Shown here: in pieces, positions 1 to 64,000 of the stretch
Layout of the letters: every line of letters begins with the position of its first letter
Position numbering within the stretch: the first letter of the stretch is position 1
Assembly: GCF_009664365.1 (NCBI RefSeq)
Contig: NZ_CP044310.1
Location: 4,901,001 to 4,965,000 of the forward strand
Length of the DNA: 64,000 nucleotides
Direction of reading: 5' to 3'
Origin: Paenibacillus xylanilyticus
GTDB lineage: Bacteria; Bacillota; Bacilli; Paenibacillales; Paenibacillaceae
Made by a program: the position numbers and the translations under genes
Notes under the pieces: model-generated
Databases searched by the model: none
Seen by the model: only the letters and a program-made list of their open reading frames with translations
What the model was told of the DNA's origin: nothing

Positions 1-606
1 AGCAAAGGGAACAATCAGCTTGATCATGGTTGGATCCATCTGATGCAGTCTGGCGTTATACCAGAAGCTGATGGTCTGGGAGACCTGATAGTAGGTTGCT
101 ACTGCCTGCGACACACCACCCAGAAACGTGCCAATAATCGTGCCCAGGATAGCAAGTCGCACCGGGGACATTCCGCCGGGCAGCAGCCAGGCAATGAAAA
201 ATACGAGCCCTGCTCCCAGAGCAGATCCCGCCAGGGAATAAAAAATAAGCCCAAGGGAAGACGTATCCGGCATAAATACCATGCATAACGTGATTACAAC
301 GACGGACCCGTCGGATACCCCCATAATGGAAGGGGATGCAAGATAGTTTCTTGTCATCCCCTGCATCAGAGCCCCGGATACGGCCAAAAAAGCGCCGATC
401 AGCAGCGCACCGATCACGCGTGGAAGCCGTGAAGACATAATGATCTGATGATCGATGCTGTTCGTGTCAAATTCCAAGATACTTGCAAAGACCGTGGAAA
501 CATCAATATTTTTGGCTCCATACAGAATGGATGCCAGAATGGTGGCTGTGATAATCAGGGGTGCTGCTGCGAACAGCACCGCCGGATTCAATCTTCTTTT
601 TTGCAT
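1..606 (-). CDS. FecCD-family iron-siderophore ABC transporter permease (3' end outside window)
   Basis: This is a membrane permease subunit of a ferric-siderophore importer. The first 202 codons are visible and the frame is still open at base 1, so the C-terminus is missing. The translation begins MQKRRLNPAVLFAAAP and is very hydrophobic. It carries the family segments SRLPRVIGALLIGAFLAVSG and GTIIGTFLGG typical of FecCD/BtuC permeases. An in-frame TAA directly upstream of the ATG (604-606) fixes the start. It lies 23 bases downstream of the binding-protein gene, so the two are probably co-transcribed under Fur control. A second permease gene is expected beyond the left edge. In Bacillus subtilis the matching gene would be feuB or feuC, but which of the two cannot be decided here. 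Confidence 0.88.
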   Translation of the reverse strand, partial: MQKRRLNPAVLFAAAPLIITATILASILYGAKNIDVSTVFASILEFDTNSIDHQIIMSSRLPRVIGALLIGAFLAVSGALMQGMTRNYLASPSIMGVSDGSVVVITLCMVFMPDTSSLGLIFYSLAGSALGAGLVFFIAWLLPGGMSPVRLAILGTIIGTFLGGVSQAVATYYQVSQTISFWYNARLHQMDPTMIKLIVPFA

Positions 607-629
607 GGATTATACACGCCTTGCTCTAA

Positions 630-1631
630 TTATTTGGTTAGCTGCTCCACAGCGGCCTCCAGGAAATGAATTCGGCTCCACGCCGGGCCTCCTTCGGCAA
701 GCGGATCAATTACGTTGACATACGCCTGATTATTTTGCAGGGCTGCCGTTTTCTGCAGAATCGGGTTATTCTTCAGATCTTCAAGCGCATTCGGCGTGTC
801 TGCATTCTCTGTAGCTTCGAATTGAATAAACACCACATCCGGATTCATCTCGGCAAATTTCTCCACAGAGATCGCTTCCTGTGCTTTGGCTGCCTGAATC
901 TCGGCAGGGACCTGGAATCCAAGGTCATTGTACAGAATCGGGTTCACGAAGACCGACTCGGGATATACATACATCTGTCCATTACGGATTCGAACCGCCA
1001 CGACCTTTTTGTTCTGCAGGGTGTCACCGAGCTCTGCCTGAGCCGTTGTGAGGGCTGCTCTGTATTGTTCAATCTCCTGTTTGGCCAGATCCTGCTTGCC
1101 TGTCAACTCAGCGAGCAGATTCAGATTCGCTTCCCAGTTCGTGGAAATGTGAGATACCTGAATGAACGGGGCAATCTTGCCGAGCTGCTCAGCCACTTCA
1201 GGCTTGAATTTGGTGGTACCCAGAATAATATCCGGTTTCAGTGACAATATAGTTTCAAAGTTTGGCTCAATCTTCTGTCCAATGGACTCTGCTTGATCAG
1301 TAATCGAGGTATACATCTCCGGGAACTCCCCGCCAAAGGTAATTGCACCTATAGGGTGTACATCCAGTACCAGTGCATCCTCCATCGCTTCCATCGAACC
1401 GGTAATTACGATTCGTTGAACATCTGCCGGAACCGTGTATTCCTGATCGAGATATTGAATGGTTCGTGTTCCTTTTGCTGCTTGGCTCGTGTCCGTTTCA
1501 CTGCTCGCTCCTGCACTTTCAGCTTGCGCTGAATTTTCCGTTCCTCCTTCTGTATCTTCCTGATTACCGCATGCCGCCAGAACAGTCAGCATACAGATCA
1601 ATGCCAGCAACAACCCCAGTTTTTTCTTCAT
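630..1631 (-). CDS. Iron-siderophore ABC transporter substrate-binding lipoprotein (FeuA-like)
   Basis: This is a lipid-anchored extracellular binding protein for a ferric siderophore. The 333-residue chain has a lipoprotein signal peptide ending in the lipobox LAAC, with the modified Cys at residue 21, then an acidic Ser/Thr-rich linker and a TroA/FecB-type periplasmic-binding fold. Recognisable segments are QRIVITGSMEAMEDALVLDV, a common opening of this family, and FETILSLKPDIILGTT. A GGGGGATC-type ribosome binding site precedes the ATG. A Fur-box-like palindrome lies about 40 bases upstream, which points to iron repression. The neighbours (permease, AraC regulator with a related binding domain, esterase) match the feuABC/btr/besA set of Bacillus, so a catecholate ligand such as bacillibactin is inferred rather than shown. 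Confidence 0.88.
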   Translation of the reverse strand: MKKKLGLLLALICMLTVLAACGNQEDTEGGTENSAQAESAGASSETDTSQAAKGTRTIQYLDQEYTVPADVQRIVITGSMEAMEDALVLDVHPIGAITFGGEFPEMYTSITDQAESIGQKIEPNFETILSLKPDIILGTTKFKPEVAEQLGKIAPFIQVSHISTNWEANLNLLAELTGKQDLAKQEIEQYRAALTTAQAELGDTLQNKKVVAVRIRNGQMYVYPESVFVNPILYNDLGFQVPAEIQAAKAQEAISVEKFAEMNPDVVFIQFEATENADTPNALEDLKNNPILQKTAALQNNQAYVNVIDPLAEGGPAWSRIHFLEAAVEQLTK

Positions 1632-1669
1632 CTCTGGTGATCCCCCTTCAATAGTTCCATTCTCTAATT

Positions 1670-1688
1670 GAGAATAATAATCATTATT
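1670..1688. promoter_or_regulatory. Fur-box-like operator upstream of the siderophore-binding protein gene
   Basis: The sequence GAGAATAATAATCATTATT matches 16 of 19 positions of the classical Fur consensus GATAATGATAATCATTATC. It lies 39-57 bases upstream of the start codon of the binding-protein gene, where an iron repressor would block transcription. Confidence 0.75.
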
Positions 1689-1749
1689 GAATGATAAACA
1701 AGAATGACAAACAGGACCATGGACTCTGTCCTGAATCCCTATGGATTAT

Positions 1750-3393
1750 TTACCGAAGCAGGTTCATCATGTCATCTACCATTCGTTCATTGGATACAGG
1801 GGAATTTTCAAGCCAAGGGTCAGCCGTAATGATATACAGACGATTGTTCTGCACCGCCTTGATGTTTTGCCATAGGGATGTTTTCTGCACATCCTCCCAT
1901 ACGGATAATGTTTCACTCTCCTGACACACCATCAGGAAAATGCAATCCACCTTCATGGCGCTTAATTGTTCCAGACTAATGGGTTCGTTGTATACCGCGC
2001 CCTGTGGACTCGAATAGGCGGGTCTAACGCCCAAATCACCATAGAAAACCTCCGCCATGGAAGGCGAGCTGTACCGGGTGAACTGCTGTTTCAGCAGGCG
2101 TACAACTACAGCAGTATCAGTACCAAGTTCCTGCTGCACCAGCACCTTAGCCTGCTGGACCTTGAGGTCATAGCTTGCCAGCCAGGCTTCGGCATCCTGT
2201 TCTCCCCCGATCTGTCCAGCCAGCGTCTGCAGCTGCAAACGCCAAGAATGCTCCGAAGCTGCAATATACTGCACAGGTGCAATCTCTTCTAGCCGTTTCC
2301 GCTCTTCAGGCCGCAAATGGTCATAACTGATAATCAGGTCAGGTTGATGCTCCTGCAGAGCCTGAATTTTCGACTCCCATTCCACATCCAGACGATAGGC
2401 ACTGAGGTGCACCGGAATGTCCTTACCGTACATCCGATAGTAATAGGCTGTCCATTTGGGGTGCAGCGGGGCAGCATACGGAGTCATGTTCAGCGCCAGC
2501 AAATGTCCCGTGACCCCAATATGATAGGCTGCAATTTTACGGCGTCGGCTGTTCATATATACCGAAGGGGATACGCCTACGATTTTTTTGAATTTGCGGC
2601 TAAAATAAAACTCATCCTGATACCCAACCTGATGGGCGATGTCCCGCAGACGCAGATCCGTGCTGGCCATGAATTGCTTCGCCCGGTTGATCCGGAGTCC
2701 TGATATGTAGTCAGTGGTGCTCATTCCATATCTTCGTTTGAACAAGTCCACGTAATATTTCGGGCTGAGTCCGGCCATGCCTGCGAGAAGCTCCACCGTC
2801 AGATTCTCATTGGAATGTTCATCAATGTATTCTTTGGTACGCTGAATCAACATTTGAGAGTCTTCCTTCAGTGATGTGTGAGCCTCTGTAACGTGAACCA
2901 GGATCTGCTGGAATTCCAAGTAAGCATGGAAACGATCCATGGCTTTACCGCTGTGCCACAGGTTATTCATTTCTTCACAATGGAAAGCCAGCTGCAGTGT
3001 TGGAGCCACTGCCAGTTCCCTACCGGATCGAAACAAAGGTGTCTCCTTAATGAGACGCAGCGAACTTGTGTCATCTGTAACTTCCTCATACAGATCGAAG
3101 CGGACCAGCGTTACTTCAGCCCCCTCTTCTCCAAAAGATGCCAACCCAAACGTTGATTCAGGCACACATGAATATACGCCTTGTGCCCTTATGTTCACGG
3201 AACGGTGATCCAGAGTTAACAGAGCTTCACCGCCTGTAACCATGACCAATATGTAAGAGGATGTATGCTGCTGGGGCAGCACCCATCCTGTTGTGGATTT
3301 GATTTTCTCGATATCTCGCAATTTCAAGGTCAGACGATCAAGCGGGTGTTCGGAACCCATCAGGCGCTCCTTGTGAAAGTTTTGGGAAATCAT
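1750..3393 (-). CDS. AraC-family regulator with C-terminal siderophore-binding domain (Btr/YbbB-like)
   Basis: This is a transcription factor that probably senses a ferric siderophore directly. The 547-residue protein has an N-terminal cupin-like AraC sensor region and a double helix-turn-helix AraC domain at about residues 165-265 (MAGLSPKYYVDLFKRRYGMS, then VGYQDEFYFSRKFKKIVGVS). A C-terminal TroA-like binding domain (QEHQPDLIISYDHLRPEERK) runs to the end. This domain order is that of Bacillus Btr, which activates bacillibactin uptake genes when loaded with ferri-bacillibactin. The start is ambiguous: the first ATG has GGAGG at long spacing, whereas an internal ATG at 3358-3360 (MGSEHPLDRL) has an ideal AAGGAG six bases upstream. 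A Fur-box-like site lies just upstream, so iron probably controls the regulator itself. Confidence 0.87.
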   Translation of the reverse strand: MISQNFHKERLMGSEHPLDRLTLKLRDIEKIKSTTGWVLPQQHTSSYILVMVTGGEALLTLDHRSVNIRAQGVYSCVPESTFGLASFGEEGAEVTLVRFDLYEEVTDDTSSLRLIKETPLFRSGRELAVAPTLQLAFHCEEMNNLWHSGKAMDRFHAYLEFQQILVHVTEAHTSLKEDSQMLIQRTKEYIDEHSNENLTVELLAGMAGLSPKYYVDLFKRRYGMSTTDYISGLRINRAKQFMASTDLRLRDIAHQVGYQDEFYFSRKFKKIVGVSPSVYMNSRRRKIAAYHIGVTGHLLALNMTPYAAPLHPKWTAYYYRMYGKDIPVHLSAYRLDVEWESKIQALQEHQPDLIISYDHLRPEERKRLEEIAPVQYIAASEHSWRLQLQTLAGQIGGEQDAEAWLASYDLKVQQAKVLVQQELGTDTAVVVRLLKQQFTRYSSPSMAEVFYGDLGVRPAYSSPQGAVYNEPISLEQLSAMKVDCIFLMVCQESETLSVWEDVQKTSLWQNIKAVQNNRLYIITADPWLENSPVSNERMVDDMMNLLR

Positions 3394-3412
3394 CTATTTT
3401 CCTACCTCCATT

Positions 3413-3427
3413 TGATAACCATTCTCA
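3413..3427. promoter_or_regulatory. Second Fur-box-like site, upstream of the AraC regulator
   Basis: TGATAACCATTCTCA matches 12 of 14 fixed positions of the 7-1-7 Fur core TGATAAT-N-ATTATCA. It sits 20-34 bases upstream of the first start codon of the regulator gene. Confidence 0.6.
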
Positions 3428-3504
3428 TTTACTCGTACTAGTATATCAAACATACGCAGGATTTCGCACGACCTTCTCAGGATAAACATAGAAAAAGAAA
3501 TGAT

Positions 3505-3521
3505 CCTCTATCCCCTAGAGG
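3505..3521 (-). terminator. Possible terminator at the end of the esterase gene
   Basis: CCTCTA and TAGAGG form a short hairpin around the esterase stop codon. On the minus strand it is followed by a T-rich stretch (ATTTCTTTTTC). The six-pair stem makes this a weak call. If real, it would separate the esterase transcript from the regulator gene. Confidence 0.4.
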
Positions 3522-4344
3522 CAAATCGGATAGCCCTGCTCATCAATATCGGCAGTACCGAAATATGACCTTCATCTTCAAAACATGTAAACTCGGCACT
3601 GAAGCCCTCAATTCCCGTCTGGCCCAGCCAATGTGCGAGCTCCCTGGAACGCCCCACTACGCCGCTCGGGTGGCTTCCTTCCTGTTCCCCTGCTGTGATT
3701 AAAACATGCATTTCCGTCCCACAGTGTTTAGCGCGCGAGACCCATGATGCTCTCTGCTGTTCAACCCAGGCTGAATTCCAGTGGATGGACGGACTGCCAG
3801 CGATGTAATGGCGAAACGTTCCGGGATTGGCCAGCAGCATCTGCAGGACCAATAACCCGCCGAGGGAGTGACCTACAATCGATTGCCTGCTGCGATCGAT
3901 CGAGTACTTCTCCTCCACCTCAGGCTTTAACTGTTTTTCGATAAAATGCATGAACTCTTCTGCCCCTCCATATTCCGGCCAGCTTGCGCCATCCGGTCTT
4001 CGAGGCAAATCCGCTTCAGGAACTTGCATCATGAAATCATAATATCTCTCTGCTGGAAAGGGCTGTTCAGCCTCGTAACCGATCCCGACAATCACTGCCG
4101 GGACCACTCCCGTTTTATCTGAACGCACGGATTGAACACGCATAGCCTCCACCATCGTTCCGAACACGGCATTGGCATCAAGCAGATAGATCACGGGATA
4201 TCCGTTAGGCGGCGGAGCGATGTCCGCAACAAAAGCGTTAATCACATACTCACGCCCACTCCGTTCAGCGCGCACCTTATAGACAGATGTTCCTGGCAAG
4301 CTCCTCCTCTGACTAGTGCCATCTTGATTTATGACCTGTTTCAT
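3508..4344 (-). CDS. Alpha/beta hydrolase, siderophore esterase family (BesA/Fes-like)
   Basis: This is a serine esterase that probably opens the trilactone of an imported ferric siderophore to release iron in the cytoplasm. The protein has 278 residues and no signal peptide. It contains the nucleophile elbow GHSLGG (in RQSIVGHSLGGLLVLQMLL), YIAGSPSIHW after it, and a final catalytic histidine in FEDEGHISVLP. This is the arrangement of the IroE/Fes/BesA esterase family (Esterase_D type). The chosen ATG at 4342-4344 (MKQVINQDG) has GGAGGAATCGTCA directly upstream; the frame stays open 16 codons further but without a ribosome binding site. Its place beside siderophore uptake genes mirrors besA in Bacillus. 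The substrate is inferred from family and context. Confidence 0.82.
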   Translation of the reverse strand: MKQVINQDGTSQRRSLPGTSVYKVRAERSGREYVINAFVADIAPPPNGYPVIYLLDANAVFGTMVEAMRVQSVRSDKTGVVPAVIVGIGYEAEQPFPAERYYDFMMQVPEADLPRRPDGASWPEYGGAEEFMHFIEKQLKPEVEEKYSIDRSRQSIVGHSLGGLLVLQMLLANPGTFRHYIAGSPSIHWNSAWVEQQRASWVSRAKHCGTEMHVLITAGEQEGSHPSGVVGRSRELAHWLGQTGIEGFSAEFTCFEDEGHISVLPILMSRAIRFASRG

Positions 4345-4473
4345 TGACGATTCCTCCTTATCGTTAATGCAGTAACTTTTGATTATATCCAAGGCCCTTC
4401 CATCCTTCCATGGACGATCTCCCCGTCTGATATGGATAATGCACCGTTCAGCAGAGTTCCAAAAAAAAAGAAA

Positions 4474-4497
4474 AAGACCGGATCATCGTCCGGTCTT
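4474..4497 (-). terminator. Rho-independent terminator after the acetyltransferase gene
   Basis: The perfect 9-bp stem AAGACCGGA/TCCGGTCTT with a 6-base loop is followed on the minus strand by a long T run (the plus strand shows an A-rich run at 4461-4475). It ends the transcript of the gene that stops at 4557. Confidence 0.85.
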
Positions 4498-4556
4498 CGT
4501 TTGGCCGCGAAGATGCGCGGCTTTTATCCTATTTAGATTGTTTCCAGTCCATTTGG

Positions 4557-5114
4557 CTATACTTCGCTTTTCAACTTGGAGAACACCGCAAGATCGATGT
4601 ACCGTCCCTTTTCAAACTCATGCTGCCGCAGCAGACCTTCCTGCTGAAAACCAAGTTTGTGAAGCAGCCTGATCGAGGCCTCATTCTTCGGTTCCACTCT
4701 CGCTTCAATCTTGTTCAGCTGCATGTTCGTGAAGCCAAAATGCATTACGACATGTGCTACCTCAGTCATAACGCCCTTCCCCCAATACTCGGGATGCAAA
4801 TCGTATCCAATCTCTGCACGGTTATGTACTTCTTCTCTATTGAGGAACCCGCAGGTACCAACCACTTTACCGGATTCCACATCTTCAATCATCCAGCGCA
4901 AACCGGACTGTTCCCTGAAAATCTTCGTATACCAACCGATCTCATCCATCGCATCGTTCACACTCTCAAAAGGTGTAAATGGCATGAATTCCACAACGGT
5001 CTCATTGGAATACAACGCCAAAAGATCCGAGGCATCCTGTTCATCTGCAGCTCGCAGGTTGAAGCGGTCGGTCTGAAGCACAGGGAACTCGTCAAACATA
5101 AACGGGGTATTCAT
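4557..5114 (-). CDS. GNAT N-acetyltransferase, RimJ/RimL type
   Basis: This is an acetyltransferase of the ribosomal-protein N-acetyltransferase branch that would transfer an acetyl group from acetyl-CoA to an amino group; the substrate is unknown. The 185-residue protein begins MNTPFMFDEFPVLQTDR and has the family's opening motif LQTDRFNLRAADEQDASDLL. The conserved GNAT core follows: IGYDLHPEYWGKGVMTE as the acetyl-CoA loop, then IEARVEPKNEASIRLLHKLG. The start is set by AAAGGAG eight bases before the ATG at 5112-5114. It follows the GH35 gene on the same strand after a 184-base gap and ends at a strong terminator, so it may be the last gene of the sugar transcript or a separate unit. Confidence 0.85.
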   Translation of the reverse strand: MNTPFMFDEFPVLQTDRFNLRAADEQDASDLLALYSNETVVEFMPFTPFESVNDAMDEIGWYTKIFREQSGLRWMIEDVESGKVVGTCGFLNREEVHNRAEIGYDLHPEYWGKGVMTEVAHVVMHFGFTNMQLNKIEARVEPKNEASIRLLHKLGFQQEGLLRQHEFEKGRYIDLAVFSKLKSEV

Positions 5115-5298
5115 GGATCTTCTCCTTTCAGCCAAACTGTTATCAAATTCTATTCATCTCTGATTTTTCCTATCCATTGTATCAAAATCATGAAAAAAAG
5201 ACCCCTATATTGCACAGCAGATGATATTAACAAATCACCGGACTGTTCAACAAGGAGTCCTGCTGCACACGTTAACCGTGCCTATTCACACTTGATGG

Positions 5299-8286
5299 TT
5301 ATTCGATTACAACCCACGGGTATCGGGACGGCTCATCAAACAGAAGTCGTATTCGATCAGGTGCACAGCCTTCCTCGTCAAATACGAGCAGTTCATTCTC
5401 GTCCTGAAGCCAGGAAACAGGAATTTTGTAATCTTCCTGTGGACCAATCTGCCAATATCGGCCCAGATGATATCCATTCAGATGGAGTGTTCCCTTGCTC
5501 ATTCCGGTAAGCCGAATCATCAGGTTCACTCGGTAATGTTCCGGTACGCTAGGTCGGGAGAACTTCCAACGGTACCACGCCGGCTGGCCATATGAACGAT
5601 CAATCAGCGGACTGGCCATACGATTGCCACTATACTGAACGACATGCTTGGTTTCCATCGAATCAGTCGATTCATCGAATGTACCGAGCGTTCCCCACTG
5701 CTTGGGAAGCAGTGCTTCGTTGCCAGCCATGCGCCAGTCTGTCAGCTCATCTTCAGTTCGGTACAAAATAAGCTCCAATCGGTTCAGAGGGCTGCTGCTG
5801 TAAGGCATTTCGAGTGTGTTGTTTTCACCTGGTTTCAAATAGAGTGACAGATCGACCGTATGGAAGGAAAACCAGTCCTGATATCCTTCGAGCGGTACAT
5901 TGATGCCATTAATCCGCAGTCCTTTGCTTACAGCTCCAACGAGAATGGCACGGTCCATGCCATCCAGCGTGATACTCCGGCTGATCAGCGGATGTTCCTC
6001 CAGATGATTCACTTCATCCAGATGAACAATTCCACTTGCCGCCTGCCAGTCCCGCCGGATATCCTGTACGGCGCCGCCGAGATAAACAGGGCCTGCCAAT
6101 CCTTTGCTCTCTCCCAGATGTGGGGAGAAATTGAGCCTTCCCATGTGCTGGATCAGGATCTGGAGCCTGTTCGTTCCTTTCACAGTCTTCACCGGGATAG
6201 CTGCCGCACCAACCTGTCTTACCAGCGCCTGTTCCACGCCACCGACATATACTCTGGCCGTATCCTGAAGATCCGGCAGAATGAGATTGCGCGTATCGCC
6301 TTCCTCACTGTGGAAGTCGCATTCATAGAGCAGATATCCATAATCCTGCCCGTACTCCGCGAAGTGTTCCGGCTGACCGCTTGGTGATTGCGCCGCTGCT
6401 TGCAGCTTGATACGCGCTACGTCCGGGGATCCAGACAACCTTGGAGGCATCGACAGCACTGGCAGCTGCTGATCGTGAGTGCCCTTGGTCGCATGGTTAT
6501 CCTCCGTATCCTCCGTACGGCTGGACTCCACTACGGCATCCGGTTGCATGAACTCGCGTCCAGTCAGCATCTGTTCACCTGAGGGCCAGCCACCGAGCAG
6601 CATCATGGACCGGTCCGGATCGGAGATCATGCCCTTGACCTGCCCGGATGGCAGAATGTCAACATCATCCACCCCGATCACATAACGCAGTTGTTCCTGA
6701 TCCGTGCCTTCGATTCTCCAGGTTCTGTCCATCGCTTCACTGTCCAGTACAATGATGCGGAGCGGGACACCGCCAGCCTCCAGACGAATCGTCCCGGGTT
6801 CACGGAAATGGAACAAATCCAGGCGCCGGACATCACTTTCCGGATCGTGACCCAGGAGTAGCTGCATGCTGCTGCTTATCACTCGCAGGGACGGTGCCTC
6901 CAGTTCCACAACCGAACGCTGTCCCGTATCTCCCACAATGAACAACGTTCGTTCACCATTCACCATTTCGTTGCCTGCAATCCACACACCACCCGTCAGG
7001 AAAACATCACCCGCGATCCGAATCCGGTCAAACACCGGAACGATCTGTCCAGGGTCTAAAGCAACAGGAAGGGTCCGTCCTTCTTCCAGCGTAATGGGCA
7101 GCGTCTGCCGTTCATCCAGGTGACTCTCCAGAAACCAGACCGTCTGGTCGCCAGAACGCCGGCCTCGTATGGTGATCCCTTTGGGATGGCGCGGGCTCAT
7201 CTCCGCTTCCGGGATCTCTTCGGCTTCCATGAAGAACGCTCCGAACGCATTTACAAAATAGGACCACTTCTTCGTTACCGCGTATTTCGGCGTCACACGC
7301 CCGTATTCATTCAGCGGTGCATCATAATCATACGAAGTGACCATAAATATGTCGCTGCTGCCCACGGTTCTTCCTCCATATCCGCCAAAGTTGGTCCCGC
7401 CATAGAACATGTAATGGCTGATCCCGGTGTACCCGGCACGGAGAACCTCCATCAGCCGCTTTTCCAGTAATGGCGCCGTTTTCTGAATGGAAGAGGGTCC
7501 GCCCCAATTCTCGAACCATCCGGTCCAGAACTCGGTAACCATCTTCGGCGTATCCGGCTGTTTCTCACACAGCTTCGCATAATGCCCGTCAGCACCTGAC
7601 CAGAAATTGGCCCCTTCGATGGTCCCCTCTGCACCTCCTACACAGGTAATGAGCGGAACTTCGATACCCCGCCGCAGCAATCCATCCCGGAGGCGGTTCA
7701 TATGGTCACTTGCTGCGGCGTCATCCATCAGATACCCGTATTCGTTCTCCACCTGAACAAGAATGACGCTGCCTCCAGCGGAAACCTGGCGCTCACGGAT
7801 GATCGGTATGATCCGGTCGAAGTACAGGTCGACATAGTGCAGATAGGTTTCGTTGTTTTCACGGAATTTCACGTGTGGCTTCGTTTCCAGCCAATAAGGA
7901 AATCCGCCAAAATCCCATTCTGCACAGATGAACGGGCCAGGACGTGCAATGACCCACATACCCAGTTCGGCACACAGATCCAGGAAAGCCCCACAGTCAC
8001 GATCTCCTTCGAAATTCCATTGTCCTTCCTCGGGTTCATGTACGTTCCAGGCAAAGTACGTATCGATACAGTTCATGCCAGCCAGTTTGGCCTTAACCAA
8101 TACTTCTCGCCACTCTTCCCTTGGCATCCGGAAGTAATGAATCGTTGCACTGTTCAGAAATACGCGCTGTCCATTCCACATGAAGCTATGCCGGTCATAA
8201 CTCCATTCCGAAGCAACACGGTTGTCAGCCCCAGGTTCTGTATTCTTCTCCTGCTCATGAAGCAAAAGGGATCGTTTCTCTGTCAA
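5299..8286 (-). CDS. Beta-galactosidase, glycoside hydrolase family 35
   Basis: This is a predicted exo-beta-galactosidase that releases terminal galactose from oligosaccharides. The 995-residue protein has the GH35 TIM barrel at about residues 30-345. It includes the signatures NSATIHYFRMPREEW, WNVHEPEEGQWNFEG and RPGPFICAEWDFGGFPYW. The predicted acid/base is Glu182 in VENEYG and the nucleophile is Glu252 in MVTEFWTGWF. The C-terminal two thirds are beta-sandwich accessory domains. No signal peptide is visible, so it should act in the cytoplasm. The start is a TTG with GGAGGGG seven to eight bases upstream. It is the last sugar-hydrolase gene downstream of the binding protein, two permeases and the GH30 enzyme, so it probably finishes degradation of imported galacto-oligosaccharides. 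Confidence 0.92.
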   Translation of the reverse strand: MTEKRSLLLHEQEKNTEPGADNRVASEWSYDRHSFMWNGQRVFLNSATIHYFRMPREEWREVLVKAKLAGMNCIDTYFAWNVHEPEEGQWNFEGDRDCGAFLDLCAELGMWVIARPGPFICAEWDFGGFPYWLETKPHVKFRENNETYLHYVDLYFDRIIPIIRERQVSAGGSVILVQVENEYGYLMDDAAASDHMNRLRDGLLRRGIEVPLITCVGGAEGTIEGANFWSGADGHYAKLCEKQPDTPKMVTEFWTGWFENWGGPSSIQKTAPLLEKRLMEVLRAGYTGISHYMFYGGTNFGGYGGRTVGSSDIFMVTSYDYDAPLNEYGRVTPKYAVTKKWSYFVNAFGAFFMEAEEIPEAEMSPRHPKGITIRGRRSGDQTVWFLESHLDERQTLPITLEEGRTLPVALDPGQIVPVFDRIRIAGDVFLTGGVWIAGNEMVNGERTLFIVGDTGQRSVVELEAPSLRVISSSMQLLLGHDPESDVRRLDLFHFREPGTIRLEAGGVPLRIIVLDSEAMDRTWRIEGTDQEQLRYVIGVDDVDILPSGQVKGMISDPDRSMMLLGGWPSGEQMLTGREFMQPDAVVESSRTEDTEDNHATKGTHDQQLPVLSMPPRLSGSPDVARIKLQAAAQSPSGQPEHFAEYGQDYGYLLYECDFHSEEGDTRNLILPDLQDTARVYVGGVEQALVRQVGAAAIPVKTVKGTNRLQILIQHMGRLNFSPHLGESKGLAGPVYLGGAVQDIRRDWQAASGIVHLDEVNHLEEHPLISRSITLDGMDRAILVGAVSKGLRINGINVPLEGYQDWFSFHTVDLSLYLKPGENNTLEMPYSSSPLNRLELILYRTEDELTDWRMAGNEALLPKQWGTLGTFDESTDSMETKHVVQYSGNRMASPLIDRSYGQPAWYRWKFSRPSVPEHYRVNLMIRLTGMSKGTLHLNGYHLGRYWQIGPQEDYKIPVSWLQDENELLVFDEEGCAPDRIRLLFDEPSRYPWVVIE

Positions 8287-8370
8287 AGCGTTCCCCTCCT
8301 TCTTAAATGTTTGAGTTCATATGTCATTCATCTATTCCTAATCAAGCGAATGGATCTGCGTCTGCTTCAT

Positions 8371-9870
8371 CTACTCGCCCGCATTCAACGTTACACCTTC
8401 CAGAACCACGGTCGTCACGGAATTGTCCGCCACAGGCACTTCCACTCCATTGGCATACACCGGAATATCCTCAAGCTGTTCCATATTCCGGTCCGGTGAG
8501 GTCTGGTACACCTGTGCCGTGGATGAATTTCCAATATCAAAAGCCTGCAAATCAAACGCCTTTTTCCCGGCAGACAGTTCATTGCGGATAACCAGCACCA
8601 GTCTCTGGCGCTCTGCGTCATAGGCAGCCAGCGTACGTCCATCATCGGTCGGTATAATCTGCGTACCCGGACGAATGTACTTGGTGAACTGGGCCATGCC
8701 GTAATACTGCTTGGTCATCTCATACTGCTCATCCCCGTTAAAATTGGCATGGATAAAGCCCCAGTTATTATTCGCACCTTCATCTTCAACCGCCTGCCAG
8801 TAGACCCAGGCAGAAGGCTGCATGATTTTCAGATCAAACATGATCCGCTCCGCCAGTTCCTGTACCGATGTCATATCTTCGTGATGATGAGGCTCACTGC
8901 CTCCCGTGCCATACTCGGACATCCACAATTTCTTGCCGTGCCGCTCGGCCAGGGTGCGCAGTTCCTCCATTTTGCTTCCATTATAAGAATGGGTGTTGAT
9001 CTGCGCGATCACATCCAGCGTATCCTGATCATAGATACTGAAGTTGTGCACGGTTTCATCAATACTGTTGTCGTCCGCAGCACTGATGACCGTTCCATCC
9101 AATCCCTTGCTCTTCAGCGATGCAGCCACCTTCTTGATGATCTCGGCCTGCTTGTCGTTGCTGAAGTGACTGCCTTCCTGCATGTTGCCTTTTTTCCACC
9201 AGTCCGAGGAAGGTTCATTCAAGGGATCAAGCGTCCGGAACGTAATGCCCCACTCATCCCGGTAATGCTTCACCACTTCGGTTAAATAATCGGCAAAAGC
9301 GTCATACTGATCCTCACGCAGATTATTGCCGCCGTCTACGGCACCCGTTACCGATCCGCTGATGGTCATCCAATACGGTGGTGAGTTGGAGAATGCCTCA
9401 GCGATGTTAACTCCGCGTTCCAGGGAGCCCTGCAATACCGACCGCTGCCCCGCATCCGCCTCCCAGTCCCACACGCCAGGTTCAGGCTGGAAGCCGGGAA
9501 CATCACCGCCAGGGCGAAGCGCCTTCATTTCCGGGTTTTCTTCTCCGCCGATATTGTAACGGACGATGTTCAGTCCCAGCCCTTTGTCTGCATCAAAGAC
9601 CAGATCCATAACTTCATCGACCTTCGCCTGATCCTTCCATCCCCCCAGATCGTTGGCCCACCACGCAAGCGACGTACCCCATCCTTCAAAATGGTCATAG
9701 GACTGTTCCAGCTGCAGACGTACCGGCTCACCCTCAAATGCGAGTATCTTGGATTTTTCATTGGCAAATTGATTCACGATGATTCCTCCTCCCGCCAGAA
9801 GCACAATCAGGGCTACACCGATCAGGGTATAGCTTCTTTTGCGGCTGCTGCGTTGTTTGTTATCCGCCAT
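8371..9870 (-). CDS. Glycoside hydrolase family 30 enzyme, probable endo-beta-1,6-galactanase
   Basis: This is a retaining endo-glycosidase anchored at the outer face of the membrane. The 499-residue protein has a positively charged N-terminus and a single membrane segment at about residues 14-33 (TLIGVALIVLLAGGGIIVNQ), with no lipobox. The GH30 barrel follows, starting with FEGWGTSLAWWANDLGGW. Predicted catalytic residues are Glu219 (DPLNEPSSD, acid/base) and Glu319 (WMSEYGTGG, nucleophile). A C-terminal beta domain completes the fold. The opening motif and the absence of glucosylceramidase-type features fit the GH30 subgroup of beta-1,6-galactanases, and the partner GH35 beta-galactosidase supports a galactan substrate. 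The subgroup call is inference. The gene lies 82 bases downstream of the MalG-type permease gene. Confidence 0.83.
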   Translation of the reverse strand: MADNKQRSSRKRSYTLIGVALIVLLAGGGIIVNQFANEKSKILAFEGEPVRLQLEQSYDHFEGWGTSLAWWANDLGGWKDQAKVDEVMDLVFDADKGLGLNIVRYNIGGEENPEMKALRPGGDVPGFQPEPGVWDWEADAGQRSVLQGSLERGVNIAEAFSNSPPYWMTISGSVTGAVDGGNNLREDQYDAFADYLTEVVKHYRDEWGITFRTLDPLNEPSSDWWKKGNMQEGSHFSNDKQAEIIKKVAASLKSKGLDGTVISAADDNSIDETVHNFSIYDQDTLDVIAQINTHSYNGSKMEELRTLAERHGKKLWMSEYGTGGSEPHHHEDMTSVQELAERIMFDLKIMQPSAWVYWQAVEDEGANNNWGFIHANFNGDEQYEMTKQYYGMAQFTKYIRPGTQIIPTDDGRTLAAYDAERQRLVLVIRNELSAGKKAFDLQAFDIGNSSTAQVYQTSPDRNMEQLEDIPVYANGVEVPVADNSVTTVVLEGVTLNAGE

Positions 9871-9952
9871 GGTTCACCCAATCCTCTCTCCATGCACGAA
9901 CATGACATCTACTTGTTTTCACGACAGGTTCAATCATTGTACATACCTCCCG

Positions 9953-10798
9953 TTACTTGATTCCGCTGCTGCCTCCGCTGATGTTGGCTTCATAGACATA
10001 ACGCTGTCCGAACAGATAGATCAGCACCATCGGAATGGTCAGGAACAAGGAAGCAATCATGACCAGGTTCCAGGGAGGCATCTGCCCGCCACCAACGGTT
10101 GTCAGGAGCTGAACGCCAAGCGCGAGCGGCATTTTCTCCGGATCATTGATATAGATGAGCGGCCCCATGAAGTTCCCCCAGTTATAGGAAAACGAGAAAA
10201 TGGCGATGGCCGCCAGGATGGGATACGTCAGCGGCATGATGATCTTCCAGTAGATACCCGGGTGTCCCATACCATCGATCATCGCGGCTTCATCCAGTGA
10301 CTTCGGAATGCTCATCACGAACTGCCGGATCAGGAATACGTTGAACGCCCCTGCGAAGAAGCTCGGTACAATAAGCGGATAAAATGTATTGATCCAGTCC
10401 AGATGACGGAAGATGATGAACTGGGGCACCATGGTGACCTCACCCGGAATCATCATTGTGCTCAGCAGGACGATAAACAGAAACCGACTGCCTTTGGCCT
10501 TGATGCGAGCGAAGCCATAAGAAACGATGGAAGCCGACAGGACCGAGCCCACAATGGTGAATACGGTAATAATGATTGAATTTTTCAAATAGGTGCCCAG
10601 GTTGTTGTTAGTGAAAATCGTGTAGAAGTTCGACCATTGAAACTCCAGCGGCACAAAGGTAAAGGCTGACTTCACCGTGGTTGCGTCACTCGCCAGTGCA
10701 ATCGAGATCATATACAGGAAGGGCGAAGCAAGCAGCACCCCGACCAGAATCAGAAATATGTAGGATATCGTTTTCTCCGCAGTGGATGGATTACTCAT
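9953..10798 (-). CDS. Carbohydrate ABC transporter permease, MalG/CUT1 type
   Basis: This is an inner-membrane permease of an oligosaccharide importer. It has 281 residues, about six membrane segments, and the cytoplasmic EAA loop DEAAMIDGMGHPGIYWKIIMP that docks the ATPase. The ATG at 10796-10798 (MSNPSTAEKT) follows GGAGGGAAAAGCGA. It overlaps the end of the upstream permease gene by 8 bases (ATGAGTAA), so the two permeases are translationally coupled. No ATPase gene is present in the locus. In Bacillales these importers usually share one MsmX-type ATPase encoded elsewhere. Confidence 0.93.
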   Translation of the reverse strand: MSNPSTAEKTISYIFLILVGVLLASPFLYMISIALASDATTVKSAFTFVPLEFQWSNFYTIFTNNNLGTYLKNSIIITVFTIVGSVLSASIVSYGFARIKAKGSRFLFIVLLSTMMIPGEVTMVPQFIIFRHLDWINTFYPLIVPSFFAGAFNVFLIRQFVMSIPKSLDEAAMIDGMGHPGIYWKIIMPLTYPILAAIAIFSFSYNWGNFMGPLIYINDPEKMPLALGVQLLTTVGGGQMPPWNLVMIASLFLTIPMVLIYLFGQRYVYEANISGGSSGIK

Positions 10799-11678
10799 TC
10801 GCTTTTCCCTCCTCGTAGTGCACCCATAGTGCCGATGAACGGAACACAACCAGGGTAAGTGCCATGATGATAATGAACAATACCCAGGCTATGGCTGAGG
10901 CGTAGCCCATTTTGTAGAACTGGAATGCATTCTGGAACAGGTAGGGAACGACCATCTGGCTCGCATTGTCAGGTCCGCCCGCTGTAACAATGAATACCTG
11001 TGCGAACGTCTGCAGCGCTCCGATCATCCCGGTAACCAGATTGAAGAAGATGACGGGCGTGAGCATCGGAAAGGTAATATGGAAGAAGGACTGTGTGCTC
11101 TTCGCTCCGTCAATGGCAGCAGCCTCGTACAGCTCCTGGGGAATGCCTTTCATACCCGCCAGCAGCAGTACCACGCCACCCCCAACGCCCCAGAGGGACA
11201 TGAGAATCAATGCAGGTTTGACCCAGTTCGGATCGAGCAGCCAGGCTGGACCCGGAATGCCGAAGATGGACAGAGCCTTGTTAATCAACCCTTCGGTCGG
11301 CGCCAGCAAATGAATGAAGAGCAGCGAGCTTGCTACGACTGGTACGACTGACGGCAGATAGAACAAGATGCGAAAAAAGGTAATACCCTTGATTTTTTTG
11401 TTCAGATAATAGGCGATCCAGAGAGAAATCGACATGCCAAGCGGAATGGATATCAAGGCATAGAAGAACGTATTGCCCACGGACTTCCAGAACAGCGGAT
11501 CATCGGTGAGCAGCGTTTTGTAGTTGTCGATACCGATAAATTCCGGGGTCTGGAACAGATCCCAGTTCGTGAAGCTCATATAGATGGAAAACAGGATCGG
11601 ACCCAGGGTAAGCCCCAGAAAACCGATCAGCCAAGGCGAGATGAAGAGATAAAACCATTTCCCGTCTTTTTTTCTCAC
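10791..11678 (-). CDS. Carbohydrate ABC transporter permease, MalF/CUT1 type
   Basis: This is the partner permease of the same sugar importer. It has 295 residues with about six membrane segments. It shows the SPWLIGFLGLTLGPILFSIY opening common to Bacillales sugar permeases and an EAA loop QELYEAAAIDGAKSTQSFFH. The chosen start is GTG at 11676-11678 (VRKKDGKWFY), preceded by GGGGAGGGCTTAAC. The upstream in-frame ATG lacks a ribosome binding site and would add 14 non-conserved residues. It sits between the binding-protein gene and the MalG-type gene, as is usual in CUT1 operons. Confidence 0.92.
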   Translation of the reverse strand: MRKKDGKWFYLFISPWLIGFLGLTLGPILFSIYMSFTNWDLFQTPEFIGIDNYKTLLTDDPLFWKSVGNTFFYALISIPLGMSISLWIAYYLNKKIKGITFFRILFYLPSVVPVVASSLLFIHLLAPTEGLINKALSIFGIPGPAWLLDPNWVKPALILMSLWGVGGGVVLLLAGMKGIPQELYEAAAIDGAKSTQSFFHITFPMLTPVIFFNLVTGMIGALQTFAQVFIVTAGGPDNASQMVVPYLFQNAFQFYKMGYASAIAWVLFIIIMALTLVVFRSSALWVHYEEGKANE

Positions 11679-11761
11679 GTTAAGCCCTCCCCATGACGTA
11701 GAGAGCAGATGGAGATACACACAAGTTCATGTGCTGCGCTCCATCTGTCCCCCTGTCCATG

Positions 11762-13033
11762 CTATTTGTAGAGTCGTTCCAGCCCACTCTGAATTTCGGT
11801 TACCGTATCATCCAGTGAAGCCTTATTGTTGAAGTAGACGCCAAGCTTGTCATTGATCAGTTTCATCATTTCGTTCCATTGCGGGTTGAATGGTTCTGCA
11901 TAAATGGTGGAATCGCTGAACGCAGCCATGTTGATCTTCTTGCCGCCATATTCGGCATTCAGGAATTCATCGCTGGACAGTCCCGCCTTCGTAGCTGGTG
12001 CATCCTGCCCTGCCTTGATCATCGGCATCTGTGCCTCAGGCGTCGTCAATGCTTCAATAATCTTGAATGCTTCCTCCTTGTGCTTCGATGCATTCGTGAT
12101 GGTGAAGCCGTTGAAGAACGCGTTCGTCTCCCCCCATACCGGAGAGATATCCCAGTTGATGCCTTCCACCTTGGCCAGTGAACCGATGTTCCAGAAACCG
12201 GTTGTTTCCATCGCGATCTTGCCCTGAGCGAACAGCGGGTCTGCACCGATATTCCCCATGTCGGCAATCTCCGTCGGCGTCGGTCCAGCACCGTGCGTGA
12301 AGATCAGGTCATTCATGAATTGCAGCGCATTGCGTACCGGTTCCGTGTTGAAGGTTGGCTTGCCGCTCTCGTCGAACAGCGATCCCCCGTTCTGGTAGAT
12401 CAGCTGCATCCACTGCGGCCACCAGCTTCCCGGGTAGTACCCCCATTGAACCGTCTTGCCGTTCTCCTGCACCGTCAGCTTCTTGGCTGCTTCGAGCAGG
12501 TCTTCCTGGGTCCAGTCCTTGGTTGGGTATTCCACCCCGGCCTTGTCGAACAGATCCTTGTTATAAAAGAGTACCATCGCGCCAGCACGGTCCGGCATGC
12601 CGAACTGCTTGCCATCGTATTTCATGAGGTTCGCGATGTCATCGGAGTAACGCTCTGACATGTTGACATTGTTTGCCTGGATCATCTCATCCAGCGGGAT
12701 AATCTGATTTTTGGAGGCGTACGCCTGATAGTTCTCGGCAATCATCATGATGTCGGGCGCAGTTCCCCCGGCGATCATGGTCTGTACCTTCTGGTCATAA
12801 TCCCCGGCAACCACGTTGAGCTTCACGTTGATATCGGGATATGTCTGTTTCACAATGTCGAGTCTCTCCTGGTAAATCTTCTTCTCATCCTCCGAGCCCC
12901 AGATGGTCATGCTCAGATCAACCTTGCCTCCAGCCCCGCCGGCTGAATCGCCGCCCTCTCCGCTGCTGCAAGCTGTCAGAACCACAACCATAACCAACAT
13001 CAATAACGAAATGACCTTTAAACTTCTTCTCAT
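11762..13033 (-). CDS. Sugar ABC transporter substrate-binding lipoprotein
   Basis: This is an extracellular lipid-anchored oligosaccharide-binding protein (SBP_bac_1 type). It has 423 residues with a signal peptide ending in LTAC (Cys22), followed by a Gly/Ser linker. Family segments are DLSMTIWGSEDEKKIYQERL, GGTAPDIMMIAENYQAYASK, and MVLFYNKDLFDKAGVEYPTK. The ATG at 13031-13033 (MRRSLKVISL) is chosen because GAGGGGGCG lies just upstream; the open frame 18 codons further up runs through operator DNA. It is the first gene of the sugar operon and is preceded by a consensus promoter and four tandem LacI-type operators. Confidence 0.93.
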   Translation of the reverse strand: MRRSLKVISLLMLVMVVVLTACSSGEGGDSAGGAGGKVDLSMTIWGSEDEKKIYQERLDIVKQTYPDINVKLNVVAGDYDQKVQTMIAGGTAPDIMMIAENYQAYASKNQIIPLDEMIQANNVNMSERYSDDIANLMKYDGKQFGMPDRAGAMVLFYNKDLFDKAGVEYPTKDWTQEDLLEAAKKLTVQENGKTVQWGYYPGSWWPQWMQLIYQNGGSLFDESGKPTFNTEPVRNALQFMNDLIFTHGAGPTPTEIADMGNIGADPLFAQGKIAMETTGFWNIGSLAKVEGINWDISPVWGETNAFFNGFTITNASKHKEEAFKIIEALTTPEAQMPMIKAGQDAPATKAGLSSDEFLNAEYGGKKINMAAFSDSTIYAEPFNPQWNEMMKLINDKLGVYFNNKASLDDTVTEIQSGLERLYK

Positions 13034-13072
13034 ACGGTACGCCCCCTCGAAATAATGAATGGATGACCACAC

Positions 13073-13146
13073 TGAAACCCGTTTCATGAAATGGGTTTCA
13101 TAAAGCCTGAAATTAAAACCCGTTCCACTTTATGAAAGGGGTTTCA
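13073..13146. promoter_or_regulatory. Cluster of four 14-bp LacI-type operators
   Basis: Four copies of one palindromic motif lie between the promoter and the binding-protein gene: TGAAACCCGTTTCA (13073-13086), TGAAATGGGTTTCA (13087-13100), TAAAACCCGTTCCA (13114-13127) and TGAAAGGGGTTTCA (13133-13146). The first two abut directly and together form a near-perfect longer palindrome. The motif has the symmetric TGAAA...TTTCA form used by LacI-family repressors. It differs from a CcpA cre site because the central CG is missing. A fifth copy lies at the lacI-type gene promoter (14304-14317). The sites start just after the expected transcription start, fitting repression by roadblock. Confidence 0.82.
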
Positions 13147-13157
13147 TTCACGGACTC

Positions 13158-13187
13158 ATTATATTTCACCTTTCGAGGGAATGTCAA
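13158..13187 (-). promoter_or_regulatory. SigmaA-type promoter of the sugar operon
   Basis: On the minus strand TTGACA (13182-13187) and TATAAT (13158-13163) are separated by 18 bases. Both hexamers are perfect consensus, which implies a strong promoter that needs tight repression. The operator cluster begins about 12 bases downstream of the -10 box. Confidence 0.85.
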
Positions 13188-13214
13188 CGCTTTCTTTTCC
13201 AGATGTCCGTCCCT

Positions 13215-14243
13215 TTATCGCTTGGCAGGACCGGTGCTCTGACGGATAATCAGCTCCGGCTGCAGCACGGTTTGCTTCTTCGCTTGTCCCTGATTAATCA
13301 GCTCGTGTAGCTTATCCACCGCCAGCTTGCCAAGCTGATACGTATTCTGTGACACGGTCGTCAGTTCCGGAATAACCGCACTGGCCAGCGGCGTATCATC
13401 GAATCCCACGATGGAAATATCCTGCGGAATCGACAGGCCATGTTCAATCGTTGCCTTAATCGCACCAATGGCAGTGTAATCATTCACACAGATGACTCCT
13501 GTCGGCGGATTGTCCTGCTCCAGCAGCTTGGACATCTCCCGTTTGCCGTCATCGATGGAGAAACTGCCGAGCAGCTGGCGTTCTTTCGGAATTTCGAGTC
13601 CATGCTCCCGCAGTTTTTTCTGCACAGCCTTGACCTTGACCATCGTTGTGGACAGTTCTCTCAGTCCGCCTACAAAAGCGATATCCCGATGTCCCAGTTC
13701 CAGCAAATGTTCCGCAGCGAGTACAGCTCCTGCCCCTTCATCCGTGTAAACCCGGTGGAAACCTCCTTTTGGAATATTGCCATTGACCAAAACAATCGGC
13801 ATACGTTTGCCCATATCGATCAATTCCTGAGCCATGTCGTCCGGACAATGCTGCATGTTGATTCTTCCACCGAGGAAAATAATGCCGTCTACCCGCTTTT
13901 CCCGCAAAATGGACAGATACTCGGACTCCCGGTTGTAATCCCCCGCCGTATTGCACAGAAAGAATGTGTATCCCAAGCCGCGTGCCTCATTCTCGGCGCC
14001 CCAGAATACTTCCGGGAAGAACGGATTGGTAATGTCGGGAAGGATAATGGCAATCGTGCCCGTCTCTTTCTTGATCAAGCTTCGTGCCTGCGCATTGGGC
14101 TGGAACTGGTGCTTCTCGATAATCGACATGATCTTCTCCCTCGTGCTTGCCCGCACGGGTGCCGTATCGTTAAGCACCCGGGAGACGGTCGCAACAGATA
14201 CGTTCGCTTCTTTCGCGATGTCATAAATGGTGATCGGTGTCAT
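13215..14243 (-). CDS. LacI-family transcriptional regulator
   Basis: This is a repressor that probably controls the sugar operon directly downstream. The 342-residue protein starts with a classic LacI helix-turn-helix and hinge (TIYDIAKEANVSVATVSRVL), followed by a sugar-binding-protein-like effector domain (IAIILPDITNPFFPEVFWGA; GVICVNDYTAIGAIKATIEH; ISIVGFDDTPLASAVIPELT). Its stop lies just upstream of the operon promoter, on the same strand. One copy of the 14-bp operator overlaps its own -35 box and four more follow the downstream promoter, so autoregulation and operon control are both likely. The inducer is probably a galactose-containing sugar, inferred only from the neighbours. Confidence 0.94.
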   Translation of the reverse strand: MTPITIYDIAKEANVSVATVSRVLNDTAPVRASTREKIMSIIEKHQFQPNAQARSLIKKETGTIAIILPDITNPFFPEVFWGAENEARGLGYTFFLCNTAGDYNRESEYLSILREKRVDGIIFLGGRINMQHCPDDMAQELIDMGKRMPIVLVNGNIPKGGFHRVYTDEGAGAVLAAEHLLELGHRDIAFVGGLRELSTTMVKVKAVQKKLREHGLEIPKERQLLGSFSIDDGKREMSKLLEQDNPPTGVICVNDYTAIGAIKATIEHGLSIPQDISIVGFDDTPLASAVIPELTTVSQNTYQLGKLAVDKLHELINQGQAKKQTVLQPELIIRQSTGPAKR

Positions 14244-14279
14244 AAGTGGAACCTTCCTTTGTCTCTAATTTTCCTGCTT

Positions 14280-14308
14280 ATCATACCAGATAAGGATGGG
14301 CGATGTAA
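14280..14308 (-). promoter_or_regulatory. SigmaA-type promoter of the LacI-family gene
   Basis: On the minus strand TTACAT (14303-14308) and TATGAT (14280-14285) are separated by 17 bases, about 37 bases upstream of the regulator start codon. The operator at 14304-14317 covers the -35 hexamer. Confidence 0.7.
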
Positions 14309-14317
14309 TGGGTTTCA
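14304..14317. promoter_or_regulatory. Fifth LacI-type operator, overlapping the regulator promoter
   Basis: TGTAATGGGTTTCA differs at one position from the operator TGAAATGGGTTTCA at 13087-13100. It overlaps the -35 box of the regulator promoter, a placement that would give negative autoregulation. Confidence 0.75.
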
Positions 14318-14327
14318 CTCTGATGCA

Positions 14328-15215
14328 TCAACCTCGTGTCAAAATAAACAGCTTGCTGTCGGCATTAACGACCTGCGTGCCGTTGTTCAGCTGTACAAGG
14401 GACGTATCCCAGTGGGTATGTCCGCAAAAGACAACCGTCTCCGGCCCGGCCACCAGGGCCTGCCGGATCAGCGGTTCACCCCTGAGCCCAAGCTCGGGAA
14501 TGCCCGGGCTTTGGTGCAGCAGCAAACAATCCGGATGCTGCTTCAGCAGCTTGTTCACGGATTGCAGGTAGTGCTTCTCCGGTAGCCGGTTCGGCTTGTC
14601 CGGCCTGCCAATAATGCCGCCCAGACCAGCGATGCGCAGCAGCTGTGACTGGGCGGCAGCATGCGATGCAGGGCCACCCGCTGGTGGGCCTGCGTCAATG
14701 ACGGCTGGGACATCCATATAGTGGATGCCCTCGCCGCTGTGCAGCCGATGAGCGCCTGCTTCATCGGTGAGATCATGGTTGCCGTCCACGCCGGCAACCC
14801 AGCCGAAGGCTTCCCGGAAGGCAAGCCAGACGGGAACCGGATTGCCGCTTGCTCCCCTTTTGCCGCTCCGGGCATACAGGTCTCCGCACAATAACACTCC
14901 CACACGATCCGGATCAACCTCCGGCCATTCTACTTCCAGCAGCAGCCGGACATGGGCGGGCAGCATTACACCAAGCAATACATCCATGTCGGATTCAGCC
15001 GCTGCATCGGCTGTCATCGTGTGCGTTTCTATCCGGGGCACAGGCATAATGCCCTGCAGATCCGAAGCCACAATAAGTGCATCTATACCCTCTGGCAGCC
15101 CGGAAACCGTACCATGATATATAGGCAGCTGTGCCTCTGCGACCTCTCCTCCGGGGATGGCATTCAGGTAATCATACAGTTCGATCGGCTGGTCGTTCAG
15201 GTTCAAGATTTTCAT
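14328..15215 (-). CDS. Metallophosphoesterase family protein
   Basis: This is a predicted two-metal phosphoesterase of unknown substrate. The 295-residue protein holds the calcineurin-type metal-binding motifs in order: a variant first motif near VASDLQG, VGVLLCGDLYARSGK, GVDGNHD and VVFCGHTHWD. No signal peptide or membrane segment is visible, so it should be cytoplasmic. The ATG at 15213-15215 (MKILNLNDQP) has AAGGAGGCG at good spacing. It lies upstream of the LacI-family gene on the same strand with 84 bases between them, but that gap contains the regulator's own promoter, so a role in sugar use is not implied. Confidence 0.82.
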   Translation of the reverse strand: MKILNLNDQPIELYDYLNAIPGGEVAEAQLPIYHGTVSGLPEGIDALIVASDLQGIMPVPRIETHTMTADAAAESDMDVLLGVMLPAHVRLLLEVEWPEVDPDRVGVLLCGDLYARSGKRGASGNPVPVWLAFREAFGWVAGVDGNHDLTDEAGAHRLHSGEGIHYMDVPAVIDAGPPAGGPASHAAAQSQLLRIAGLGGIIGRPDKPNRLPEKHYLQSVNKLLKQHPDCLLLHQSPGIPELGLRGEPLIRQALVAGPETVVFCGHTHWDTSLVQLNNGTQVVNADSKLFILTRG

Positions 15216-15370
15216 GCAAATTCGCCTCCTTCGCTGACAAAACATGGAGCAAATTAGTCTTCATTTTTCCATGATTTTGGCATGGATACTCCTTCTATTT
15301 TACATCACTCGCCCATATATTAGATTGTAAGCGAATTCATATGGTGATTAGAGGAGTGTGAACTTACGTT

Positions 15371-15733
15371 ATGATCATTCAGGTCAGCCCGCTGGCAGAA
15401 TCCAGACTTAACGCGATGCTGGGAGATCGGCCAGGCTATTTAAAGCTGTTTTATGACACCGATGGATGCGGATGCGATGGCACTGCGGTCCTCCTGATCG
15501 TTAACGAACCGGATAGTGATGACATTCCGATTGAATCCGGTGCGCTCCCTTTTCTCATCAACAAACAGCAGCAGATATACTTCGAGTCCAACTTGCGTCT
15601 GCAATCGGAGAACAGCTTCCCTTCGTACCGGCTGACCAGTGATTCCATGATCTACGGCAGCCATGTCAAGGTCCATGATCTTCGGGATACGGCCAACTCT
15701 TCACCCGAGCCGCTCAGTTGGTTTGTCCGCTGA
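15371..15733 (+). CDS. Iron-sulfur cluster biosynthesis family protein (YqkB-like)
   Basis: This is a small protein of the HesB/IscA-related Fe-S biosynthesis fold. It has 120 residues and begins IIQVSPLAESRLNAMLGDR. It contains DGCGCDGTAVLL in place of the usual A-type carrier cysteine pattern. The two cysteines in GCGC are the only obvious cluster ligands, as in the Bacillus YqkB subgroup. The ATG is 13 bases beyond GAGGAG, somewhat far but with no better start. It stands alone, divergent from the metallophosphoesterase gene, and ends at a strong terminator. Its molecular role is not established. Confidence 0.78.
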   Translation: MIIQVSPLAESRLNAMLGDRPGYLKLFYDTDGCGCDGTAVLLIVNEPDSDDIPIESGALPFLINKQQQIYFESNLRLQSENSFPSYRLTSDSMIYGSHVKVHDLRDTANSSPEPLSWFVR

Positions 15734-15761
15734 TTTATTTTACTACGCTTAAACACATATG

Positions 15762-15798
15762 CAAAAGCCGGCACTCCCGTTGGAGCGACCGGCTTTTG
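15762..15798 (+). terminator. Rho-independent terminator after the Fe-S family gene
   Basis: A 10-bp stem CAAAAGCCGG/CCGGCTTTTG encloses a 17-base loop and is followed by a moderately T-containing tail. It lies 29 bases after the stop codon. Confidence 0.8.
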
Positions 15799-15952
15799 TT
15801 ATGGAAGGTATGGAATATCTTTGCTTTTATCCAATTTCTCTTTATCGTAATACCTTCCTCTTCTAAGCTGCCTCTTGACCAAACTCGCTTTCAAGTCTAC
15901 ATTATCATGTAAGCTAATCAAGCCTAATCAATCTGCGAGAGGAGGAGCTCTT

Positions 15953-17110
15953 ATCACACCATTCTATGACGTCATTATCGTTGGAGCAGGCTCCATGGGG
16001 ATGAGTGCAGGTTATTATCTGGCACGAAGCGGGCTAAAAACCCTGATGATTGATGCTTTTGATCCCCCACATACCGAAGGGAGCCATCATGGAGAGTCGC
16101 GATTGATTCGCCATGTATACAGCGGGGGACCTGATTACATCGCGATGGCGCTTCTTGCCCAGAATCTATGGCAGGAGCTGGAGGATATAACGGGTAATAA
16201 TCTATTTGTTCGTTCAGGAGTCATCAACCTCGGTGATCCAGAATTCCATACGTTTCGCGACCGGTTGACTCATGCAGATGATGCCGGAGTCCGGTATGAG
16301 ATGCTGCATGCCAATGAAGTGATGAAGCGCTGGTCAGGGATTACCATACCTGAACATTATGAAGGCATGTACGAACCGGATGCTGGTTATCTGTTCAGTG
16401 AACGCTGCATTCAGACGTATCGTCAAGCTGCAGAACAAGCGGGTGCTACTCTGCTGACACATACCCCTGTGGAACATGTCGAGTGCGGACCTCAGTCCGT
16501 ATCCATAAAAACTGCTGGAGGAGATACGTATCACGCAAGTAAGCTCATACTCAGCACAGGTGCCTGGTTTCAGACATTGAAACCGTTTGTGGATCTCCCA
16601 ATCCGAGCCGTTCGCAAAACGGTAGGATGGTTCGATGCACCGGAGGCATTGTTCGGCGAAGAACATTTCCCTGGTTTCACGATAGCCGAACGGGAAGGGA
16701 TCTATTACGGATTCCCCAGCATCGGCGGGGCCGGAGTGAAGATTGGCCGTCATGATACAGGACCTACATGGACGCCCGGAGAATCACAGACACCGTTCGG
16801 AACGGATGAAACGGACGAGGGTGAACTGCGGAGACTGCTTGAGCTTCGAATGCCACAGGCGGCAGGCCAATTGAAGCGCGGCAGTGTATGCAAATACGAA
16901 ATGACGCCTGACGAGGACTTTATTATTGATCGTCACCCGCTGCATGAGCATGTTTGGCTGGCAGGCGGATTCTCGGGTCATGGCTTCAAATTCGCGAGCG
17001 CAATTGGCCAGATCCTGTCCGATTTGGTCCAGACAGGGCATACGGATCAGGACATCGGAAGGTTTGCCCTCTCCCGTTTTGCCAAGACCGGCGTCTCATC
17101 ATCCCTATAA
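15953..17110 (+). CDS. FAD-dependent amine oxidase (N-methyltryptophan/sarcosine oxidase family) with apparent ATC start
   Basis: This is a predicted monomeric FAD oxidase of N-methyl amino acids. It shows the dinucleotide-binding motif VIIVGAGSMGMSAGYYLARS, GSHHGESRLIRHVYS as in SolA, and the C-terminal KYEMTPDEDFIIDRHP with GFSGHGFKFA, where the flavin-linking Cys is expected in the preceding CKYEMTPDED segment. The best ribosome binding site (AGGAGG at 15940-15945) is followed after 7 bases by ATC ACA CCA TTC TAT GAC, aligning with where an MTPFYD-type N-terminus would begin. No ATG, GTG or TTG is at that spot. The only upstream in-frame start, TTG at 15875, lacks a ribosome binding site and would add 26 unconserved residues. 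Either ATC initiates, or a base has changed. Confidence 0.8.
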   Translation: MTPFYDVIIVGAGSMGMSAGYYLARSGLKTLMIDAFDPPHTEGSHHGESRLIRHVYSGGPDYIAMALLAQNLWQELEDITGNNLFVRSGVINLGDPEFHTFRDRLTHADDAGVRYEMLHANEVMKRWSGITIPEHYEGMYEPDAGYLFSERCIQTYRQAAEQAGATLLTHTPVEHVECGPQSVSIKTAGGDTYHASKLILSTGAWFQTLKPFVDLPIRAVRKTVGWFDAPEALFGEEHFPGFTIAEREGIYYGFPSIGGAGVKIGRHDTGPTWTPGESQTPFGTDETDEGELRRLLELRMPQAAGQLKRGSVCKYEMTPDEDFIIDRHPLHEHVWLAGGFSGHGFKFASAIGQILSDLVQTGHTDQDIGRFALSRFAKTGVSSSL

Positions 17111-17283
17111 ATTCAAAAGACATGCAGGGACATCATCAATCTCTATCGATTGGCGTCCTTGCACGTCTTCTTCATGAACACTTTTAATATTAAAAATGAT
17201 TCTTGTGATCATGCTTAAAGCGGATGGATTAGTTCATTTTATTTAGTTCATTTTATTTTGTTCAGTTTGATTACTTCATTGGG

Positions 17284-19344
17284 TCAATTCGTTTTAAACC
17301 TCGACGCTTCCTCTGCAAGCCGTTTGGTCAGCTCATCAATGGTCTGCACCATTTCAGCCAAATGCTCTGTCATCCCCGCTTGCTCCTGCATCGTTGCAGT
17401 CACTTCCTCAACTGAAGCCGATACTTGCTCACCAGAAGCAGACAAGTTCTGTGCGGCTCCAATGACCTCATCCTTGTCACGCTCTATGGATTCAATCTCG
17501 GAAGCAACGGCCTGTACCTGGTCCATGATTTCATGCATATTTTGCGTGACAAACGTAAAGGTTTCCTTCGTTTGACCAACACTACTCTTATGCTGTTCGG
17601 CAATGGCTTCAATGGCTTGTACGCTGCGGTTGTTCTGCTCGACATGTTCAATCGTCTGCATTACAATCCGCTTGATGTCTTCGGACTGTGCGGTCGTCTG
17701 CTCTGCCAGTTTACGGATCTCCGAGGCAACGACAGCGAAGCCGCGTCCCTGATCGCCTGCTCGGGCTGCCTCAATGGAAGCATTGAGTGCAAGCAGCTTC
17801 GTCTGATTCGCAATCTCGGCAATGGTGCCTGTTATCTGATGAATACCCGTAGAACTCTCCGCGAGCTGCACCGTAATTTTAGAGATATTGCCAACTTCAA
17901 TCTCGTTCTGATTGTTCACGGCAATGAGCTTATCGACGACTTCATGATTGTTTTCAAATGCGTCGGTAATCTCATCGGCTTTACGTTTTACGGCCTGTGA
18001 TTTCTCGCTCACACTGGCAATCTTGCTTCCTACGTTCATGAATTTATCCACGATGGATTCCGTATCACTTGCCTGTGATTCCATGGCCCGCGAGATTTCC
18101 ATTGCCGTTGTCGTTGTATCCGCAATGGATGCGGAAGTCTGCTGCGTGGATTGATCCAGCTCGAATGTACTGGTGTTCAACGTAATAATGGAGCTGTTCA
18201 TGCTGGAGATCAGCTGCCTGTTGGCACTCACCATGGTGTTGAAGCTGTCCGCCAAGTCTTTGAACTCTCCGCTGTATTTGCCTTCTGCTTGAACGGTCAG
18301 GTCCCCGCCTGCAAGCTGTCTGAACAATCCGGTCAGTTTGGTTATCGGTTTAGTTAACATCAGCGAGATCAGAATTCCAGCTGCGATGGAAACTGCAATG
18401 GCACTGAACAGCACGATATACATTTTGTTCGCCATGGATACGAGCGGCTTCCGCACATCGTCGTACGAATCCTCCACCACTACCGTCCAATCAGAGCGCG
18501 GAATTTTGGAGTAGAATACCACTTTTTCTTCCGAGCTGACTTCCCCTTGCTGCAGCTGCTCGCTAGGAGGCAGATCAATCAATGTCTGATATTCCCCGGA
18601 CTCCATCTTCTGGCCAATCAACGTCTCATCGGACGAATGGAACATCACCGTACCTACTCGATCCAGGATGATAACACTACCTTTTTCATTGATTTTAATG
18701 TTCTGCAGCTGGTCGACGAAGAACGAGGTGGTTGCAGTAGATACCAACACGCCTTCTACTTGATTGTCATCATTATAAATTGGCATGGCAAAAGCGTTTC
18801 CCAACGTACCTAACGTTTTGGAAATAATGCCATCACTGATTACATTCCGCCCTTGAATGGCCTGCTTAAAATAATCACGATCTGCACGTTCACCCTTGAG
18901 CGCTGACGGATCATTCGCTGCAACAATGACGCCTTCCTTGTCGAGCAAGATAATATTGCTGTTGCCCTCCATTCCTGCGAGACTGTCTGCCAATATGCCA
19001 TTTGCTTTGTCTATCAGTTCACTGTTTTCTGTAAAAAATGTATCATCGCTCTGTTCTCCCGAATTCCGTATCTGGAGCAGATCCGCAAATGTACGATGTG
19101 TTGTAATCAGAAACGTAGACTGTTCCTCCAAAGTAAGAGATGTGAACAATCCCGCACCGATCCGATCGGATGTCGCTTTAATCTCATCTTTACTTTTGTC
19201 CAGTGTAATACTTTCAGCAACCCTATAACATAAGACCGCCGTAACTGCCAATACGATACATACCAGCACACTGATCATCAGTGGCAATCTGACCCTGAAG
19301 GACATGTTCGCCATGCTTCCCTTCACCTTACTGAATAACTTCAA
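17284..19344 (-). CDS. Methyl-accepting chemotaxis protein
   Basis: This is a transmembrane chemoreceptor that signals to CheA. The 686-residue protein has a first membrane segment at about residues 20-42, an extracellular dCache-like sensor domain ([36 protein letters not shown]), and a second membrane segment near 305-327. A HAMP domain ([20 protein letters not shown]) and a long coiled-coil signalling domain follow. The tip of that domain near residue 530 carries [20 protein letters not shown] and [18 protein letters not shown]. The TTG start has GGAAGGTG upstream; an internal ATG at 19312-19314 ([10 protein letters not shown]) with GAAGGGAAGC is also possible. The ligand is unknown. It is convergent with the oxidase gene; the 173 bases between show no clear terminator. 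Confidence 0.93.
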
Positions 19345-19615
19345 TTCATTTCACCTTCCATTTTCATCATGTTGTGGTCCATACTTTATGTATTTTCTTT
19401 ATATCGGTATGTATCTGTACATTGTTCAGTGATATAGAACATTTGCATTGATGTTTTCATATTCGTGCAGTACCTCTGACGCTCTTTCTCCAGGTTCTTC
19501 CTAGGCCAAAGGAGTGAGCAGCCGATTAACAAAACTAGACTTTGGTTTAATACAAAATATGACATCACTTACGTATAATCAAAGAACTACATATTTATTA
19601 GGGAGAGAACTGAAA

Positions 19616-20032
19616 TTGAATACTAAAATGCCCACAATGTTAAACGTTATACGCTCACTGCTCGGGGTACAGATGATCTATATGGGAATTGCCACAGGCT
19701 TTATAATCTACGATATGCTGCGCCACAGTGCAGATTACGCCGCGTTTCCGCTATCCGACCAGGTCGCTTACTTCACGAGTGCGGGAACCCGCATCCTCCT
19801 AATCCTGGGACCTCCGATTCTGACCATGATATTCATTGCAAAAAGAAGATATAAACTGACCATGACCTTCATGATTCTCACCTTTTTGTTCACTGCCGGA
19901 TTGCTTCAGAATTTTCTAGTCGTTCTGCATTTGTTCATGCTGCTTGTACTCCTGCTCCACAAACCGAGCAAGATGTATCTCAAGCAGGAGGCTCCTGTGC
20001 GGCAGTATTCCAAGCGGGATTTGCAAGTATAG
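19616..20032 (+). CDS. Small integral membrane protein, first of a tandem paralogous pair
   Basis: No known family was recognised. The 138-residue protein has about three to four hydrophobic segments (LLGVQMIYMGIATGFIIYDM; ILLILGPPILTMIFIA; FMILTFLFTAGLLQNFLVV; VLHLFMLLVLLL) and ends in a basic tail LLHKPSKMYLKQEAP. The start is the TTG at 19616-19618 (LNTKMPTMLN), which follows AGGGAGAG; the frame is open further upstream without a ribosome binding site. The next gene has the same size, the same layout and the matching tail LLHKPSKGYLKRP, so the two arose by duplication. Divergent from the chemoreceptor gene. Confidence 0.7.
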   Translation: MNTKMPTMLNVIRSLLGVQMIYMGIATGFIIYDMLRHSADYAAFPLSDQVAYFTSAGTRILLILGPPILTMIFIAKRRYKLTMTFMILTFLFTAGLLQNFLVVLHLFMLLVLLLHKPSKMYLKQEAPVRQYSKRDLQV

Positions 20033-20054
20033 ATTTAGTTGTAGAATGGAGTCT

Positions 20055-20462
20055 GTGAATAAAATGAAAATGCCAAAATGGTTTAATGCCTTTTACTCTC
20101 TACTCTGCCTCAAAGTTGTCTATGAAGGGTACTCCCTTATGAAAGCAATCTCTATGTTTCTCAGCGGCACACTGGATAACGCTCCTGTTGTACTAGCGGA
20201 TGCCATTACCCGGTTTATTTTGCTTGGCCTTCCGGCGATCTGGATCGTGGTTTGCATCGCTCAACGTAGGTACACCAGAACCATATTTGCGCTAATTTTG
20301 GCATTACTGCTCGGTATAGCCCTGCCACCCACCTGGGGTCAAACGCTATATCTATGTTCCATCCCATTCCTTCTGCTCCATAAGCCGAGCAAGGGTTATT
20401 TAAAACGTCCCAAGGAAGAGCACTTGGCCATTCGAATTCCTGTCAAAAAGGCTCGTATGTAA
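20055..20462 (+). CDS. Small integral membrane protein, second of a tandem paralogous pair
   Basis: No known family was recognised. It is paralogous to the preceding gene, with the same N-terminal pattern (KMPKWFNAFYSLLCLKVVYE), several membrane segments (FILLGLPAIWIVVCIAQRRY; FALILALLLGIALP) and the shared tail LLHKPSKGYLK. The start is uncertain: GTG at 20055, ATG at 20046 or ATG at 20064 are all in frame, and GGAG at 20048-20051 fits the last one best in spacing. The gap to the first gene is about 22 bases, so the pair should be co-transcribed. The shared HKPSK tail after the last membrane segment probably lies in the cytoplasm. Confidence 0.68.
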   Translation: MNKMKMPKWFNAFYSLLCLKVVYEGYSLMKAISMFLSGTLDNAPVVLADAITRFILLGLPAIWIVVCIAQRRYTRTIFALILALLLGIALPPTWGQTLYLCSIPFLLLHKPSKGYLKRPKEEHLAIRIPVKKARM

Positions 20463-20660
20463 ATGAAATCTGGTAACGCAACTTGATTCTCCTTGCGGTA
20501 GAAAAGCGCTCTGTTCAGAGAAGTTGGGGCTCCGATTGTTCTATAATGAGACTTGCTCAATAGATCGGATCGGTTCTCTTACTGCTGACAGAGAAGAACA
20601 TAGCGTTAAATGGAAAAGTGAAGATGCTTGGTTAACGTTATACTAAATCCTTCTAGTAAA
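20463..20660. other. Non-coding stretch, possible dispersed repeat
   Basis: The first part of a 329-base gap has no convincing reading frame. It contains a short hairpin CTCTG-TT-CAGAG near 20510 and two related GAGAAG segments. It might be a degraded dispersed element, but nothing in this window repeats it, so this remains a guess. The rest of the gap holds the terminator at 20661-20694. Confidence 0.25.
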
Positions 20661-20694
20661 AAAAGCTCCTGCCATATATGTGGCGGGAGCTTTT
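20661..20694. terminator. Bidirectional rho-independent terminator
   Basis: AAAAGCTCCTGCCA and TGGCGGGAGCTTTT form a 14-bp stem (one mismatch or wobble) around a 6-base loop, with A- and T-rich flanks. It can serve the plus-strand membrane-protein pair and the minus-strand amidohydrolase gene that ends at 20792. Confidence 0.85.
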
Positions 20695-20791
20695 GTGCGA
20701 TCAATAACTCATAGTGAACGATCATAGTGAACACAAACGTCATATTCCGGATATTTACCATCTTATTGATACATTCCTTGAACCTTTCTTC

Positions 20792-21670
20792 TTAACCCAG
20801 CTGTTCAATTCGCTGCTCTATGCGTGGAAATAAACGGAATGCATTCTCATAGAACACCTTGTCATGATGCTGCTCCGGCACAAGCCTGCGGATGAATTCG
20901 GCATACAGATCGATCGGTGCAAGCGGCCAGTCGGTTCCGAAGAGCATTTTCTCGTAGTGATCGGAATATACCAGCGCCCGGCGGAAATGGTCCATGAACA
21001 GCGGTTCATTCATGAATCGTTCAAAATGGGGACGATCCCCCACCACAAGGCCGGACAAATCGGCATATACGTTAGGATTCTTCGCCACCACTTCGGCGGC
21101 ATCCATCACCCAGGGATCACCCAAATGACAGATCATGAAGTTCACTCCCCGCTGTTGATAAGCTAACTCATCCACAGTCAGCGGATGGGCATACTTCAGC
21201 AATCCATTCATGGAGTAGGTGTCCCCCGTATGAATGACGACGGGTATCTTATACTTGGCTGCCAGCTCATAGATCGGAGTGTAAATCTTGTCATGGACAT
21301 AGTAATGATAGTACCCCGCGTACAGCTTGATACCCGCTACCTCGGGAGCCTGCAGCCTTGCTTCAATGCGGTCCAGTTCTTCCTGCGCGTGTTCACCGCC
21401 AAGCCGGTTCGGATTGACGCCTACGCATTCCATCAGAAAGGGAGGAACCGTTTCTTCCAGATCAAGTCCCATCGGATTCGGTGAACTGGAGTCCGGAAAG
21501 GCTCCCTTGGACTGCTCGGTTACTCCCATGCCAATACCGAGAATAACGTCGTTCTTGTCAAACTCCGCCTTAAGGCCCGCGGCAGAGTAATCGACTTGGG
21601 ACAGATCGATCGCGGTTCGATGGAAGCTGTCAATATCAGACAGATGAATGTGAATATCAATGATCGGCAT
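20792..21670 (-). CDS. Amidohydrolase family 2 (metal-dependent TIM-barrel hydrolase)
   Basis: This is a predicted metal-dependent hydrolase or decarboxylase of the amidohydrolase-2 group; the substrate is unknown. The 292-residue protein has the N-terminal metal site IDIHIHLSD, a KLYAGYYHYYV segment, the metal histidines in VVIHTGDTYS and MICHLGDPWV, and LFGTDWPLAP with the conserved Asp. The ATG at 21668-21670 has AAAGGAG seven to eight bases upstream. It overlaps the end of the upstream 1056-residue acetyltransferase fusion gene by 14 bases. The two are therefore translationally coupled and very likely work in one pathway. Confidence 0.86.
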   Translation of the reverse strand: MPIIDIHIHLSDIDSFHRTAIDLSQVDYSAAGLKAEFDKNDVILGIGMGVTEQSKGAFPDSSSPNPMGLDLEETVPPFLMECVGVNPNRLGGEHAQEELDRIEARLQAPEVAGIKLYAGYYHYYVHDKIYTPIYELAAKYKIPVVIHTGDTYSMNGLLKYAHPLTVDELAYQQRGVNFMICHLGDPWVMDAAEVVAKNPNVYADLSGLVVGDRPHFERFMNEPLFMDHFRRALVYSDHYEKMLFGTDWPLAPIDLYAEFIRRLVPEQHHDKVFYENAFRLFPRIEQRIEQLG

Positions 21671-24600
21671 GGGTGTTCTCCTTTTCAACGGTCGTGTTCC
21701 TAAAGGATAGCTTCAACAGGCTGCGGACATCTTCTGCATGCAGAGGAATCTGCCCTAAGACCAGATAGGTTGGTTTCATCCAGGCAGTCTCCCCATTGGA
21801 TACCGGGAGATGTTGATGCACATTGTGGCTGAGTACCTGGTTATTCACATATACCGACGGATTATGGTTGGGATAGGCATCTACGGCATGAAGCATGTTT
21901 TTACGCGTATCCGCACCTATTCGCAAGATTCCTTTCAATTGAAGACCTGCGTCCACCTTCCCCAAGGAGAACCGTCCTTGCTCCGGATGTTCCAGCCAGC
22001 CTTCGGCAAAGATGGGTGACGGCCCGAAGAAATGATCTTCGGTAAGCGAGTAATTCACCTGCGTCAACCCGGTTTCGTTCGTCACCGAATGCAGAGAACA
22101 AAGAACTGGCACCCCAGGCAGCATGAGGTAACGCTGTTGTACCGTGATCCCCCGATTCGCTTCCTGCTTCTCGATCCGGGTTGTCATGCAGATTCCTGTC
22201 CAGACGTTTCCGTGATCATCCTTCTGCTCCGTCCACGCTGCACTTCGGTACTCCTGCTGACGGCTGAAACCATTCATGCCGGGAATTCCCACACCAAGAC
22301 CGCCATACCATGGATTCCACCAGGAACGCGGAGCAGCTTCGGGATACGAACTGTCCAGCCATTCCTCTCCCTGATACATCAAGGAATGCACGACACTTCC
22401 GAACCCGGGTGCTGCTGCGATCGAGAGAACTCCATTGCTCACCGTGTACACCGGACCTGCCTGCCCTTCTTCAATCACACAGTTAACGGCGGATTGCGTC
22501 TTCGGGAACCAGAGAGCGGTCCGTTCCTGAATCCGATCCTCTCCGCGATATACGGCCCGAATCTTCCAGGCATGTTCACTGTTTTCCTTGGCCACGGTTT
22601 CCTCAGGGGAGAACTCCAACTGTACAGAGCGAAGGTCCTGTTCCCGGTTTAATTCCATATCTGCAACTTTAAACTCCGATGCACCACCGTGCTGCGCATA
22701 CAGCTCCAGATTTCCGGCTAGCGGTATCATTTTTCGCTCCATCCATTCGGCCTGCAGCTTGCCTCCCTCAAATGGATTGCCACCGCCCAGAGCCAGTTCG
22801 AGATGGTCATCCAGCACAGGTACAATCAGATCGCGTTCTTTACGTGCAAAAGAACGGAAATCCTGCCACTTAACGAACGTGTTCAACGCAAATACAGTCT
22901 TCTTGGTCTGTACAACAGCCCCTGCCGGCATCCGGCCAAGGTCATGCTCCAGCCCCAGTGTATATTCCGGACGAAGCAGCTTCAGTGAAGGGTCCCAATA
23001 GATACCACATGCTCCGTACGCTTCCTTGCAGAAAAGCCAGTTCTCCGTGATTTGGGCACTATCCCAATGGCCCGGATCGCTGGAATACGTATCACCCATG
23101 TCCACGTACCGACCTTGATACGGCAAAATTAGCCGGCTCCCGAAGAATCCGAAGTTGGTCATTAAACTCATATTCTCTTCCAGCTCTGTACTGCGCGTAT
23201 TGATTATTTCGTGGTTAAATTCCGCAATGCCGCTGGCAAACAACTTGACCACAGATTTAACCTGTAACCCCGAAAAGTCCTCCGATTCATAGAGAGCTTC
23301 AAAAACCTGACTGTCCCCTTCGGGATAGATGTTGACTTCTTTGGCTTGTTTCTTGGAAAACTCCTCGGCAAACGGCTTTCCCAGCTTCGGGTAGGTCCAC
23401 CAGAACGTATGGTGAGAGCTCGGATATTCGATCCACATCGTATTATCCTGTCTGCTCATATGAAGGGAGAATGCGCCATTCACAGCTACCCATTGATCCC
23501 CGTGCTCTCCGCCATAACGCCCTTGGGTTCCCTTCATCAGGACGGAGAGTTTACTTGTGAAAACGACTGGCTGTTGACCTGCCGGAACAGCTGTCACCTC
23601 CACCTTCCTCGAATAAAGTCCATACGAGCGCAGCATAAAGGATACGGGTATGGAAGCTTTACCCTTCGCAGGCACGGTGAGGCGTACCGAAGGTTCTGTC
23701 CATTCCAGGAATTCATCCTCGGGCAGGTCAAAAGTAAACTCAGCCTCGGCATCATAATTGTTCTCCACGTTCAGAACCAGCTCTGCCGGGACACCCGTGT
23801 ACAGTTCCTTCACGGGCAGCACCATGTTCAGCTTGGCTGGAAACTTCGGTGCAACGCCTATACGGAACTCCGCTTTCCTGCCGCCAATCAGCCATGTGCT
23901 CGCGACAACAGGGTGGGTTTTCATCAGGTTCTGTTCCTCTGTGACCGGGTCCAGATGGAACTCGCCTTCCACAACGATCGCTTCCCCCGGAGCCACTTTT
24001 CTTGCGGTGTCCAGTGCAAAGCGAATATTTTTGTTGTCCTGCCCCTTGATTTCAAACGTCTGCTCAGATGCTGAGCAGTTCTTGATTCGGTAGCGAACCT
24101 GGTATGTGGAGCCAAACACCAGATCATGGTCATCGATCTCTGTAGTGATTACGTAATCTGGCGTGTCGAGTGCGGTCAAGCCACGACCGGACTTCTCGAA
24201 CTCGGCGCGCAAGGAGATATCTCCCTTTTTCCAAGTGTAATCGAAGAAATCAAAGCCTCGCTCCCGCCGGCCATCCGGCTCAATGACAAGTTCACGCGTA
24301 CTATCGGTATACCAATCCAACACCTCGAAGTAGGGAGCGAGCGCTTCGGTCTGCAAGACGGTCGGGATGAAGTTCATCAGGTGCACATTGTCCTCTTTTT
24401 TCTCCCAGAAGAAACCGCACTTCTTGTACATCGGCACAGCCTTGGTGTTGCCTGCCCACGTGAACAGATCAAGGCGGGGCCACCCCGCTTCCACGGTTTT
24501 GCGAACGGCGTTCAGGATCAGATTGCGGCCGACCTTATGGCCATGATAATCGGGGCGCACGTTCAATAACGGTACATACAGCGCCCCTTCATCGAAACGG

Positions 24601-24827
24601 TAGTGGGCAAAGCTGCAAAAGCCAACCACTTCATGCTCATGAACTGCGAGAAACACATGCAGATTGGACGAACTCTCCATCTCCCGGCGCACGGTATCTT
24701 CTGTTCTCTGGTTCGTCCCTCCTCCCCAGCTTTCATTACTGCGGTTCCACATGTCTGCCAGTGCGGCAGCGTAGGAGTGATCGTATTCGATAATGCGGAT
24801 CTGTTCTAGATTTGAGGTGACTGCCAT
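21657..24827 (-). CDS. Large GNAT acetyltransferase fused to beta-sandwich and mutarotase-like domains
   Basis: This is an unusual 1056-residue fusion. Residues about 8-160 form a complete GNAT domain (ADMWNRSNESWGGG; LYVPLLNVRPDYHGHKVGRN as acetyl-CoA loop; NTKAVPMYKKCGFFWEKK). The next part, to about residue 440, contains CARDB/NEW3-like Ig beta-sandwich modules (ELVLNVENNYDAEAEFTFDL). The remaining 600 residues resemble the galactose-mutarotase-like, carbohydrate-handling beta-supersandwich (NGVLSIAAAPGFGSVVHSL; PRSWWNPWYGGLGVGIPGMN). No signal peptide is present, so it is cytoplasmic. The ATG has AAAGGGG upstream. It is coupled to the amidohydrolase by a 14-base overlap. A sugar or amino-sugar conjugate is a plausible substrate, but this is inference. 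Confidence 0.8.
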   Translation of the reverse strand: MAVTSNLEQIRIIEYDHSYAAALADMWNRSNESWGGGTNQRTEDTVRREMESSSNLHVFLAVHEHEVVGFCSFAHYRFDEGALYVPLLNVRPDYHGHKVGRNLILNAVRKTVEAGWPRLDLFTWAGNTKAVPMYKKCGFFWEKKEDNVHLMNFIPTVLQTEALAPYFEVLDWYTDSTRELVIEPDGRRERGFDFFDYTWKKGDISLRAEFEKSGRGLTALDTPDYVITTEIDDHDLVFGSTYQVRYRIKNCSASEQTFEIKGQDNKNIRFALDTARKVAPGEAIVVEGEFHLDPVTEEQNLMKTHPVVASTWLIGGRKAEFRIGVAPKFPAKLNMVLPVKELYTGVPAELVLNVENNYDAEAEFTFDLPEDEFLEWTEPSVRLTVPAKGKASIPVSFMLRSYGLYSRKVEVTAVPAGQQPVVFTSKLSVLMKGTQGRYGGEHGDQWVAVNGAFSLHMSRQDNTMWIEYPSSHHTFWWTYPKLGKPFAEEFSKKQAKEVNIYPEGDSQVFEALYESEDFSGLQVKSVVKLFASGIAEFNHEIINTRSTELEENMSLMTNFGFFGSRLILPYQGRYVDMGDTYSSDPGHWDSAQITENWLFCKEAYGACGIYWDPSLKLLRPEYTLGLEHDLGRMPAGAVVQTKKTVFALNTFVKWQDFRSFARKERDLIVPVLDDHLELALGGGNPFEGGKLQAEWMERKMIPLAGNLELYAQHGGASEFKVADMELNREQDLRSVQLEFSPEETVAKENSEHAWKIRAVYRGEDRIQERTALWFPKTQSAVNCVIEEGQAGPVYTVSNGVLSIAAAPGFGSVVHSLMYQGEEWLDSSYPEAAPRSWWNPWYGGLGVGIPGMNGFSRQQEYRSAAWTEQKDDHGNVWTGICMTTRIEKQEANRGITVQQRYLMLPGVPVLCSLHSVTNETGLTQVNYSLTEDHFFGPSPIFAEGWLEHPEQGRFSLGKVDAGLQLKGILRIGADTRKNMLHAVDAYPNHNPSVYVNNQVLSHNVHQHLPVSNGETAWMKPTYLVLGQIPLHAEDVRSLLKLSFRNTTVEKENTHADH

Positions 24828-24940
24828 GTCTCTATCCCCTTTGGTTTATGTATAGGGTGGTCTTGGGTACTCGTTCGTGATGACCCGACCTTGTCCGATA
24901 GCCACAGAGATGATAGAGTACGTGTTTGCAGAAGCTATCG

Positions 24941-24958
24941 ATAGTATGATCATACTAT
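24941..24958. promoter_or_regulatory. Perfect 18-bp palindrome covering the predicted -10 box
   Basis: ATAGTATGATCATACTAT is its own reverse complement over 18 bases. It covers the -10 hexamer of the predicted promoter of the acetyltransferase fusion gene, 114 bases upstream of the start codon. This is a probable operator for an unidentified regulator. Confidence 0.6.
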
Positions 24959-24977
24959 AAATGGGAAACATTTTCAG
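24949..24977 (-). promoter_or_regulatory. Predicted promoter of the acetyltransferase fusion/amidohydrolase operon
   Basis: On the minus strand CTGAAA (24972-24977) and TATGAT (24949-24954) are 17 bases apart. The hexamers match sigmaA consensus moderately. Two independent palindromes overlap them. The rest of the 359-base gap up to 25187 holds one more palindrome and the terminator of the AbrB-like gene. Confidence 0.5.
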
Positions 24978-24993
24978 AGGATTAAAATGTTTC
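24965..24993. promoter_or_regulatory. 10-bp inverted repeat overlapping the predicted -35 box
   Basis: GAAACATTTT and AAAATGTTTC are perfect inverted repeats separated by 9 bases. The left arm meets the -35 hexamer of the predicted promoter. It is a probable second operator, distinct in sequence from the 18-bp palindrome. Confidence 0.55.
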
Positions 24994-25130
24994 TTTTCAC
25001 TAGGAGTGTATACTAGATGCACTTAATCTCCGGATAAATTCCATATCGAAACAATATAATTCGTTGTTTATTAAAACTAGGTAAACCAAGAACAGAAGAG
25101 TCCAAAAATTCCTTTCGAAATAATAACCAA

Positions 25131-25162
25131 AAAATCCACGTCATTGAGATGGACGTGGATTT
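25131..25162 (-). terminator. Rho-independent terminator after the AbrB/MazE-like gene
   Basis: AAATCCACGTC and GACGTGGATTT form an 11-bp stem around a 9-base loop, with an A-rich left flank giving a T tail on the minus strand. It follows the gene ending at 25187. Confidence 0.8.
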
Positions 25163-25186
25163 AAGTATGGGATCTCGTTTGGGAAC

Positions 25187-25453
25187 TTAAAGCAACTCGT
25201 TCCCTTCCGTGCCAAAGTCTATTTCATCGTGTCGTTTATCCTCATTCATTTTAGAGAGCAGAGTCTTTAGATGGGAACGCAGTTCCTCATTGGAATTGGT
25301 CAGTTTGTTTTTTGGGCGCAACAACAATTCATTATCTGCCGTCACTAAAATCTCAATTTCCGAACTTTCCTCCAGATTAAGACGTTTAAGTACTTGGTTA
25401 GGAATACAAATTGCAATACTATTTCCCCATTTCCTAAGTATGGCTGTAGTCAT
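25187..25453 (-). CDS. AbrB/MazE-family DNA-binding protein without adjacent toxin
   Basis: This is a small swapped-hairpin DNA-binding protein of the antitoxin type. The 88-residue protein begins MTTAILRKWGNSIAICIPNQ, the hallmark of MazE antitoxins, continues with VLKRLNLEESSEIEILV, and has a polar acidic C-terminal tail of the kind that wraps a toxin. The ATG at 25451-25453 is chosen for this family N-terminus, with AAAGG 11 bases upstream; a TTG twelve codons earlier has no ribosome binding site. No MazF- or PIN-type toxin gene is next to it on either side, so it is an orphan regulator or a remnant of a toxin-antitoxin pair. Confidence 0.8.
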   Translation of the reverse strand: MTTAILRKWGNSIAICIPNQVLKRLNLEESSEIEILVTADNELLLRPKNKLTNSNEELRSHLKTLLSKMNEDKRHDEIDFGTEGNELL

Positions 25454-25619
25454 GGCAATCTCATACCTTTCGTTTGATAGTTGCTCCAATTATACCTCAC
25501 CCTGAAATATTTTCTTAAAAACCAAAAAAATGCATTTATCCGTCCGTAAAATGAAAAATTTATCCGTCTACGGCTAGCTAAAATAATAGCATCATATATC
25601 TCAGAATCAATAAATAAAA

Positions 25620-25648
25620 GAACCCCCGTTTAACTCGATCGAGGATTC
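25620..25648 (-). terminator. Rho-independent terminator after the MFS gene
   Basis: GAACCCCCG and CGAGGATTC pair over 9 bp including two G-U pairs, and a TTTTATTT tail follows on the minus strand. It lies 40 bases beyond the MFS stop codon. Confidence 0.6.
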
Positions 25649-25687
25649 CTATGCCATCTCACATAATTAAATTAAATAGAATAATTA

Positions 25688-26932
25688 CTAAATCAGTTCC
25701 TGCTTCCGTTTCAGATATACAAACAGCACCACGCCCGACGCCGCACAGATCACAGCGCACAAACCGATAAACCCATACCCCGCCTGCAGACCGCGGAGCA
25801 GGCCCAACGGAGTAGCTGCACCATATGCGTTCTTCACGCCTTCAATAACCCAGCCAATCGCATAGTTACCAATGACGCTGCCCACCCCCATCAGCGTAAC
25901 CGCAAACGTAATGGCGGTGTCGCTTCCGTTAGGATACCTTTTCGCAATAAATGCCATTACGGTTGGATAGATCATCGCAATACCTGCACCGGACACGGCA
26001 AACAGGAACGCCAGCCCCTCACCGCCCGCGATGGCTGCGAACGTACAGATAGCGGAGAAAGCCGAGAAAACAATCAATGAAAGTACAAAACCAATCCGGT
26101 CCGTAAGCGGACCGAGCAGCAGCCGCCCGAGCGAGAAGCTGAGGAAAAATGCAGACAGCATCCCCGAAGCCTTCACGGTGTCCCAGGTATACGCCTTTTC
26201 CAGGAAGTTTACAAGCCAGCCGCCTACGGCCAGTTCGGATACCACGCCAAAAGAAAGAATCAGCACCATCATCCAGATGGCCGGATCACGTGTCAGCATT
26301 TTAAGGGAAACCCGGTCTTCATGCGGAAGATCATCTCCCGGAAACGAACTAAGCATTGCCGCAATAATAGGCAGTAGGCAGAGGGACAACATCGCCAGAT
26401 ACATGCCGCGCCAGTCCAGTTCATGCCCAAACACCGTCAGTGACATGACACCCGTTGCCAGCAGCGGAGCTACGGTTGAACTCAGACCATAGAAGAAATG
26501 GGACAGGTTCATCATTGTGCCTGTATTTTTCACAAAGATCCGAGCACCCAGAATCGCCAGCGCAATCTCCAGCATGCCATTACCGATGTACATGAAGAAA
26601 TAAGATGAAGCAAAGAGCGGATATGTATGGGATAAATAAATGAACACACCCGAGAGAATCATGGAGGCAAAGGAGATGATGCTAACTGCCTTGATGCCCC
26701 ATTTGCGGACAAGAATGGCCGTAAACGAACAAGCGATCAGATACCCCAATGCGTTCAGGGATAACAACGTTCCGAGCTGCTTCTCGTCCAGATTGAAGTC
26801 GAATTGAATGCGTGGAATCGCCGGGCCTTTAATATTTTCCGATATGCCAAACACAATAAAACCAATAAAGATGGTCGCCAGCTGCATGGCGTACATCTTA
26901 TTAAACTTCTTTTTACTTGCTTGCTGCTCCAA
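25688..26932 (-). CDS. MFS transporter, sugar permease type (FucP-like)
   Basis: This is a 414-residue secondary transporter with about twelve membrane segments. It opens with MQLATIFIGFIVFGISENIK and has the loop motif ALGYLIACSFTAILVRKWGI between segments 2 and 3, with MEIALAILGARIF-like and NLSHFFYGLSS segments in the N-half. This pattern is seen in fucose/glucose permeases (FHS-type MFS proteins). It is preceded on the same strand, with a 50-base gap, by the ROK-family regulator gene, so uptake of a sugar or glycoside under ROK control is likely. The substrate is not known. Confidence 0.82.
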   Translation of the reverse strand: MEQQASKKKFNKMYAMQLATIFIGFIVFGISENIKGPAIPRIQFDFNLDEKQLGTLLSLNALGYLIACSFTAILVRKWGIKAVSIISFASMILSGVFIYLSHTYPLFASSYFFMYIGNGMLEIALAILGARIFVKNTGTMMNLSHFFYGLSSTVAPLLATGVMSLTVFGHELDWRGMYLAMLSLCLLPIIAAMLSSFPGDDLPHEDRVSLKMLTRDPAIWMMVLILSFGVVSELAVGGWLVNFLEKAYTWDTVKASGMLSAFFLSFSLGRLLLGPLTDRIGFVLSLIVFSAFSAICTFAAIAGGEGLAFLFAVSGAGIAMIYPTVMAFIAKRYPNGSDTAITFAVTLMGVGSVIGNYAIGWVIEGVKNAYGAATPLGLLRGLQAGYGFIGLCAVICAASGVVLFVYLKRKQELI

Positions 26933-26982
26933 AATGAGTACCTCCTGTTGTATAAGACAAATAACGATTCGTCACATATGAT

Positions 26983-28017
26983 CTACCACTTTTTCTCAAT
27001 TAACTGGATGCGGTAGGTTAAGCTCTCCAACGTGACAGCCACCAGGCCGGTAACATATTCACGTCGTGTGTCATTCTGAATCATGACTTGTGGCATGTGC
27101 TCCTGCGGAATGGTTTGCAGGCAACCCTGGATTAGATCGTGCTTCATGCCAGCGTCCATCGTGTCCCCTGTGATGACGATTGCTGCGGGGTTAATAATGA
27201 CAATGATGGATACCAGCGTTTTGACCACAAGCTGATGCAGTCCCTCCGGAGTTTGCAGCATCCGAAGCTGTTCTTCGGATGACACCCCAAAAGGCAGGTA
27301 AGATACCTCGCCGCTAAAATGCGTGTTCCCTTTCAACGGGTGACCATCAATGATGAAACCTGCCCCGGGATAATGATTTTTCGGAAAAGTGACCACCGCA
27401 AAGTTCTTCTCTTCCTCAAAATGCTGCTCGTTGTACAGTCCGTACACCGTCAGATTCATGTCGTTATCAATAGTGACTTCAACGTCTTCGAATCGCTCCT
27501 TGAGCTTCGGCCCCAGCGGCTGACCTGCCAGACCTGGCACATCGCATATGCCTATCATTCCGTTGTGGGCCACCCCCGGTATACCAATCCCGATCGCCTG
27601 CACATTGTTGTACTTTTCAATCAAAGCTGCAATCAGATCCTCTACCGTAGCCATGGTAATCTCATCGAAAATAAGCGTCTGCTCATCCTGTATCTCGCCA
27701 TTCAGATTAGCCTGAAGATGCGTGATCGAGTGAACACCGCCCTCTGTTCGAATAAACACGCATAGTACGCTGGCAAAGTCTGCATTGAATTGGTATCTGC
27801 TCGCAGGTCTCCCCCCGCTAGATTCATCCGGGCCCAGATCAATAATTTCTCCAGTCTGCAGCAGCTCGTTCAGAATCGTGCCGCAGGTCGCCACACTGAG
27901 TTTTGTCAGGTTCGCAATGGAAGACTTCGTTCCCACGCCCGTTGATCTAAGCGTGTTCTTCACCAGCTCCACATTAATTCGCTTCACCTGTTGTGTATTG
28001 TGTGATGTAGGCTGCAT
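26983..28017 (-). CDS. ROK-family transcriptional regulator lacking the zinc motif
   Basis: This is a sugar-responsive repressor-like protein. The 344-residue chain begins with a winged helix-turn-helix (IANLTKLSVATCGTILNELL), followed by a ROK fold with an ATP-loop-like SGGRPASRYQFN, AIGIGIPGVAHNGMIG, VTIDNDMNLTVYG and PAAIVITGD. The CxCGxxGCxE zinc site found after the GE-H motif in most NagC/Mlc proteins is absent; the chain runs GEVSYLPFGVSSEEQ instead. The ATG at 28015-28017 (MQPTSHNTQQ) follows AAAGGAGG at 13 bases. It lies upstream of the MFS gene and probably controls it. Confidence 0.85.
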   Translation of the reverse strand: MQPTSHNTQQVKRINVELVKNTLRSTGVGTKSSIANLTKLSVATCGTILNELLQTGEIIDLGPDESSGGRPASRYQFNADFASVLCVFIRTEGGVHSITHLQANLNGEIQDEQTLIFDEITMATVEDLIAALIEKYNNVQAIGIGIPGVAHNGMIGICDVPGLAGQPLGPKLKERFEDVEVTIDNDMNLTVYGLYNEQHFEEEKNFAVVTFPKNHYPGAGFIIDGHPLKGNTHFSGEVSYLPFGVSSEEQLRMLQTPEGLHQLVVKTLVSIIVIINPAAIVITGDTMDAGMKHDLIQGCLQTIPQEHMPQVMIQNDTRREYVTGLVAVTLESLTYRIQLIEKKW

Positions 28018-28500
28018 TTTGAGTTTTACGCCTCCTTTCCAGTAGATTGACGCCATTTACTGAATGTTTTTAAAAGTGTTTTAATAATTGAAGTTTAGGG
28101 GCACACATAGGGAAAGTCAATGCTTAATTGAAAGCAGGAACAGTGCTGGTGAAAACATAAAGGGACAGTTCAAGATCACTGTAAATGATCCTAGGCTGTC
28201 CCTTATTAACGTTTTATTTTTTGTAGACTGGCTCATTCGGTTCGCTAAGATGCTCTTCTCCAGTTGTGGTTTGAATAACTTTCTCTTCAGTTCTTATTCC
28301 AGTGTATAGAGTGAGTTGGAAGCGTATTAAAAAATTAACCTTTCTATGTTGCTATTTCGAATCACCACTCCTTATTAAAGAGAGGGTAAAATAAACCAAA
28401 AATATCTAATATACGTAATACCGAAAAGATATAAGACATCTTAACTTATTAATTCGTTATGAAATAATATCTTGTCATAATAATCTGTAAAACTCATAAC
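28018..28500. other. Intergenic region at the left border of the AT-rich island
   Basis: No gene is supported in this 483-base gap. It holds the promoter side of the ROK gene and an inverted repeat at 28160-28204. Base composition turns visibly AT-rich from about 28320, marking the border of the transferred island. No integrase, tRNA or obvious attachment repeat is seen. Confidence 0.5.
28160..28204. terminator. Inverted repeat, possible terminator
   Basis: AAGGGACAG and CTGTCCCTT form a 9-bp perfect stem enclosing 27 bases that contain a further small GATCA/TGATC pairing. It is not directly behind a gene. It may be a terminator remnant for the plus or minus strand. Confidence 0.4.
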
Positions 28501-30894
28501 TTAATTATTTACTAGCTCTCTCTTAACATTGAATTGTAGAGTGTTTTTACCGTACTTTTGAAATTTATATCTAATATATCGAGATATATGATCTTCATGA
28601 GTAGAAAGTATTATTTGTTTGTCAGGGAACTCATTCCTTAATAATTCCGTTAACGAAGCCATATTCAATTCATCCATTGTTTGCACAGGATCATCAATAA
28701 GAATTAAGCCAAGTCCTTTATTACCGTAAATTTTATTCAGTGCTAGAGTAAAAGAAATTACAAGTGAAGATACTTGACCAGAACTAAAATAATTAATTGC
28801 GTCATGTTCACTCATGTCATCTGACACAAATTTAATATTTTTTGCCTCACCTGATTCAGCCTCTTTTATGAAGACTCCTAAACCTTTTTGATAATATTGA
28901 ATAATTTTCCCACTATAAATATAAAAAGGGATTTCTATATCTTTCATTATGCGATTCCAATGTTGCTTTATTCCTTTATCGTATTCATCAATGATATCAG
29001 ATAGATTATTATTTTTATCTTCTAAGGCAGAACTTTTTCTCTCTAAAGAAGAAATATTAATTTCTATTTTTTTCAATTCATTAGTATTCCCTGTAAAATA
29101 TATGTGTTCAATATAATTTATTTTTTCCTGAACTTGTTCTTGAGTTACCAGTCTTACTCTCTCAGGAGATTCTGAGAAATTTTCTTTGTAAATGCTAAGG
29201 AATTCATTAAATTTACTACCACCTGCATCATATATTTCATCAATGTGAATTCTTTCAAATGATATCATTTGAATTACATGATCGGTACGTGTAACCAAAT
29301 CTTCAGGTATCTCGCGCTCTTTTTGGAAATATTTATTTACATCAATTCTTTTACTTTGACACCATTCAACAAATTTAGTAATTCTATTTTTAATTTTATT
29401 CGCATTCGATATCTCTTCAAAGAACTTGTTATCGATTCTATGAGTAGGATTCTGTAAGTAATCATTTACGTAGTTAATTATTTTTTGAAAGAAATTCTCA
29501 TAAAGTTGCTTAGTTGTTTCTTCAACTCGCTTTGTAGAAACATCATAAAATTTAGAGAAATCTGCTTTTTTATCCTCAATAGCCCTTATTAGAATGTCCT
29601 GTTCTTCCCAATTTTGCCCACATAAAGGACAGATGCTATCTATTATGTGTGTGTGGCTTTGAGTTAACTTTACAAATTTCTCTATAAGTTGATTACGTGA
29701 GTCATTTAATTCTTTAATTAAAGTAGATAAATTTCCGGCAATTTTCTGATCAGTAGTTATCTGAATGATTAGAGTATTTATTTCACCAAAATAATTGTCT
29801 ATTGGGAAGTTAACCTCTTTTAAAATATCAAAATTTAATAAGGACGGATTCTTTAGAAATGTTTCTGGTGAGAGCTTTAACAGAAGTTCATTCAGTTTTT
29901 CTTCAGTTTGCTTAATAGCCTTAATTTCTTCAAACTCATTGATGTGTAATCCCGTCAAAATAGCTGACCTAATTATAGAGTTATTATCACTAGAAACGGC
30001 AAAATCAATTTGCGAATTGTGTTTGGCGTTTAGGAAATCTTGAAACATAGTTATAAACTCATACATTAACCGTAACTCTTTCAAGATTATATCGCGGGAT
30101 TCTCTCGTGTTAATTATTGGTAATTCAATATCCCACGGTTTAGGGATTTCAAGATGAGGTAATAGCGGATGAAACGCTGTATATCTCACACTGTCTTTGT
30201 CGAAAGTTTGTAACTCATTTATCAAATAATTATATCTGTTTCTCGCTTCTGTTAAACTCTTGGAAACTTTAGTTGAAACTTGTCTTAACTTTGATTTCAA
30301 TTTAATCAAGCTTCGCTTCGTATCTTCTTCTTGTTTCGTGTCAAACAGTTGCCCTACCTCTTCCATCCTCTCCTTTGATTTTCTTTTTAAAAAATGAGTA
30401 TTTTCTTCTTGCTGAATATAATAGAACAGATTATAGAATCGAGGTAAATCAGTTGTATTAAAAAGTTCTGATATTCTGTCTTGATTAATTTCTTCGTACT
30501 CCTCTTCGGGAGAGTCAAAAGATGATAGTAGAAATGTTTCAAACTTAAAAAAGTCCTCAGTACGAAATCTATGTAGTTTATTGTTAGCTTTCAATCGTTT
30601 AAGTAATGTAAATTGTTTTTCATTTGAACCAAATTCTATTTTAATGATGCAATCACGTTTTGTATTTTTCCTGAGCAAATCGACTCCAAATGTTGACCTT
30701 CCGTCATCAGATCGAATACGCTGAATTGTTCCTGTAAGCATTAATTCTATTGCATCAAAAAGGGTTGTTTTACCAAAACCATTGGGTCCATCTAGCATGA
30801 TAAGATTGTAATCCTGTAAATCGATTTCAAGATTGAAATTGTCAATTAGTTTAAAATTTTGAATTGATATTTTCTTGAGAAACAAATCATTCAT
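28501..30894 (-). CDS. SMC/Rad50-like ABC ATPase of an ABC-3C/Lamassu-type conflict system
   Basis: This is a predicted DNA-end or DNA-structure sensing ATPase. The 797-residue protein has a Walker A motif at residues 36-43 (GPNGFGKT), a long coiled-coil middle with a Rad50-like hook CPLCGQNW (Cys422 and Cys425), an ABC signature region FSSGQVSSLVISFTLAL and Walker B LILIDDPVQTMDE (Asp734-Asp735), with the D-loop and H-motif STHEDH at the end. The ATG at 30892-30894 follows GGGGGAAG. It overlaps the preceding gene by 8 bases, so all three genes are coupled. In ABC-3C and Lamassu systems this component (LmuB-like) detects invader DNA and releases the effector; that role is inferred. Strikingly AT-rich. 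Confidence 0.85.
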   Translation of the reverse strand: MNDLFLKKISIQNFKLIDNFNLEIDLQDYNLIMLDGPNGFGKTTLFDAIELMLTGTIQRIRSDDGRSTFGVDLLRKNTKRDCIIKIEFGSNEKQFTLLKRLKANNKLHRFRTEDFFKFETFLLSSFDSPEEEYEEINQDRISELFNTTDLPRFYNLFYYIQQEENTHFLKRKSKERMEEVGQLFDTKQEEDTKRSLIKLKSKLRQVSTKVSKSLTEARNRYNYLINELQTFDKDSVRYTAFHPLLPHLEIPKPWDIELPIINTRESRDIILKELRLMYEFITMFQDFLNAKHNSQIDFAVSSDNNSIIRSAILTGLHINEFEEIKAIKQTEEKLNELLLKLSPETFLKNPSLLNFDILKEVNFPIDNYFGEINTLIIQITTDQKIAGNLSTLIKELNDSRNQLIEKFVKLTQSHTHIIDSICPLCGQNWEEQDILIRAIEDKKADFSKFYDVSTKRVEETTKQLYENFFQKIINYVNDYLQNPTHRIDNKFFEEISNANKIKNRITKFVEWCQSKRIDVNKYFQKEREIPEDLVTRTDHVIQMISFERIHIDEIYDAGGSKFNEFLSIYKENFSESPERVRLVTQEQVQEKINYIEHIYFTGNTNELKKIEINISSLERKSSALEDKNNNLSDIIDEYDKGIKQHWNRIMKDIEIPFYIYSGKIIQYYQKGLGVFIKEAESGEAKNIKFVSDDMSEHDAINYFSSGQVSSLVISFTLALNKIYGNKGLGLILIDDPVQTMDELNMASLTELLRNEFPDKQIILSTHEDHISRYIRYKFQKYGKNTLQFNVKRELVNN

Positions 30895-31600
30895 TATTAA
30901 CTTCCCCCAACCATTCATTTAACAATTCATTTTCTTCTTCATCATTACAATTTTCAAGTTTTCCAATTAGATTTAGAGCGCTGTTTCTGACAGAATACAG
31001 TTCTAACTGTTTCAAACGATTGTCGATCCTCATTGATAAATTATCCAATTCCTCTTCTTCTCCTCGATACTGTAAGAACGGCAGTTTAATAAAAAGTCGT
31101 GTTGTTAAATGAAAAGCAGTTGATTCCACTGGGTGCTTTTTGAAATCATAGAACTTCTCTTTATCATTAAGTAAACTATACAAACCTTTAGTAATTCCTT
31201 TTGCTCTATGATGCTCATTAAACTCCTGCAGTTCTGCGTCCGCATATGGTAAAACTAATTTTCTAAAATGATAAGGATCTTCTTCCACTTCAAATATACT
31301 CCTGTTAAGCTTCTCATTATAAGTAAAAGCAGCTCTTTTTAAACAGATAATCAGAGTGGAATTTTTATCCATTCTTCTGTCATAACCAGTAGGTAGTCGC
31401 TTTAGCTCCACAAAGTATTGATTCATTAATTCATTCAGATTTTCAAAATTCACATCTTCATTTTCAAATAATACTAGGAAAAATCCTAACTTTGATGAAT
31501 CTAATTTAACAGCCATAAATCCGGACTTTTCTTCTAAAAATTCTGGTTCAACTACATTGAATTTATGTTCAATGAATAAATCCTTCAAAAAATGTATCAT
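30887..31600 (-). CDS. Middle component of the ABC-3C/Lamassu-type system
   Basis: This is a 237-residue protein with no recognised catalytic motif. It begins MIHFLKDLFIEHKFNVVEPE and includes RLPTGYDRRMDKNSTLIICL and a C-terminal helical region rich in Glu and Asn. Its place is what identifies it: it sits between the effector and the SMC-like ATPase genes, starting within the effector stop codon (TAATG, one base shared) and overlapping the ATPase gene by 8 bases. The middle subunit (MC, LmuC-like) of these systems bridges ATPase and effector. Sequence alone gives only modest support, so the family call rests largely on context. Confidence 0.7.
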   Translation of the reverse strand: MIHFLKDLFIEHKFNVVEPEFLEEKSGFMAVKLDSSKLGFFLVLFENEDVNFENLNELMNQYFVELKRLPTGYDRRMDKNSTLIICLKRAAFTYNEKLNRSIFEVEEDPYHFRKLVLPYADAELQEFNEHHRAKGITKGLYSLLNDKEKFYDFKKHPVESTAFHLTTRLFIKLPFLQYRGEEEELDNLSMRIDNRLKQLELYSVRNSALNLIGKLENCNDEEENELLNEWLGEVNNE

Positions 31601-32979
31601 TACTCAAGCTCCTTTCTTGCTTGAGGGAAGTTAATCATTCTTATCCGTTTTATTTTCATAAATTTATCATCCTCTGATTCGTTATCACTCTCGAGTTCTT
31701 CATTTGAGATATGAGTATATTTATATGCTGCTTCTTCTAAAGATTGCATTGGTATATGTGAGGAAATCATTACATCTATCTCATGCAAATCTTCAATATC
31801 TGAGTTCATCATTATATCTTTAGCTATTCGGCTAACTTGTTTTTCATCTAGCAACTCATCATCGATTAATGATGTAGGCCTTTCATGCAACGTAGTAGGC
31901 AAATATACTAAATTTAGGCCGTTCTCATCTTTTCTCAAAAAAACCGACTGATCATTATGGAGCGGCTCTCTAAAAACATAGAGTGCTTTAAGTAAAGGGT
32001 CCCGTATTCCTTGAAATGGAATAAGACCATGAAAGGTTCTAAGATTTATTTCGCTCGCTTGAACATGAGGTGTCCATTTTTTACATAACTTTAAAAATGC
32101 ATTATCATCTACTGATCTTACATCATCATAAAATGTCTTAACTCTTTGAAAAGCAATAGAGCTAGCTTCATTTTGATTATCATATAAAAATTGTTCACAA
32201 ACAGAACAGTATAACTCTCGTAAGACATATGTATAATATTGTTTACTAGATTCCTCAAAATTACAATTTAGAGCTTCATAAATGTCACTAAATGGAATTC
32301 TTCTATTGTCCTTGGTAACTTTACCTTCTTGCAAAAATTTATGCCTTTCAGAAACATGGTTATCAAGTATAGAAAGCAAAAAATAATAAAGACGATTATA
32401 ATGTTCTTCGCTTCTAGATATCCCCCTCTCCTTATAATATCTGGATAATTGAAAAATAATTCGATTTTTAATTTCTGTAAGATTACAATGATTTAAATCT
32501 TGATCATATGTAAACAAATCAAATTTTTCAAAAACTGATTCATAAAGATCATTGTCTATAACATATTGATAATACTCATTTGGATTCAATTGATTTTCAG
32601 AACCAGTTGCTGTAGGGGCAGTGAGGTTTTTGTATCTTTCTCTTAGAGTTGTTTTATCAGGAAGTTTCTCAGTAGTATGCAAATAAGCTTTGTCGATATG
32701 AGATTTTATTGCAAGTTTACCTAAAAGAGTCCATACAGCATCTTTATATTCGCTTGGGGCAGTAGAATTAAAAGTTTTAACTTGATGTATTGATACTTCC
32801 TTATCATTATAAATTACTGTAAAATCCTCTAAGTGCTCTAATTCCAATTCGAATTTTTTTACATTTTCATTTACTAAACTTTTGTCATTTATTATTTTTA
32901 GCACAGTGTAAATAGCCGTTTTACCTTGATAAGAGTAACCATTCCAACTATTTGTTGCATCATGATTTAGAGACTTCAT
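31600..32979 (-). CDS. Probable nuclease effector of the ABC-3C/Lamassu-type system (Cap4/DUF4297-like N-terminus)
   Basis: This is the first gene of the island, encoding 459 residues. The N-terminus SWNGYSYQGKTAIYTVLKII, followed by ELELEHLEDF and VSIHQVKTF, has the layout of a PD-(D/E)xK nuclease of the Cap4/DUF4297 type. Glu48, Asp52 and Gln66-x-Lys68 are the candidate active-site residues. The rest of the chain is a helical domain with a charged Glu/Ser-rich end (NEELESDNESEDDKF), presumably the part that binds the other two components. AAGGATGATAAACT precedes the ATG. Low GC content fits horizontal transfer. The effector activity has not been seen, only inferred from motif spacing and gene order. 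Confidence 0.72.
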   Translation of the reverse strand: MKSLNHDATNSWNGYSYQGKTAIYTVLKIINDKSLVNENVKKFELELEHLEDFTVIYNDKEVSIHQVKTFNSTAPSEYKDAVWTLLGKLAIKSHIDKAYLHTTEKLPDKTTLRERYKNLTAPTATGSENQLNPNEYYQYVIDNDLYESVFEKFDLFTYDQDLNHCNLTEIKNRIIFQLSRYYKERGISRSEEHYNRLYYFLLSILDNHVSERHKFLQEGKVTKDNRRIPFSDIYEALNCNFEESSKQYYTYVLRELYCSVCEQFLYDNQNEASSIAFQRVKTFYDDVRSVDDNAFLKLCKKWTPHVQASEINLRTFHGLIPFQGIRDPLLKALYVFREPLHNDQSVFLRKDENGLNLVYLPTTLHERPTSLIDDELLDEKQVSRIAKDIMMNSDIEDLHEIDVMISSHIPMQSLEEAAYKYTHISNEELESDNESEDDKFMKIKRIRMINFPQARKELE

Positions 32980-33125
32980 AGTTTATCATCCTTATGACAT
33001 ATTCTTCAGTACAAACGTCACTTTATAATTAATTTTAAAGACTATTCGACAGAATAACAGATAAATCCTTCTAGTCCACATATTTATACAATTATATTGC
33101 ATTCAAAAATGTATCATAACTCCCA

Positions 33126-33177
33126 TTGACAAACCCACAAAATAAGAATAACCTAATAACGAATCACTCATTCATTA
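33126..33177 (+). promoter_or_regulatory. TetR-gene promoter with adjacent inverted repeat
   Basis: TTGACA (33126-33131) is followed after 17 bases by TAACCT (33149-33154), a strong -35 with a weak -10. TAACGAAT and ATTCATTA (33157-33177, one mismatch between arms, 5-base centre) lie at the expected transcription start and may be the autoregulatory operator. Confidence 0.45.
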
Positions 33178-33194
33178 TTAAGGAGTCGTTCTCA

Positions 33195-33809
33195 ATGGTA
33201 CAAGCCAAGAAAGACGAAGTCAGGAAAGAAATTGAATACGCGGCGCTCAAGGTGTTCTACGAGAAAGGCTTTGTGGATGCCAAAATGAGCGACATTGCGA
33301 ATGAAATCAATATTTCGGTAGGCAATATCTACACGTATTTCAAAAACAAAAAGGATCTGTTCTACGCGGTCGTTCCGCCCGATCTGGTGGATTACCTGAA
33401 AAAAGTGCTGGTCGATACCATTCACTTCGATAACCAGAACCTGTTCGAGGCGGAAACGGACAGCGATAGGAAATCGGCACTGTTACAGGAACAGGTTGAT
33501 GTATTGCGCAAATACCGGAACCAGATCATCATCATTTTCGAAAAGAACAAAGGAACGATCTACACCAACGCCAAGAACGAGCTCGTCGAGACCATGATCG
33601 AAACCAAGAAAGCCTATCTCAAAAAGCAGTACAAGCATTATGAGATTGGAATGGAAGAACACCTGATCTTGCTCGATATCCTCGCGCACAATGTGATCGA
33701 CATGAACCTGGATTTGTTAAAACGGGACATGAGCGAGGACAGCCGCAAGCAGATTTTTGAAGCATTATATGTATACCGGTTATACGGCATGAAGAGTTTG
33801 AGCGAATAA
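33195..33809 (+). CDS. TetR/AcrR-family transcriptional regulator
   Basis: This is a 204-residue repressor with an N-terminal helix-turn-helix at about residues 10-56 (AALKVFYEKGFVDAKMSDIA; NISVGNIYTYFKNKKDLFYA). An all-helical ligand-binding domain follows. The ATG at 33195 has AAGGAG nine to ten bases upstream; the open frame continues upstream without a ribosome binding site. Its GC content and codon use are like the bulk of the window, not the AT-rich island next to it. It precedes the amidohydrolase/DUF554 pair on the same strand and probably controls it; palindromes lie upstream of both the regulator and the amidohydrolase. Confidence 0.9.
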   Translation: MVQAKKDEVRKEIEYAALKVFYEKGFVDAKMSDIANEINISVGNIYTYFKNKKDLFYAVVPPDLVDYLKKVLVDTIHFDNQNLFEAETDSDRKSALLQEQVDVLRKYRNQIIIIFEKNKGTIYTNAKNELVETMIETKKAYLKKQYKHYEIGMEEHLILLDILAHNVIDMNLDLLKRDMSEDSRKQIFEALYVYRLYGMKSLSE

Positions 33810-33920
33810 GCTATACGCCTAGCTGGCACAGCGTGCAGACCAGGTCAATAACAACAAACGTACTTGGTCCGCACGCAAAAAAATGCCTAATCCAACCCAC
33901 ATATTTTTTTGACTTAAAAA

Positions 33921-33945
33921 TGAATTAATAATTCAATTTTGAATT
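33921..33945. promoter_or_regulatory. Two overlapping palindromes upstream of the amidohydrolase gene
   Basis: TGAATTAATAATTCA (33921-33935) is a perfect 7-1-7 palindrome, and AATTCAATTTTGAATT (33930-33945) is a second 7-2-7 palindrome sharing six bases with it. They sit just downstream of a TTGACT hexamer (33909-33914) and share the GAATNNNNATTC-like core seen at the TetR gene. They are a probable TetR operator. Confidence 0.55.
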
Positions 33946-33973
33946 CGATGCTCATTTCAAGGAGGAACACCCA

Positions 33974-35299
33974 ATGACGAACACAGCTTATGCATTAAAG
34001 AACTGCCATCTGATTCATGGAGACCTTAATCGCGATCTGGAGAAAAATATGACCGTCCTGGTCAATGAGCAAGGGCTGATTCAGGGGATTGGAAAATCAA
34101 GTGAACTGGCCATTCCGAGCCACTATGAGGTTATCGACCTATCGGGAAAATATGTGATGCCTGGCTTGATCAACGCTCACGTCCATCTCTTTGCGGATGG
34201 TAAGCCCTTCAGCCTGTCGGTCAGCGAAGGCATGCTGCAATTCGCCTATGATCGAATCCTGAACACGAAATTCGGCAAAAACATTCTGAAAAAAAGAATG
34301 AAACGCAATGCGCTGACCGCACTGCACGCGGGCGTAACCACGATGCGCAGTGTCGGCGAATTCTTCTATACCGATGTGAAATTGCGGGATGAAATTAATA
34401 ACGGTGAATTCGTTGGCCCTAATCTGCTTGTCTCCGGATTTTTCCTAAGTGTGACGGGAGGTCATGGTGCTCCTTTTCTGGCTCTGGTCGGGGATTCCCC
34501 TTGGGAAGCACGCAGGAATGTACGCATCAATGTGAAGAACGGCGTGGATCTCATCAAAATCTGCGTAACTGGCGGCGTTACGGATGCCAAAATGGTCGGC
34601 GAAGCTGGCCGTTTGCAGATGACGGTAGAGGAAGTTACCGCGATCTGCGAGGAAGCCCACAAAATCGGGTTGCGGGTGGCAGCTCACGTGGAAAGCACGG
34701 AGGGTGTCAGAGTCGCATTAAAAGGCGGCGTGGATACCATAGAGCACGGCTCCGAGATGGATGACGAGATTATCAGCTTGTTCAAAAACAATCCGAATGC
34801 CCTGAATGGCTATACTGCGCTTATTCCTACCTTTCTGGCTGCTTATCCCTCTGCTCTGCTCGATACCAGCGTAACGAAGGTGAGTGCAACCGTGAAAGAA
34901 AACGCCAGACTCGTGTATACATCCATGTTAAAAGGTGTGAAGCAGGCCATCGACAACGGCATTACCATCGGTCTTGGCACCGATGCCGCCATGTCGTATG
35001 TGACTCACTATGACATGTGGAGAGAGATGGACTACTATATCAACCAGACTAACCTTAGCAACAGACACCTGATCGATATGGTGACCCGAACCAACGCGAA
35101 GATCCTCGGCATTGAAGACGTTACAGGTACGGTCGATATTGGAAAACAGGCAGATCTGATCGTGCTGGACCAAAGCCCGTTGGAAAATATTGAAGCACTA
35201 TCCGATGTACGTATGGTCATGGTCAAAGGAAATCTAATTCAATCACCATCTGTGACGAGAATACAGCAAGTAGACGATGTTCTAAACTCGGTTTGGTGA
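33974..35299 (+). CDS. Amidohydrolase, imidazolonepropionase/prolidase-like
   Basis: This is a 441-residue metal-dependent hydrolase. It shows the composite amidohydrolase plan: a small beta domain (GDLNRDLEKNMTVLVNEQGL), VMPGLINAHVHLFADG with the HxH metal site, a probable bridging Lys in GVDLIKICVTGG, AAHVESTEGV and DTIEHGSEMDD with metal histidines, and GLGTDAAMSYVTHYD with the catalytic Asp. This subgroup includes Xaa-Pro dipeptidase-like and aryldialkylphosphatase-like enzymes, so a dipeptide or cyclic amide is possible. The ATG at 33974 follows CAAGGAGGAAC. It is followed after 16 bases by the DUF554 gene and preceded by a TetR gene. Confidence 0.88.
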   Translation: MTNTAYALKNCHLIHGDLNRDLEKNMTVLVNEQGLIQGIGKSSELAIPSHYEVIDLSGKYVMPGLINAHVHLFADGKPFSLSVSEGMLQFAYDRILNTKFGKNILKKRMKRNALTALHAGVTTMRSVGEFFYTDVKLRDEINNGEFVGPNLLVSGFFLSVTGGHGAPFLALVGDSPWEARRNVRINVKNGVDLIKICVTGGVTDAKMVGEAGRLQMTVEEVTAICEEAHKIGLRVAAHVESTEGVRVALKGGVDTIEHGSEMDDEIISLFKNNPNALNGYTALIPTFLAAYPSALLDTSVTKVSATVKENARLVYTSMLKGVKQAIDNGITIGLGTDAAMSYVTHYDMWREMDYYINQTNLSNRHLIDMVTRTNAKILGIEDVTGTVDIGKQADLIVLDQSPLENIEALSDVRMVMVKGNLIQSPSVTRIQQVDDVLNSVW

Positions 35300-35315
35300 A
35301 TTCAGGAGTGAAATC

Positions 35316-35975
35316 ATGTTCGGAATATTAGTCAATTGCTTTTCCATTGTATTCGGAAGTACTCTTGGAGCGATCACCAAAAAATTTGTCAATGACGGAT
35401 ATAAAGCCATCCTGTATCAAGTTATTGGGATCAGTGCTATCATCATCGGCATTAGCACTACCATCAACAGCATCTCTACGAGCCAGTATCAGGTGATGTT
35501 TGTTATCTTTCTCACGATAGGCGGGATTATCGGTCAACTTATTAATTTCGATCAGATCTTGTCCAGGATCATGACCCGCTTCTCATCCAATGGACTGAAT
35601 GAAGGATTGACGGTTGCGATCTCCTTATTATGCTTAGGGTCGATACCGATTCTCGGTCCGCTGCAAAGTGCACTGCAGGGAGATAACACCTTTTTACAGA
35701 TCAATACCATTTTCTCCGGCATAACGGCCTTAATTCTGGCTTCCTCCTTCGGCTTTGGCATCATGTTTTCAGCAATTATTTTATTTGTCATTGAGGCGCT
35801 GGTCTTCTTCTCGGCTGATTTTATCTCCGCATACATGACGGCCAACATCATTAACGAAATCACGCTGATTGGCGGTATTCTGGCGCTCTGTACCGGATTG
35901 AACGTCCTGAAGATTACGGAGATCAAAGTTTTGAATCTGCTGCCAGCCTTATTTATTCCGATATTGGTGCTATAA
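35316..35975 (+). CDS. DUF554 family membrane protein (YdfK-like)
   Basis: This is a 219-residue integral membrane protein with about six to seven hydrophobic segments. It begins MFGILVNCFSIVFGSTLGAI and contains VAISLLCLGSIPILGPLQSA and IGGILALCTGLNVLKI, the recurring features of the DUF554/YdfK family. Its biochemical role is unknown; transport is often assumed. AGGAG precedes the ATG by 8 bases and the gap to the amidohydrolase is only 16 bases, so both are expressed together, possibly to import and process the amidohydrolase substrate. Confidence 0.85.
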   Translation: MFGILVNCFSIVFGSTLGAITKKFVNDGYKAILYQVIGISAIIIGISTTINSISTSQYQVMFVIFLTIGGIIGQLINFDQILSRIMTRFSSNGLNEGLTVAISLLCLGSIPILGPLQSALQGDNTFLQINTIFSGITALILASSFGFGIMFSAIILFVIEALVFFSADFISAYMTANIINEITLIGGILALCTGLNVLKITEIKVLNLLPALFIPILVL

Positions 35976-36003
35976 AAAGAAAAAGATTCAATCAACTAAA
36001 TAA

Positions 36004-36032
36004 AGAGGAGCGCCACTTCCAGGCACTCCTCT
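36004..36032. terminator. Bidirectional terminator between convergent genes
   Basis: AGAGGAGCGCC and GGCACTCCTCT pair over 11 positions with one mismatch around a 7-base loop. T-rich sequence follows on the plus strand and A-rich sequence precedes it. It lies between the DUF554 gene and the convergent PHP/SLH gene. Confidence 0.75.
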
Positions 36033-36065
36033 CTTTGTTTTTTGAGCTGTACTTTTCCTTATCCT

Positions 36066-39000
36066 TTACAGGTACATCGCAAGCAGCAATTTGTAAATCA
36101 TGGCTGTCGCTTCCGCACGGGTAGTCACATTCTCCGCGCGAACCGTATTGTCCGTATACCCATTAATAATATTGGCTTGCACAACTGCATCCATGGCTTC
36201 CTGTGCCCAAGCTGGCGTTTGTGCTGCATCGGTGAAGCTTGGTTTAGCAATCTCACCGTTCGTTCCTGCCTGCACATCACTCAGCTTCAACGCTTTTGCC
36301 ATCATCACAGCCATCTCCGCACGAGTAATGGTGCGATCCGGCTTGAATGCATTATCACCATAGCCTGTCACTATACCGGCTTGTACGGCAGCTGCAATCT
36401 CAGACTTCGCCCATCCAGGTAGAGCTTCCTCATCAGCAAAAGAAGTCGTGGACGCTACCGTTTGAAGAGCCAATGCTTTGCTAAGCAATGTGACAAACTC
36501 AGCTCTTGTGATCTCCTTAGACGGTTGGAATGTTCCATCTGCATACCCTTGGATGACATTCATGCCCATCAGTCGATCCGCATAATCAGATGCCCAGTGT
36601 CCATTAAGATCCGTCAGGTTCACGGGTGTATAACTGGACACTACAAAGGTACCCAGGTGATTCACCTTCGCCGTGATGATTCCAGCAGCATTCGTTTCCC
36701 CGCCAACAAATACCCAGCTCTGACGAGCTTCGTTAAAATAATAGATTGCTGGCTTCGTTCCACTTAGCAAACCTGCCGGATCATAATTCAGGCTCAACTC
36801 AGCCGAATGGTTCAACGTCCGTCCGCCCGTGCGGCTAATCTGTACCGCTTGACCCAGCACGTTCAGCGAAGCTGCATACTGCAGTTTGTCCTGTGCAATC
36901 ACGGACAGCTGCAAGGTATCTTTTTCCCCAACGGCTCCAGCCGGAGCGTTGAATTCTACCACGTTTTTAATCCCCGTCTGTACTGGCTGATTCGCTTCCA
37001 CTTCAACCTTCACTTCAGTGGATGAATCTGGTTCTGTTTCCGGAGTGGATGGTGTTGTAGGAACGGTTGGGGTTGTCGGTACGCTTGGCGTGCTTCCTCC
37101 GGTATTGCCACCGGAACTGCCTCCATTACCCCCGCCTGATCCACCGCCATTGTTCGAACCGGCTTGTACCGTAATGGTACGTGTGACTTCTGCTGCTGCA
37201 TTGCCAGCGATATCTTTTACGTTATAACGAATCGTATAGATTCCGGCTGCTTGCGTGTTCACGGTGCCATCCATCTGTACGGAACCGCTGATACCCACAT
37301 TGTCGGATGCCAATGCTCCAGGCTCAGTGTAGGTATCCCCCACGTTCAATGTCATCTGACTGCTGCCTTGCAGCGTAATGACCGGAATTTCACGGTCAAT
37401 TTTGATCATCACAGGTAAAGTATACTCACTGTTCAGATCGTCTGTAGCTCGGAACAACAGGCTGTGTTCTCCAGGCTCGGCAATCTCCAGAGGTGTATTC
37501 GAGGTATAAGGATCATACGTTTGACCTCCATCACGGGACAGCTCGATGGTCGCCGAAGTCGCCGGTGCATAAACCGCGCTGGTTACACTTACGTATACAG
37601 ACTGTTTCGTCCATGTATCCGTATGATACGGCTGGCCGTCTGTGGTCGTCATATTGCTTTTCAAAATCAGAACCTGATTATTCGTGCCCTCTACGATGAC
37701 AGTAAAAACTTTCGTTTGAGTTTCGCTGCCGCGTTGTACCGTTGCCGTCAGTTCCAATCGTTCATTGTTATCCGGTTGTGTCAGCAGCTTGCCTTGATTA
37801 TCAATCAATGCCGGATTGGAACTGGACCAAGTGATCGTTGCTCCATGCTTCCCTTCAACAGGAAGAGTGAGGTCGGAAGTGACCGCGTTCAGGTCCCCCA
37901 GATCAATCGCTTGGAGCGTATCATTTACCGCCTGCACATCACTATAAGGTGCCGCATTCACGAAGATCGGATTGGAGTAGAACCACAGATCCCTATAGTT
38001 GCTATCATTGATTTGGTTGAAACGTGTTTCTGCATCCGCAGTTGTGTTCTTCGGATCCAGCTGTGGTTCGCCATTCACCGTCTCGCCTGGAACGTTCATA
38101 TCCAGATTCGTGCCGCGCAGGCGGAAATACTGGTCTTGTTCCGTCGCTTTGATCTTATATGTGATGACATTGTAGCCTTCGGCATCTGTCGTCCAATCGT
38201 CCGATGTGAAGGTAGCCAGCACGCGGGTGGTATCGTTGGTATCCTTGTTATATGCGGCTGTACCCTTCTCGGCCTTGCCTGTCACAACTCCTGCAATCAG
38301 GTCAACGTGATCCACCACAGGTACCTGTTCAGCGGATGTACCGCTGTTGATTGGTGTTTCATAATTGTTGCTGGTCGTCGGACTCTTGAAACGGATCTTC
38401 AGCTCTACCTCATCGCCTTGAGTCACGTTCAGATCCTCACCCATTTCAGCCTGAGCGCCTGCTCCGGATGCGGTGAAATCCAGGGCGTTAATCAGATCAC
38501 CAAATACGGAAAAGGATTTTCCTGAACGAAGGCCTTCCAGCACGGCCTGCATTCCGCTGCCCTCAATCCACGCGTATGTCTTGGCATATTCCCCAGGGAA
38601 ATAACCACTGGAATTCGTGCCAATCGTCTTGAAATGGTAATCCGAGTTACCATAGTTCCAGAAGTGGCGACCTTCTCCAAGCAGTGCGTCCCACAGTCCG
38701 CCCACTATGGCTACCATGTAGTCTACACCGCCATATGTACGGTATTTGTACCCATCGTCTGCCGTTGGATTAGACACGTTGTAGGTTGTGTTATACCCGC
38801 CGCGATCCGGTTCCATCTGGTTACCCAGCATGCCTTCGATACCGAATACCACTTGTGGTGCCAGATCGTTGAAATCGCGGAAGTCCGCAATTGTATATTT
38901 ATTTTTGCCACGAGAAGGATGGTTGATCATCGCATAGCTCGTTGTTGGATAGTTGGTTTTTAGCCATTCAATGGCAGTAAGCGCATCCTGATGTGTCGTA

Positions 39001-39596
39001 TAGGCACGTCCACCTTCCTGTTCCCAGGCCACTACATCCGCCGGATCAAACAGACTCGCATCGCGATTGGTAAAACGATATTCGAATTCTTTGGCAGCTT
39101 CCAGCGCTTCGGTCGAATTCGGCTCATCGGTGAGAATGCCCACACCAACGTGTTCATGCGTCGGCATGTCCCATTCGAAGCCGGAGAAGATCGTTTTGCC
39201 TGCATATTTGCCCTGCTCCTGTAGTGCCTTGATCTGTGGAACCTGATATTCATTCATCCCCACGGACATCGGAATGGACCCACCCGGAATTTCATTTCCG
39301 TTGTGATCCCGCTTGGATAACCGCAAATGATCCGTCAGCGCGATCCAGTCCAGCCCATATTGCGTCAAACCCGCGTCCAGGACGTTCTCCAGCGAATTCT
39401 GCGCATCATCTGATTCAAATGTATGTACGTGCAAATCCCCCGTTTGCCATGAGCCTGCATCCGTGCTGCTGACTGGTGTATTATCTCCCGCGGCTGCATA
39501 GGTAATTGCCGCAGGAAACGCTCCCATGACCATCCCTGTAGCCAGGGGTATCAGCGTAAGCATCGCTAGCATTTTCTTTCCTTTTTTGTTGAACAA
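36066..39596 (-). CDS. Secreted PHP-domain hydrolase anchored by SLH domains
   Basis: This is a 1176-residue cell-surface protein. A signal peptide (about residues 1-35, ending TYAAA) leads into a CehA/McbA-like PHP metallohydrolase domain with GDLHVHTFESDD (His56, His58) and WIALTDHLRL, to about residue 500. Then come an atrophied-Ig domain, a DUF5011-like Ig module (QMTLNVGDTYTEPGALASDN), a Gly/Ser/Pro/Thr linker, and three C-terminal SLH repeats (LNGHWASDYADRLMGMNVIQ; DRTITRAEMAVMMAKALKL) that hold it to the cell-wall polymer. The TTG start is preceded by GGAGGGATCAGG. PHP enzymes cleave phosphoester bonds; surface location suggests scavenging of phosphate or a polymer. Transcribed alone from its own promoter. 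Confidence 0.9.
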   Translation of the reverse strand: MFNKKGKKMLAMLTLIPLATGMVMGAFPAAITYAAAGDNTPVSSTDAGSWQTGDLHVHTFESDDAQNSLENVLDAGLTQYGLDWIALTDHLRLSKRDHNGNEIPGGSIPMSVGMNEYQVPQIKALQEQGKYAGKTIFSGFEWDMPTHEHVGVGILTDEPNSTEALEAAKEFEYRFTNRDASLFDPADVVAWEQEGGRAYTTHQDALTAIEWLKTNYPTTSYAMINHPSRGKNKYTIADFRDFNDLAPQVVFGIEGMLGNQMEPDRGGYNTTYNVSNPTADDGYKYRTYGGVDYMVAIVGGLWDALLGEGRHFWNYGNSDYHFKTIGTNSSGYFPGEYAKTYAWIEGSGMQAVLEGLRSGKSFSVFGDLINALDFTASGAGAQAEMGEDLNVTQGDEVELKIRFKSPTTSNNYETPINSGTSAEQVPVVDHVDLIAGVVTGKAEKGTAAYNKDTNDTTRVLATFTSDDWTTDAEGYNVITYKIKATEQDQYFRLRGTNLDMNVPGETVNGEPQLDPKNTTADAETRFNQINDSNYRDLWFYSNPIFVNAAPYSDVQAVNDTLQAIDLGDLNAVTSDLTLPVEGKHGATITWSSSNPALIDNQGKLLTQPDNNERLELTATVQRGSETQTKVFTVIVEGTNNQVLILKSNMTTTDGQPYHTDTWTKQSVYVSVTSAVYAPATSATIELSRDGGQTYDPYTSNTPLEIAEPGEHSLLFRATDDLNSEYTLPVMIKIDREIPVITLQGSSQMTLNVGDTYTEPGALASDNVGISGSVQMDGTVNTQAAGIYTIRYNVKDIAGNAAAEVTRTITVQAGSNNGGGSGGGNGGSSGGNTGGSTPSVPTTPTVPTTPSTPETEPDSSTEVKVEVEANQPVQTGIKNVVEFNAPAGAVGEKDTLQLSVIAQDKLQYAASLNVLGQAVQISRTGGRTLNHSAELSLNYDPAGLLSGTKPAIYYFNEARQSWVFVGGETNAAGIITAKVNHLGTFVVSSYTPVNLTDLNGHWASDYADRLMGMNVIQGYADGTFQPSKEITRAEFVTLLSKALALQTVASTTSFADEEALPGWAKSEIAAAVQAGIVTGYGDNAFKPDRTITRAEMAVMMAKALKLSDVQAGTNGEIAKPSFTDAAQTPAWAQEAMDAVVQANIINGYTDNTVRAENVTTRAEATAMIYKLLLAMYL

Positions 39597-39637
39597 CCTG
39601 ATCCCTCCACCCGTTCTGTGTTGTTGTGACGGGAGTA

Positions 39638-39666
39638 AATATATGAGACTTTGAGGGCAGGGTCAA
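39638..39666 (-). promoter_or_regulatory. SigmaA-type promoter of the PHP/SLH gene
   Basis: On the minus strand TTGACC (39661-39666) and TATATT (39638-39643) are 17 bases apart, 42 bases upstream of the TTG start codon. Confidence 0.7.
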
Positions 39667-39946
39667 CGTGTTGAAAGCGCCTATTAAAAATTTTACATAG
39701 AGCTGCATTCGTTTACGTTCTATTAAAGCTTTCTTTTGCTGTATGCATATCATGCTTTCCTCTCTAAATCTCTCATTTCATCAGTCGGAATTGATAAAAT
39801 CAGGCCGATCTTGCCCTTTGCAACGTTCAAAATTTGTTCACCATTCAGGAAACTTTCACCACTCTTGTGGATGACAGGAAGAGGTCTGTGAGGATTCCGT
39901 GATAGAGGCGGCCAAGCTGAAGAATTATGTAAAAATCGTACTGTGA

Positions 39947-39965
39947 ACAGTATTCTAAATACTGT
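39947..39965. promoter_or_regulatory. Isolated 8-3-8 palindrome
   Basis: ACAGTATT-CTA-AATACTGT is perfect over 8-bp arms, with a further TACTGT half-site at 39939-39944. It resembles a repressor operator but lies about 350 bases from the nearest gene start, so its target is unclear. Confidence 0.35.
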
Positions 39966-40199
39966 AATACTTACGATCCATTGCAGAGATATTTAAGCGC
40001 TCTACATCCCACGGCTACTCGGTTATGTTCTCTCTTGACTTGAATTTTACATCTTGGATTACGTAAAAAGATTGTGAATGGGGTGTTAATTTCAATGACA
40101 AATCTACTACATATATGACTCCTTGTATTATGGATATTCATATATATATCACTTTAATTTCTAATTTCTTCATGAACTGAATAATAAAATAAAAAGGGA

Positions 40200-40238
40200 C
40201 TGGCGAATCCATCAATGCAATACTTGTGAACCCGCCAG
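40200..40238 (-). terminator. Terminator after the isomerase-like gene
   Basis: CTGGCG and CGCCAG form the base of a hairpin, and on the minus strand CCCTTTTTATTTTATT follows. It lies 40 bases after the stop codon at 40278. Confidence 0.65.
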
Positions 40239-40277
40239 CTTCTAGCATTACTCCCTAATCTTCATTGCTCTATCCAT

Positions 40278-41105
40278 TTATAACTCCGCAAACACCTTAT
40301 CAAAGCCTGCTTTCGACTTGGCAAACAGCTCGCTTGAATCAAGTGTTGATGCAGGTGCCAGAACTTCCTGGGCTACAGGGCCCGTGTAACCAATGGCTTT
40401 CAGATTTTTCAGGAAACCCGTTAGATCAATGACTCCCTCGCCTGGATACAGGCGCTCATTATCAAGCAATTCTTCAATCGGCAGATCAGAGGCATCATTG
40501 ATATGAACGTGAACAATCTGTTCCTTTTTCAATTGCAGCACCTCTTCCATACGCAAACCAAGCGTATGCCAATGATAGGAATCCACCAGCAAGCCTACAT
40601 TGGGAGCATGAATGGTCTCGATCCAGTCCAAGGTGTCCTCCACACTCCAAATAAACGGATTCTTCCACTGGGTCCGCAAATGATGGGGGCCGACAAACTC
40701 CAGCCCTAGCCGGATACCGTAAGCACCCAGGATATCTGCGCAGAGCTTCAGCCATCTGGTAGCTGCCGCCATGAAGGATGCTGCAGGCTGATCGGTCGAG
40801 GGCAGAACATAAGTGCAGCAAGTGAAGCAATTCAGCGAAGCAGAGGCTTCAGCCATTTCAACCAGAGATTTGAGCCCTGCACGAAACTGCTCTTCCGAGC
40901 CTCTCCAGTCCACGGTTAAATCCGATGAACCGATGATCACCTGATTATGTTCCAATAGCTGTGCAGCTTGTTCCTTCCCGTACTGTTGAACCAATGAGAG
41001 CGGATTCAAATCTACGGATTGGAAGCCATATTTGGCTGCACTCGTAATATATTGTTCGTCAGACTCGATCTTCCCCAAACCCGCTTTCGTTAATCCTCTA
41101 ATCAT
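40278..41105 (-). CDS. Sugar phosphate isomerase/epimerase family protein (TIM barrel)
   Basis: This is a xylose-isomerase-like TIM-barrel protein of 275 residues. Characteristic segments are YGIRLGLEFVGPHHLRTQ, LDWIETIHAPNVGLLVDSYH, EQIVHVHINDASDLPIEELL and YTGPVAQEVL, which hold the Glu, Asp and His residues expected to bind the metal. Members act on ketoses, inositols or dicarboxylic sugar derivatives, so the substrate remains open. The ATG at 41103-41105 (MIRGLTKAGL) has AGGAGGAGATTGGG directly upstream. It stands alone, with its own terminator, and no transporter beside it. Confidence 0.85.
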   Translation of the reverse strand: MIRGLTKAGLGKIESDEQYITSAAKYGFQSVDLNPLSLVQQYGKEQAAQLLEHNQVIIGSSDLTVDWRGSEEQFRAGLKSLVEMAEASASLNCFTCCTYVLPSTDQPAASFMAAATRWLKLCADILGAYGIRLGLEFVGPHHLRTQWKNPFIWSVEDTLDWIETIHAPNVGLLVDSYHWHTLGLRMEEVLQLKKEQIVHVHINDASDLPIEELLDNERLYPGEGVIDLTGFLKNLKAIGYTGPVAQEVLAPASTLDSSELFAKSKAGFDKVFAEL

Positions 41106-41310
41106 CCCAATCTCCTCCTGTGACTTGTCTAATAGGCAACGACTGCTGCACCCTCTCAAGCTCCAATTCAGGGTATAAATTCATAATAACAGCCACGCCC
41201 AAAAAAGAAACCAGTATGTTCCATTTCTTTTATGGCGCAAACCCTCAAACCCTACGCAACCCTTTCCCGAAATCAGCGTAATAGAAAAAAGTGGAAAGGT
41301 AGGTGATACG

Positions 41311-42015
41311 ATGACGAAATGGCTTAAGAAAATCCAGTCCCCCACCATTATTTTCTTTTCATGCCTTTTGGTACTGTCTGTGATCGTTGGCTTCCTATCC
41401 AAGCCTTATTTCACAGAACATATATTCTATGCAGATACTAACAAGTATTTATTGGATCGCCAAGAAGAAAACCAGTTGATATATAAGAGTAGAACGGCTG
41501 ATTCCATTCAGGTGCTAGTGGAGCAGCAGAAGCGCACCGTGTTCATCGACGATCAGAAATATATCATTACAGAACTCAGTTCCAAACCTCATGCAAAATA
41601 TAGCGTGTTATACCCCAAAGGAGACACGTATGAGGTTCAGGACCATGGCGGTATATTAAGAAGTTTTGATGAAGAAGGCAATATCATAACTTCCATCGCT
41701 TTTTACGTTAACAACCAGAGAATACTTAGCGAGGACGAAGAGCAATTTTCACCGGATACAATCGTGACTGCTGCTTACCCGATATACCATCACACGCAAG
41801 GTGAGCCTGTCTACCTTTTTCTCGCACTCGGCGGACTGATATTTGGATGGTGCAGCTTCTACTACCGGAGGTTTCAGGATATCCTCTTCCTCATCTCCCT
41901 TCGCTGGATTTGGGTGAACGACCCCGAACCTAGCGACTTTTATTACTTGATGACCAGTATTGGCGGCATTGTTGTCATGATGGGATCCGTTTGGATTTCC
42001 TTCAAAGCATTCTGA
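41311..42015 (+). CDS. Uncharacterised membrane protein with N- and C-terminal membrane segments
   Basis: No family is recognised with confidence. The 234-residue protein has a membrane segment at about residues 12-29 (IIFFSCLLVLSVIVGFL), a roughly 125-residue polar extracellular region with beta-type repeats, and two more membrane segments near the C-terminus (VYLFLALGGLIFGW; TSIGGIVVMMGSVWISF). The segment RWIWVNDPEPSDFYYLMTSI resembles a membrane-adjacent pattern common in Bacillales proteins of unknown function. GGTAGGTGATACG precedes the ATG. It is divergent from the isomerase-like gene and ends at its own terminator. Confidence 0.72.
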   Translation: MTKWLKKIQSPTIIFFSCLLVLSVIVGFLSKPYFTEHIFYADTNKYLLDRQEENQLIYKSRTADSIQVLVEQQKRTVFIDDQKYIITELSSKPHAKYSVLYPKGDTYEVQDHGGILRSFDEEGNIITSIAFYVNNQRILSEDEEQFSPDTIVTAAYPIYHHTQGEPVYLFLALGGLIFGWCSFYYRRFQDILFLISLRWIWVNDPEPSDFYYLMTSIGGIVVMMGSVWISFKAF

Positions 42016-42039
42016 ACCAAACAGATTTGTATACAAAAA

Positions 42040-42074
42040 AGCGGTAACGATGTTGAAGATACGTCATTACCGCT
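42040..42074. terminator. Bidirectional rho-independent terminator
   Basis: AGCGGTAA and TTACCGCT pair perfectly, flanked by an A run on the left and a T run on the right. It lies between the membrane-protein gene and the convergent flavin monooxygenase gene. Confidence 0.85.
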
Positions 42075-42149
42075 CTTTTTTTATCCACCTATTAACAGGA
42101 CTTAGGTCAAGTTTGTCAAACCTGAATATCTATCGTCAAATTACTCTAT

Positions 42150-43472
42150 TTAGTTCACGCGTTCCAGCGTGTACCGATTACGCGGAATTTTGAGACCCAG
42201 GTTTTCCCGAAGCGTCTCATGCTCATATTCGGTTCGGAACAGTCCTCGTTCCTGCAGAACAGGGACAACCAGATCCACGAAATCCGCCAGTCCATTCGGC
42301 ACAACCGTACGGATATTGAATCCGTCTGCGGCTTCACCTTCAAACCACTCTTGGATCTGGTCGGCGATCTGGTCGGGTGTTCCAATGAAAGAGGTTCGCG
42401 GCGTAGATGCTCTTAGCGCGACTTGGCGGAGAGTCAGCCCCTCTTCTCGTGCCTGCTGTTTGATTTTGTCCGTCGTACTGCGGAAACTGTTGCTGCCCAC
42501 ATCACCAATCTCAGGGAAAGGCTCATCCAGCGGATACTGGGAAAAGTCATAATGGTCAAAATAGCGTCCCAAATAATTCAGCGCGTGGTCAATACTGACC
42601 AGTCCGGCAATTTCCTGATACTTTTGCTCTGCCTCTTCCGCTGTTCTGCCCACAATTGGACCGATACCCGGGAAGATCAGAATGTCTTCAGCCTGGCGTC
42701 CATATGCTACCGCTCTTGCCTTAACATCCCGGTAAAACTCTCTTGCTTCCTCAAACGTCTCATGTCCCGTATATACAGCATCTGCTGATTTCGCTGCCAG
42801 ATCTTTGCCGGATTCGGATGAACCTGCCTGAAAAATGACTGGATAACCCTGTTTTGAACGTGCCACATTAAGCGGTCCCTGTACGGAGAAATGGTTCCCT
42901 TTGTGATTCAGCGTATGCAGCTTGGAAGGGTCGAAGAAGACACCATTCTCCTTGTCCCCGACAAATGCGTCATCCTCCCAGGAATCCCACAGTCCTTTGA
43001 CCACATTCAGGTGCTCTTCAGCAATTTCATAGCGAAGCGCATGGTTTGGATGTTCGCCTTTGCCAAAGTTCAGTGCCGATCCTTCCAGTGGGGAAGTGAC
43101 TACGTTCCAGCCCGACCGTCCTCCGCTAATTTGATCCAGTGAAGCAAATTGCCTCGCTACCGTAAACGGTTCGCTGTAGGAAGTCGATAATGTCGCAACC
43201 AGCCCAATATTGGAAGTGGCTCCTGCCAGCACAGACAACAAGGTCAAGGGCTCGAAGCGATTCAGAAAATGAGGATTGGATTTTTCGTTAATAAAGAGAC
43301 CGTCAGCAATAAATAGGAGATCGAACCTGCCTTCCTCCGCTTTACGCGCCTGTTTTTTGTAAAAATCAAGGTTAACACTGGCATTAATCGGAATGTCAGG
43401 GTGTCGCCAGAAGGAAATACTGTTCCCGACTCCGTTCAGATTGGCCCCCAATTTCAGTTGTCGTTTCGTCAT
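42150..43472 (-). CDS. LLM-class flavin-dependent monooxygenase (NtaA/SnaA/DszA type)
   Basis: This is a predicted FMN-dependent two-component monooxygenase. The 440-residue protein has the subgroup's opening ([20 protein letters not shown]), [16 protein letters not shown], the flavin-binding segment [14 protein letters not shown], and the late [16 protein letters not shown] and [14 protein letters not shown]. These proteins usually oxidise sulfonates, thioethers or aminopolycarboxylates using FMNH2 from a separate reductase, which is not seen here. The ATG at 43470-43472 has AGGGAGG eight bases upstream. The upstream MFS gene ends only two bases before it, inside the ribosome binding region, so the pair is coupled and the MFS protein may import the substrate. 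Confidence 0.9.
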
Positions 43473-43474
43473 AT

Positions 43475-44707
43475 TCAAGTCCTCCCTATGTTTTCGTGGG
43501 TAATCCGGTCACTCTTGTTCACTGGTTTCATATCACTTGCTTTTACCACCCAGGCAGCCCCGAGAAGTACGATCCCTGTAAGCAGAAAAATGAAAGGAAT
43601 CCCGGTCCATCCACCAAGCAAGCCGCCGATCAAAGGACCAAGCACAATACCGAATTGGCTCGCCGTCTGGCTGAGACTAACGGCCCTGCCCCGGAAATCC
43701 TGCTCCGCATATTTGATAATTAATGCATTGAGAGCCGGGTAGACCGCAGCGAAGAACAGACCATAGATAAATCGCAAACTTCCAAAATACACGAGATTAT
43801 ACGCAGTTAGCTGAAGAAGACTGCCAATACCGCCGCCGATCAGCCCGATAAACAAGGTTTTCTCATACCCGATCCTGCCACCAATCTTTCCCCATCTGGG
43901 TCCCATAATGACTGTCGCTACCCCGATGGCTGAGAATACGATGCCTGCACTGAGTGTCGCATGGCTTACATCTCCACCGATCTGAACGACATACAGCGTA
44001 AGCACCGGTTCAATGATGAGCACGGACGTGGAGACGAGTAAAATGAGTCCATAGATCCGCATTAAACCGGGAGTGGATGCGGCTCTCTTCAGATCTCCCA
44101 GAATGCTGGTAGAAGCCACTTTATGGCTTCTGCGCGACTCTTTTACGCCAAGAACCAGCAGAGCCGAGAACAATGTAATGATCCCGGATGCAATAAAGCA
44201 TCCACGCAGCCCAATCCATTGACTGAGCACACCTCCAGCAAGAGGCCCAAGAATTCCGCCTGCTGCAGTGGATGTGGAGATGACACCCAGCGCATAACCG
44301 ACATGTTTCTCCGGCGTATTCGTGCCGACTAATGTGATGGAGGCCGGATTGAATCCTGCCATGAGTCCCTGAAAGACCCGAACAGCGATGAAGGTGTAAG
44401 GATCCTGAACCAAATAGTTGGCAGAATGGGCAATCGCCAGCCCAACACCTGAACGGATCAGCATCAGCTTGCTGCCGTATTTGTCAGCCAGTGATCCCCA
44501 GAAGGGCGCACATAATCCGCTGATCAAAAAGCTGATCGAGATCGAGACACCGGACCAGGCCTCCAGCCCGTTCTTAATTCCGAGATCATTTTGCAGAAAC
44601 AGGGGAAAGAACGGCACGGACAAGGTGTACGACATATGATTGAAAAAAAGCCCCAACCACAGAATATACAGATTACGCTTCCAATCCGGCATGTCGGTAT
44701 TCTCCAT
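43475..44707 (-). CDS. MFS transporter, multidrug-efflux-like
   Basis: This is a 410-residue transporter with about twelve membrane segments. It shows [20 protein letters not shown], the motif [19 protein letters not shown] after segment 2, and [20 protein letters not shown] at segment 4-5, as in MFS drug:H+ antiporters. The ATG at 44705-44707 has only a weak AGGA upstream. It is coupled to the flavin monooxygenase gene that follows after two bases. Either export of a toxic compound or uptake of the monooxygenase substrate fits. Confidence 0.87.
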
Positions 44708-44791
44708 AGTATATAATTCCTATAAAATAAGTAGGTTATTATTCATATTAGGATATGCATGCTGGAAAGTATAATAGAAAAGTTCAATAGA

Positions 44792-44816
44792 CCCATTCAA
44801 GAATTAAATGAATGGG
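44792..44816 (-). terminator. Probable terminator after the acetyltransferase gene
   Basis: CCCATTCA and TGAATGGG form a perfect 8-bp stem with a 9-base loop. A moderately T-rich stretch follows on the minus strand. It lies 24 bases beyond the stop at 44840. Confidence 0.55.
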
Positions 44817-44839
44817 CCTGTCGTTGTGCCATATTACAC

Positions 44840-45286
44840 TCAATCTTCTGTTAGCTGGACGGACATAAACACATCTACCTCATCTTCACGATCTACAACA
44901 AACCCGAAACGTTCATATAAATGCTTCGCCCGGCTCCCCTGCAGCACATTCAATGTGACACGTTTACCTCTGACTTCGTCCTTTTCCAGTAGCTTTTGCA
45001 ATACTTCGGTTCCAATTCTCCTGCCCTGAACATCCGGATGAATATAAAAGTGCTCCAGCAGAGCACCCTCCGCCGTAGGCTTCAGTGACACACAACCTAC
45101 AGACGAACCCTCCAGCTGAATAATCCAGGTATAGATCGGATCGAATGTGTTCCGGAAACGTTCCCGAACCTTCACCTCGTCGTACCTTCCCAATCTGGTC
45201 AGATCATCATACAGAACCAGAGCACGCAAATCAGCAAGCCGCTCCACATCTTCCTGCACAGCTTGATGCATCGTTAGTTGGTTCAT
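44840..45286 (-). CDS. GNAT-family N-acetyltransferase
   Basis: This is a 148-residue stand-alone GNAT domain. It begins MNQLTMHQAVQEDVERLADL, has a central strand WIIQLEGSSVGCVSLKPTAE, and the acetyl-CoA loop DVQGRRIGTEVLQKLLE, followed by LNVLQGSRAKHLYERFGF. The substrate is unknown. The ATG at 45284-45286 follows GGAGGTCGTAACA. It is a single-gene unit with a terminator downstream. Confidence 0.87.
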   Translation of the reverse strand: MNQLTMHQAVQEDVERLADLRALVLYDDLTRLGRYDEVKVRERFRNTFDPIYTWIIQLEGSSVGCVSLKPTAEGALLEHFYIHPDVQGRRIGTEVLQKLLEKDEVRGKRVTLNVLQGSRAKHLYERFGFVVDREDEVDVFMSVQLTED

Positions 45287-45353
45287 TGTTACGACCTCCA
45301 TATCATTACTCCAAGTACCTATTTCTTCGCATATGTACTACTTCTTGCTGACT

Positions 45354-45683
45354 CTACATCAATTCATTATCCATTTTCTTGGCACGTATAATCTCGCGGA
45401 TAATCTTCGAACGATTCCAAACGACAAATTTGAAGACGTGTCCATCCTCCATCGTAATTGTAATGCCATTAGGAATGATTCCCCAGGTCTTTCGTTTCTC
45501 AATCCTGGTCATGCCCCAGATCTCAAGTTGAAGCCATTCGGTCTGAATATTCAGACCATGTGGAATAAAGACCAATCGTTCATTGGTAAGGAACAGCTTT
45601 CCCCCAACGCCTTCAAATCCCCTTAACCAGTTCGCATTGATGCGTTCAAAAATGACATATTCCGTTGAACCCAACTCTTCCAT
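45354..45683 (-). CDS. Small GRAM/PH-like domain protein
   Basis: This is a 109-residue cytoplasmic protein with no membrane segment. The pattern GGKLFLTNERLVFIPHGLN followed by LQLEIWGMTRIEKRKTWGII and ITITMEDGHVFKFVVWNRSK is typical of bacterial GRAM/PH-like folds, which bind lipids or peptides. No partner gene is evident; the neighbours are an acetyltransferase and a purine nucleoside phosphorylase. Its function is unknown. Confidence 0.75.
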   Translation of the reverse strand: MEELGSTEYVIFERINANWLRGFEGVGGKLFLTNERLVFIPHGLNIQTEWLQLEIWGMTRIEKRKTWGIIPNGITITMEDGHVFKFVVWNRSKIIREIIRAKKMDNELM

Positions 45684-45796
45684 TGCTGTCAGTCTCCTTT
45701 GATCAGCCGATCTTGATTATTCTACCAGTTTGAATCTCTCTTATTATAGGTCGTTTCTGCCCGTTTAGGAATATTTTCGCACCTGATTATGATCAG

Positions 45797-45845
45797 AAAA
45801 AAGCATAGTCCACCGGATATCATCCGACATGAACAATGCTTTTTT
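45797..45845. terminator. Bidirectional rho-independent terminator
   Basis: AAAAAAGCAT and ATGCTTTTTT pair perfectly and enclose a long loop that contains its own CCGGAT/ATCCG-type hairpin. It lies 40 bases after the purine nucleoside phosphorylase stop codon. Confidence 0.75.
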
Positions 45846-45885
45846 CTCTGTTGCTATTTCTATGAAAAGGAGAAGCCTCTCTTCC

Positions 45886-46704
45886 CTACATCTCTTGTAG
45901 GATGCCTTTGACAAGCCCGATAAAGGTCGTCTTCACTTGTGCAGCCACTTCGATGACTTCATCATGACTGAGCGGTTGATCCAGAATGCCGCAGGCCATG
46001 TTGGTCAGACAGGAGATGCCCAGCACCTTCATGCCGCCATGGATGGCTACGATCGCTTCAGGAACCGTAGACATACCTACAGCATCCGCACCCATTGTCC
46101 GAATCATGCGAATCTCGGCTGGTGTCTCATACGCAGGGCCACTCCACCACGCATACACCCCTTGCTGCAGGCTGACCTTCTGCTCTTCTGCAACCTTAAG
46201 CGCAATACTGCGCAACTCGCGGCTGTATACCTGGGATACGTCAGGGAAACGCACACCCAGATCGGCATTATTGGGTCCCATCAATGGATTGTTGCCTACC
46301 AGGTTAATGTGATCCGTAATGAGCATCAACTGACCTGGCTGGAAGCTTGTGTTGATCGCACCGCAGGCATTCGTAATGATCAATTGTTCGACACCCAGCG
46401 CCTTCATGATGCGAACCGGAAACGTCACTTCATCCAGCGAGAAACCTTCATAATAATGAAGACGCCCTTTCATGGCTACGACCGTTTGGCCCATTAGTTC
46501 ACCAATGACCAGCTCGTTAGCGTGACCAACAGCTTCAGATTGTGCAAAATACGGAATATCCGTATAGGGAATAACAGTAGCATTCTCGATCTCGTCCGCA
46601 AGTGCTCCAAGGCCGGAACCGAGGATCATGCCTACGGCAGGCTTGGTGTTGATTCGGTTTAATATGTAATCTCTAGCTTCTTGAATATGTTCGGATTGAT
46701 GCAT
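45886..46704 (-). CDS. Purine-nucleoside phosphorylase (trimeric PNP family)
   Basis: This enzyme splits purine nucleosides with phosphate to give the free base and ribose-1-phosphate. The 272-residue protein has the phosphate-binding VGMILGSGLGALADEIE, GRLHYYEGFSLDEVTFPVRI, IITNACGAIN and GPAYETPAEIRMIRTMGADA with the base-binding Glu, and VGMSTVPEAIVA. Length and motifs match the inosine/guanosine-specific PunA (PupG) type. The ATG at 46702-46704 (MHQSEHIQEA) follows AGGAGGAAACCATTC. The usual drm/deoD neighbours are absent, so it stands alone here. No purine riboswitch is seen upstream. Confidence 0.93.
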   Translation of the reverse strand: MHQSEHIQEARDYILNRINTKPAVGMILGSGLGALADEIENATVIPYTDIPYFAQSEAVGHANELVIGELMGQTVVAMKGRLHYYEGFSLDEVTFPVRIMKALGVEQLIITNACGAINTSFQPGQLMLITDHINLVGNNPLMGPNNADLGVRFPDVSQVYSRELRSIALKVAEEQKVSLQQGVYAWWSGPAYETPAEIRMIRTMGADAVGMSTVPEAIVAIHGGMKVLGISCLTNMACGILDQPLSHDEVIEVAAQVKTTFIGLVKGILQEM

Positions 46705-46830
46705 GAATGGTTTCCTCCTGATATCTGTATTGGGGATTAGCATAACTATATATCAAGTGTAATGAACAATGGACATGATGTAAATGGAAGTCAGCAGCCA
46801 TTACATCTCGACAGCCTCACGCTGTATACG

Positions 46831-47202
46831 TTAAGGATTAACACCCGTCTGTAACACTTGGAAATATATTCGCAAAAGCTTATCAAAATCAGGAGTCTCT
46901 TCCTGAATCTGCTCTATATACTTCCACAAGATCAATTCTTCCGTTTCGATGTTAATGACCTCGTATTCCATTTGTCCGGACTCCCATACGGTTACTTGGC
47001 CCATGGCACACTCTGATTCATGAACAACCCCGGTCGAGGGATCTGGAATATATTGTTCATTCACACGTCCATGGTTCACCGGTTCGGTAGTAATATGAAG
47101 TGTTCGCAGCGGGCCTGCCTTCAGTTCGGCCCATTGTACGAATTTCTTTTGAAGCAACGTGATATGCACCTCCCTAACGACTCGCACGTCCAAGTTTCTC
47201 AT
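46831..47202 (-). CDS. Hypothetical protein
   Basis: No family was recognised. The 123-residue soluble protein is mostly beta-strand-like in its first two thirds (RVVREVHITLLQKKFVQWAE; MGQVTVWESGQMEYEVINIE), with a helical C-terminus (KYIEQIQEETPDFDKLLRIY). The chosen ATG at 47200-47202 (MRNLDVRVV) has AAAGGA four bases upstream; an earlier ATG at 47220 lacks one. It lies between the phosphorylase and the GAF/PucR regulator, on the same strand as both, with no clear link. The shape is reminiscent of small immunity-type proteins, but this is speculation. Confidence 0.6.
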   Translation of the reverse strand: MRNLDVRVVREVHITLLQKKFVQWAELKAGPLRTLHITTEPVNHGRVNEQYIPDPSTGVVHESECAMGQVTVWESGQMEYEVINIETEELILWKYIEQIQEETPDFDKLLRIYFQVLQTGVNP

Positions 47203-47321
47203 GATTTCCTTTCTAATCATTATACTTCACCTATGCACACAAAAAACGACCCTCAGCCAGAGAGTCGGTTGCCATGGTATTTAATTCAGTGAATGTGTGG
47301 TTCTGCCTTTTATGTGTTCGA

Positions 47322-49424
47322 TCAAGATGAGCGGTATGTCTGCCGCAGATAACAGGCCAGCTGCAGATGAAGCAGGTGCTCCTGGTTACTCAAGGACATG
47401 CCCAGAATCTCTTCAATTTTGCGAATCCGCTGATACAGTGTATTGATATGAATATGAAGCGTGGCTGCCGTCTGAGCAGCAGATCCTCCGGAAGCCATAT
47501 ATGTCATTAGCGTTTCCTCCAATCCGCCGGTCTGCCCTTTGGCAGGTCGCAGGGGCTCAAAGATCTCTGCCATAAACGTATTCAGATCCTCCGCAGATTG
47601 CCGGATGAACAAACGGTTGACACCAATATCCGTATAGCGAATGGTTCCCCGTTCTCCCCTTGTCTTCTGATACGCCAGTGCCTTATCGCCCTCCTGGAAT
47701 CCCGTATTAATCGCATCCACGCCTGATCGGATTGAACTTAAACCTCCGAATAATTTCACCTGATTTCGACTCTCCCAGTCCTTCACCAGGGAGCTGAACT
47801 GCTGCTCCAGCTTACCAGGTTTAACCCCATCAGTCACGATCAGCAGCAAGGTAATTCGCCTCTCATCCCCAAACGCAACAGGCAGCGTTCCGCTTGGCAT
47901 TTTCTCTCTCAGATAAGCAATGAGCTGAACGGATAAAGGACTATAGGTGGATGGGTTCAGCCTATCCGCAAACTCCAAAAGACCCACTATGATGGATGTT
48001 GAAGGACCGATCCCGATCTCCCCTGACTTCTGCCAGTAATCCTCCGAGTCCTGACTAAGTCTCAGTTCATTGAAGAATTGCTGTGTTTTCTTGAAGTAAA
48101 ATTCAGCCAGAGACTGCTTGCGCATCAGTTCAAGAGCCAGAATGGAGCTTCCCTGCTCCAGCGCAATTAACTGCAATGGTTCCAGCGGAGTATTCATCTG
48201 CATAATCAGATAACCGAGACATTGATTAGCCGAAGCAATCGGGTACAAATATTGAAATACCTGGCTATCGTCGCCCTTGATACATGTCAGATAATCAGGA
48301 TGATGTAAGGATTCGTACAGATTGCGCAGCTTCTCCATATCCCAATCATTCAGGACACTGCTCCGTTTGGGAATCCATTCATTATCAATAAAATCGATAA
48401 ATACGATGGGCACGCCAATGATACGTGTCAATTCGTTAACGATGGATACCGCACCTTTATTTTGGAGGGACAGCCGCATTAAGGATGAGTGAATCTCGTC
48501 TCGTTTGATGAGTGTTTCGTTCCGTTTGCTTAGATCCTCATAGAGCTGGGCATTCGTGATGGCAATGGAAACCTGGTCGGCAAAGCTCTGCAGGAGTCGT
48601 ACATCCGATTCCGTAAATATGGGGACCCTTCCTTTTTGATAAACGATTAACACGCAATCCGGCTCTCCTCCCACCTTGATCGGCACCGAAATGATGGACC
48701 CGATATTCTGAAAGTCGTATGCCGAATTCAAATGAGACTTGTTGTCAGGAGTCATGTTTCCAAAATCATCTTCCACTGTGGAGAAACTGTTGTAAAGCTT
48801 GGGAGTGCCTCGCTTGAACGTACTGCCAATGATGCCTTCACCCGGCTTCAGCTTCATTTTCAGCATGCCCTCGCCCATTTCGCCAGCTCTTGCCTTAACC
48901 TTCAGTGCATCAATTGCAGGATCGTATCTCCATAACACTCCGATACATTCATAAGGTATAACCGATAGAGCACTCACCAAAATCCGGCTCAACAGCTCAT
49001 TCAGATCTAACAGCTGAGTCACATCACGGATACTGTTCATGATTTCGTTCAAGGCACGTTCATGCTTGATTGCCACAGCCTCCGTATAATACGGGTAGAG
49101 TAATGAGGATAGCGTAACTAAATCTTCCGCAGAACAGTGCCAGTTCTTAAAAACACGAATTGCCACGCATATATTATTGCTATATGGCAGAAAAACTAAC
49201 ACCATTTCATCTAATTCTTGCTCTACTTTGGGGTGTTGAAGAGGGAGACTTTCATCAAAACAAGGTGGTATACTTTCCTTTTTGCCAATGGCTTCATTCA
49301 GCACCCAATCTTCCCAATTACTGCTGATCCAAACCTCATAATCGCATTTCCCCAACCGTTCTCTCAGGATTTCATGTAAGATTCCATTCAACAGAGCCAC
49401 CCCCAAGTCAATGTAGGTTTTCAC
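47322..49424 (-). CDS. GAF and PucR-type helix-turn-helix regulator
   Basis: This is a 700-residue transcription factor. The N-terminal 130 residues are unassigned. A GAF sensor domain lies at about 140-310 (DLNELLSRILVSALSVIPYE; GEGIIGSTFKRGTPKLYNSF; ISVPIKVGGEPDCVLIVYQK). A second sensor-like region and a CdaR/PucR-like middle domain follow. A C-terminal PucR HTH (LMTYMASGGSAAQTAATLHI, HINTLYQRIRKIEEILGMSL) ends the chain. The annotated start is GTG without a ribosome binding site; a TTG at 49389-49391 behind GGGGGTGG is an alternative. It is divergent from the MFS/M20/serine dehydratase operon and probably activates it. Confidence 0.86.
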   Translation of the reverse strand: MKTYIDLGVALLNGILHEILRERLGKCDYEVWISSNWEDWVLNEAIGKKESIPPCFDESLPLQHPKVEQELDEMVLVFLPYSNNICVAIRVFKNWHCSAEDLVTLSSLLYPYYTEAVAIKHERALNEIMNSIRDVTQLLDLNELLSRILVSALSVIPYECIGVLWRYDPAIDALKVKARAGEMGEGMLKMKLKPGEGIIGSTFKRGTPKLYNSFSTVEDDFGNMTPDNKSHLNSAYDFQNIGSIISVPIKVGGEPDCVLIVYQKGRVPIFTESDVRLLQSFADQVSIAITNAQLYEDLSKRNETLIKRDEIHSSLMRLSLQNKGAVSIVNELTRIIGVPIVFIDFIDNEWIPKRSSVLNDWDMEKLRNLYESLHHPDYLTCIKGDDSQVFQYLYPIASANQCLGYLIMQMNTPLEPLQLIALEQGSSILALELMRKQSLAEFYFKKTQQFFNELRLSQDSEDYWQKSGEIGIGPSTSIIVGLLEFADRLNPSTYSPLSVQLIAYLREKMPSGTLPVAFGDERRITLLLIVTDGVKPGKLEQQFSSLVKDWESRNQVKLFGGLSSIRSGVDAINTGFQEGDKALAYQKTRGERGTIRYTDIGVNRLFIRQSAEDLNTFMAEIFEPLRPAKGQTGGLEETLMTYMASGGSAAQTAATLHIHINTLYQRIRKIEEILGMSLSNQEHLLHLQLACYLRQTYRSS

Positions 49425-49458
49425 ATAAAACTACAATTTATTATACATATATATACAT

Positions 49459-49499
49459 TGTGTTGGTACCCCCTCATCCTGTAACTTTATATCAACACA
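49459..49499. promoter_or_regulatory. Candidate operator in the divergent promoter region
   Basis: TGTGTTG (49459-49465) and CAACACA (49493-49499) are perfect inverted repeats 27 bases apart, within the 114-base gap between the regulator and the MFS gene. Spacing of about three helical turns would suit a looping or dimeric activator. Confidence 0.35.
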
Positions 49500-49538
49500 G
49501 AAATCAAGTTAACAATCGATGAGAAAGAAGGTAACACA

Positions 49539-50777
49539 ATGTCCAAAATCATGCAAAGCAAACACTTCAAGTACATTGTTCTCGCTCTCTTGTTTCTCGG
49601 CTGGTGCCTAGGCAACCTCGACCGCTTCGTCATCAACTATGCCATTGTAGGAATAACTGAGGATCTGGGTCTGGGCGCTTCCGCGCAAGGAATCATTCTC
49701 AGCAGCTTTTTCCTCGGGTATGCCATTATGCAAATCCCGGGCGGAGCACTCGCCGACCGTTTTGGCTACCGTAAGGTCATTCTTGTTTCCTTGTTCTCCT
49801 GGTCCATATTCACCATTCTGACCGGGTCTGCCTGGTCATTACTCTCTCTTATCTTCGTTCGTTTCCTGTTTGGTATTGGTGAAGGCAGCTTCTTCCCTTC
49901 CGGTTCCAAAGCTATCGCCACCAACTTCCCGGTCAATCAGCGAAGTGGAGCCATGTCGATCATGCTGGCATCCGCTGCAATTATGGGGGTTGTCACTCCT
50001 ATTTTGACTGGACATGCCCTTGTGACCATTGGCTGGCGCAACCTGTTTTACATCATCGGTGCGGCGGGCATCCTCATCACGGCGCTCATGTTCTTTTTAT
50101 TAAAAGAACCTGCGAAATCGGCGCTTACTTCCACTGCTTCAGGCCAGCAACCGAAAACATCACTTAAAGACGTTCTGAAAACGCCTATGATCTGGAACTT
50201 GTTCATCAGCTACTTCAGCATCTATGCCGTCAACTGGGGACTCCAATCCTGGATGCCAACGTACATGGTCAATGTCCGGGGACTGGATATGACGGAAATG
50301 GGACTGCTTGCAGCCATCCCGGCCGTCGTCAGCATTTTCACCATGCTCCTCAGTGGCTATGTGCTTGACCGTATCCCGGCTGGCAAAGATCGGATTATCG
50401 CTTCCGTATTCGGTGTACTGGTTGCCTTCTTCCTGTACCTCATGGGCTCCTCGGGAAGCATTGCCACATTTATTACGTACATGACAATCGTAACGGCCAT
50501 GGCTGGATTTATTTCCACGCTGATCATTTCAAAATCACTAAAAACCATGCCCGAATCTGTAGTCGCAACGGCCAATGGATTCATCAACACAGGTGCACAG
50601 CTCGCCGGTTTCCTGACACCGATGCTGATCGGATTTCTGGTAGAGGCTTCAGGAGGATCTTATGCAACGGCCTTCATCATGTTGATCGCCTTCGCTCTCA
50701 TTTGCTCCCTTTCGTTATTCTTCTCGCGTCGTTCGAAACAAGACAGTGGTTCTGAAGTGCAGGCAACAGCCGTTTAA
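49539..50777 (+). CDS. MFS transporter, anion:cation symporter (ACS) type
   Basis: This is a 412-residue transporter with about twelve membrane segments. It has the ACS-family pattern LGWCLGNLDRFVINYAI in segment 1, GGALADRFGYRKVILVSLFS after segment 2, and FLFGIGEGSFFPSGSKAIA at segment 4. This family imports organic anions such as hexuronates, glucarate and peptide-like acids. AGAAAGAAGG precedes the ATG. It is the first gene of the operon followed by an M20 hydrolase and serine dehydratase, so it probably imports the amide conjugate that the hydrolase cleaves. Confidence 0.88.
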   Translation: MSKIMQSKHFKYIVLALLFLGWCLGNLDRFVINYAIVGITEDLGLGASAQGIILSSFFLGYAIMQIPGGALADRFGYRKVILVSLFSWSIFTILTGSAWSLLSLIFVRFLFGIGEGSFFPSGSKAIATNFPVNQRSGAMSIMLASAAIMGVVTPILTGHALVTIGWRNLFYIIGAAGILITALMFFLLKEPAKSALTSTASGQQPKTSLKDVLKTPMIWNLFISYFSIYAVNWGLQSWMPTYMVNVRGLDMTEMGLLAAIPAVVSIFTMLLSGYVLDRIPAGKDRIIASVFGVLVAFFLYLMGSSGSIATFITYMTIVTAMAGFISTLIISKSLKTMPESVVATANGFINTGAQLAGFLTPMLIGFLVEASGGSYATAFIMLIAFALICSLSLFFSRRSKQDSGSEVQATAV

Positions 50778-50876
50778 TGACGCAGCAGCTTAGTATCCTT
50801 TTTTCAATAAAAATCATGCCGTAACAAACAAGCCATTTCGTACTCATCATAAAACACATGTAAAGAGGTGTATTCC

Positions 50877-52319
50877 ATGACAACAACGATTGATCTAACC
50901 CAATATATATCCGATGCCATTGAAGGAAAACGCGAGGTATTCACCCAAGCCAGTGACCGAATCTGGGAATTTGCAGAGACAAGGTTCGATGAATTTCAAT
51001 CCGCAGAGCTGCTGATCGAATTGCTTGAATCGGAAGGCTTCACGATCGAGAAAGGTGTTGCCGGACTGGAGACCGGTTTCATCGCTTCCTATGGTTCGGG
51101 GCTGCCGGTCATTGCCTTACTGGGCGAATATGACGCACTGGCTGATCTCAGCCAGGAAGCAGGCATCAGCACATACCAGCCCGTTCAGCCGCGTGGTAAC
51201 GGTCATGGATGCGGACATAACCTGCTTGGCATAGGCGCTGTGGCTGCGGCAGTCGCAGTCAAAGACTATCTTCAAGAGCATCCGGAAACCCAAGGAACGG
51301 TGCGTTTCTATGGATGCCCGGCGGAGGAAAGCGGATATGGTAAAACGTATCTTGCTCGCGAGGGCTATTTCAAAGACGTAGATGCTGCGCTCTCCTGGCA
51401 CCCCCACTCCATGAATGCAGTAATGCATGGAAGCTCCAATGCAGTCATTCACGGCACCTTTACTTTTAAAGGCATTAGTGCTCATGCTGCTGCCGCTCCC
51501 CACCTGGGTCGAAGCGCTCTCGATGCCGTTGAGCTGATGAATATCGGTTCCAATTATATGCGGGAGCACATGATTGATCAGGCCCGGATTCACTACGCCA
51601 TTACCAACTCGGGCGGTTTGGCACCCAATGTCGTGCAGGCGGAAGCCGAGGTCACTTATCTCGTCCGAGCACCGAAGAGCGCTCAGGTACGGAGTCTGTT
51701 TGATCGTCTGGTGAAGGTCGCTGAAGGGGCCGCCCTGATGACGGAAACCACGATGGATTTTAAATATGAAGGCGCATGCGCCAACCTGATTCCGAACAGC
51801 ACGCTTGAGAAAGTGATGCATCAGCATCTTGTGGCTTTCGGCGCACCTGAATATGCAGAGGACGAATACGATTATGCCAAAGCCATCTATGAGACGCTGC
51901 CGTTCCAAAATCAGCAGGAAGCTGGCGCGTTAGTTGGTCCTGAACTCGCCCCTCTTCTGGCCGAGCGACCGCTGCCGAACTTTATTGCTCCGTATTCAGA
52001 CGAGAAGGAGACCTTCATGGGTGGATCAACCGATGTTGCCGATGTCAGCTGGAATGTGCCGACCGCGCAGTGTATTACAACCACGATGGCCTTTGGCACA
52101 CCGCTTCATGCTTGGCAAACCGTTGCCCAAGGCAAGAGCAGTTTTGCTCACAAGGGCATGCTGCTCGCCGCCAAAGCGATGGCAGCTACGGCCATTGAAT
52201 CCATTCTGCATCCAGAGATCGTCAAGGAAGCACAGCAGGAGTTGCTGGACAGACTCGGCGGGGAAGTGTACGACTGCCTTGTTCCCGCAGATGTACAGCC
52301 TCCCAAACGGGGAGAATGA
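50877..52319 (+). CDS. M20-family metallo-amidohydrolase (AbgB-like)
   Basis: This is a zinc- or manganese-dependent amide hydrolase. The 480-residue protein shows LLGEYDALADLSQEAG, the metal motif GNGHGCGHNLLG (residues 108-119), YGCPAEESGYGKTYLAREGY with the catalytic Glu, and the lid-domain HGTFTFKGISAHAAAAPHLG. These match the AbgB/aminobenzoyl-glutamate hydrolase subgroup, with no AbgA partner present. The ATG at 50877 has AGAGGTG upstream. The following sdaAB gene begins four bases after its stop. Coupling to L-serine dehydratase suggests the amide released is a serine conjugate, which differs from the textbook substrate. Confidence 0.88.
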   Translation: MTTTIDLTQYISDAIEGKREVFTQASDRIWEFAETRFDEFQSAELLIELLESEGFTIEKGVAGLETGFIASYGSGLPVIALLGEYDALADLSQEAGISTYQPVQPRGNGHGCGHNLLGIGAVAAAVAVKDYLQEHPETQGTVRFYGCPAEESGYGKTYLAREGYFKDVDAALSWHPHSMNAVMHGSSNAVIHGTFTFKGISAHAAAAPHLGRSALDAVELMNIGSNYMREHMIDQARIHYAITNSGGLAPNVVQAEAEVTYLVRAPKSAQVRSLFDRLVKVAEGAALMTETTMDFKYEGACANLIPNSTLEKVMHQHLVAFGAPEYAEDEYDYAKAIYETLPFQNQQEAGALVGPELAPLLAERPLPNFIAPYSDEKETFMGGSTDVADVSWNVPTAQCITTTMAFGTPLHAWQTVAQGKSSFAHKGMLLAAKAMAATAIESILHPEIVKEAQQELLDRLGGEVYDCLVPADVQPPKRGE

Positions 52320-52323
52320 GACA

Positions 52324-52992
52324 GTGAGGTTCAAAGACGTATTTTCCATTATCGGTCCAGCCATGGTTGGACCGTCAAGTTCCCACACTGCAGGAGCAGC
52401 AAGGATAGGACGCACGGCTCGCCAACTGTTCGGCGAATGCCCTTCCCATGCGGAAATCATCATGTTTGGCTCTTTTGCCGCAACATATAAAGGACATGGT
52501 ACCGACACCGCCATCGTTGGCGGGCTGCTGGATATGGACACGGATGATCCCGGACTGCCCGAGGCTTTTGCCCATGCAGACATGGCAGGCATGCAAACTG
52601 TCATCCGTCCGGGAACAGGTCTGTATCCGCATCCGAACACGACAGAGATTGTACTGACCAACGCAGCGGGAACTCGGACATTAAACATGATCGGTACGTC
52701 AATCGGCGGAGGGAATATCGAGATTGTCCGGATTAACGGCTACAACTTGAAGCTGACGGCTCTCTATCCTACACTCATCATTCGTCATAGCGATGAACCC
52801 GGTGTCATTGCTGTCGTCACTCGCCTGCTTGTAGATAATCACATCAATATTGGACACATGTCTGTGGATCGTAAGAACCGGCGGGGTGAAGCCATGATGG
52901 TGCTTGAATGTGATGGCCGGATTGACCACGCCGTGGTGCGGCAGATTGAAGTGATTCCGGAAGTCCAGGAAGTCACGCTGCTCCACCTTTAA
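52324..52992 (+). CDS. sdaAB: L-serine dehydratase, iron-sulfur-dependent, beta subunit
   Basis: This is the small subunit of the [4Fe-4S] enzyme that converts L-serine to pyruvate and ammonia. The 222-residue protein begins VRFKDVFSIIGPAMVGPSSS, with HTAGAARIGRTARQLFGECP directly after, and has GHGTDTAIVGGLLDMDTDDP. A C-terminal ACT domain (ALYPTLIIRHSDEPGVIAVV) begins near residue 147. The start is GTG at 52324, behind GGGGAGAATGAGACA, four bases after the M20 gene. A longer open frame upstream lies wholly inside the M20 gene in another frame and is not used. The alpha-subunit gene follows after 50 bases. Confidence 0.95.
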   Translation: MRFKDVFSIIGPAMVGPSSSHTAGAARIGRTARQLFGECPSHAEIIMFGSFAATYKGHGTDTAIVGGLLDMDTDDPGLPEAFAHADMAGMQTVIRPGTGLYPHPNTTEIVLTNAAGTRTLNMIGTSIGGGNIEIVRINGYNLKLTALYPTLIIRHSDEPGVIAVVTRLLVDNHINIGHMSVDRKNRRGEAMMVLECDGRIDHAVVRQIEVIPEVQEVTLLHL

Positions 52993-53042
52993 TTTGAATA
53001 TTGGAACTATTTACCGCTTAATCGATAAAGGAGCCTACGCCA

Positions 53043-53918
53043 ATGAACTTTCGAACGCTAAAACAACTTGCCGAACTGGCGGAGACCCGCAATCTTTCCC
53101 TCGGCCAGCTCATGCTGGAAGAGCAATGTCATGAATCAGGCGAAGACACGGGTACCGTGTTCGGCCAGATGCAAGAGTATTATGAGATTATGAAAAGTGC
53201 GGTGCATCAAGGTCTTCACACCGATACCACTTCCAAAAGCGGCTTAACGGGAGGAGACGCCCGTAAATTGATGGCTTTTCGTGCAGATGGACAGTCCATG
53301 CTCGGTGACCATGCCAGTCTGTCGATGAGTTACGCACTTGCAGTATCCGAGGTCAATGCCTCGATGGGTCGAATTATTGCTACACCGACGGCGGGTTCCT
53401 GCGGTATTATTCCCGGGGTATTTATCAGCAGTCAGGAGCGATTCGGCTGGACCGATGAACAGATGGTCTACGGCCTGTTCGCCTCCGGGGCAATCGGTTA
53501 CGTCATTGCCAACAATTCGTTCATCTCTGGTGCGGAAGGCGGATGTCAAGCGGAAGTGGGGTCAGCCATCGGGATGGCAGCTGGAGCGCTGGTGGATATC
53601 CGGGGCGGGTCTCCTTCCCAGGCCATCCACGCCGTTGGGCTTGCGCTGAAGAATACCCTTGGTCTGATCTGTGATCCGGTAGCGGGGCTTGTCGAGATTC
53701 CATGCATCGTACGGAACGGGTTTGGTGCCATTACTGCTCTCGGAGCCGCCGATATGGCGCTGGCCGGAGTCCGCAGTGTTATCCCTTCCGATGAGGTGGT
53801 ACAGGTCATGCTTGAGGTTGGATCGGCCATGCCTGAATCATTACGCGAAACAGCAGGCGGCGGCCTCGCCCAGACCCCGACAGGGCGCAAGATCACACGG
53901 GATTTGCAGCATAAATAA
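53043..53918 (+). CDS. sdaAA: L-serine dehydratase, iron-sulfur-dependent, alpha subunit
   Basis: This is the catalytic large subunit. The 291-residue protein has the serine dehydratase alpha motifs TPTAGSCGIIPGVFISSQER, GGCQAEVGSAIGMAAG and LGLICDPVAGLVEIPCIVRN, whose cysteines bind the [4Fe-4S] cluster. The chain ends in GGGLAQTPTGRKITRDLQ. AAAGGAG lies about ten bases before the ATG. It is the last gene of the operon and ends at a strong terminator. Placement of the sda pair behind a transporter and an amide hydrolase points to serine as the nutrient drawn from the imported compound. Confidence 0.95.
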   Translation: MNFRTLKQLAELAETRNLSLGQLMLEEQCHESGEDTGTVFGQMQEYYEIMKSAVHQGLHTDTTSKSGLTGGDARKLMAFRADGQSMLGDHASLSMSYALAVSEVNASMGRIIATPTAGSCGIIPGVFISSQERFGWTDEQMVYGLFASGAIGYVIANNSFISGAEGGCQAEVGSAIGMAAGALVDIRGGSPSQAIHAVGLALKNTLGLICDPVAGLVEIPCIVRNGFGAITALGAADMALAGVRSVIPSDEVVQVMLEVGSAMPESLRETAGGGLAQTPTGRKITRDLQHK

Positions 53919-53922
53919 AGAT

Positions 53923-53984
53923 CAGGCATGTCATTTACACTCAGAGAGACGGTCAGAACGCCTCTCAAGGTAAATGCATGCCTG
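53923..53984 (+). terminator. Rho-independent terminator of the serine dehydratase operon
   Basis: CAGGCATG...CATTTAC pairs with GTAAATG...CATGCCTG in a long stem with an internal GAGAG/CTCTC hairpin, followed by a run of seven or more T bases. Confidence 0.88.
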
Positions 53985-54073
53985 TTTTTTTGTTTGACGT
54001 GATGATGTATTTCAACCATTGAACCGCTCGTACATTCTTCAGATAAGTTCAGTTAAACTAAAGGGGGCTACAG

Positions 54074-54421
54074 CTATAGCTTGTCCACCTGCAGCAGCGT
54101 AACCTGTTTTACGGTACACGCAGGACTGATTTGCTCTTCGGATAGCACGTTCAGCTTGATCAGGCTTTTCAGCTTATGACTATCTACCTTGGACAGCAGT
54201 CGCCAAATGTCCGGATCAGGCAGTGCGGCATACAGCTTCTGATCATCATATTCCTTGCGGTGCTGAAGCACCGTTTTCACCGTATAACTGCCAAACTGTG
54301 TCTCATATACCCCTTGTTCCGCACAATATGCGACAATCTCATCTCGAAGTACAGATAATTGCTGCTCAATCTCTTTTTGCTGCTGCTTCAGTTGAAAATA
54401 GGTTTGCACCTTCTGTTCCAT
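54074..54421 (-). CDS. Hypothetical coiled-coil protein
   Basis: No family is recognised with confidence. The 115-residue protein opens with a heptad-like coiled coil (VQTYFQLKQQQKEIEQQLSV), then AYCAEQGVYETQFGSYTVKT and a basic C-terminal part. The coil followed by a small beta module recalls phage Gp157-like or nuclease-inhibitor proteins, but the match is only in shape. GAGGAGCG precedes the ATG at longer spacing. It is transcribed alone and convergent to the serine operon. Confidence 0.62.
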   Translation of the reverse strand: MEQKVQTYFQLKQQQKEIEQQLSVLRDEIVAYCAEQGVYETQFGSYTVKTVLQHRKEYDDQKLYAALPDPDIWRLLSKVDSHKLKSLIKLNVLSEEQISPACTVKQVTLLQVDKL

Positions 54422-54511
54422 GACCTATCACGCTCCTCTATACCATAGGTATGCAGGAAACGATCGTTTAGGACAGGCTATTCTGACATTCTATCAACTT
54501 CCTTTGGCATC

Positions 54512-55387
54512 TTATCTCCATTGCAACAGACTCTCATTCAAATATGGATTATGGATGGCAATTCTATGAACTCGCTGCATTACGTTTGGTCCCATGGGTA
54601 CATCGGTGACGCGGCTTAACAGAATCCAGCGCAGACAAGCGATTGCTTCAAAAACCTCTTCATCCTCCAGCGAATAACTTGCTGTACGCCTAAATTCAGC
54701 ACAATACGTCTCTCCATAACGCTCTCCATTGTAGATCGTAATCAGAAAAACAGACCATGCAACATCGTACCTCGGGTCGCCCAATTGTCCGTTCGTCCAG
54801 TCGATAATGGTATAGTCGTCTTCCATCTCAAGAATGTTACCCAAATTATAATCCCCATGGATTAAGCAGTCCTGCCTAAGCTGGACGCGCTGAAGAAGAT
54901 ACGACAGATGAGTGCTGATGTCTTCGTAAAGCTCTATGGAAGGAAAGAAATAACCAACAAAATCATAGCTGGATATGTACGCTACAACTTCTCCTGTATC
55001 TGCTTCGTTTAACGGAAAACGATGGACCTCCATTAAATGTTGAGCCAAATGTGCCAGCCTGGAAGATGTTAATTCGGTCACAGGTACGCCATCATAGCTC
55101 GTTAACAGCACCTGATTATGCTCCTTATCCCTGCCCCAGCCATAAGGTGTGGAGACACGAATCCCATTATGGAGTAGTTTGGATAACAGCTTATATTGGT
55201 TGCCTACATTTGGTTTGGAATCCTTGTTCCATATCTTCAGAACATACGGCTGATCATCAAATACGATTTGCATCACATCCGCTTCCAGTCCAGGTGACAA
55301 AGGAATAACATCGTATCCCCCTTTCATCATAAGCCTTAGACTTTCATCCAGCTGAATCCAGTATATACGACTAAGTTCGATGGCCAT
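54512..55387 (-). CDS. Aminoglycoside phosphotransferase (APH) family kinase
   Basis: This is a small-molecule kinase of the APH/choline-kinase fold. The 291-residue protein has DQPYVLKIWNKDSKPNVGNQ with the ATP-binding Lys, CLIHGDYNLGNILEMEDDYT with the catalytic Asp, and IIDWTNGQLGDPRYDVAW with the metal-binding Asp. The family is broad, so antibiotic resistance cannot be inferred. The ATG at 55385-55387 (MAIELSRIYW) has GAGGAGGAAGTG directly upstream. It is an isolated gene among small accessory genes. Confidence 0.86.
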   Translation of the reverse strand: MAIELSRIYWIQLDESLRLMMKGGYDVIPLSPGLEADVMQIVFDDQPYVLKIWNKDSKPNVGNQYKLLSKLLHNGIRVSTPYGWGRDKEHNQVLLTSYDGVPVTELTSSRLAHLAQHLMEVHRFPLNEADTGEVVAYISSYDFVGYFFPSIELYEDISTHLSYLLQRVQLRQDCLIHGDYNLGNILEMEDDYTIIDWTNGQLGDPRYDVAWSVFLITIYNGERYGETYCAEFRRTASYSLEDEEVFEAIACLRWILLSRVTDVPMGPNVMQRVHRIAIHNPYLNESLLQWR

Positions 55388-55478
55388 CACTTCCTCCTCT
55401 TCAGCACATGGCCTTATCTCCAGTAAAATAGATGTTCCCACCATTTTTTAGCTGGTCATGGGTCTACCCGATCCGGGG

Positions 55479-55958
55479 TCAGTCAGGGATAATCAGGCCT
55501 TTACCAATCACATTGGCGGATACCGGTTCCTTGCCCAATTCTCTGGCCCATACCGACAATTGTCCCATATGGTGAATTTCATGAGCGATGACGTGGCGCA
55601 TCACTTCTCCCCATGAATCTATTACAACTTTGCCATTCGGTAGATGATCAATATGAGCTTTCTTTTCCATGCTCGTGTCCCACGCCAAAACAAATGCCTC
55701 TACATCGGGACGCAGCTTGCGATCGAATTGTCGTACTGCTTCAAGGCTCTTGTAGTGTTCAAAATCTTCCGCTCCATCCGGCTTACCTTGCAGAATCTGA
55801 AGCCAGCTCCATTCTACATCAATGATATGGAAAAACGTCTTCAAGATGCTCCCTACCCCGCCTGTACGAGTCCTCAGCAATTCTTCAAGCGGTAACTCCT
55901 CACACCACGCATACCACTGTTCACGCACCATCCAGTTATAACGAAAAAAAGTTTCCAT
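55479..55958 (-). CDS. DinB-family protein
   Basis: This is a 159-residue four-helix-bundle protein of the DinB/YfiT-like superfamily. It begins METFFRYNWMVREQWYAW and has FFHIIDVEWSWLQILQG and MRHVIAHEIHHMGQLSVWAR, which supply the three histidines that bind a metal ion. Many members are thiol-dependent transferases or have unknown roles. The ATG at 55956-55958 has GGAGG seven bases upstream. A second DinB protein lies 4 kb away (59675-60199). Confidence 0.87.
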   Translation of the reverse strand: METFFRYNWMVREQWYAWCEELPLEELLRTRTGGVGSILKTFFHIIDVEWSWLQILQGKPDGAEDFEHYKSLEAVRQFDRKLRPDVEAFVLAWDTSMEKKAHIDHLPNGKVVIDSWGEVMRHVIAHEIHHMGQLSVWARELGKEPVSANVIGKGLIIPD

Positions 55959-55986
55959 TCCCATTCCTCCTTTTCCGGTTGTGTTT

Positions 55987-56523
55987 CTAGAGTGTTTTGA
56001 TCAATTCCGTATTGGCAAATGTGGTATCTGAATGCTCAAGATCTCCGTATATCCCGCTAATCTGATTGAATCCGGATTTAATCCAGAATCGTAATGCAGG
56101 CCAGTTTTTGAGCGCCACGTTGATTCTAATTTCCCTGTATCCGAGTGAGGAAAGATGGAGACTCAGTGCTTGAATCATTTCCTGTCCATATCCTTGCTTC
56201 TGAATATCACTTTGGATATATAAAAATTCAAGATAAATGGAATCCTCAGATGGGTAACCATGGTACATGCTCAGCAGACCGATTTTTTGATTTTCTTCTA
56301 CTGTACGGATCGATTGAATCCGGTAATTCTCCAACTTTCCTCCCGGTGGAAGATTGCCTTCTTTAACGCATTTCTTCACATAATCCGGTTCATACTCCCG
56401 TCCGTCCCATTGTTGTAAGTAACAGCTTGTGTTACAAATAGACTGGATTTCGGGGATCTCGTATTCTTTCACATCTGAAATAATGAGTCGTTCTGACTTC
56501 CATTCCTCTGGAAGCTGTTTCAT
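55987..56523 (-). CDS. GNAT-family N-acetyltransferase
   Basis: This is a 178-residue GNAT domain. It begins MKQLPEEWKSERLIISDVKE and has EFLYIQSDIQKQGYGQEMIQ as the acetyl-CoA loop, then RINVALKNWPALRFWIKSGF. The GGAG eight bases upstream supports the ATG at 56521-56523; two earlier starts overlap the preceding acetyltransferase gene's stop codon (TGATG). The two acetyltransferase genes are therefore tightly coupled. The substrate is unknown. Confidence 0.84.
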   Translation of the reverse strand: MKQLPEEWKSERLIISDVKEYEIPEIQSICNTSCYLQQWDGREYEPDYVKKCVKEGNLPPGGKLENYRIQSIRTVEENQKIGLLSMYHGYPSEDSIYLEFLYIQSDIQKQGYGQEMIQALSLHLSSLGYREIRINVALKNWPALRFWIKSGFNQISGIYGDLEHSDTTFANTELIKTL

Positions 56524-56528
56524 ATTCA

Positions 56529-57053
56529 TCACTCCAATGTATTGTTAGGCTCTTCTCCAAATACCTGGATCGGTCCAGTCCATCGTTCCTCATTCAGGAT
56601 TATCTCCCTATACATTCCTTCCGTATAGCTCTCAATAACACGATTCCAAAATTGATTGGCAGGCTTGTTGGCGAGCGTTTGCCGAATCTCCCACGCTCCC
56701 GGGAATTGATCAAAGACGTGGAAGGCTGCTCGTTTTCCATATCCTTTGTTTCTATACTTCCGCACAATAAAAAAATCACTAATGATATTTGTCCTGGATG
56801 CCTCACTAACATGCACGAACTCTCTCGGAACATCCAGCATTAATAAGGCGAAGCCTGCTATCTCCCCATTCACTTTGATCATTAGGGGTCGTCTGTAGGT
56901 GTCCGTCCATTGATGATCAATATACTTGTATAGGTATAGCCCGTGAATAGTCAACTCATGTCCATCGAACTCACTTGAATCATATCGATATAGCTGCATC
57001 AGGTTATGTAATACATGTTTATCTTCATAATCTATCGTATTAATTTCTACCAT
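56529..57053 (-). CDS. GNAT-family N-acetyltransferase
   Basis: This is a 174-residue GNAT domain. It begins MVEINTIDYEDKHVLHNLMQ and includes VNGEIAGFALLMLDVPREFV, SDFFIVRKYRNKGYGKRAAF and RQTLANKPANQFWNRVIESY. This pattern occurs in a group of GNAT proteins with an unassigned substrate. GGAGAAGAGAA precedes the ATG at 57051-57053. It is coupled to the next acetyltransferase gene downstream. Confidence 0.84.
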   Translation of the reverse strand: MVEINTIDYEDKHVLHNLMQLYRYDSSEFDGHELTIHGLYLYKYIDHQWTDTYRRPLMIKVNGEIAGFALLMLDVPREFVHVSEASRTNIISDFFIVRKYRNKGYGKRAAFHVFDQFPGAWEIRQTLANKPANQFWNRVIESYTEGMYREIILNEERWTGPIQVFGEEPNNTLE

Positions 57054-57165
57054 TTCTCTTCTCCACTCTCCCTTCCTGTTAAGCAATTTTCTTGATGATT
57101 ATCACTTTCACCTTCTATCATAACCCACCATATGGATAAAACTAAGAACCCATGATTTCAGTTCT

Positions 57166-57450
57166 TTACTTTTCTGAACGGGTCAATCTCTTTTTTATAT
57201 AGTGGAAGACATGAATTGCTGCATAAATAAGTAGGACATTAAACAAATAGGAGAGCACTTGAATGTTGACACCTGAAAGAAACCAAATTGTATCAGGGGG
57301 ACTGTGATGGTGATATTCTGTGTAAAATCGAAAGGGGAAACCGTACTCCGTTCTCGGTGGGCCTTCCGTGTATGCAGTTCCAGGAATAAGCATGACAGCT
57401 AACATGGAAGGCCCAGCGGAAAGGTTGAGTATTCTATAATTAATGTTCAA
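57166..57450 (-). CDS. Small uncharacterised membrane protein
   Basis: No family is recognised. The 94-residue protein has a first hydrophobic stretch (LSAGPSMLAVMLIPG), a polar region with HHHSPPDTIWF, and a second membrane segment (VLSYLFNVLLIYAAIHVFHY) followed by a basic tail KKRLTRSEK. The start is the TTG at 57448-57450 (LNINYRILNL), supported by GGGGGGAG five bases upstream. It follows the next acetyltransferase gene (57470-57952) after about 20 bases, so the two may share a transcript. Confidence 0.62.
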   Translation of the reverse strand: MNINYRILNLSAGPSMLAVMLIPGTAYTEGPPRTEYGFPFRFYTEYHHHSPPDTIWFLSGVNIQVLSYLFNVLLIYAAIHVFHYIKKRLTRSEK

Positions 57451-57469
57451 TCTATCTCCCCCCACTCAT

Positions 57470-57952
57470 CTAGGACTGGCTCAAACTCTTTCTAAACGTA
57501 ACGCGCGAATACCCTGCTTGAAAATAATCCTTCTCAAACTTCGATACCGAGTAACCAATCGATTTATAGAATACTAATGTGTCTTCATTATCTGGATGGC
57601 CGAGGGTGTGCAGCATAACTTCTGTTACTCCTTTTTCTTGAATCGCTTCACATACATGGTCCAAAAGAGTTTTCCCGATTCCCTTTCTCAGATGCCTGGG
57701 CGATACAACAACACCTACGATTTCATACGATTTTTCATCATTGTTATACATAAACCCGGCATGTCCTACAATCTGGCTCATCTCAACTGCGACCCAGTAT
57801 TTCGAATTACTGGAATGATTGAAATAGCTCTCCCAACGTTCTGGATAAAGGTTAATGATAAAAGCGGGAAACTGCAGCGCATATTCCTCCATTAAATGAC
57901 TAACAAATTTCGGATCCTGTGGTTCCAACTGTCGGTAAGATATCACAACCAT
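57470..57952 (-). CDS. GNAT-family N-acetyltransferase
   Basis: This is a 160-residue GNAT domain with SYRQLEPQDPKFVSHLMEEY, VGHAGFMYNNDEKSYEIVGV, the acetyl-CoA loop VSPRHLRKGIGKTLLDHVCE, and MLHTLGHPDNEDTLVFYKSI. The start is uncertain: the ATG has AAGGG only two bases away, while a GTG two codons later (57944-57946) has it at eight bases. The substrate is unknown. Confidence 0.85.
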   Translation of the reverse strand: MVVISYRQLEPQDPKFVSHLMEEYALQFPAFIINLYPERWESYFNHSSNSKYWVAVEMSQIVGHAGFMYNNDEKSYEIVGVVVSPRHLRKGIGKTLLDHVCEAIQEKGVTEVMLHTLGHPDNEDTLVFYKSIGYSVSKFEKDYFQAGYSRVTFRKSLSQS

Positions 57953-58004
57953 CACCCTTTTATAAAATGGACCTTCCTAAATACTGCGCTAACTATAGCT
58001 GCTT

Positions 58005-58463
58005 CTAAATCTCGGCACTTCTAAGACGGTGGTCATTATCAAAGTATGCATGGATTCTGTGACCACCGAACAATTCTCCATCATCATATTCACAGTATAT
58101 ATCTTCATGCCTAATCACGATGTCCAGAAGTTTGATGGAGGCTGCAAAGGTCTCCGGAGTTACATCATATTTTCCTGCATCGACTTCATCCCAATCTAGA
58201 TGTTCATCGTCTTCATCATATTCAGGCCAGAAATCATTTTTATAGCTCGTTAATTCATCTGCGATGGATACCTTAGCCTGCTTATCGAACTCATGCAAAA
58301 CCCTATATAGGTTCTCCGCCCGCTGCATTATCTCATAAAAATTAGCCTTATCATCCGATATTTCTAATGTCCAATGTACAGGACCTTTCTCATACGTGTA
58401 TGCCTTGCTCAATTCTTCATAAATAAATGTTCCGATAAGCTCGCTGTGAATCGATTTTTCCAA
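58005..58463 (-). CDS. DUF2262-like protein
   Basis: This is a 152-residue soluble acidic protein. It begins LEKSIHSELIGTFIYEELSK and ends IYCEYDDGELFGGHRIHAYF followed by the short RSAEI tail, the features of the DUF2262 family of unknown function. The start is the TTG at 58461-58463, set by AGGAGGTG seven bases upstream. It lies 32 bases downstream of a small membrane-protein gene on the same strand, which may be its partner. DUF2262 proteins are often found among immunity-type or accessory genes. Confidence 0.72.
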   Translation of the reverse strand: MEKSIHSELIGTFIYEELSKAYTYEKGPVHWTLEISDDKANFYEIMQRAENLYRVLHEFDKQAKVSIADELTSYKNDFWPEYDEDDEHLDWDEVDAGKYDVTPETFAASIKLLDIVIRHEDIYCEYDDGELFGGHRIHAYFDNDHRLRSAEI

Positions 58464-58495
58464 CTTACAGCACCTCCTAACAAACACTGTTTACA

Positions 58496-58918
58496 CTATT
58501 CTCGTTTTTTGTGAGCCCTGAAGAGAGCCTCCAACCCAAGATCAATCAGCACAAAGATCATAGCTGCAAGTACACCATATAAGGTTAGAGGGAACGTTTC
58601 TTTAAGATTAAAAATATTCTCTCTAGCTCCGATAACCAGATAAAATATGTACATGCCGACGAACCCAGCGCACGCGTAACTCAGTAATTTTACAATTAGG
58701 TAGAGTACATAATTAGTAAATCTGAATTTGTTCAGCAAGAAGTCTACTACGATCGACAAAGGTAACCCTATCAAAAAGATCAACGGAGCTGCATATATAG
58801 GGTACACTGCAATATAAAAACCAAAATCATAGGTTTCACTCATGGATAACAAGCTTGCAGCTAAACTAAACAAGATTACGGTTAAAAGTGAAGTTAACAG
58901 CTTTCTACCCAGGTTCAT
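58496..58918 (-). CDS. Uncharacterised four-helix membrane protein
   Basis: No family is recognised. The 140-residue protein has four hydrophobic segments: LLTSLLTVILFSLAASLLS, FYIAVYPIYAAPLIFLIGLP, YLIVKLLSYACAGFVGMYIF and LTLYGVLAAMIFVLIDLGL. It ends in a basic tail (ALFRAHKKRE). It lies just upstream of the DUF2262-like gene with a 32-base gap, so co-transcription is likely. Its role is unknown. Confidence 0.65.
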   Translation of the reverse strand: MNLGRKLLTSLLTVILFSLAASLLSMSETYDFGFYIAVYPIYAAPLIFLIGLPLSIVVDFLLNKFRFTNYVLYLIVKLLSYACAGFVGMYIFYLVIGARENIFNLKETFPLTLYGVLAAMIFVLIDLGLEALFRAHKKRE

Positions 58919-58960
58919 TTCACCACTCCAATATGGGTATCCACAATTAATCCAAGGTAC

Positions 58961-59506
58961 TTATACGTCCGAATCCGCTGGTTTCCAGCCTACTTCCTGA
59001 GACCACAGATGGGCTTTCTGCAAGATCTCCCACACTATAGGCCCTTTGCCCTCCACATACTTTGAACGTTGTTCCTTGTATAAACGCATGAGCCTATGCT
59101 TTTCCTCCGCATACTTCAGGCAATCCAGTGGATGTTCTCGTAAATAATCCCTAAACAGCAATGTCATCTGCTCCGAAAAACTCCCTGCTTGCCTAACGTG
59201 TACATGCGTTCGTCTATTCCCTGGTGCTTCGCGGAAATATCTTTTGCTCTGATCGGGATTATCCTCCCTAAATACAAAGCCGACCCTTTCAATATCCAAC
59301 TGGAAATCCGGTAAGTTATCGAGATTCAATACCGAAATTTGAATGTCAATAATGGGTTTGGCGTCTAAACCGGTGATAGAAGTTGATCCGACGTGGTCGA
59401 TGCGAAGAGCTTTTTCTCCTAATGCCTCCCTCAATCTGGATCCCGTCTCTAGAAACAACGACCTCCATGCCGGGTCATGCGTTGCAATTCTCCATTGCTC
59501 TTCCAT
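58961..59506 (-). CDS. GrpB family protein (UPF0157, nucleotidyltransferase-like)
   Basis: This is a 181-residue protein. The motif IDHVGSTSITGLDAKPIIDI is the signature of the GrpB/UPF0157 family, a branch of the nucleotidyltransferase superfamily. Arg-rich NRRTHVHVRQAGS and FRDYLREHPLDCLKYAEEKH follow. The biochemical role is unknown. The ATG at 59504-59506 (MEEQWRIATH) has GAGG seven bases upstream; a TTG four codons earlier is less likely. Confidence 0.88.
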   Translation of the reverse strand: MEEQWRIATHDPAWRSLFLETGSRLREALGEKALRIDHVGSTSITGLDAKPIIDIQISVLNLDNLPDFQLDIERVGFVFREDNPDQSKRYFREAPGNRRTHVHVRQAGSFSEQMTLLFRDYLREHPLDCLKYAEEKHRLMRLYKEQRSKYVEGKGPIVWEILQKAHLWSQEVGWKPADSDV

Positions 59507-59674
59507 ACAGAACCTCAACCTCGTTTCGATATGTATTGGCTATATCATAAATAACAAGTCATATCACGCTTTTGTTGTTCATTATTTAATATTTCTTACT
59601 CCTTCGTATAATGAGATTGAAAGTGCTTCTTCCCAATTACTTTTATCAATAGTTTCAATAGAAATTGGTATCAA

Positions 59675-60199
59675 TTAATTTCCCTTCCCCTTAAACCACT
59701 TTCTTAGTTGATTAATATGAGCTTGATGGTACCGATTATGGTCGGCCATATGCCATATTCCCCAGCGTAGTGTGGCTTGTTTTTCATGGTTATGCCCGAA
59801 AGTTACTACACGGTCCAAATCAGTATCTGTTAATTGCTCACATGTCTCTTTCAGATCCGTTATTACTCCCTCATATTGAGAGATAAGCGTCTCCCTTGAC
59901 ACTCCACTCACCATTGGAAGGTTATTGTTTTCATCGATCATCGGGCCGTATTGTTCTATCAATGACTGGGGCAGCGGTACTCCCTTGATCCTGTAAACCC
60001 AGTTTAGATCAACGTATAGGATATGTTTTATTAACTGAGCCGTACTGTTGAGGTTATGATCGGGTCCCTTGTAGTCTACTTCCTCCTGTGACATTCCTTC
60101 TGTAATGGTTTGAAGTCGCTGGCTATTCTCTCTCACTGCTGAATATAGCATCCCAACTACAGGTGACATATTGGCTTGGCTTTGCAGGTCATGCAGCAT
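59675..60199 (-). CDS. DinB-family protein
   Basis: This is a 174-residue four-helix-bundle protein. It has NSTAQLIKHILYVDLNWVYR with the first metal histidine and LRWGIWHMADHNRYHQAHIN with the others. The closest matches in pattern are DinB/YfiT-type putative metal-dependent hydrolases or bacillithiol transferases. AAGGAGG lies seven bases before the ATG. It differs clearly in sequence from the other DinB gene at 55479, so it is not a recent duplicate. Confidence 0.86.
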   Translation of the reverse strand: MLHDLQSQANMSPVVGMLYSAVRENSQRLQTITEGMSQEEVDYKGPDHNLNSTAQLIKHILYVDLNWVYRIKGVPLPQSLIEQYGPMIDENNNLPMVSGVSRETLISQYEGVITDLKETCEQLTDTDLDRVVTFGHNHEKQATLRWGIWHMADHNRYHQAHINQLRKWFKGKGN

Positions 60200-60259
60200 A
60201 TTATTTTCCTCCTTGCCTTGTTCATAGCAGCATATTGTAGGTCATTCCATGAAATATAA

Positions 60260-60685
60260 CTACGGATTCGGATAGGTCTCTTGTAAGAACTTAACCGACT
60301 GGTTTATAAGAGCTTTCAAAATATCCACATGAATGTCTTCGACTTTATTAATATACACGCATGCTTTTCCTGACGTGTGTTTCCCCAGGTCCTTTAATAG
60401 TGATTCTCGTTCTGTATCTCCGGTTGCAAAATATAAACTGATTTTCGCTTTTCGGGGTGAGAATCCCACCAGCGGGGCATCGCCTTCATGTCCTGAAGCA
60501 TATTTATAATGATACGCACCAAATCCAATAATGCTCGGTCCCCACATTTTAGCTTCATAACCTGGTGTTTCAGCAAAAATATCCAGCAACGTATAAGCAT
60601 CCTCACGTTTCTTTGGATGATCCACGCTCTCAATAAACTCAATAACGCTATTGTCTGTCTCTTTTGTTTTTTGCTTGTACATCAT
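60260..60685 (-). CDS. DUF1801 domain protein
   Basis: This is a 141-residue soluble protein of the YdhG/DUF1801 fold. It shows PKKREDAYTLLDIFAETPGY, AKMWGPSIIGFGAYHYKYAS and FSPRKAKISLYFATGD, as in this small family of unknown function. AAAGGAG precedes the ATG at 60685 by about six bases; a second ATG follows immediately. It starts three bases after the stop of the 55-residue membrane-protein gene, so the two are coupled. Confidence 0.85.
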   Translation of the reverse strand: MMYKQKTKETDNSVIEFIESVDHPKKREDAYTLLDIFAETPGYEAKMWGPSIIGFGAYHYKYASGHEGDAPLVGFSPRKAKISLYFATGDTERESLLKDLGKHTSGKACVYINKVEDIHVDILKALINQSVKFLQETYPNP

Positions 60686-60688
60686 GAT

Positions 60689-60856
60689 TCACTCCTTTTC
60701 AACCTGATTGACAGGCCGGATCTGTCCAGCTTCTCGCAGCTGATGATTCAGTTCATCCAATGATTTTTGTAGTGATTCCATTCTCCTCAACCCTGCGTAT
60801 TGATTACTAATTATGCCTGCAAAACCAATAACCACGACTATAATGAGATAAAGCAA
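60689..60856 (-). CDS. Small single-pass membrane protein with coiled coil (55 residues)
   Basis: This short gene starts with TTG at 60854-60856, five to six bases after GGAGGG. The product begins LYLIIVVVIGFAGIISNQYA, a single membrane segment, then has LRRMESLQKSLDELNHQLRE, a heptad-like coiled coil, and a polar end. Its stop is only three bases before the DUF1801 start, and the DUF1801 ribosome binding site lies inside its last codons, so the two are translationally linked. No family was recognised. Small proteins of this layout occur widely in Bacillales beside unrelated genes and may form a membrane-bound scaffold. Confidence 0.7.
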   Translation of the reverse strand: MLYLIIVVVIGFAGIISNQYAGLRRMESLQKSLDELNHQLREAGQIRPVNQVEKE

Positions 60857-61069
60857 TGGAATCCCTCCATAGTGAATTGAGTCCAGATCATATTCTTTAA
60901 AACACTTCTTAGAACATGTGGTGGTGATAGACAGCTAACGAGTTATAGAAAGCTTAAAAACTATTCATAACATCTATATTTTACTCTTTCCTAAAATAGT
61001 TTTCCTTCTTTGTTGAAAAATACTTGAGTAGACTGACACCCACGCATTTATTCGTATCTAAAATGCAAA

Positions 61070-61110
61070 AAAGTAAAGGATCTGACCAACGCGGTCTGAC
61101 CCTTTACTTT
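61070..61110. terminator. Strong bidirectional terminator after the SLH protein gene
   Basis: AAAGTAAAGGATCTGACC and GGTCTGACCCTTTACTTT form a long stem with one internal mismatch around a 5-base loop, with A/T-rich flanks. It lies nine bases beyond the SLH gene stop codon. Confidence 0.88.
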
Positions 61111-61118
61111 AAAAAGTC

Positions 61119-64000
61119 CTATTGAATCAAATTCGACTTCTTGAGTAATTTCTGAAGTAACGTAGCCACTTCAGCACGTGTAATTTTGTTCTTTGGTTGA
61201 ATCGTAGTTACTGTTCTACCATTCAGAATATCCATCGCTAAGCCAGCTGCTATATGATCTCTGGCATAGCCGGAAATTAACGATTCATCTTTAAATTCTT
61301 GCAGCAACATGCTTATTTGATCAGGTGATAAATTCGGATGGATTCCCGTGATCTTCATGGCTTTCGCAATAATAGTCATAGCTTGTTCTCGAGTGATGGT
61401 ATCCATAGGAGCGAACTGAGCATTGCTATAACCCTCAATTAATTGATACTCTCGGGCTGTGTAGATATAATCAGCAAACCAATCAGACTTATTTACATCG
61501 ATGAACGGAGTTTCGCCACTTATCGGTACTAAACCTAGCGCTCTTATAACCATAGCTGCGAACTCTGCACGTGTAATATCCCTATTCGGTTCAAATATAT
61601 CCTCACTAACTCCCGTAGCAATCATTCGGGATCCCATATCATTGATTGCACTTTTTGCCCAATGGTTTGTCACATCAGTAAACTCGACTGGATGCCAGAC
61701 CAGCGTGTACAAACTATTGGTCAAGCTATTAACCACTGCGTAGTAACGATCATCTTTTTGCTCAACATAAGTCGGTACATGATGAATGGAACCATCCAAA
61801 CCTACAACAATTCCTGTCGTGATCTGATTTCGATCCACAGTCTGCGGAATAGTAATAAACCGTTCAACGTACGTATTGAAGCGATTTATTTCCTTTCTTG
61901 AACCATTAAATTCAGCCATTAACTTAAAGTGAACTGGGTCCATTAAAAGCAAAGCACTATTTGAATTCGTCGAATCCTTTGCAATGCTTGTTTCCGACGG
62001 AAAGGCTTTAGAGATCGTTACTTCAATCGTCATGTCAGATAGCGATTGATCTGCCCGAAGTTGGTCCGCTAAAGTTCCAATTGAGATTTGGCTCGCTGGT
62101 AGCCTATATATAGCGAGCGGGGTAACCAGTTCCAAGACGGCAGATTGGTCCACCATTTTCTTAACGACATCACCTGTTAGCAGTCCCACAATGGAGTCTG
62201 ATGACACATTAACAGGAATAGTCACTATAGCGTTCTGACCTTCTCTCGCCAGCCATTCTAGCAATTTCTTAGGATCCGGCGTAATGGTTGTAATGCTTCT
62301 ATTTTCAACGACATTGGTTTCCAACTTGCCAATATTCTCTGACTTACCATTTATTATGACAGGAACTCCCGTTGGCTCCGGCTGAGGTGGGTCCACAGAT
62401 GGCGTTCCGCCACCTTGAGAGCCACCCCCACTACCGTTATTCCCCGAATTTCCACCGCCACCTGAGCTACTGGAAGGATTCACAGTGAGAACCAAGTTCG
62501 TTGTTGCTATCTCCCCGTCTCCATAAACAGCTGTAATGACGGAAGAATAGGTTCCTGCAGGCAATCCTACTACTGGTCGAACAGTCCACGTGTCGATACT
62601 TTCACCCGCAGCAACATTTTCTCCACTTCCCTCAACCACAAATGTGCTGGGTTCACTTGAAGTAAGACTTTGGATGGTTGTATCGACCATTCCGGCATTC
62701 GTAATGATTAATTTCTCTGCTGAAGGTTGTTCGTAACCAACCGTTACCGGTGCAAATAATGGAGCGACAATACTTAAAAAAGGTATCGTTTCTGAAATAT
62801 CCTCAAACTCTGCACTAATAGTAACATCCCCGTTTGGCATGATGAAGACATCACCCGTTATCGGATAGTCCACAGAATTATAGGTATATTTTAGTGATCC
62901 TATTTTCAATCTCTTCCCAAAATCCGGTAGGATGTTCAAACTAATTACGTTACCAGCTGGAGCATTAATAGGAGTAGCAGTAATCGTGCCATCTACCAGG
63001 TTGTTTATAGTTACGTTGTACAGTTTGATTTGAGTAACTACGTTAATTGTTGCACTGCCCGACTTCGTGCCATCCACTGTCGAGGTTGCGGTAATTGTAT
63101 ATGGACCTGGAGTGGCATTCGCTGCCACACTTACCAATCCATTCGCATCCACCGTGACATTGCCATTTGTGTCACTACTGCTCCACGTAACGGATTGCGA
63201 TGCTCCTCCAACGACATCCACCGTCGCTGTGAGCTGTTCCGTACCCCCTTGCACCACACTTGAGTTCGTTGGCGTCACGGTTACGCTGTTCACTGCCGGG
63301 GCAGACGTTACCGTCACCGTTGCACTGCCCGACTTCGTGCCATCCACTGTCGAGGTTGCGGTAATTGTATATGGACCTGGAGTGGCATTCGCTGCCACAC
63401 TTACCAATCCATTCGCATCCACCGTCACGTTTCCGTTTGTGTCACTACTGCTCCATGTAACGGTTTGCGCGGCTCCTCCAACGACATCCACCGTCGCTGT
63501 GAGCTGTTCCGTATCCCCTTGTACCACACTTGGGTTGGTTGGCGTCACGGTTACGCTGTTCACTGCCGGGGCCGAGGTTACCGTCACCGTTGCACTGCCC
63601 GACTTCGTGCCATCCACTGTCGAGGTTGCGGTAATCGTATATGGACCTGGAGTGGCATTCGCTGCCACACTTACCAATCCATTCGCATCCACCGTCACGT
63701 TTCCGTTTGTGTCACTACTGCTCCATGTAACGGTTTGCGCGGCTCCTCCAACGACATCCACCGTCGCTGTGAGCTGTTCCGTATCCCCTTGTACCACACT
63801 TGGGTTGGTTGGCGTCACGGTTACGCTGTTCACTGCCGGGGCCGAGGTTACCGTCACCGTTGCACTGCCCGACTTCGTGCCATCCACTGTCGAGGTTGCG
63901 GTAATCGTATATGGACCTGGAGTGGCATTCGCTGCCACACTTACCAATCCATTCGCATCCACCGTCACGTTTCCGTTTGTGTCACTACTGCTCCATGTAA
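61119..64000 (-). CDS. Large SLH surface protein with tandem Ig-like repeats (5' end outside window)
   Basis: This is a cell-wall-anchored surface protein; 960 codons are visible and the frame is still open at the right edge, so the signal peptide lies outside. From the visible N-terminal side it has more than three near-identical 90-residue Ig-like units (SVTVTPTNPSVVQGDTEQLT, then TWSSSDTNGNVTVDANGLVS). A region with NLVDGTITATPINAPAGNVI, another beta domain, and a Gly/Ser/Pro linker follow. Three C-terminal SLH repeats complete it (TDVTNHWAKSAINDMGSRMI; NRDITRAEFAAMVIRALGLV). SLH domains bind pyruvylated cell-wall polymer. Likely a rod-like stalk for a more distal domain. A strong terminator follows. 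Confidence 0.92.
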   Translation of the reverse strand, partial: TWSSSDTNGNVTVDANGLVSVAANATPGPYTITATSTVDGTKSGSATVTVTSAPAVNSVTVTPTNPSVVQGDTEQLTATVDVVGGAAQTVTWSSSDTNGNVTVDANGLVSVAANATPGPYTITATSTVDGTKSGSATVTVTSAPAVNSVTVTPTNPSVVQGDTEQLTATVDVVGGAAQTVTWSSSDTNGNVTVDANGLVSVAANATPGPYTITATSTVDGTKSGSATVTVTSAPAVNSVTVTPTNSSVVQGGTEQLTATVDVVGGASQSVTWSSSDTNGNVTVDANGLVSVAANATPGPYTITATSTVDGTKSGSATINVVTQIKLYNVTINNLVDGTITATPINAPAGNVISLNILPDFGKRLKIGSLKYTYNSVDYPITGDVFIMPNGDVTISAEFEDISETIPFLSIVAPLFAPVTVGYEQPSAEKLIITNAGMVDTTIQSLTSSEPSTFVVEGSGENVAAGESIDTWTVRPVVGLPAGTYSSVITAVYGDGEIATTNLVLTVNPSSSSGGGGNSGNNGSGGGSQGGGTPSVDPPQPEPTGVPVIINGKSENIGKLETNVVENRSITTITPDPKKLLEWLAREGQNAIVTIPVNVSSDSIVGLLTGDVVKKMVDQSAVLELVTPLAIYRLPASQISIGTLADQLRADQSLSDMTIEVTISKAFPSETSIAKDSTNSNSALLLMDPVHFKLMAEFNGSRKEINRFNTYVERFITIPQTVDRNQITTGIVVGLDGSIHHVPTYVEQKDDRYYAVVNSLTNSLYTLVWHPVEFTDVTNHWAKSAINDMGSRMIATGVSEDIFEPNRDITRAEFAAMVIRALGLVPISGETPFIDVNKSDWFADYIYTAREYQLIEGYSNAQFAPMDTITREQAMTIIAKAMKITGIHPNLSPDQISMLLQEFKDESLISGYARDHIAAGLAMDILNGRTVTTIQPKNKITRAEVATLLQKLLKKSNLIQ
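63044..64000. repeat. 270-bp tandem coding repeats (about 3.5 copies visible)
   Basis: The same sequence recurs every 270 bases; for example GGCGTCACGG occurs at 63271, 63541 and 63811 within identical surroundings. Each unit encodes one 90-residue Ig-like module. The two right-hand units are almost identical at base level, while the unit at 63044-63310 has several substitutions (for example NSSVVQGGTEQL in place of NPSVVQGDTEQL). The array continues past the window edge. Confidence 0.93.

Follow-up and report, generated by a model that had tools for sequence, protein, structure and literature searches.

Fusions of GNAT-type acetyltransferases with carbohydrate-active domains have been described before. 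In Rhizomucor miehei, the fungal GH3 glucosaminidase RmNag is fused to a working glucosamine N-acetyltransferase of the GNAT type (PMC4680927). In human O-GlcNAcase, a glycosidase is joined to a GNAT-like domain, which is reported to be a pseudo-enzyme (PMC3814719, PMC12494797).

We analysed a window of 64,000 nucleotides from Paenibacillus xylanilyticus (NZ_CP044310.1, positions 4,901,001 to 4,965,000); coordinates below count from its first letter. The window contains the gene of GNATX, in which a GNAT domain is followed by Ig-like and galactose-mutarotase-like domains, and the gene of AH2, a predicted amidohydrolase (Table 1). RmNag resembles GNATX in that a GNAT region is joined to carbohydrate-active domains. 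It differs in its GH3 hydrolase part, in the C-terminal position of its GNAT, and in that an amidohydrolase partner is undescribed (PMC4680927). The likeness is one of architecture, and in this sense RmNag may be taken as a precedent for a GNAT–sugar enzyme fusion. O-GlcNAcase shares the joining of a GNAT-like domain to a glycosidase, whereas its glycosidase part and domain order are different and its acetyltransferase-like domain is reported to be a pseudo-enzyme (PMC3814719, PMC12494797). In the open-access literature, we found no description of the GNATX architecture or of the GNATX-AH2 pair, in line with the sequence-only reading, which knew of no named system with such a pairing.

Table 1. 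Features of the GNATX-AH2 locus (window coordinates)
Feature	Position	Strand	Details
Promoter-like element	24941..24977	(-)	perfect palindrome ATAGTATGATCATACTAT at 24941-24958, 18 bases
GNATX	21657..24827	(-)	1056 aa; order GNAT - Ig - Ig - supersandwich - Ig - supersandwich
GNAT domain	24363..24806	(-)	residues 8-155; best conserved part of GNATX
Two Ig-like domains	23535..24272	(-)	residues about 186-324 and 325-431; AF2 model, Foldseek
First galactose-mutarotase-like supersandwich	22812..23534	(-)	residues about 432-672; separate AF2 model
Third Ig-like domain	22503..22811	(-)	residues about 673-775; LacZ domain-4-like position
Second galactose-mutarotase-like supersandwich	21705..22502	(-)	residues about 776-1041; SWWNPWxGG motif
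GNATX end / AH2 start overlap	21657..21670	(-)	14 bases
AH2	20792..21670	(-)	Amidohydro_2 metal-dependent hydrolase, 292 aa
Terminator-like hairpin with T-run	20658..20694	(-)	about 100 bases past AH2; read from sequence

Domains of GNATX and AH2

GNATX starts at an ATG with a good ribosome-binding site (aaaggggatagagacATG). The whole-protein AlphaFold2 (AF2) model, with 42 homologues as input, had a mean pLDDT of 85.6 and a pTM of 0.69, a value that leaves it uncertain how the domains are placed relative to one another. The ~900 residues beyond the GNAT domain matched nothing named in Pfam, NCBIfam or PDB sequences, and residues 165-1056 had no sequence-level relative in the PDB. Judged by its full-length homologues, about 30-96% identical, the architecture is far beyond chance. 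Among 17 divergent members, the GNAT domain was conserved best, followed by the linker and the first Ig domain; mean pairwise identities were 61% for the GNAT domain, 46% for the first Ig domain and 23-32% for the remaining beta domains, with the third Ig-like domain conserved least. The open reading frame, Pfam and the models agree on the fusion of a GNAT to beta domains in a 1056-residue protein that the sequence-only reading had put forward. The lack of an export signal was also borne out, since 19-residue hydropathy near the N terminus did not exceed 0.02; GNATX is thus a cytoplasmic-looking protein.

The GNAT assignment rests on a match of residues 27-139 to the Pfam profile Acetyltransf_1 (PF00583; E=4.9e-13, 49.8 bits against a gathering cut-off of 20.7). 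In the 17 divergent homologues, 42 of 148 positions of the domain were invariant. Among these was Y134 in motif B, which we take to be the usual general-acid position of GNAT enzymes. GNATX departs from the superfamily in its fused beta region and in motif A, where the loop reads HGHKVG (pattern HGxKxG) against a consensus of Q/R-x-x-G-x-G/A. The fourth position (K98) was Lys rather than Gly in 41 of 42 homologues, and the final Gly was invariant. All GNAT matches to NCBIfam equivalog models were below the cut-offs and comprised small-molecule and protein acetyltransferases; neither NCBIfam nor solved structures gave GNATX a functional name.

The limits of the Ig-like domains were set by DSSP and are approximate. 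In Foldseek searches, the first pair resembled tandem Ig-type domains and LacZ. The first supersandwich, modelled separately (pLDDT 93, pTM 0.90), aligned over residues 430-674 with the galactose mutarotase superfamily at Z of about 13-15; its matches were galactosaminidase domains, GalM, GH38 and GH97. Residues 777-1046 matched galactose mutarotases and their relatives with a best Z of 19.8, and Bacillus subtilis GalM with Z=18.9 (233 residues, rmsd 3.2 Å); the SWWNPWxGG motif of this second supersandwich is conserved. In these predicted models, the C-terminal part has a carbohydrate-enzyme-type fold and not that of an unrelated scaffold, and the carbohydrate-type beta domains of the sequence-only reading correspond to the GalM superfamily in both supersandwiches.

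The resemblance to GalM and LacZ domain 5 is one of fold, with about 5-14% sequence identity and a fused GNAT that sets GNATX apart. Each supersandwich has 13-19 invariant residues, many of them Trp, which suggests a kept pocket. The catalytic histidines of GalM are His96 and His170 in the Lactococcus lactis enzyme. In the alignment of GNATX homologues, no conserved His was found in the first supersandwich or in the second, where the best column had His in 21 of 42 homologues; the absence of GalM-type histidines was judged by alignment and not by superposed positions. None of 31 GNATX members matched the aldose 1-epimerase Pfam profile. Mutarotase activity is unlikely because neither supersandwich has a conserved His, and the mutarotase-like domains would at best be binding or structural modules. 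A supersandwich can be non-enzymatic, as in the periplasmic domain of YidC, which was also among the structural matches; the fold itself does not show function.

AH2 matched the Amidohydro_2 profile with E=8.4e-27 (95.1 bits, cut-off 26.4), in keeping with the amidohydrolase-2 gene recognised earlier from the sequence. The mechanical open reading frame begins at TTG 21688; the start is most probably ATG 21670, because homologues and a ribosome-binding site (aaggagaacacccATG) favour it. H7, H9, K115, H147, H182 and D247 were invariant in 17 divergent members. They include the metal ligands (the HxH pair H7 and H9, two further His, H147 and H182, and D247), so that AH2 is by sequence a member of the Amidohydro_2/COG2159-type hydrolases with the full ligand set. 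The nearest solved relative is 3irs (BB4693), a structure without assigned function, and no characterised Amidohydro_2/COG2159-type member near enough to indicate the substrate was found.

Linkage, neighbours and distribution

In Paenibacillus and related bacteria, the pairing of GNATX with AH2 is genuine and highly conserved. In 118 of 132 homologous loci, a set that counts some genomes twice, AH2 was directly downstream of GNATX, and the identical 14-base overlap was present in 58 of these 118. The 14 others were G140, with both genes unlinked, G147, where a contig end cuts the locus, and 12 loci from outside Bacilli. In the species collection, the genes were adjacent at each of the 79 named loci that were fetched, mostly with a gap of -14 to +48 bases. 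Among 150 related genomes, the full-length GNATX architecture occurred in 63 (it was also found in scattered Clostridia), and AH2 was present in 63/63 of these vs 1/87 of the others (Fisher p=4.7e-42, with kinship ignored), immediately downstream in 61. Over 77 loci, the percent identities of GNATX and AH2 to the window versions were correlated with r=0.93. The overlap of 14 bases in the sequence-only reading is exact with the AH2 start at ATG 21670. The linkage it assumed stands in the related genomes (61/63). Outside Bacilli it mostly breaks down, with the two genes lying apart or AH2 missing.

The promoter-like element lies about 115-150 bases ahead of GNATX, and its core ATAGTATGATAAGA is kept in most Paenibacillus relatives, whichever gene stands upstream. 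The hairpin past AH2 was read directly from the sequence and is absent from the listing of a simple scan. MFS and ROK genes stand upstream of GNATX in the window, an arrangement common to one Paenibacillus subclade only; they were rejected as operon members, as the synteny is confined to that subclade and inserts often lie between. No constant carbohydrate gene and no constant recycling gene was found among the neighbours of the pair. A DedA/VTT-domain gene was near it in 20 loci, which may be chance because the family is common.

Several other features were noted upstream. A MazE-like antitoxin gene lies at 25187-25489 (-) of the window, with no adjoining MazF-size open reading frame, and in several relatives, among them P. 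illinoisensis (L086), a MazF/PemK-like frame (cluster c16, assigned by eye) lies between MFS and GNATX. About 1.3 kb upstream of GNATX, and in its orientation, three loci (L094, L096, L119) have an extra fragment corresponding to residues 183-263 of GNATX (80-83% identity); the MazF-like insert lies between fragment and GNATX, which looks like partial duplication around an insertion. The stretch 28501-32979 (-) contains three genes with matches to LmuB, LmuC and LmuA, from Lamassu-type defence systems, and to Pfam ABC-3C components. PADLOC matched neither GNATX nor AH2 to known anti-phage defence proteins, which rules against a defence function of the pair.

GNATX also occurs in Brevibacillus, Fictibacillus, a Cytobacillus plasmid and Clostridia-like lineages. 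The plasmid homologue is annotated only as 'GNAT family N-acetyltransferase' and has guaC next to it, not AH2. One Clostridia-like class had GNATX in 10 of 13 genomes; AH2 was found, unlinked, in 2 of the 8 GNATX genomes searched (G445-G447 left out), so a dependence of GNATX on AH2 cannot be general. In G296, both genes are present ~23 kb apart. AH2 relatives also occur without GNATX, and no constant partner was found near Clostridia GNATX or near AH2 without GNATX. From this distribution we conclude that GNATX plays a core role of its own, with AH2 as its dedicated partner in Bacilli.

Three AH2 relatives from Bacillota (L198, L199, L203; about 36-38% identity) lie near a queE-like gene, recognised by eye; two of the genomes are Spo0A-negative among the matches listed, or missing from the positives. 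These cases were too few for the queE-like neighbours to serve as a functional clue. At L201:7469-10591, an AH2 homologue without GNATX stands between what appear by eye to be two opposite-strand parts of a larC-like gene. At L174:7223-12486, a distant GNATX homologue follows a DUF1028 gene and precedes, with a 1-base overlap, an Amidohydro_3 gene, another amidohydrolase type than the Amidohydro_2 of AH2.

Possible roles of the pair

We tentatively favour, at less than even confidence, a reading in which the pair is a two-gene operon whose products serve a route of acetylation inside the cell. The substrate would be a carbohydrate or glycoconjugate that bears an amine and is held by the beta domains of GNATX, which would N-acetylate it; AH2 would take part in the same route. 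GNATX would transfer the acetyl group from acetyl-CoA, and the tandem supersandwich region would bind or position the substrate and not act as a catalytic mutarotase. Translational coupling to GNATX would yield AH2 from the shared mRNA, and AH2 would hydrolyse the same compound in a metal-dependent reaction before or after acetylation; examples would be ring opening of a cyclic amide or lactone, or removal of an acyl group. We infer the carbohydrate nature of the substrate from predicted folds only, and the catalytic activities and the order of steps are likewise our proposal. The conserved GNAT core and its invariant Tyr argue for an N-acetyltransferase, and the likeness of the supersandwiches to GalM, LacZ domain 5 and glycosidase domains, their invariant residues and the RmNag precedent argue for a carbohydrate; that this fold is no proof of function and that no carbohydrate gene is a constant neighbour count against the latter. 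The AH2 metal ligands, the co-occurrence, adjacency and identity correlation, and the pair's own upstream element and hairpin point to a two-gene route, against which stand the few Clostridia-like GNATX genomes with AH2 (2/8) and the AH2 relatives without GNATX.

Nearly as likely as the carbohydrate explanation is that the beta region is a scaffold, an oligomerisation or partner-docking platform, possibly for AH2, and that GNATX acetylates a non-sugar amine. Candidate substrates would then include toxic amines, small metabolites and proteins, with AH2 as a second enzyme of detoxification or metabolite repair. Such a division agrees with the strong conservation of the GNAT and first Ig domains beside variable other beta domains, with the missing histidines of both supersandwiches, with the sub-cut-off matches to small-molecule and protein acetyltransferases, and with the frequent lack of carbohydrate genes in the vicinity. 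However, the 13-19 invariant, often aromatic positions per supersandwich exceed the need of a spacer.

Salvage of cell-wall amino sugars, in which AH2 would open a cyclic amide, for instance muramic lactam, or an amide related to it, and the freed amine would be re-acetylated by GNATX to let the fragment back into recycling, seems improbable to us. An amidohydrolase and an N-acetyltransferase with sugar-enzyme folds would suit ring opening followed by re-acetylation, and PMC4680927 cites glucosamine N-acetyltransferases of bacteria whose substrates are de-acetylated peptidoglycan fragments. GNATX genomes are nearly all Spo0A-positive, but this link is uninformative, since Spo0A was found in 86% of the phylum as sampled; moreover, AH2 relatives are found in Spo0A-negative genomes and recycling genes are not constant neighbours. 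A spore-specific function was rejected because genes for Spo0A and of the CwlD type are so widespread in the sampled phylum that they carry no information on it. We give hardly any credence to chance synteny, by which GNATX and AH2 would either belong with MFS and ROK, their upstream neighbours, or share nothing. The MFS and ROK genes do stand upstream in the window and in one subclade, but elsewhere they are missing or separated by inserts, whereas GNATX-AH2 stays intact down to ~35% GNATX identity and the conserved element lies directly before GNATX; co-occurrence, adjacency and the identity correlation already contradict it.

Returning to the carbohydrate reading, it is conceivable, though in our view unlikely, that GNATX represents a new family of carbohydrate-processing N-acetyltransferases in which the tandem supersandwich presents a glycan-type substrate to the GNAT site, and which in Bacilli would work with a dedicated metal hydrolase in two-step salvage or repair, cell-wall sugars of de-acetylated or lactam type being one example of what is processed. 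Under the generic GNAT label, as on the homologue checked, a protein of six domains that Bacilli and Clostridia have retained goes unnoticed, as does the hydrolase that co-occurs with it near-perfectly in Bacilli. Should a sugar amine prove to be the substrate, GNATX-AH2 would be a clear two-enzyme assay target, and soil Bacillota would have a further intracellular route, for salvage of amino sugars or of the cell wall.

Follow-up and report, generated by a model that had tools for sequence, protein, structure and literature searches.

An MFS-M20 amidohydrolase-serine dehydratase operon of Paenibacillus as a probable catabolic unit for N-substituted L-serine

The N-acylglutamine aminoacylase of Corynebacterium striatum (N-AGA or CsAga; PDB 6slf) has the M20D fold and frees an amino acid from N-acyl conjugates; it is reported to be strict on the amino acid and loose on the acyl part, and a review gives its uptake protein as unknown (PMC7209930). 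In Escherichia coli, import is combined with an M20 amidohydrolase of the AbgB-like family in the abgABT system, where an AbgA/AbgB heterotetramer works with AbgT (PMC5082436). The operon reported here lies in a 64-kb window, by which we mean the whole stretch of DNA analysed, and differs from both systems: CsAga is Gln-specific, whereas this operon encodes a transporter and a deaminase together, and in place of AbgA and AbgT it carries a transporter of the major facilitator superfamily (MFS) and a serine dehydratase. By fold the nearest proteins are HmrA of Staphylococcus aureus and PM20D2, the human β-alanyl-lysine dipeptidase, yet these are described as peptidases and we know of no comparable operon context for either. 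The dehydratase is the same two-chain enzyme as the housekeeping SdaAA/SdaAB, from which the operon copy differs in being an extra one tied to an M20 gene. To our knowledge AbgB-like M20 hydrolases are widespread, mostly annotated merely as "amidohydrolase", and largely without known substrates, and our search of the open-licence PMC literature found no report of an operon combining MFS and M20 genes with either serine dehydratase or glutaminase.

The first-pass annotation had placed MFS, M20 and sdaAB-sdaAA genes side by side and divergent from a large regulator, and all five genes were found in that order and on those strands, as coordinates and domain matches confirm. The regulator (700 residues; 47322..49424, minus strand) is divergent from the MFS gene (412 residues; 49539..50777, plus strand), and the region between them (49425..49538), the presumed promoter-operator, has conserved blocks in an alignment of nine loci. 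A promoter scan returned 7 promoter-like sites where chance alone would give 7.9, and no promoter was assigned. The M20 gene (50877..52319), sdaAB (52324..52992) and sdaAA (53043..53918) follow on the plus strand, with junctions of 4 nt between M20 and sdaAB and 50 nt between sdaAB and sdaAA, and 3′ of sdaAA there is a strong terminator-like hairpin with a T run (53923..53991, plus strand; −31.9 kcal/mol and z −5.1 for the folded segment 53918–54000). This hairpin is missing from the list given by that scan, which permits loops of 3–8 only. The short junctions and the hairpin make a single transcription unit likely, in favour of the operon originally proposed.

The M20 open reading frame opens at a GTG at 50868 and its stop codon ends at 52319; translation more probably begins at the ATG at 50877, which gives a protein of 480 residues. 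This is an AbgB-like M20 amidohydrolase, as described earlier, and matches TIGR01891 with 300 bits against a curated cut-off of 153.75. Residues Glu-84, His-110, Cys-112, His-114, Glu-150, Glu-151, His-175 and His-411 are invariant across 49 aligned rows, in which one sequence was entered twice, and we take them to be of the metal-site type, with roles assigned by analogy with other M20 enzymes. The predicted model (pLDDT 93.7) has HmrA (Z 44.5) and PM20D2 (Z 41.6) as its nearest solved folds, at 29% identity, and compares with CsAga at Z 32.4, the two aligned structures sharing 17% identity. By residue number, the spacing of Glu-84, His-114, Glu-150 and His-175 resembles that of Glu-81, His-111, Glu-146 and His-171, listed as the metal residues of AbgB (PMC5082436).

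The regulator consists of an N-terminal region, a GAF domain (residues 140–289; GAF_2, 41.8 bits), a middle region and a CdaR/PucR-like C-terminal part with a PucR-type HTH_30 domain (residues 636–692; 71.8 bits against a threshold of 27) in the Pfam search. In its predicted structure (pLDDT 81.6) residues 130–298 resemble GAF structures with Z 17. The previous label of GAF/PucR regulator thus holds for the GAF and helix-turn-helix domains but not for the Pfam N-terminal PucR domain, which is absent from the regulator's Pfam matches. The transporter passes the MFS_1 threshold (224.6 bits), and its best subfamily is TIGR00893 at 222.9 bits, under the cut-off of 395, so that "ACS-type" is a fair label and not a formal call. 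We presume this anion:cation symporter-like protein to be the importer of the conjugate.

The listed reading frame of sdaAB is over-long, running from a TTG at 51934; the likely true start is the GTG at 52324, from which the beta subunit of L-serine ammonia-lyase with its ACT domain is read. Both subunits pass their equivalog cut-offs (TIGR00719, 207.2 against 161.2 bits; TIGR00718, 338.2 against 243.2 bits), and in the 291-residue alpha subunit Cys-168, Cys-210 and Cys-221, presumably the ligands of the iron-sulfur cluster, are kept in 34/34 aligned rows. The genome of the window has a second sdaAA, 70% identical to the operon copy, and only one of the 15 further operon genomes (G085) has a single sdaAA, so in most cases the operon copy comes on top of another. 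In Neobacillus niacini (L086) a fused sdaAA-sdaAB occupies the same place in the operon, and two further sdaAA genes are present. A single-clade origin of the operon sda genes is rejected (p-AU 0.00156, 16 rows), also when Neobacillus is left out (p-AU 0.0018, 15 rows), while the M20 proteins of these loci group together, which suggests that a single M20 lineage acquired serine dehydratase as its partner on more than one occasion.

Regulator, MFS, M20 and serine dehydratase functions co-occur in 16 fetched loci, one of them the Neobacillus locus with fused sda genes, and the gene-order survey that had been proposed as a check found the order conserved. In many of these loci the neighbouring genes are different on one flank or on both, and such recurrence among differing flanks argues that the unit is not a product of chance. 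Its spread is patchy (12/295 genomes of the family). No further gene is common to the serine loci, and the extended operons give no hint of the acyl part.

The serine-type operon appears to be one member of a larger group of MFS-M20 operons whose partner enzyme (serine dehydratase, glutaminase or aspartase) would match the amino acid released. Related operons carry glutaminase in 13 loci, aspartase in 3 and a threonine-aldolase-like enzyme in 2; these last two are closely related, and a MarR gene intervenes. The comparison covered 183 rows, obtained by dropping M20 hits of at most 38% identity or at most 250 residues, then nine duplicates out of 199 and seven below 45% identity, and a partner was counted if it lay within the same-strand run with gaps of up to 250 nt. 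Any of the four partner enzymes was present in 33/67 MFS-linked M20 rows (34 counting L059, a locus that the ORF picker overlooked) and in 0/116 comparable M20 loci without MFS (Fisher p 6e-18, uncorrected for the relatedness of the rows). The other 34 MFS-linked rows (33 without L059) have no partner within such a run; one of these, L106, has a glutaminase 794 nt off. In the M20 tree, which omits 66/183 rows (short, or below about 50–52% identity and without MFS), the labelled rows of serine dehydratase, glutaminase, aspartase and threonine-aldolase-like operons need one change each, so that each partner has its own branch. Four regulator-MFS-M20 operons with M20 proteins in or beside the serine-type branch (L065, L069, L195 and L196) have no linked sda genes, hence the dehydratase is not obligatory; partner-less MFS loci show that the partner is optional and do not count against the role of the hydrolase. 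In nine check loci the partner enzyme agrees with the nearest M20, a weak check since six of the nine are at least 95% identical to a locus already in the set and one of the nine, L293, has a transporter unlike that of its nearest M20.

From gene content, order, spacing, conservation, repeated sda recruitment and the change of partner with M20 branch we infer import, hydrolysis, serine as product and induction, and consider the five-gene operon to be probably an inducible catabolic unit for an N-substituted L-serine. The regulator would sense the conjugate or its product and govern the divergent promoter; the MFS protein would take up the conjugate anion; the M20 enzyme would split the amide bond, yielding L-serine and a carboxylic acid; and the dedicated iron-sulfur serine dehydratase would convert serine to pyruvate and ammonia, a gain of both carbon and nitrogen. 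The "serine amide" substrate of the first-pass annotation is still presumptive, but a serine-releasing substrate is now better supported, because sda was recruited repeatedly to one M20 lineage and sister operons swap the partner for glutaminase or aspartase. A bolder generalization, to which we give about an even chance, is that these operons are modular scavengers whose partner labels the Ser, Gln or Asp released, that the operon in the window is a so far undescribed N-acyl-L-serine catabolic pathway, and that a handful of positions, among them Tyr-154, Val-190 and His-192, determine head-group specificity. Plants, insects and microbes produce such conjugates as signals and stores. If the partner does reveal the released amino acid, the head group could be assigned to dozens of M20 enzymes from sequence alone, and serine, glutamine and aspartate conjugates would be real nutrients of soil bacteria.

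Somewhat unlikely, in our estimation, is that the M20 protein is a carboxydipeptidase acting on Xaa-Ser dipeptides, the operon salvaging serine from a special class of peptides. Its nearest solved structures, HmrA and PM20D2, fit this reading, as does the title cited in PMC11511702, in which HmrA-type M20D enzymes are carboxydipeptidases preferring Met-X. Adjoining M20 branches, moreover, sit with oligopeptide-type ABC transporters, and since such neighbours include the nearest ones, for example a 61% identical paralogue in the genome of the window (L064), they favour peptides as much as acyl-amino acids. Against it, the transporter is an MFS protein of the organic-anion kind rather than a peptide carrier of the ABC or POT type, many X-Ser peptides would presumably be cut already by common peptidases, and E. 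coli AbgAB is reported not to cleave a range of dipeptides (PMC5082436).

It is very improbable that the operon serves to inactivate an antibiotic or phytotoxin containing serine, with serine catabolism being incidental. The patchy distribution would suit this, and an N-acyl-amino acid amidohydrolase is reported to degrade ochratoxin A (PMC6784128), but the serine operon has no resistance or efflux partner, and a dedicated deaminase together with sister glutaminase and aspartase operons looks like carbon and nitrogen use. Of the "nutrient or toxin-detoxification route" put forward earlier, the detoxification half finds no support in the sequence.

That the enzyme is an AbgB-type p-aminobenzoyl-glutamate hydrolase with the sda genes as bystanders is hardly credible, the shared broad M20 family, similar length and TIGR01891 match notwithstanding: bystander status was rejected on the repeated recruitment to this M20 lineage and the partner-MFS association, and the substrate, weakened from its earlier standing, on the lack of AbgT and AbgA in the operon (a gene and domain survey of the locus found no AbgA partner gene). 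M20 proteins linked to AbgT or AbgA sit in separate loci, and most of them fall in a different region of the tree; the genome's sole PF03806 (AbgT) match lies elsewhere, at G000:C1:4851529, beside an M20 protein 25% identical to the query.

All five genes that the first-pass annotation had placed here lie at those positions in the complete, 6.45-Mb genome. A 700-residue regulator that combines a GAF domain with a PucR-type HTH_30 domain (47322-49424, minus strand) diverges from four genes at 49539-53918 on the opposite strand: an MFS gene, an M20 amidohydrolase gene, and sdaAB and sdaAA, which encode the subunits of an iron-sulfur L-serine ammonia-lyase. ATG 50877 is the most likely start of the M20 gene and lies ~90-100 nt beyond the MFS gene, while sdaAB starts at GTG 52324, 4 nt past the M20 stop, and is separated from sdaAA by 50 nt. 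These short junctions, together with a hairpin and T run 3' of sdaAA (-31.9 kcal/mol, z -5.1 relative to 200 shuffled sequences), suggest that the genes are likely to form a single transcription unit. On its other side, the regulator is separated from a purine nucleoside phosphorylase gene by 46831-47220 (minus strand), which encodes a 129-residue protein matching the TriTu immunity protein family (35 bits, cut-off 27).

The operon is real and conserved. An M20 match of some kind occurs in 270 of 295 family genomes surveyed, and the full gene order in 12, as counted over fetched neighbourhoods; two genomes found by gene-order search (G788 and G752) and genome contigs of Paenibacillus sp. NFR01 and Neobacillus niacini bring the set to 16 loci. 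M20, sdaAB and sdaAA occur together in 16/16 loci (tblastn), with sdaAA-sdaAB fused into one 520-residue gene in Neobacillus (TIGR00718, 356 bits; TIGR00719, 197 bits). In many of the 16, the neighbours beyond this unit vary on one flank or both. Related loci L085 and L090 are from Paenibacillus, and because hydrolase identity to the window copy drops from 99% to 62% across loci, the association is old.

The serine operon is one type in a modular set of MFS-M20 operons. Glutaminase follows related MFS-M20 pairs in 13 loci (NF009021, 568 bits against a cut-off of 470), its ORF overlapping that of M20 in seven (L201, L204-L208 and L210; ORF ends as called, start codons unrefined). Three others (L256, L259 and L260) have the order regulator / MFS - aspartate ammonia-lyase - M20 - EamA transporter (TIGR00839, 763 against 681 in L256, the locus scanned), extended in L259 and L260 by a malic-enzyme-like gene; the last two genes could possibly let the acid part leave the cell and put fumarate to use. 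The least convincing partner is a beta-eliminating lyase of threonine-aldolase type, found with a MarR gene 3' of M20 in L229 and L230. Among 183 M20 rows with an identity of 45% or more, a partner enzyme is present in 33 of the 67 that are MFS-linked (34 with L059, a serine-type locus overlooked by the ORF picker) versus none of 116 others (38 AbgT/AbgA-linked, 27 oligopeptide-ABC-linked and 51 other; Fisher p 6e-18, ignoring relatedness of rows), and each partner type has a separate branch in the M20 tree. The window genome's 61% M20 paralogue (L064, G000:C1:3893000-3908000) lies 3' of an oligopeptide-type ABC transporter operon, and L067, L197 and L242 are arranged similarly. A presumed regulator of ~433 residues, REG4, adjoins glutaminase-type and AbgT-type operons (L071, L077 and other loci); the L071 copy had no match among NCBIfam models at 1e-10 or Pfam models at 1e-5.

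In the M20 tree, a single change among labelled rows accounts for the hydrolases of every one of the 16 serine operons (SH-aLRT 99), although unlabelled rows fall inside the serine-type part. The operon sdaAA copies form no single clade; constraining them to one lowers the log-likelihood by 43 units (p-AU 0.00156, 16 rows versus 28), or by 35 units without Neobacillus and distant rows (p-AU 0.0018, 15 versus 20). On these trees, serine dehydratase appears to have been recruited more than once, which argues for one hydrolase lineage having kept or regained dehydratases of differing descent, as would be predicted if serine were the hydrolase product. The operon sdaAA is usually an extra copy: the window genome has a second at 70% identity, and only G085 among 15 further operon genomes has a single one. 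Repeated recruitment of sda to one M20 lineage supports the earlier proposal of a serine amide substrate, and catabolism of a serine conjugate, either acyl-serine or Xaa-Ser, is the probable function.

The M20 structure model (pLDDT 93.7) is closest among solved folds to HmrA (Z 44.5, 385 residues, 29%), followed by PM20D2 (Z 41.6) and the Corynebacterium N-acylglutamine aminoacylase 6slf (Z 32.4, 375 residues). This last enzyme is the closest functional precedent, with a strict head group and a loose acyl part: PMC7209930 describes Gln as the only amino acid accepted, wide-ranging acyl groups and an unknown uptake protein. In E. coli, AbgA/AbgB form a heterotetramer partnered by AbgT and leave a range of dipeptides uncleaved (PMC5082436). 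p-Aminobenzoyl-glutamate metabolism is rejected, since the window operon has neither AbgA nor AbgT, the genome's sole AbgT lying elsewhere. Serine and glutamine types are fixed to different residues at 27 columns. Column 154, a few positions after the conserved glutamates 150 and 151, is Tyr in 16/16 serine-type, Ser in 14/14 glutamine-type and Gly in 3/3 aspartate-type hydrolases; Val-190 and His-192 (each 16/16) are replaced in the glutamine type by Asn (14/14) and by Ser or Ala. Tyr-154, Val-190 and His-192 are candidate leads for head-group recognition, although kinship alone can also fix columns.

In the proposed pathway, the MFS protein would import the conjugate, M20 would cut its amide bond, and the dehydratase would convert the released serine to pyruvate and ammonia. 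We lean toward acyl-serine over an Xaa-Ser dipeptide, given that import would depend on an organic-anion type of MFS carrier. The regulator, which resembles GAF structures over residues 130-298 (Z 17), would act on the shared promoter region, presumably in induction; this region holds conserved blocks in nine loci. Elsewhere in the window, an AT-rich island (28501-32979, minus strand; GC about 0.30-0.35) carries three genes, LmuA/CTD1, LmuC/MComp1 and LmuB/SMC-like ATPase, matching a Lamassu-type / ABC-3C defence system.
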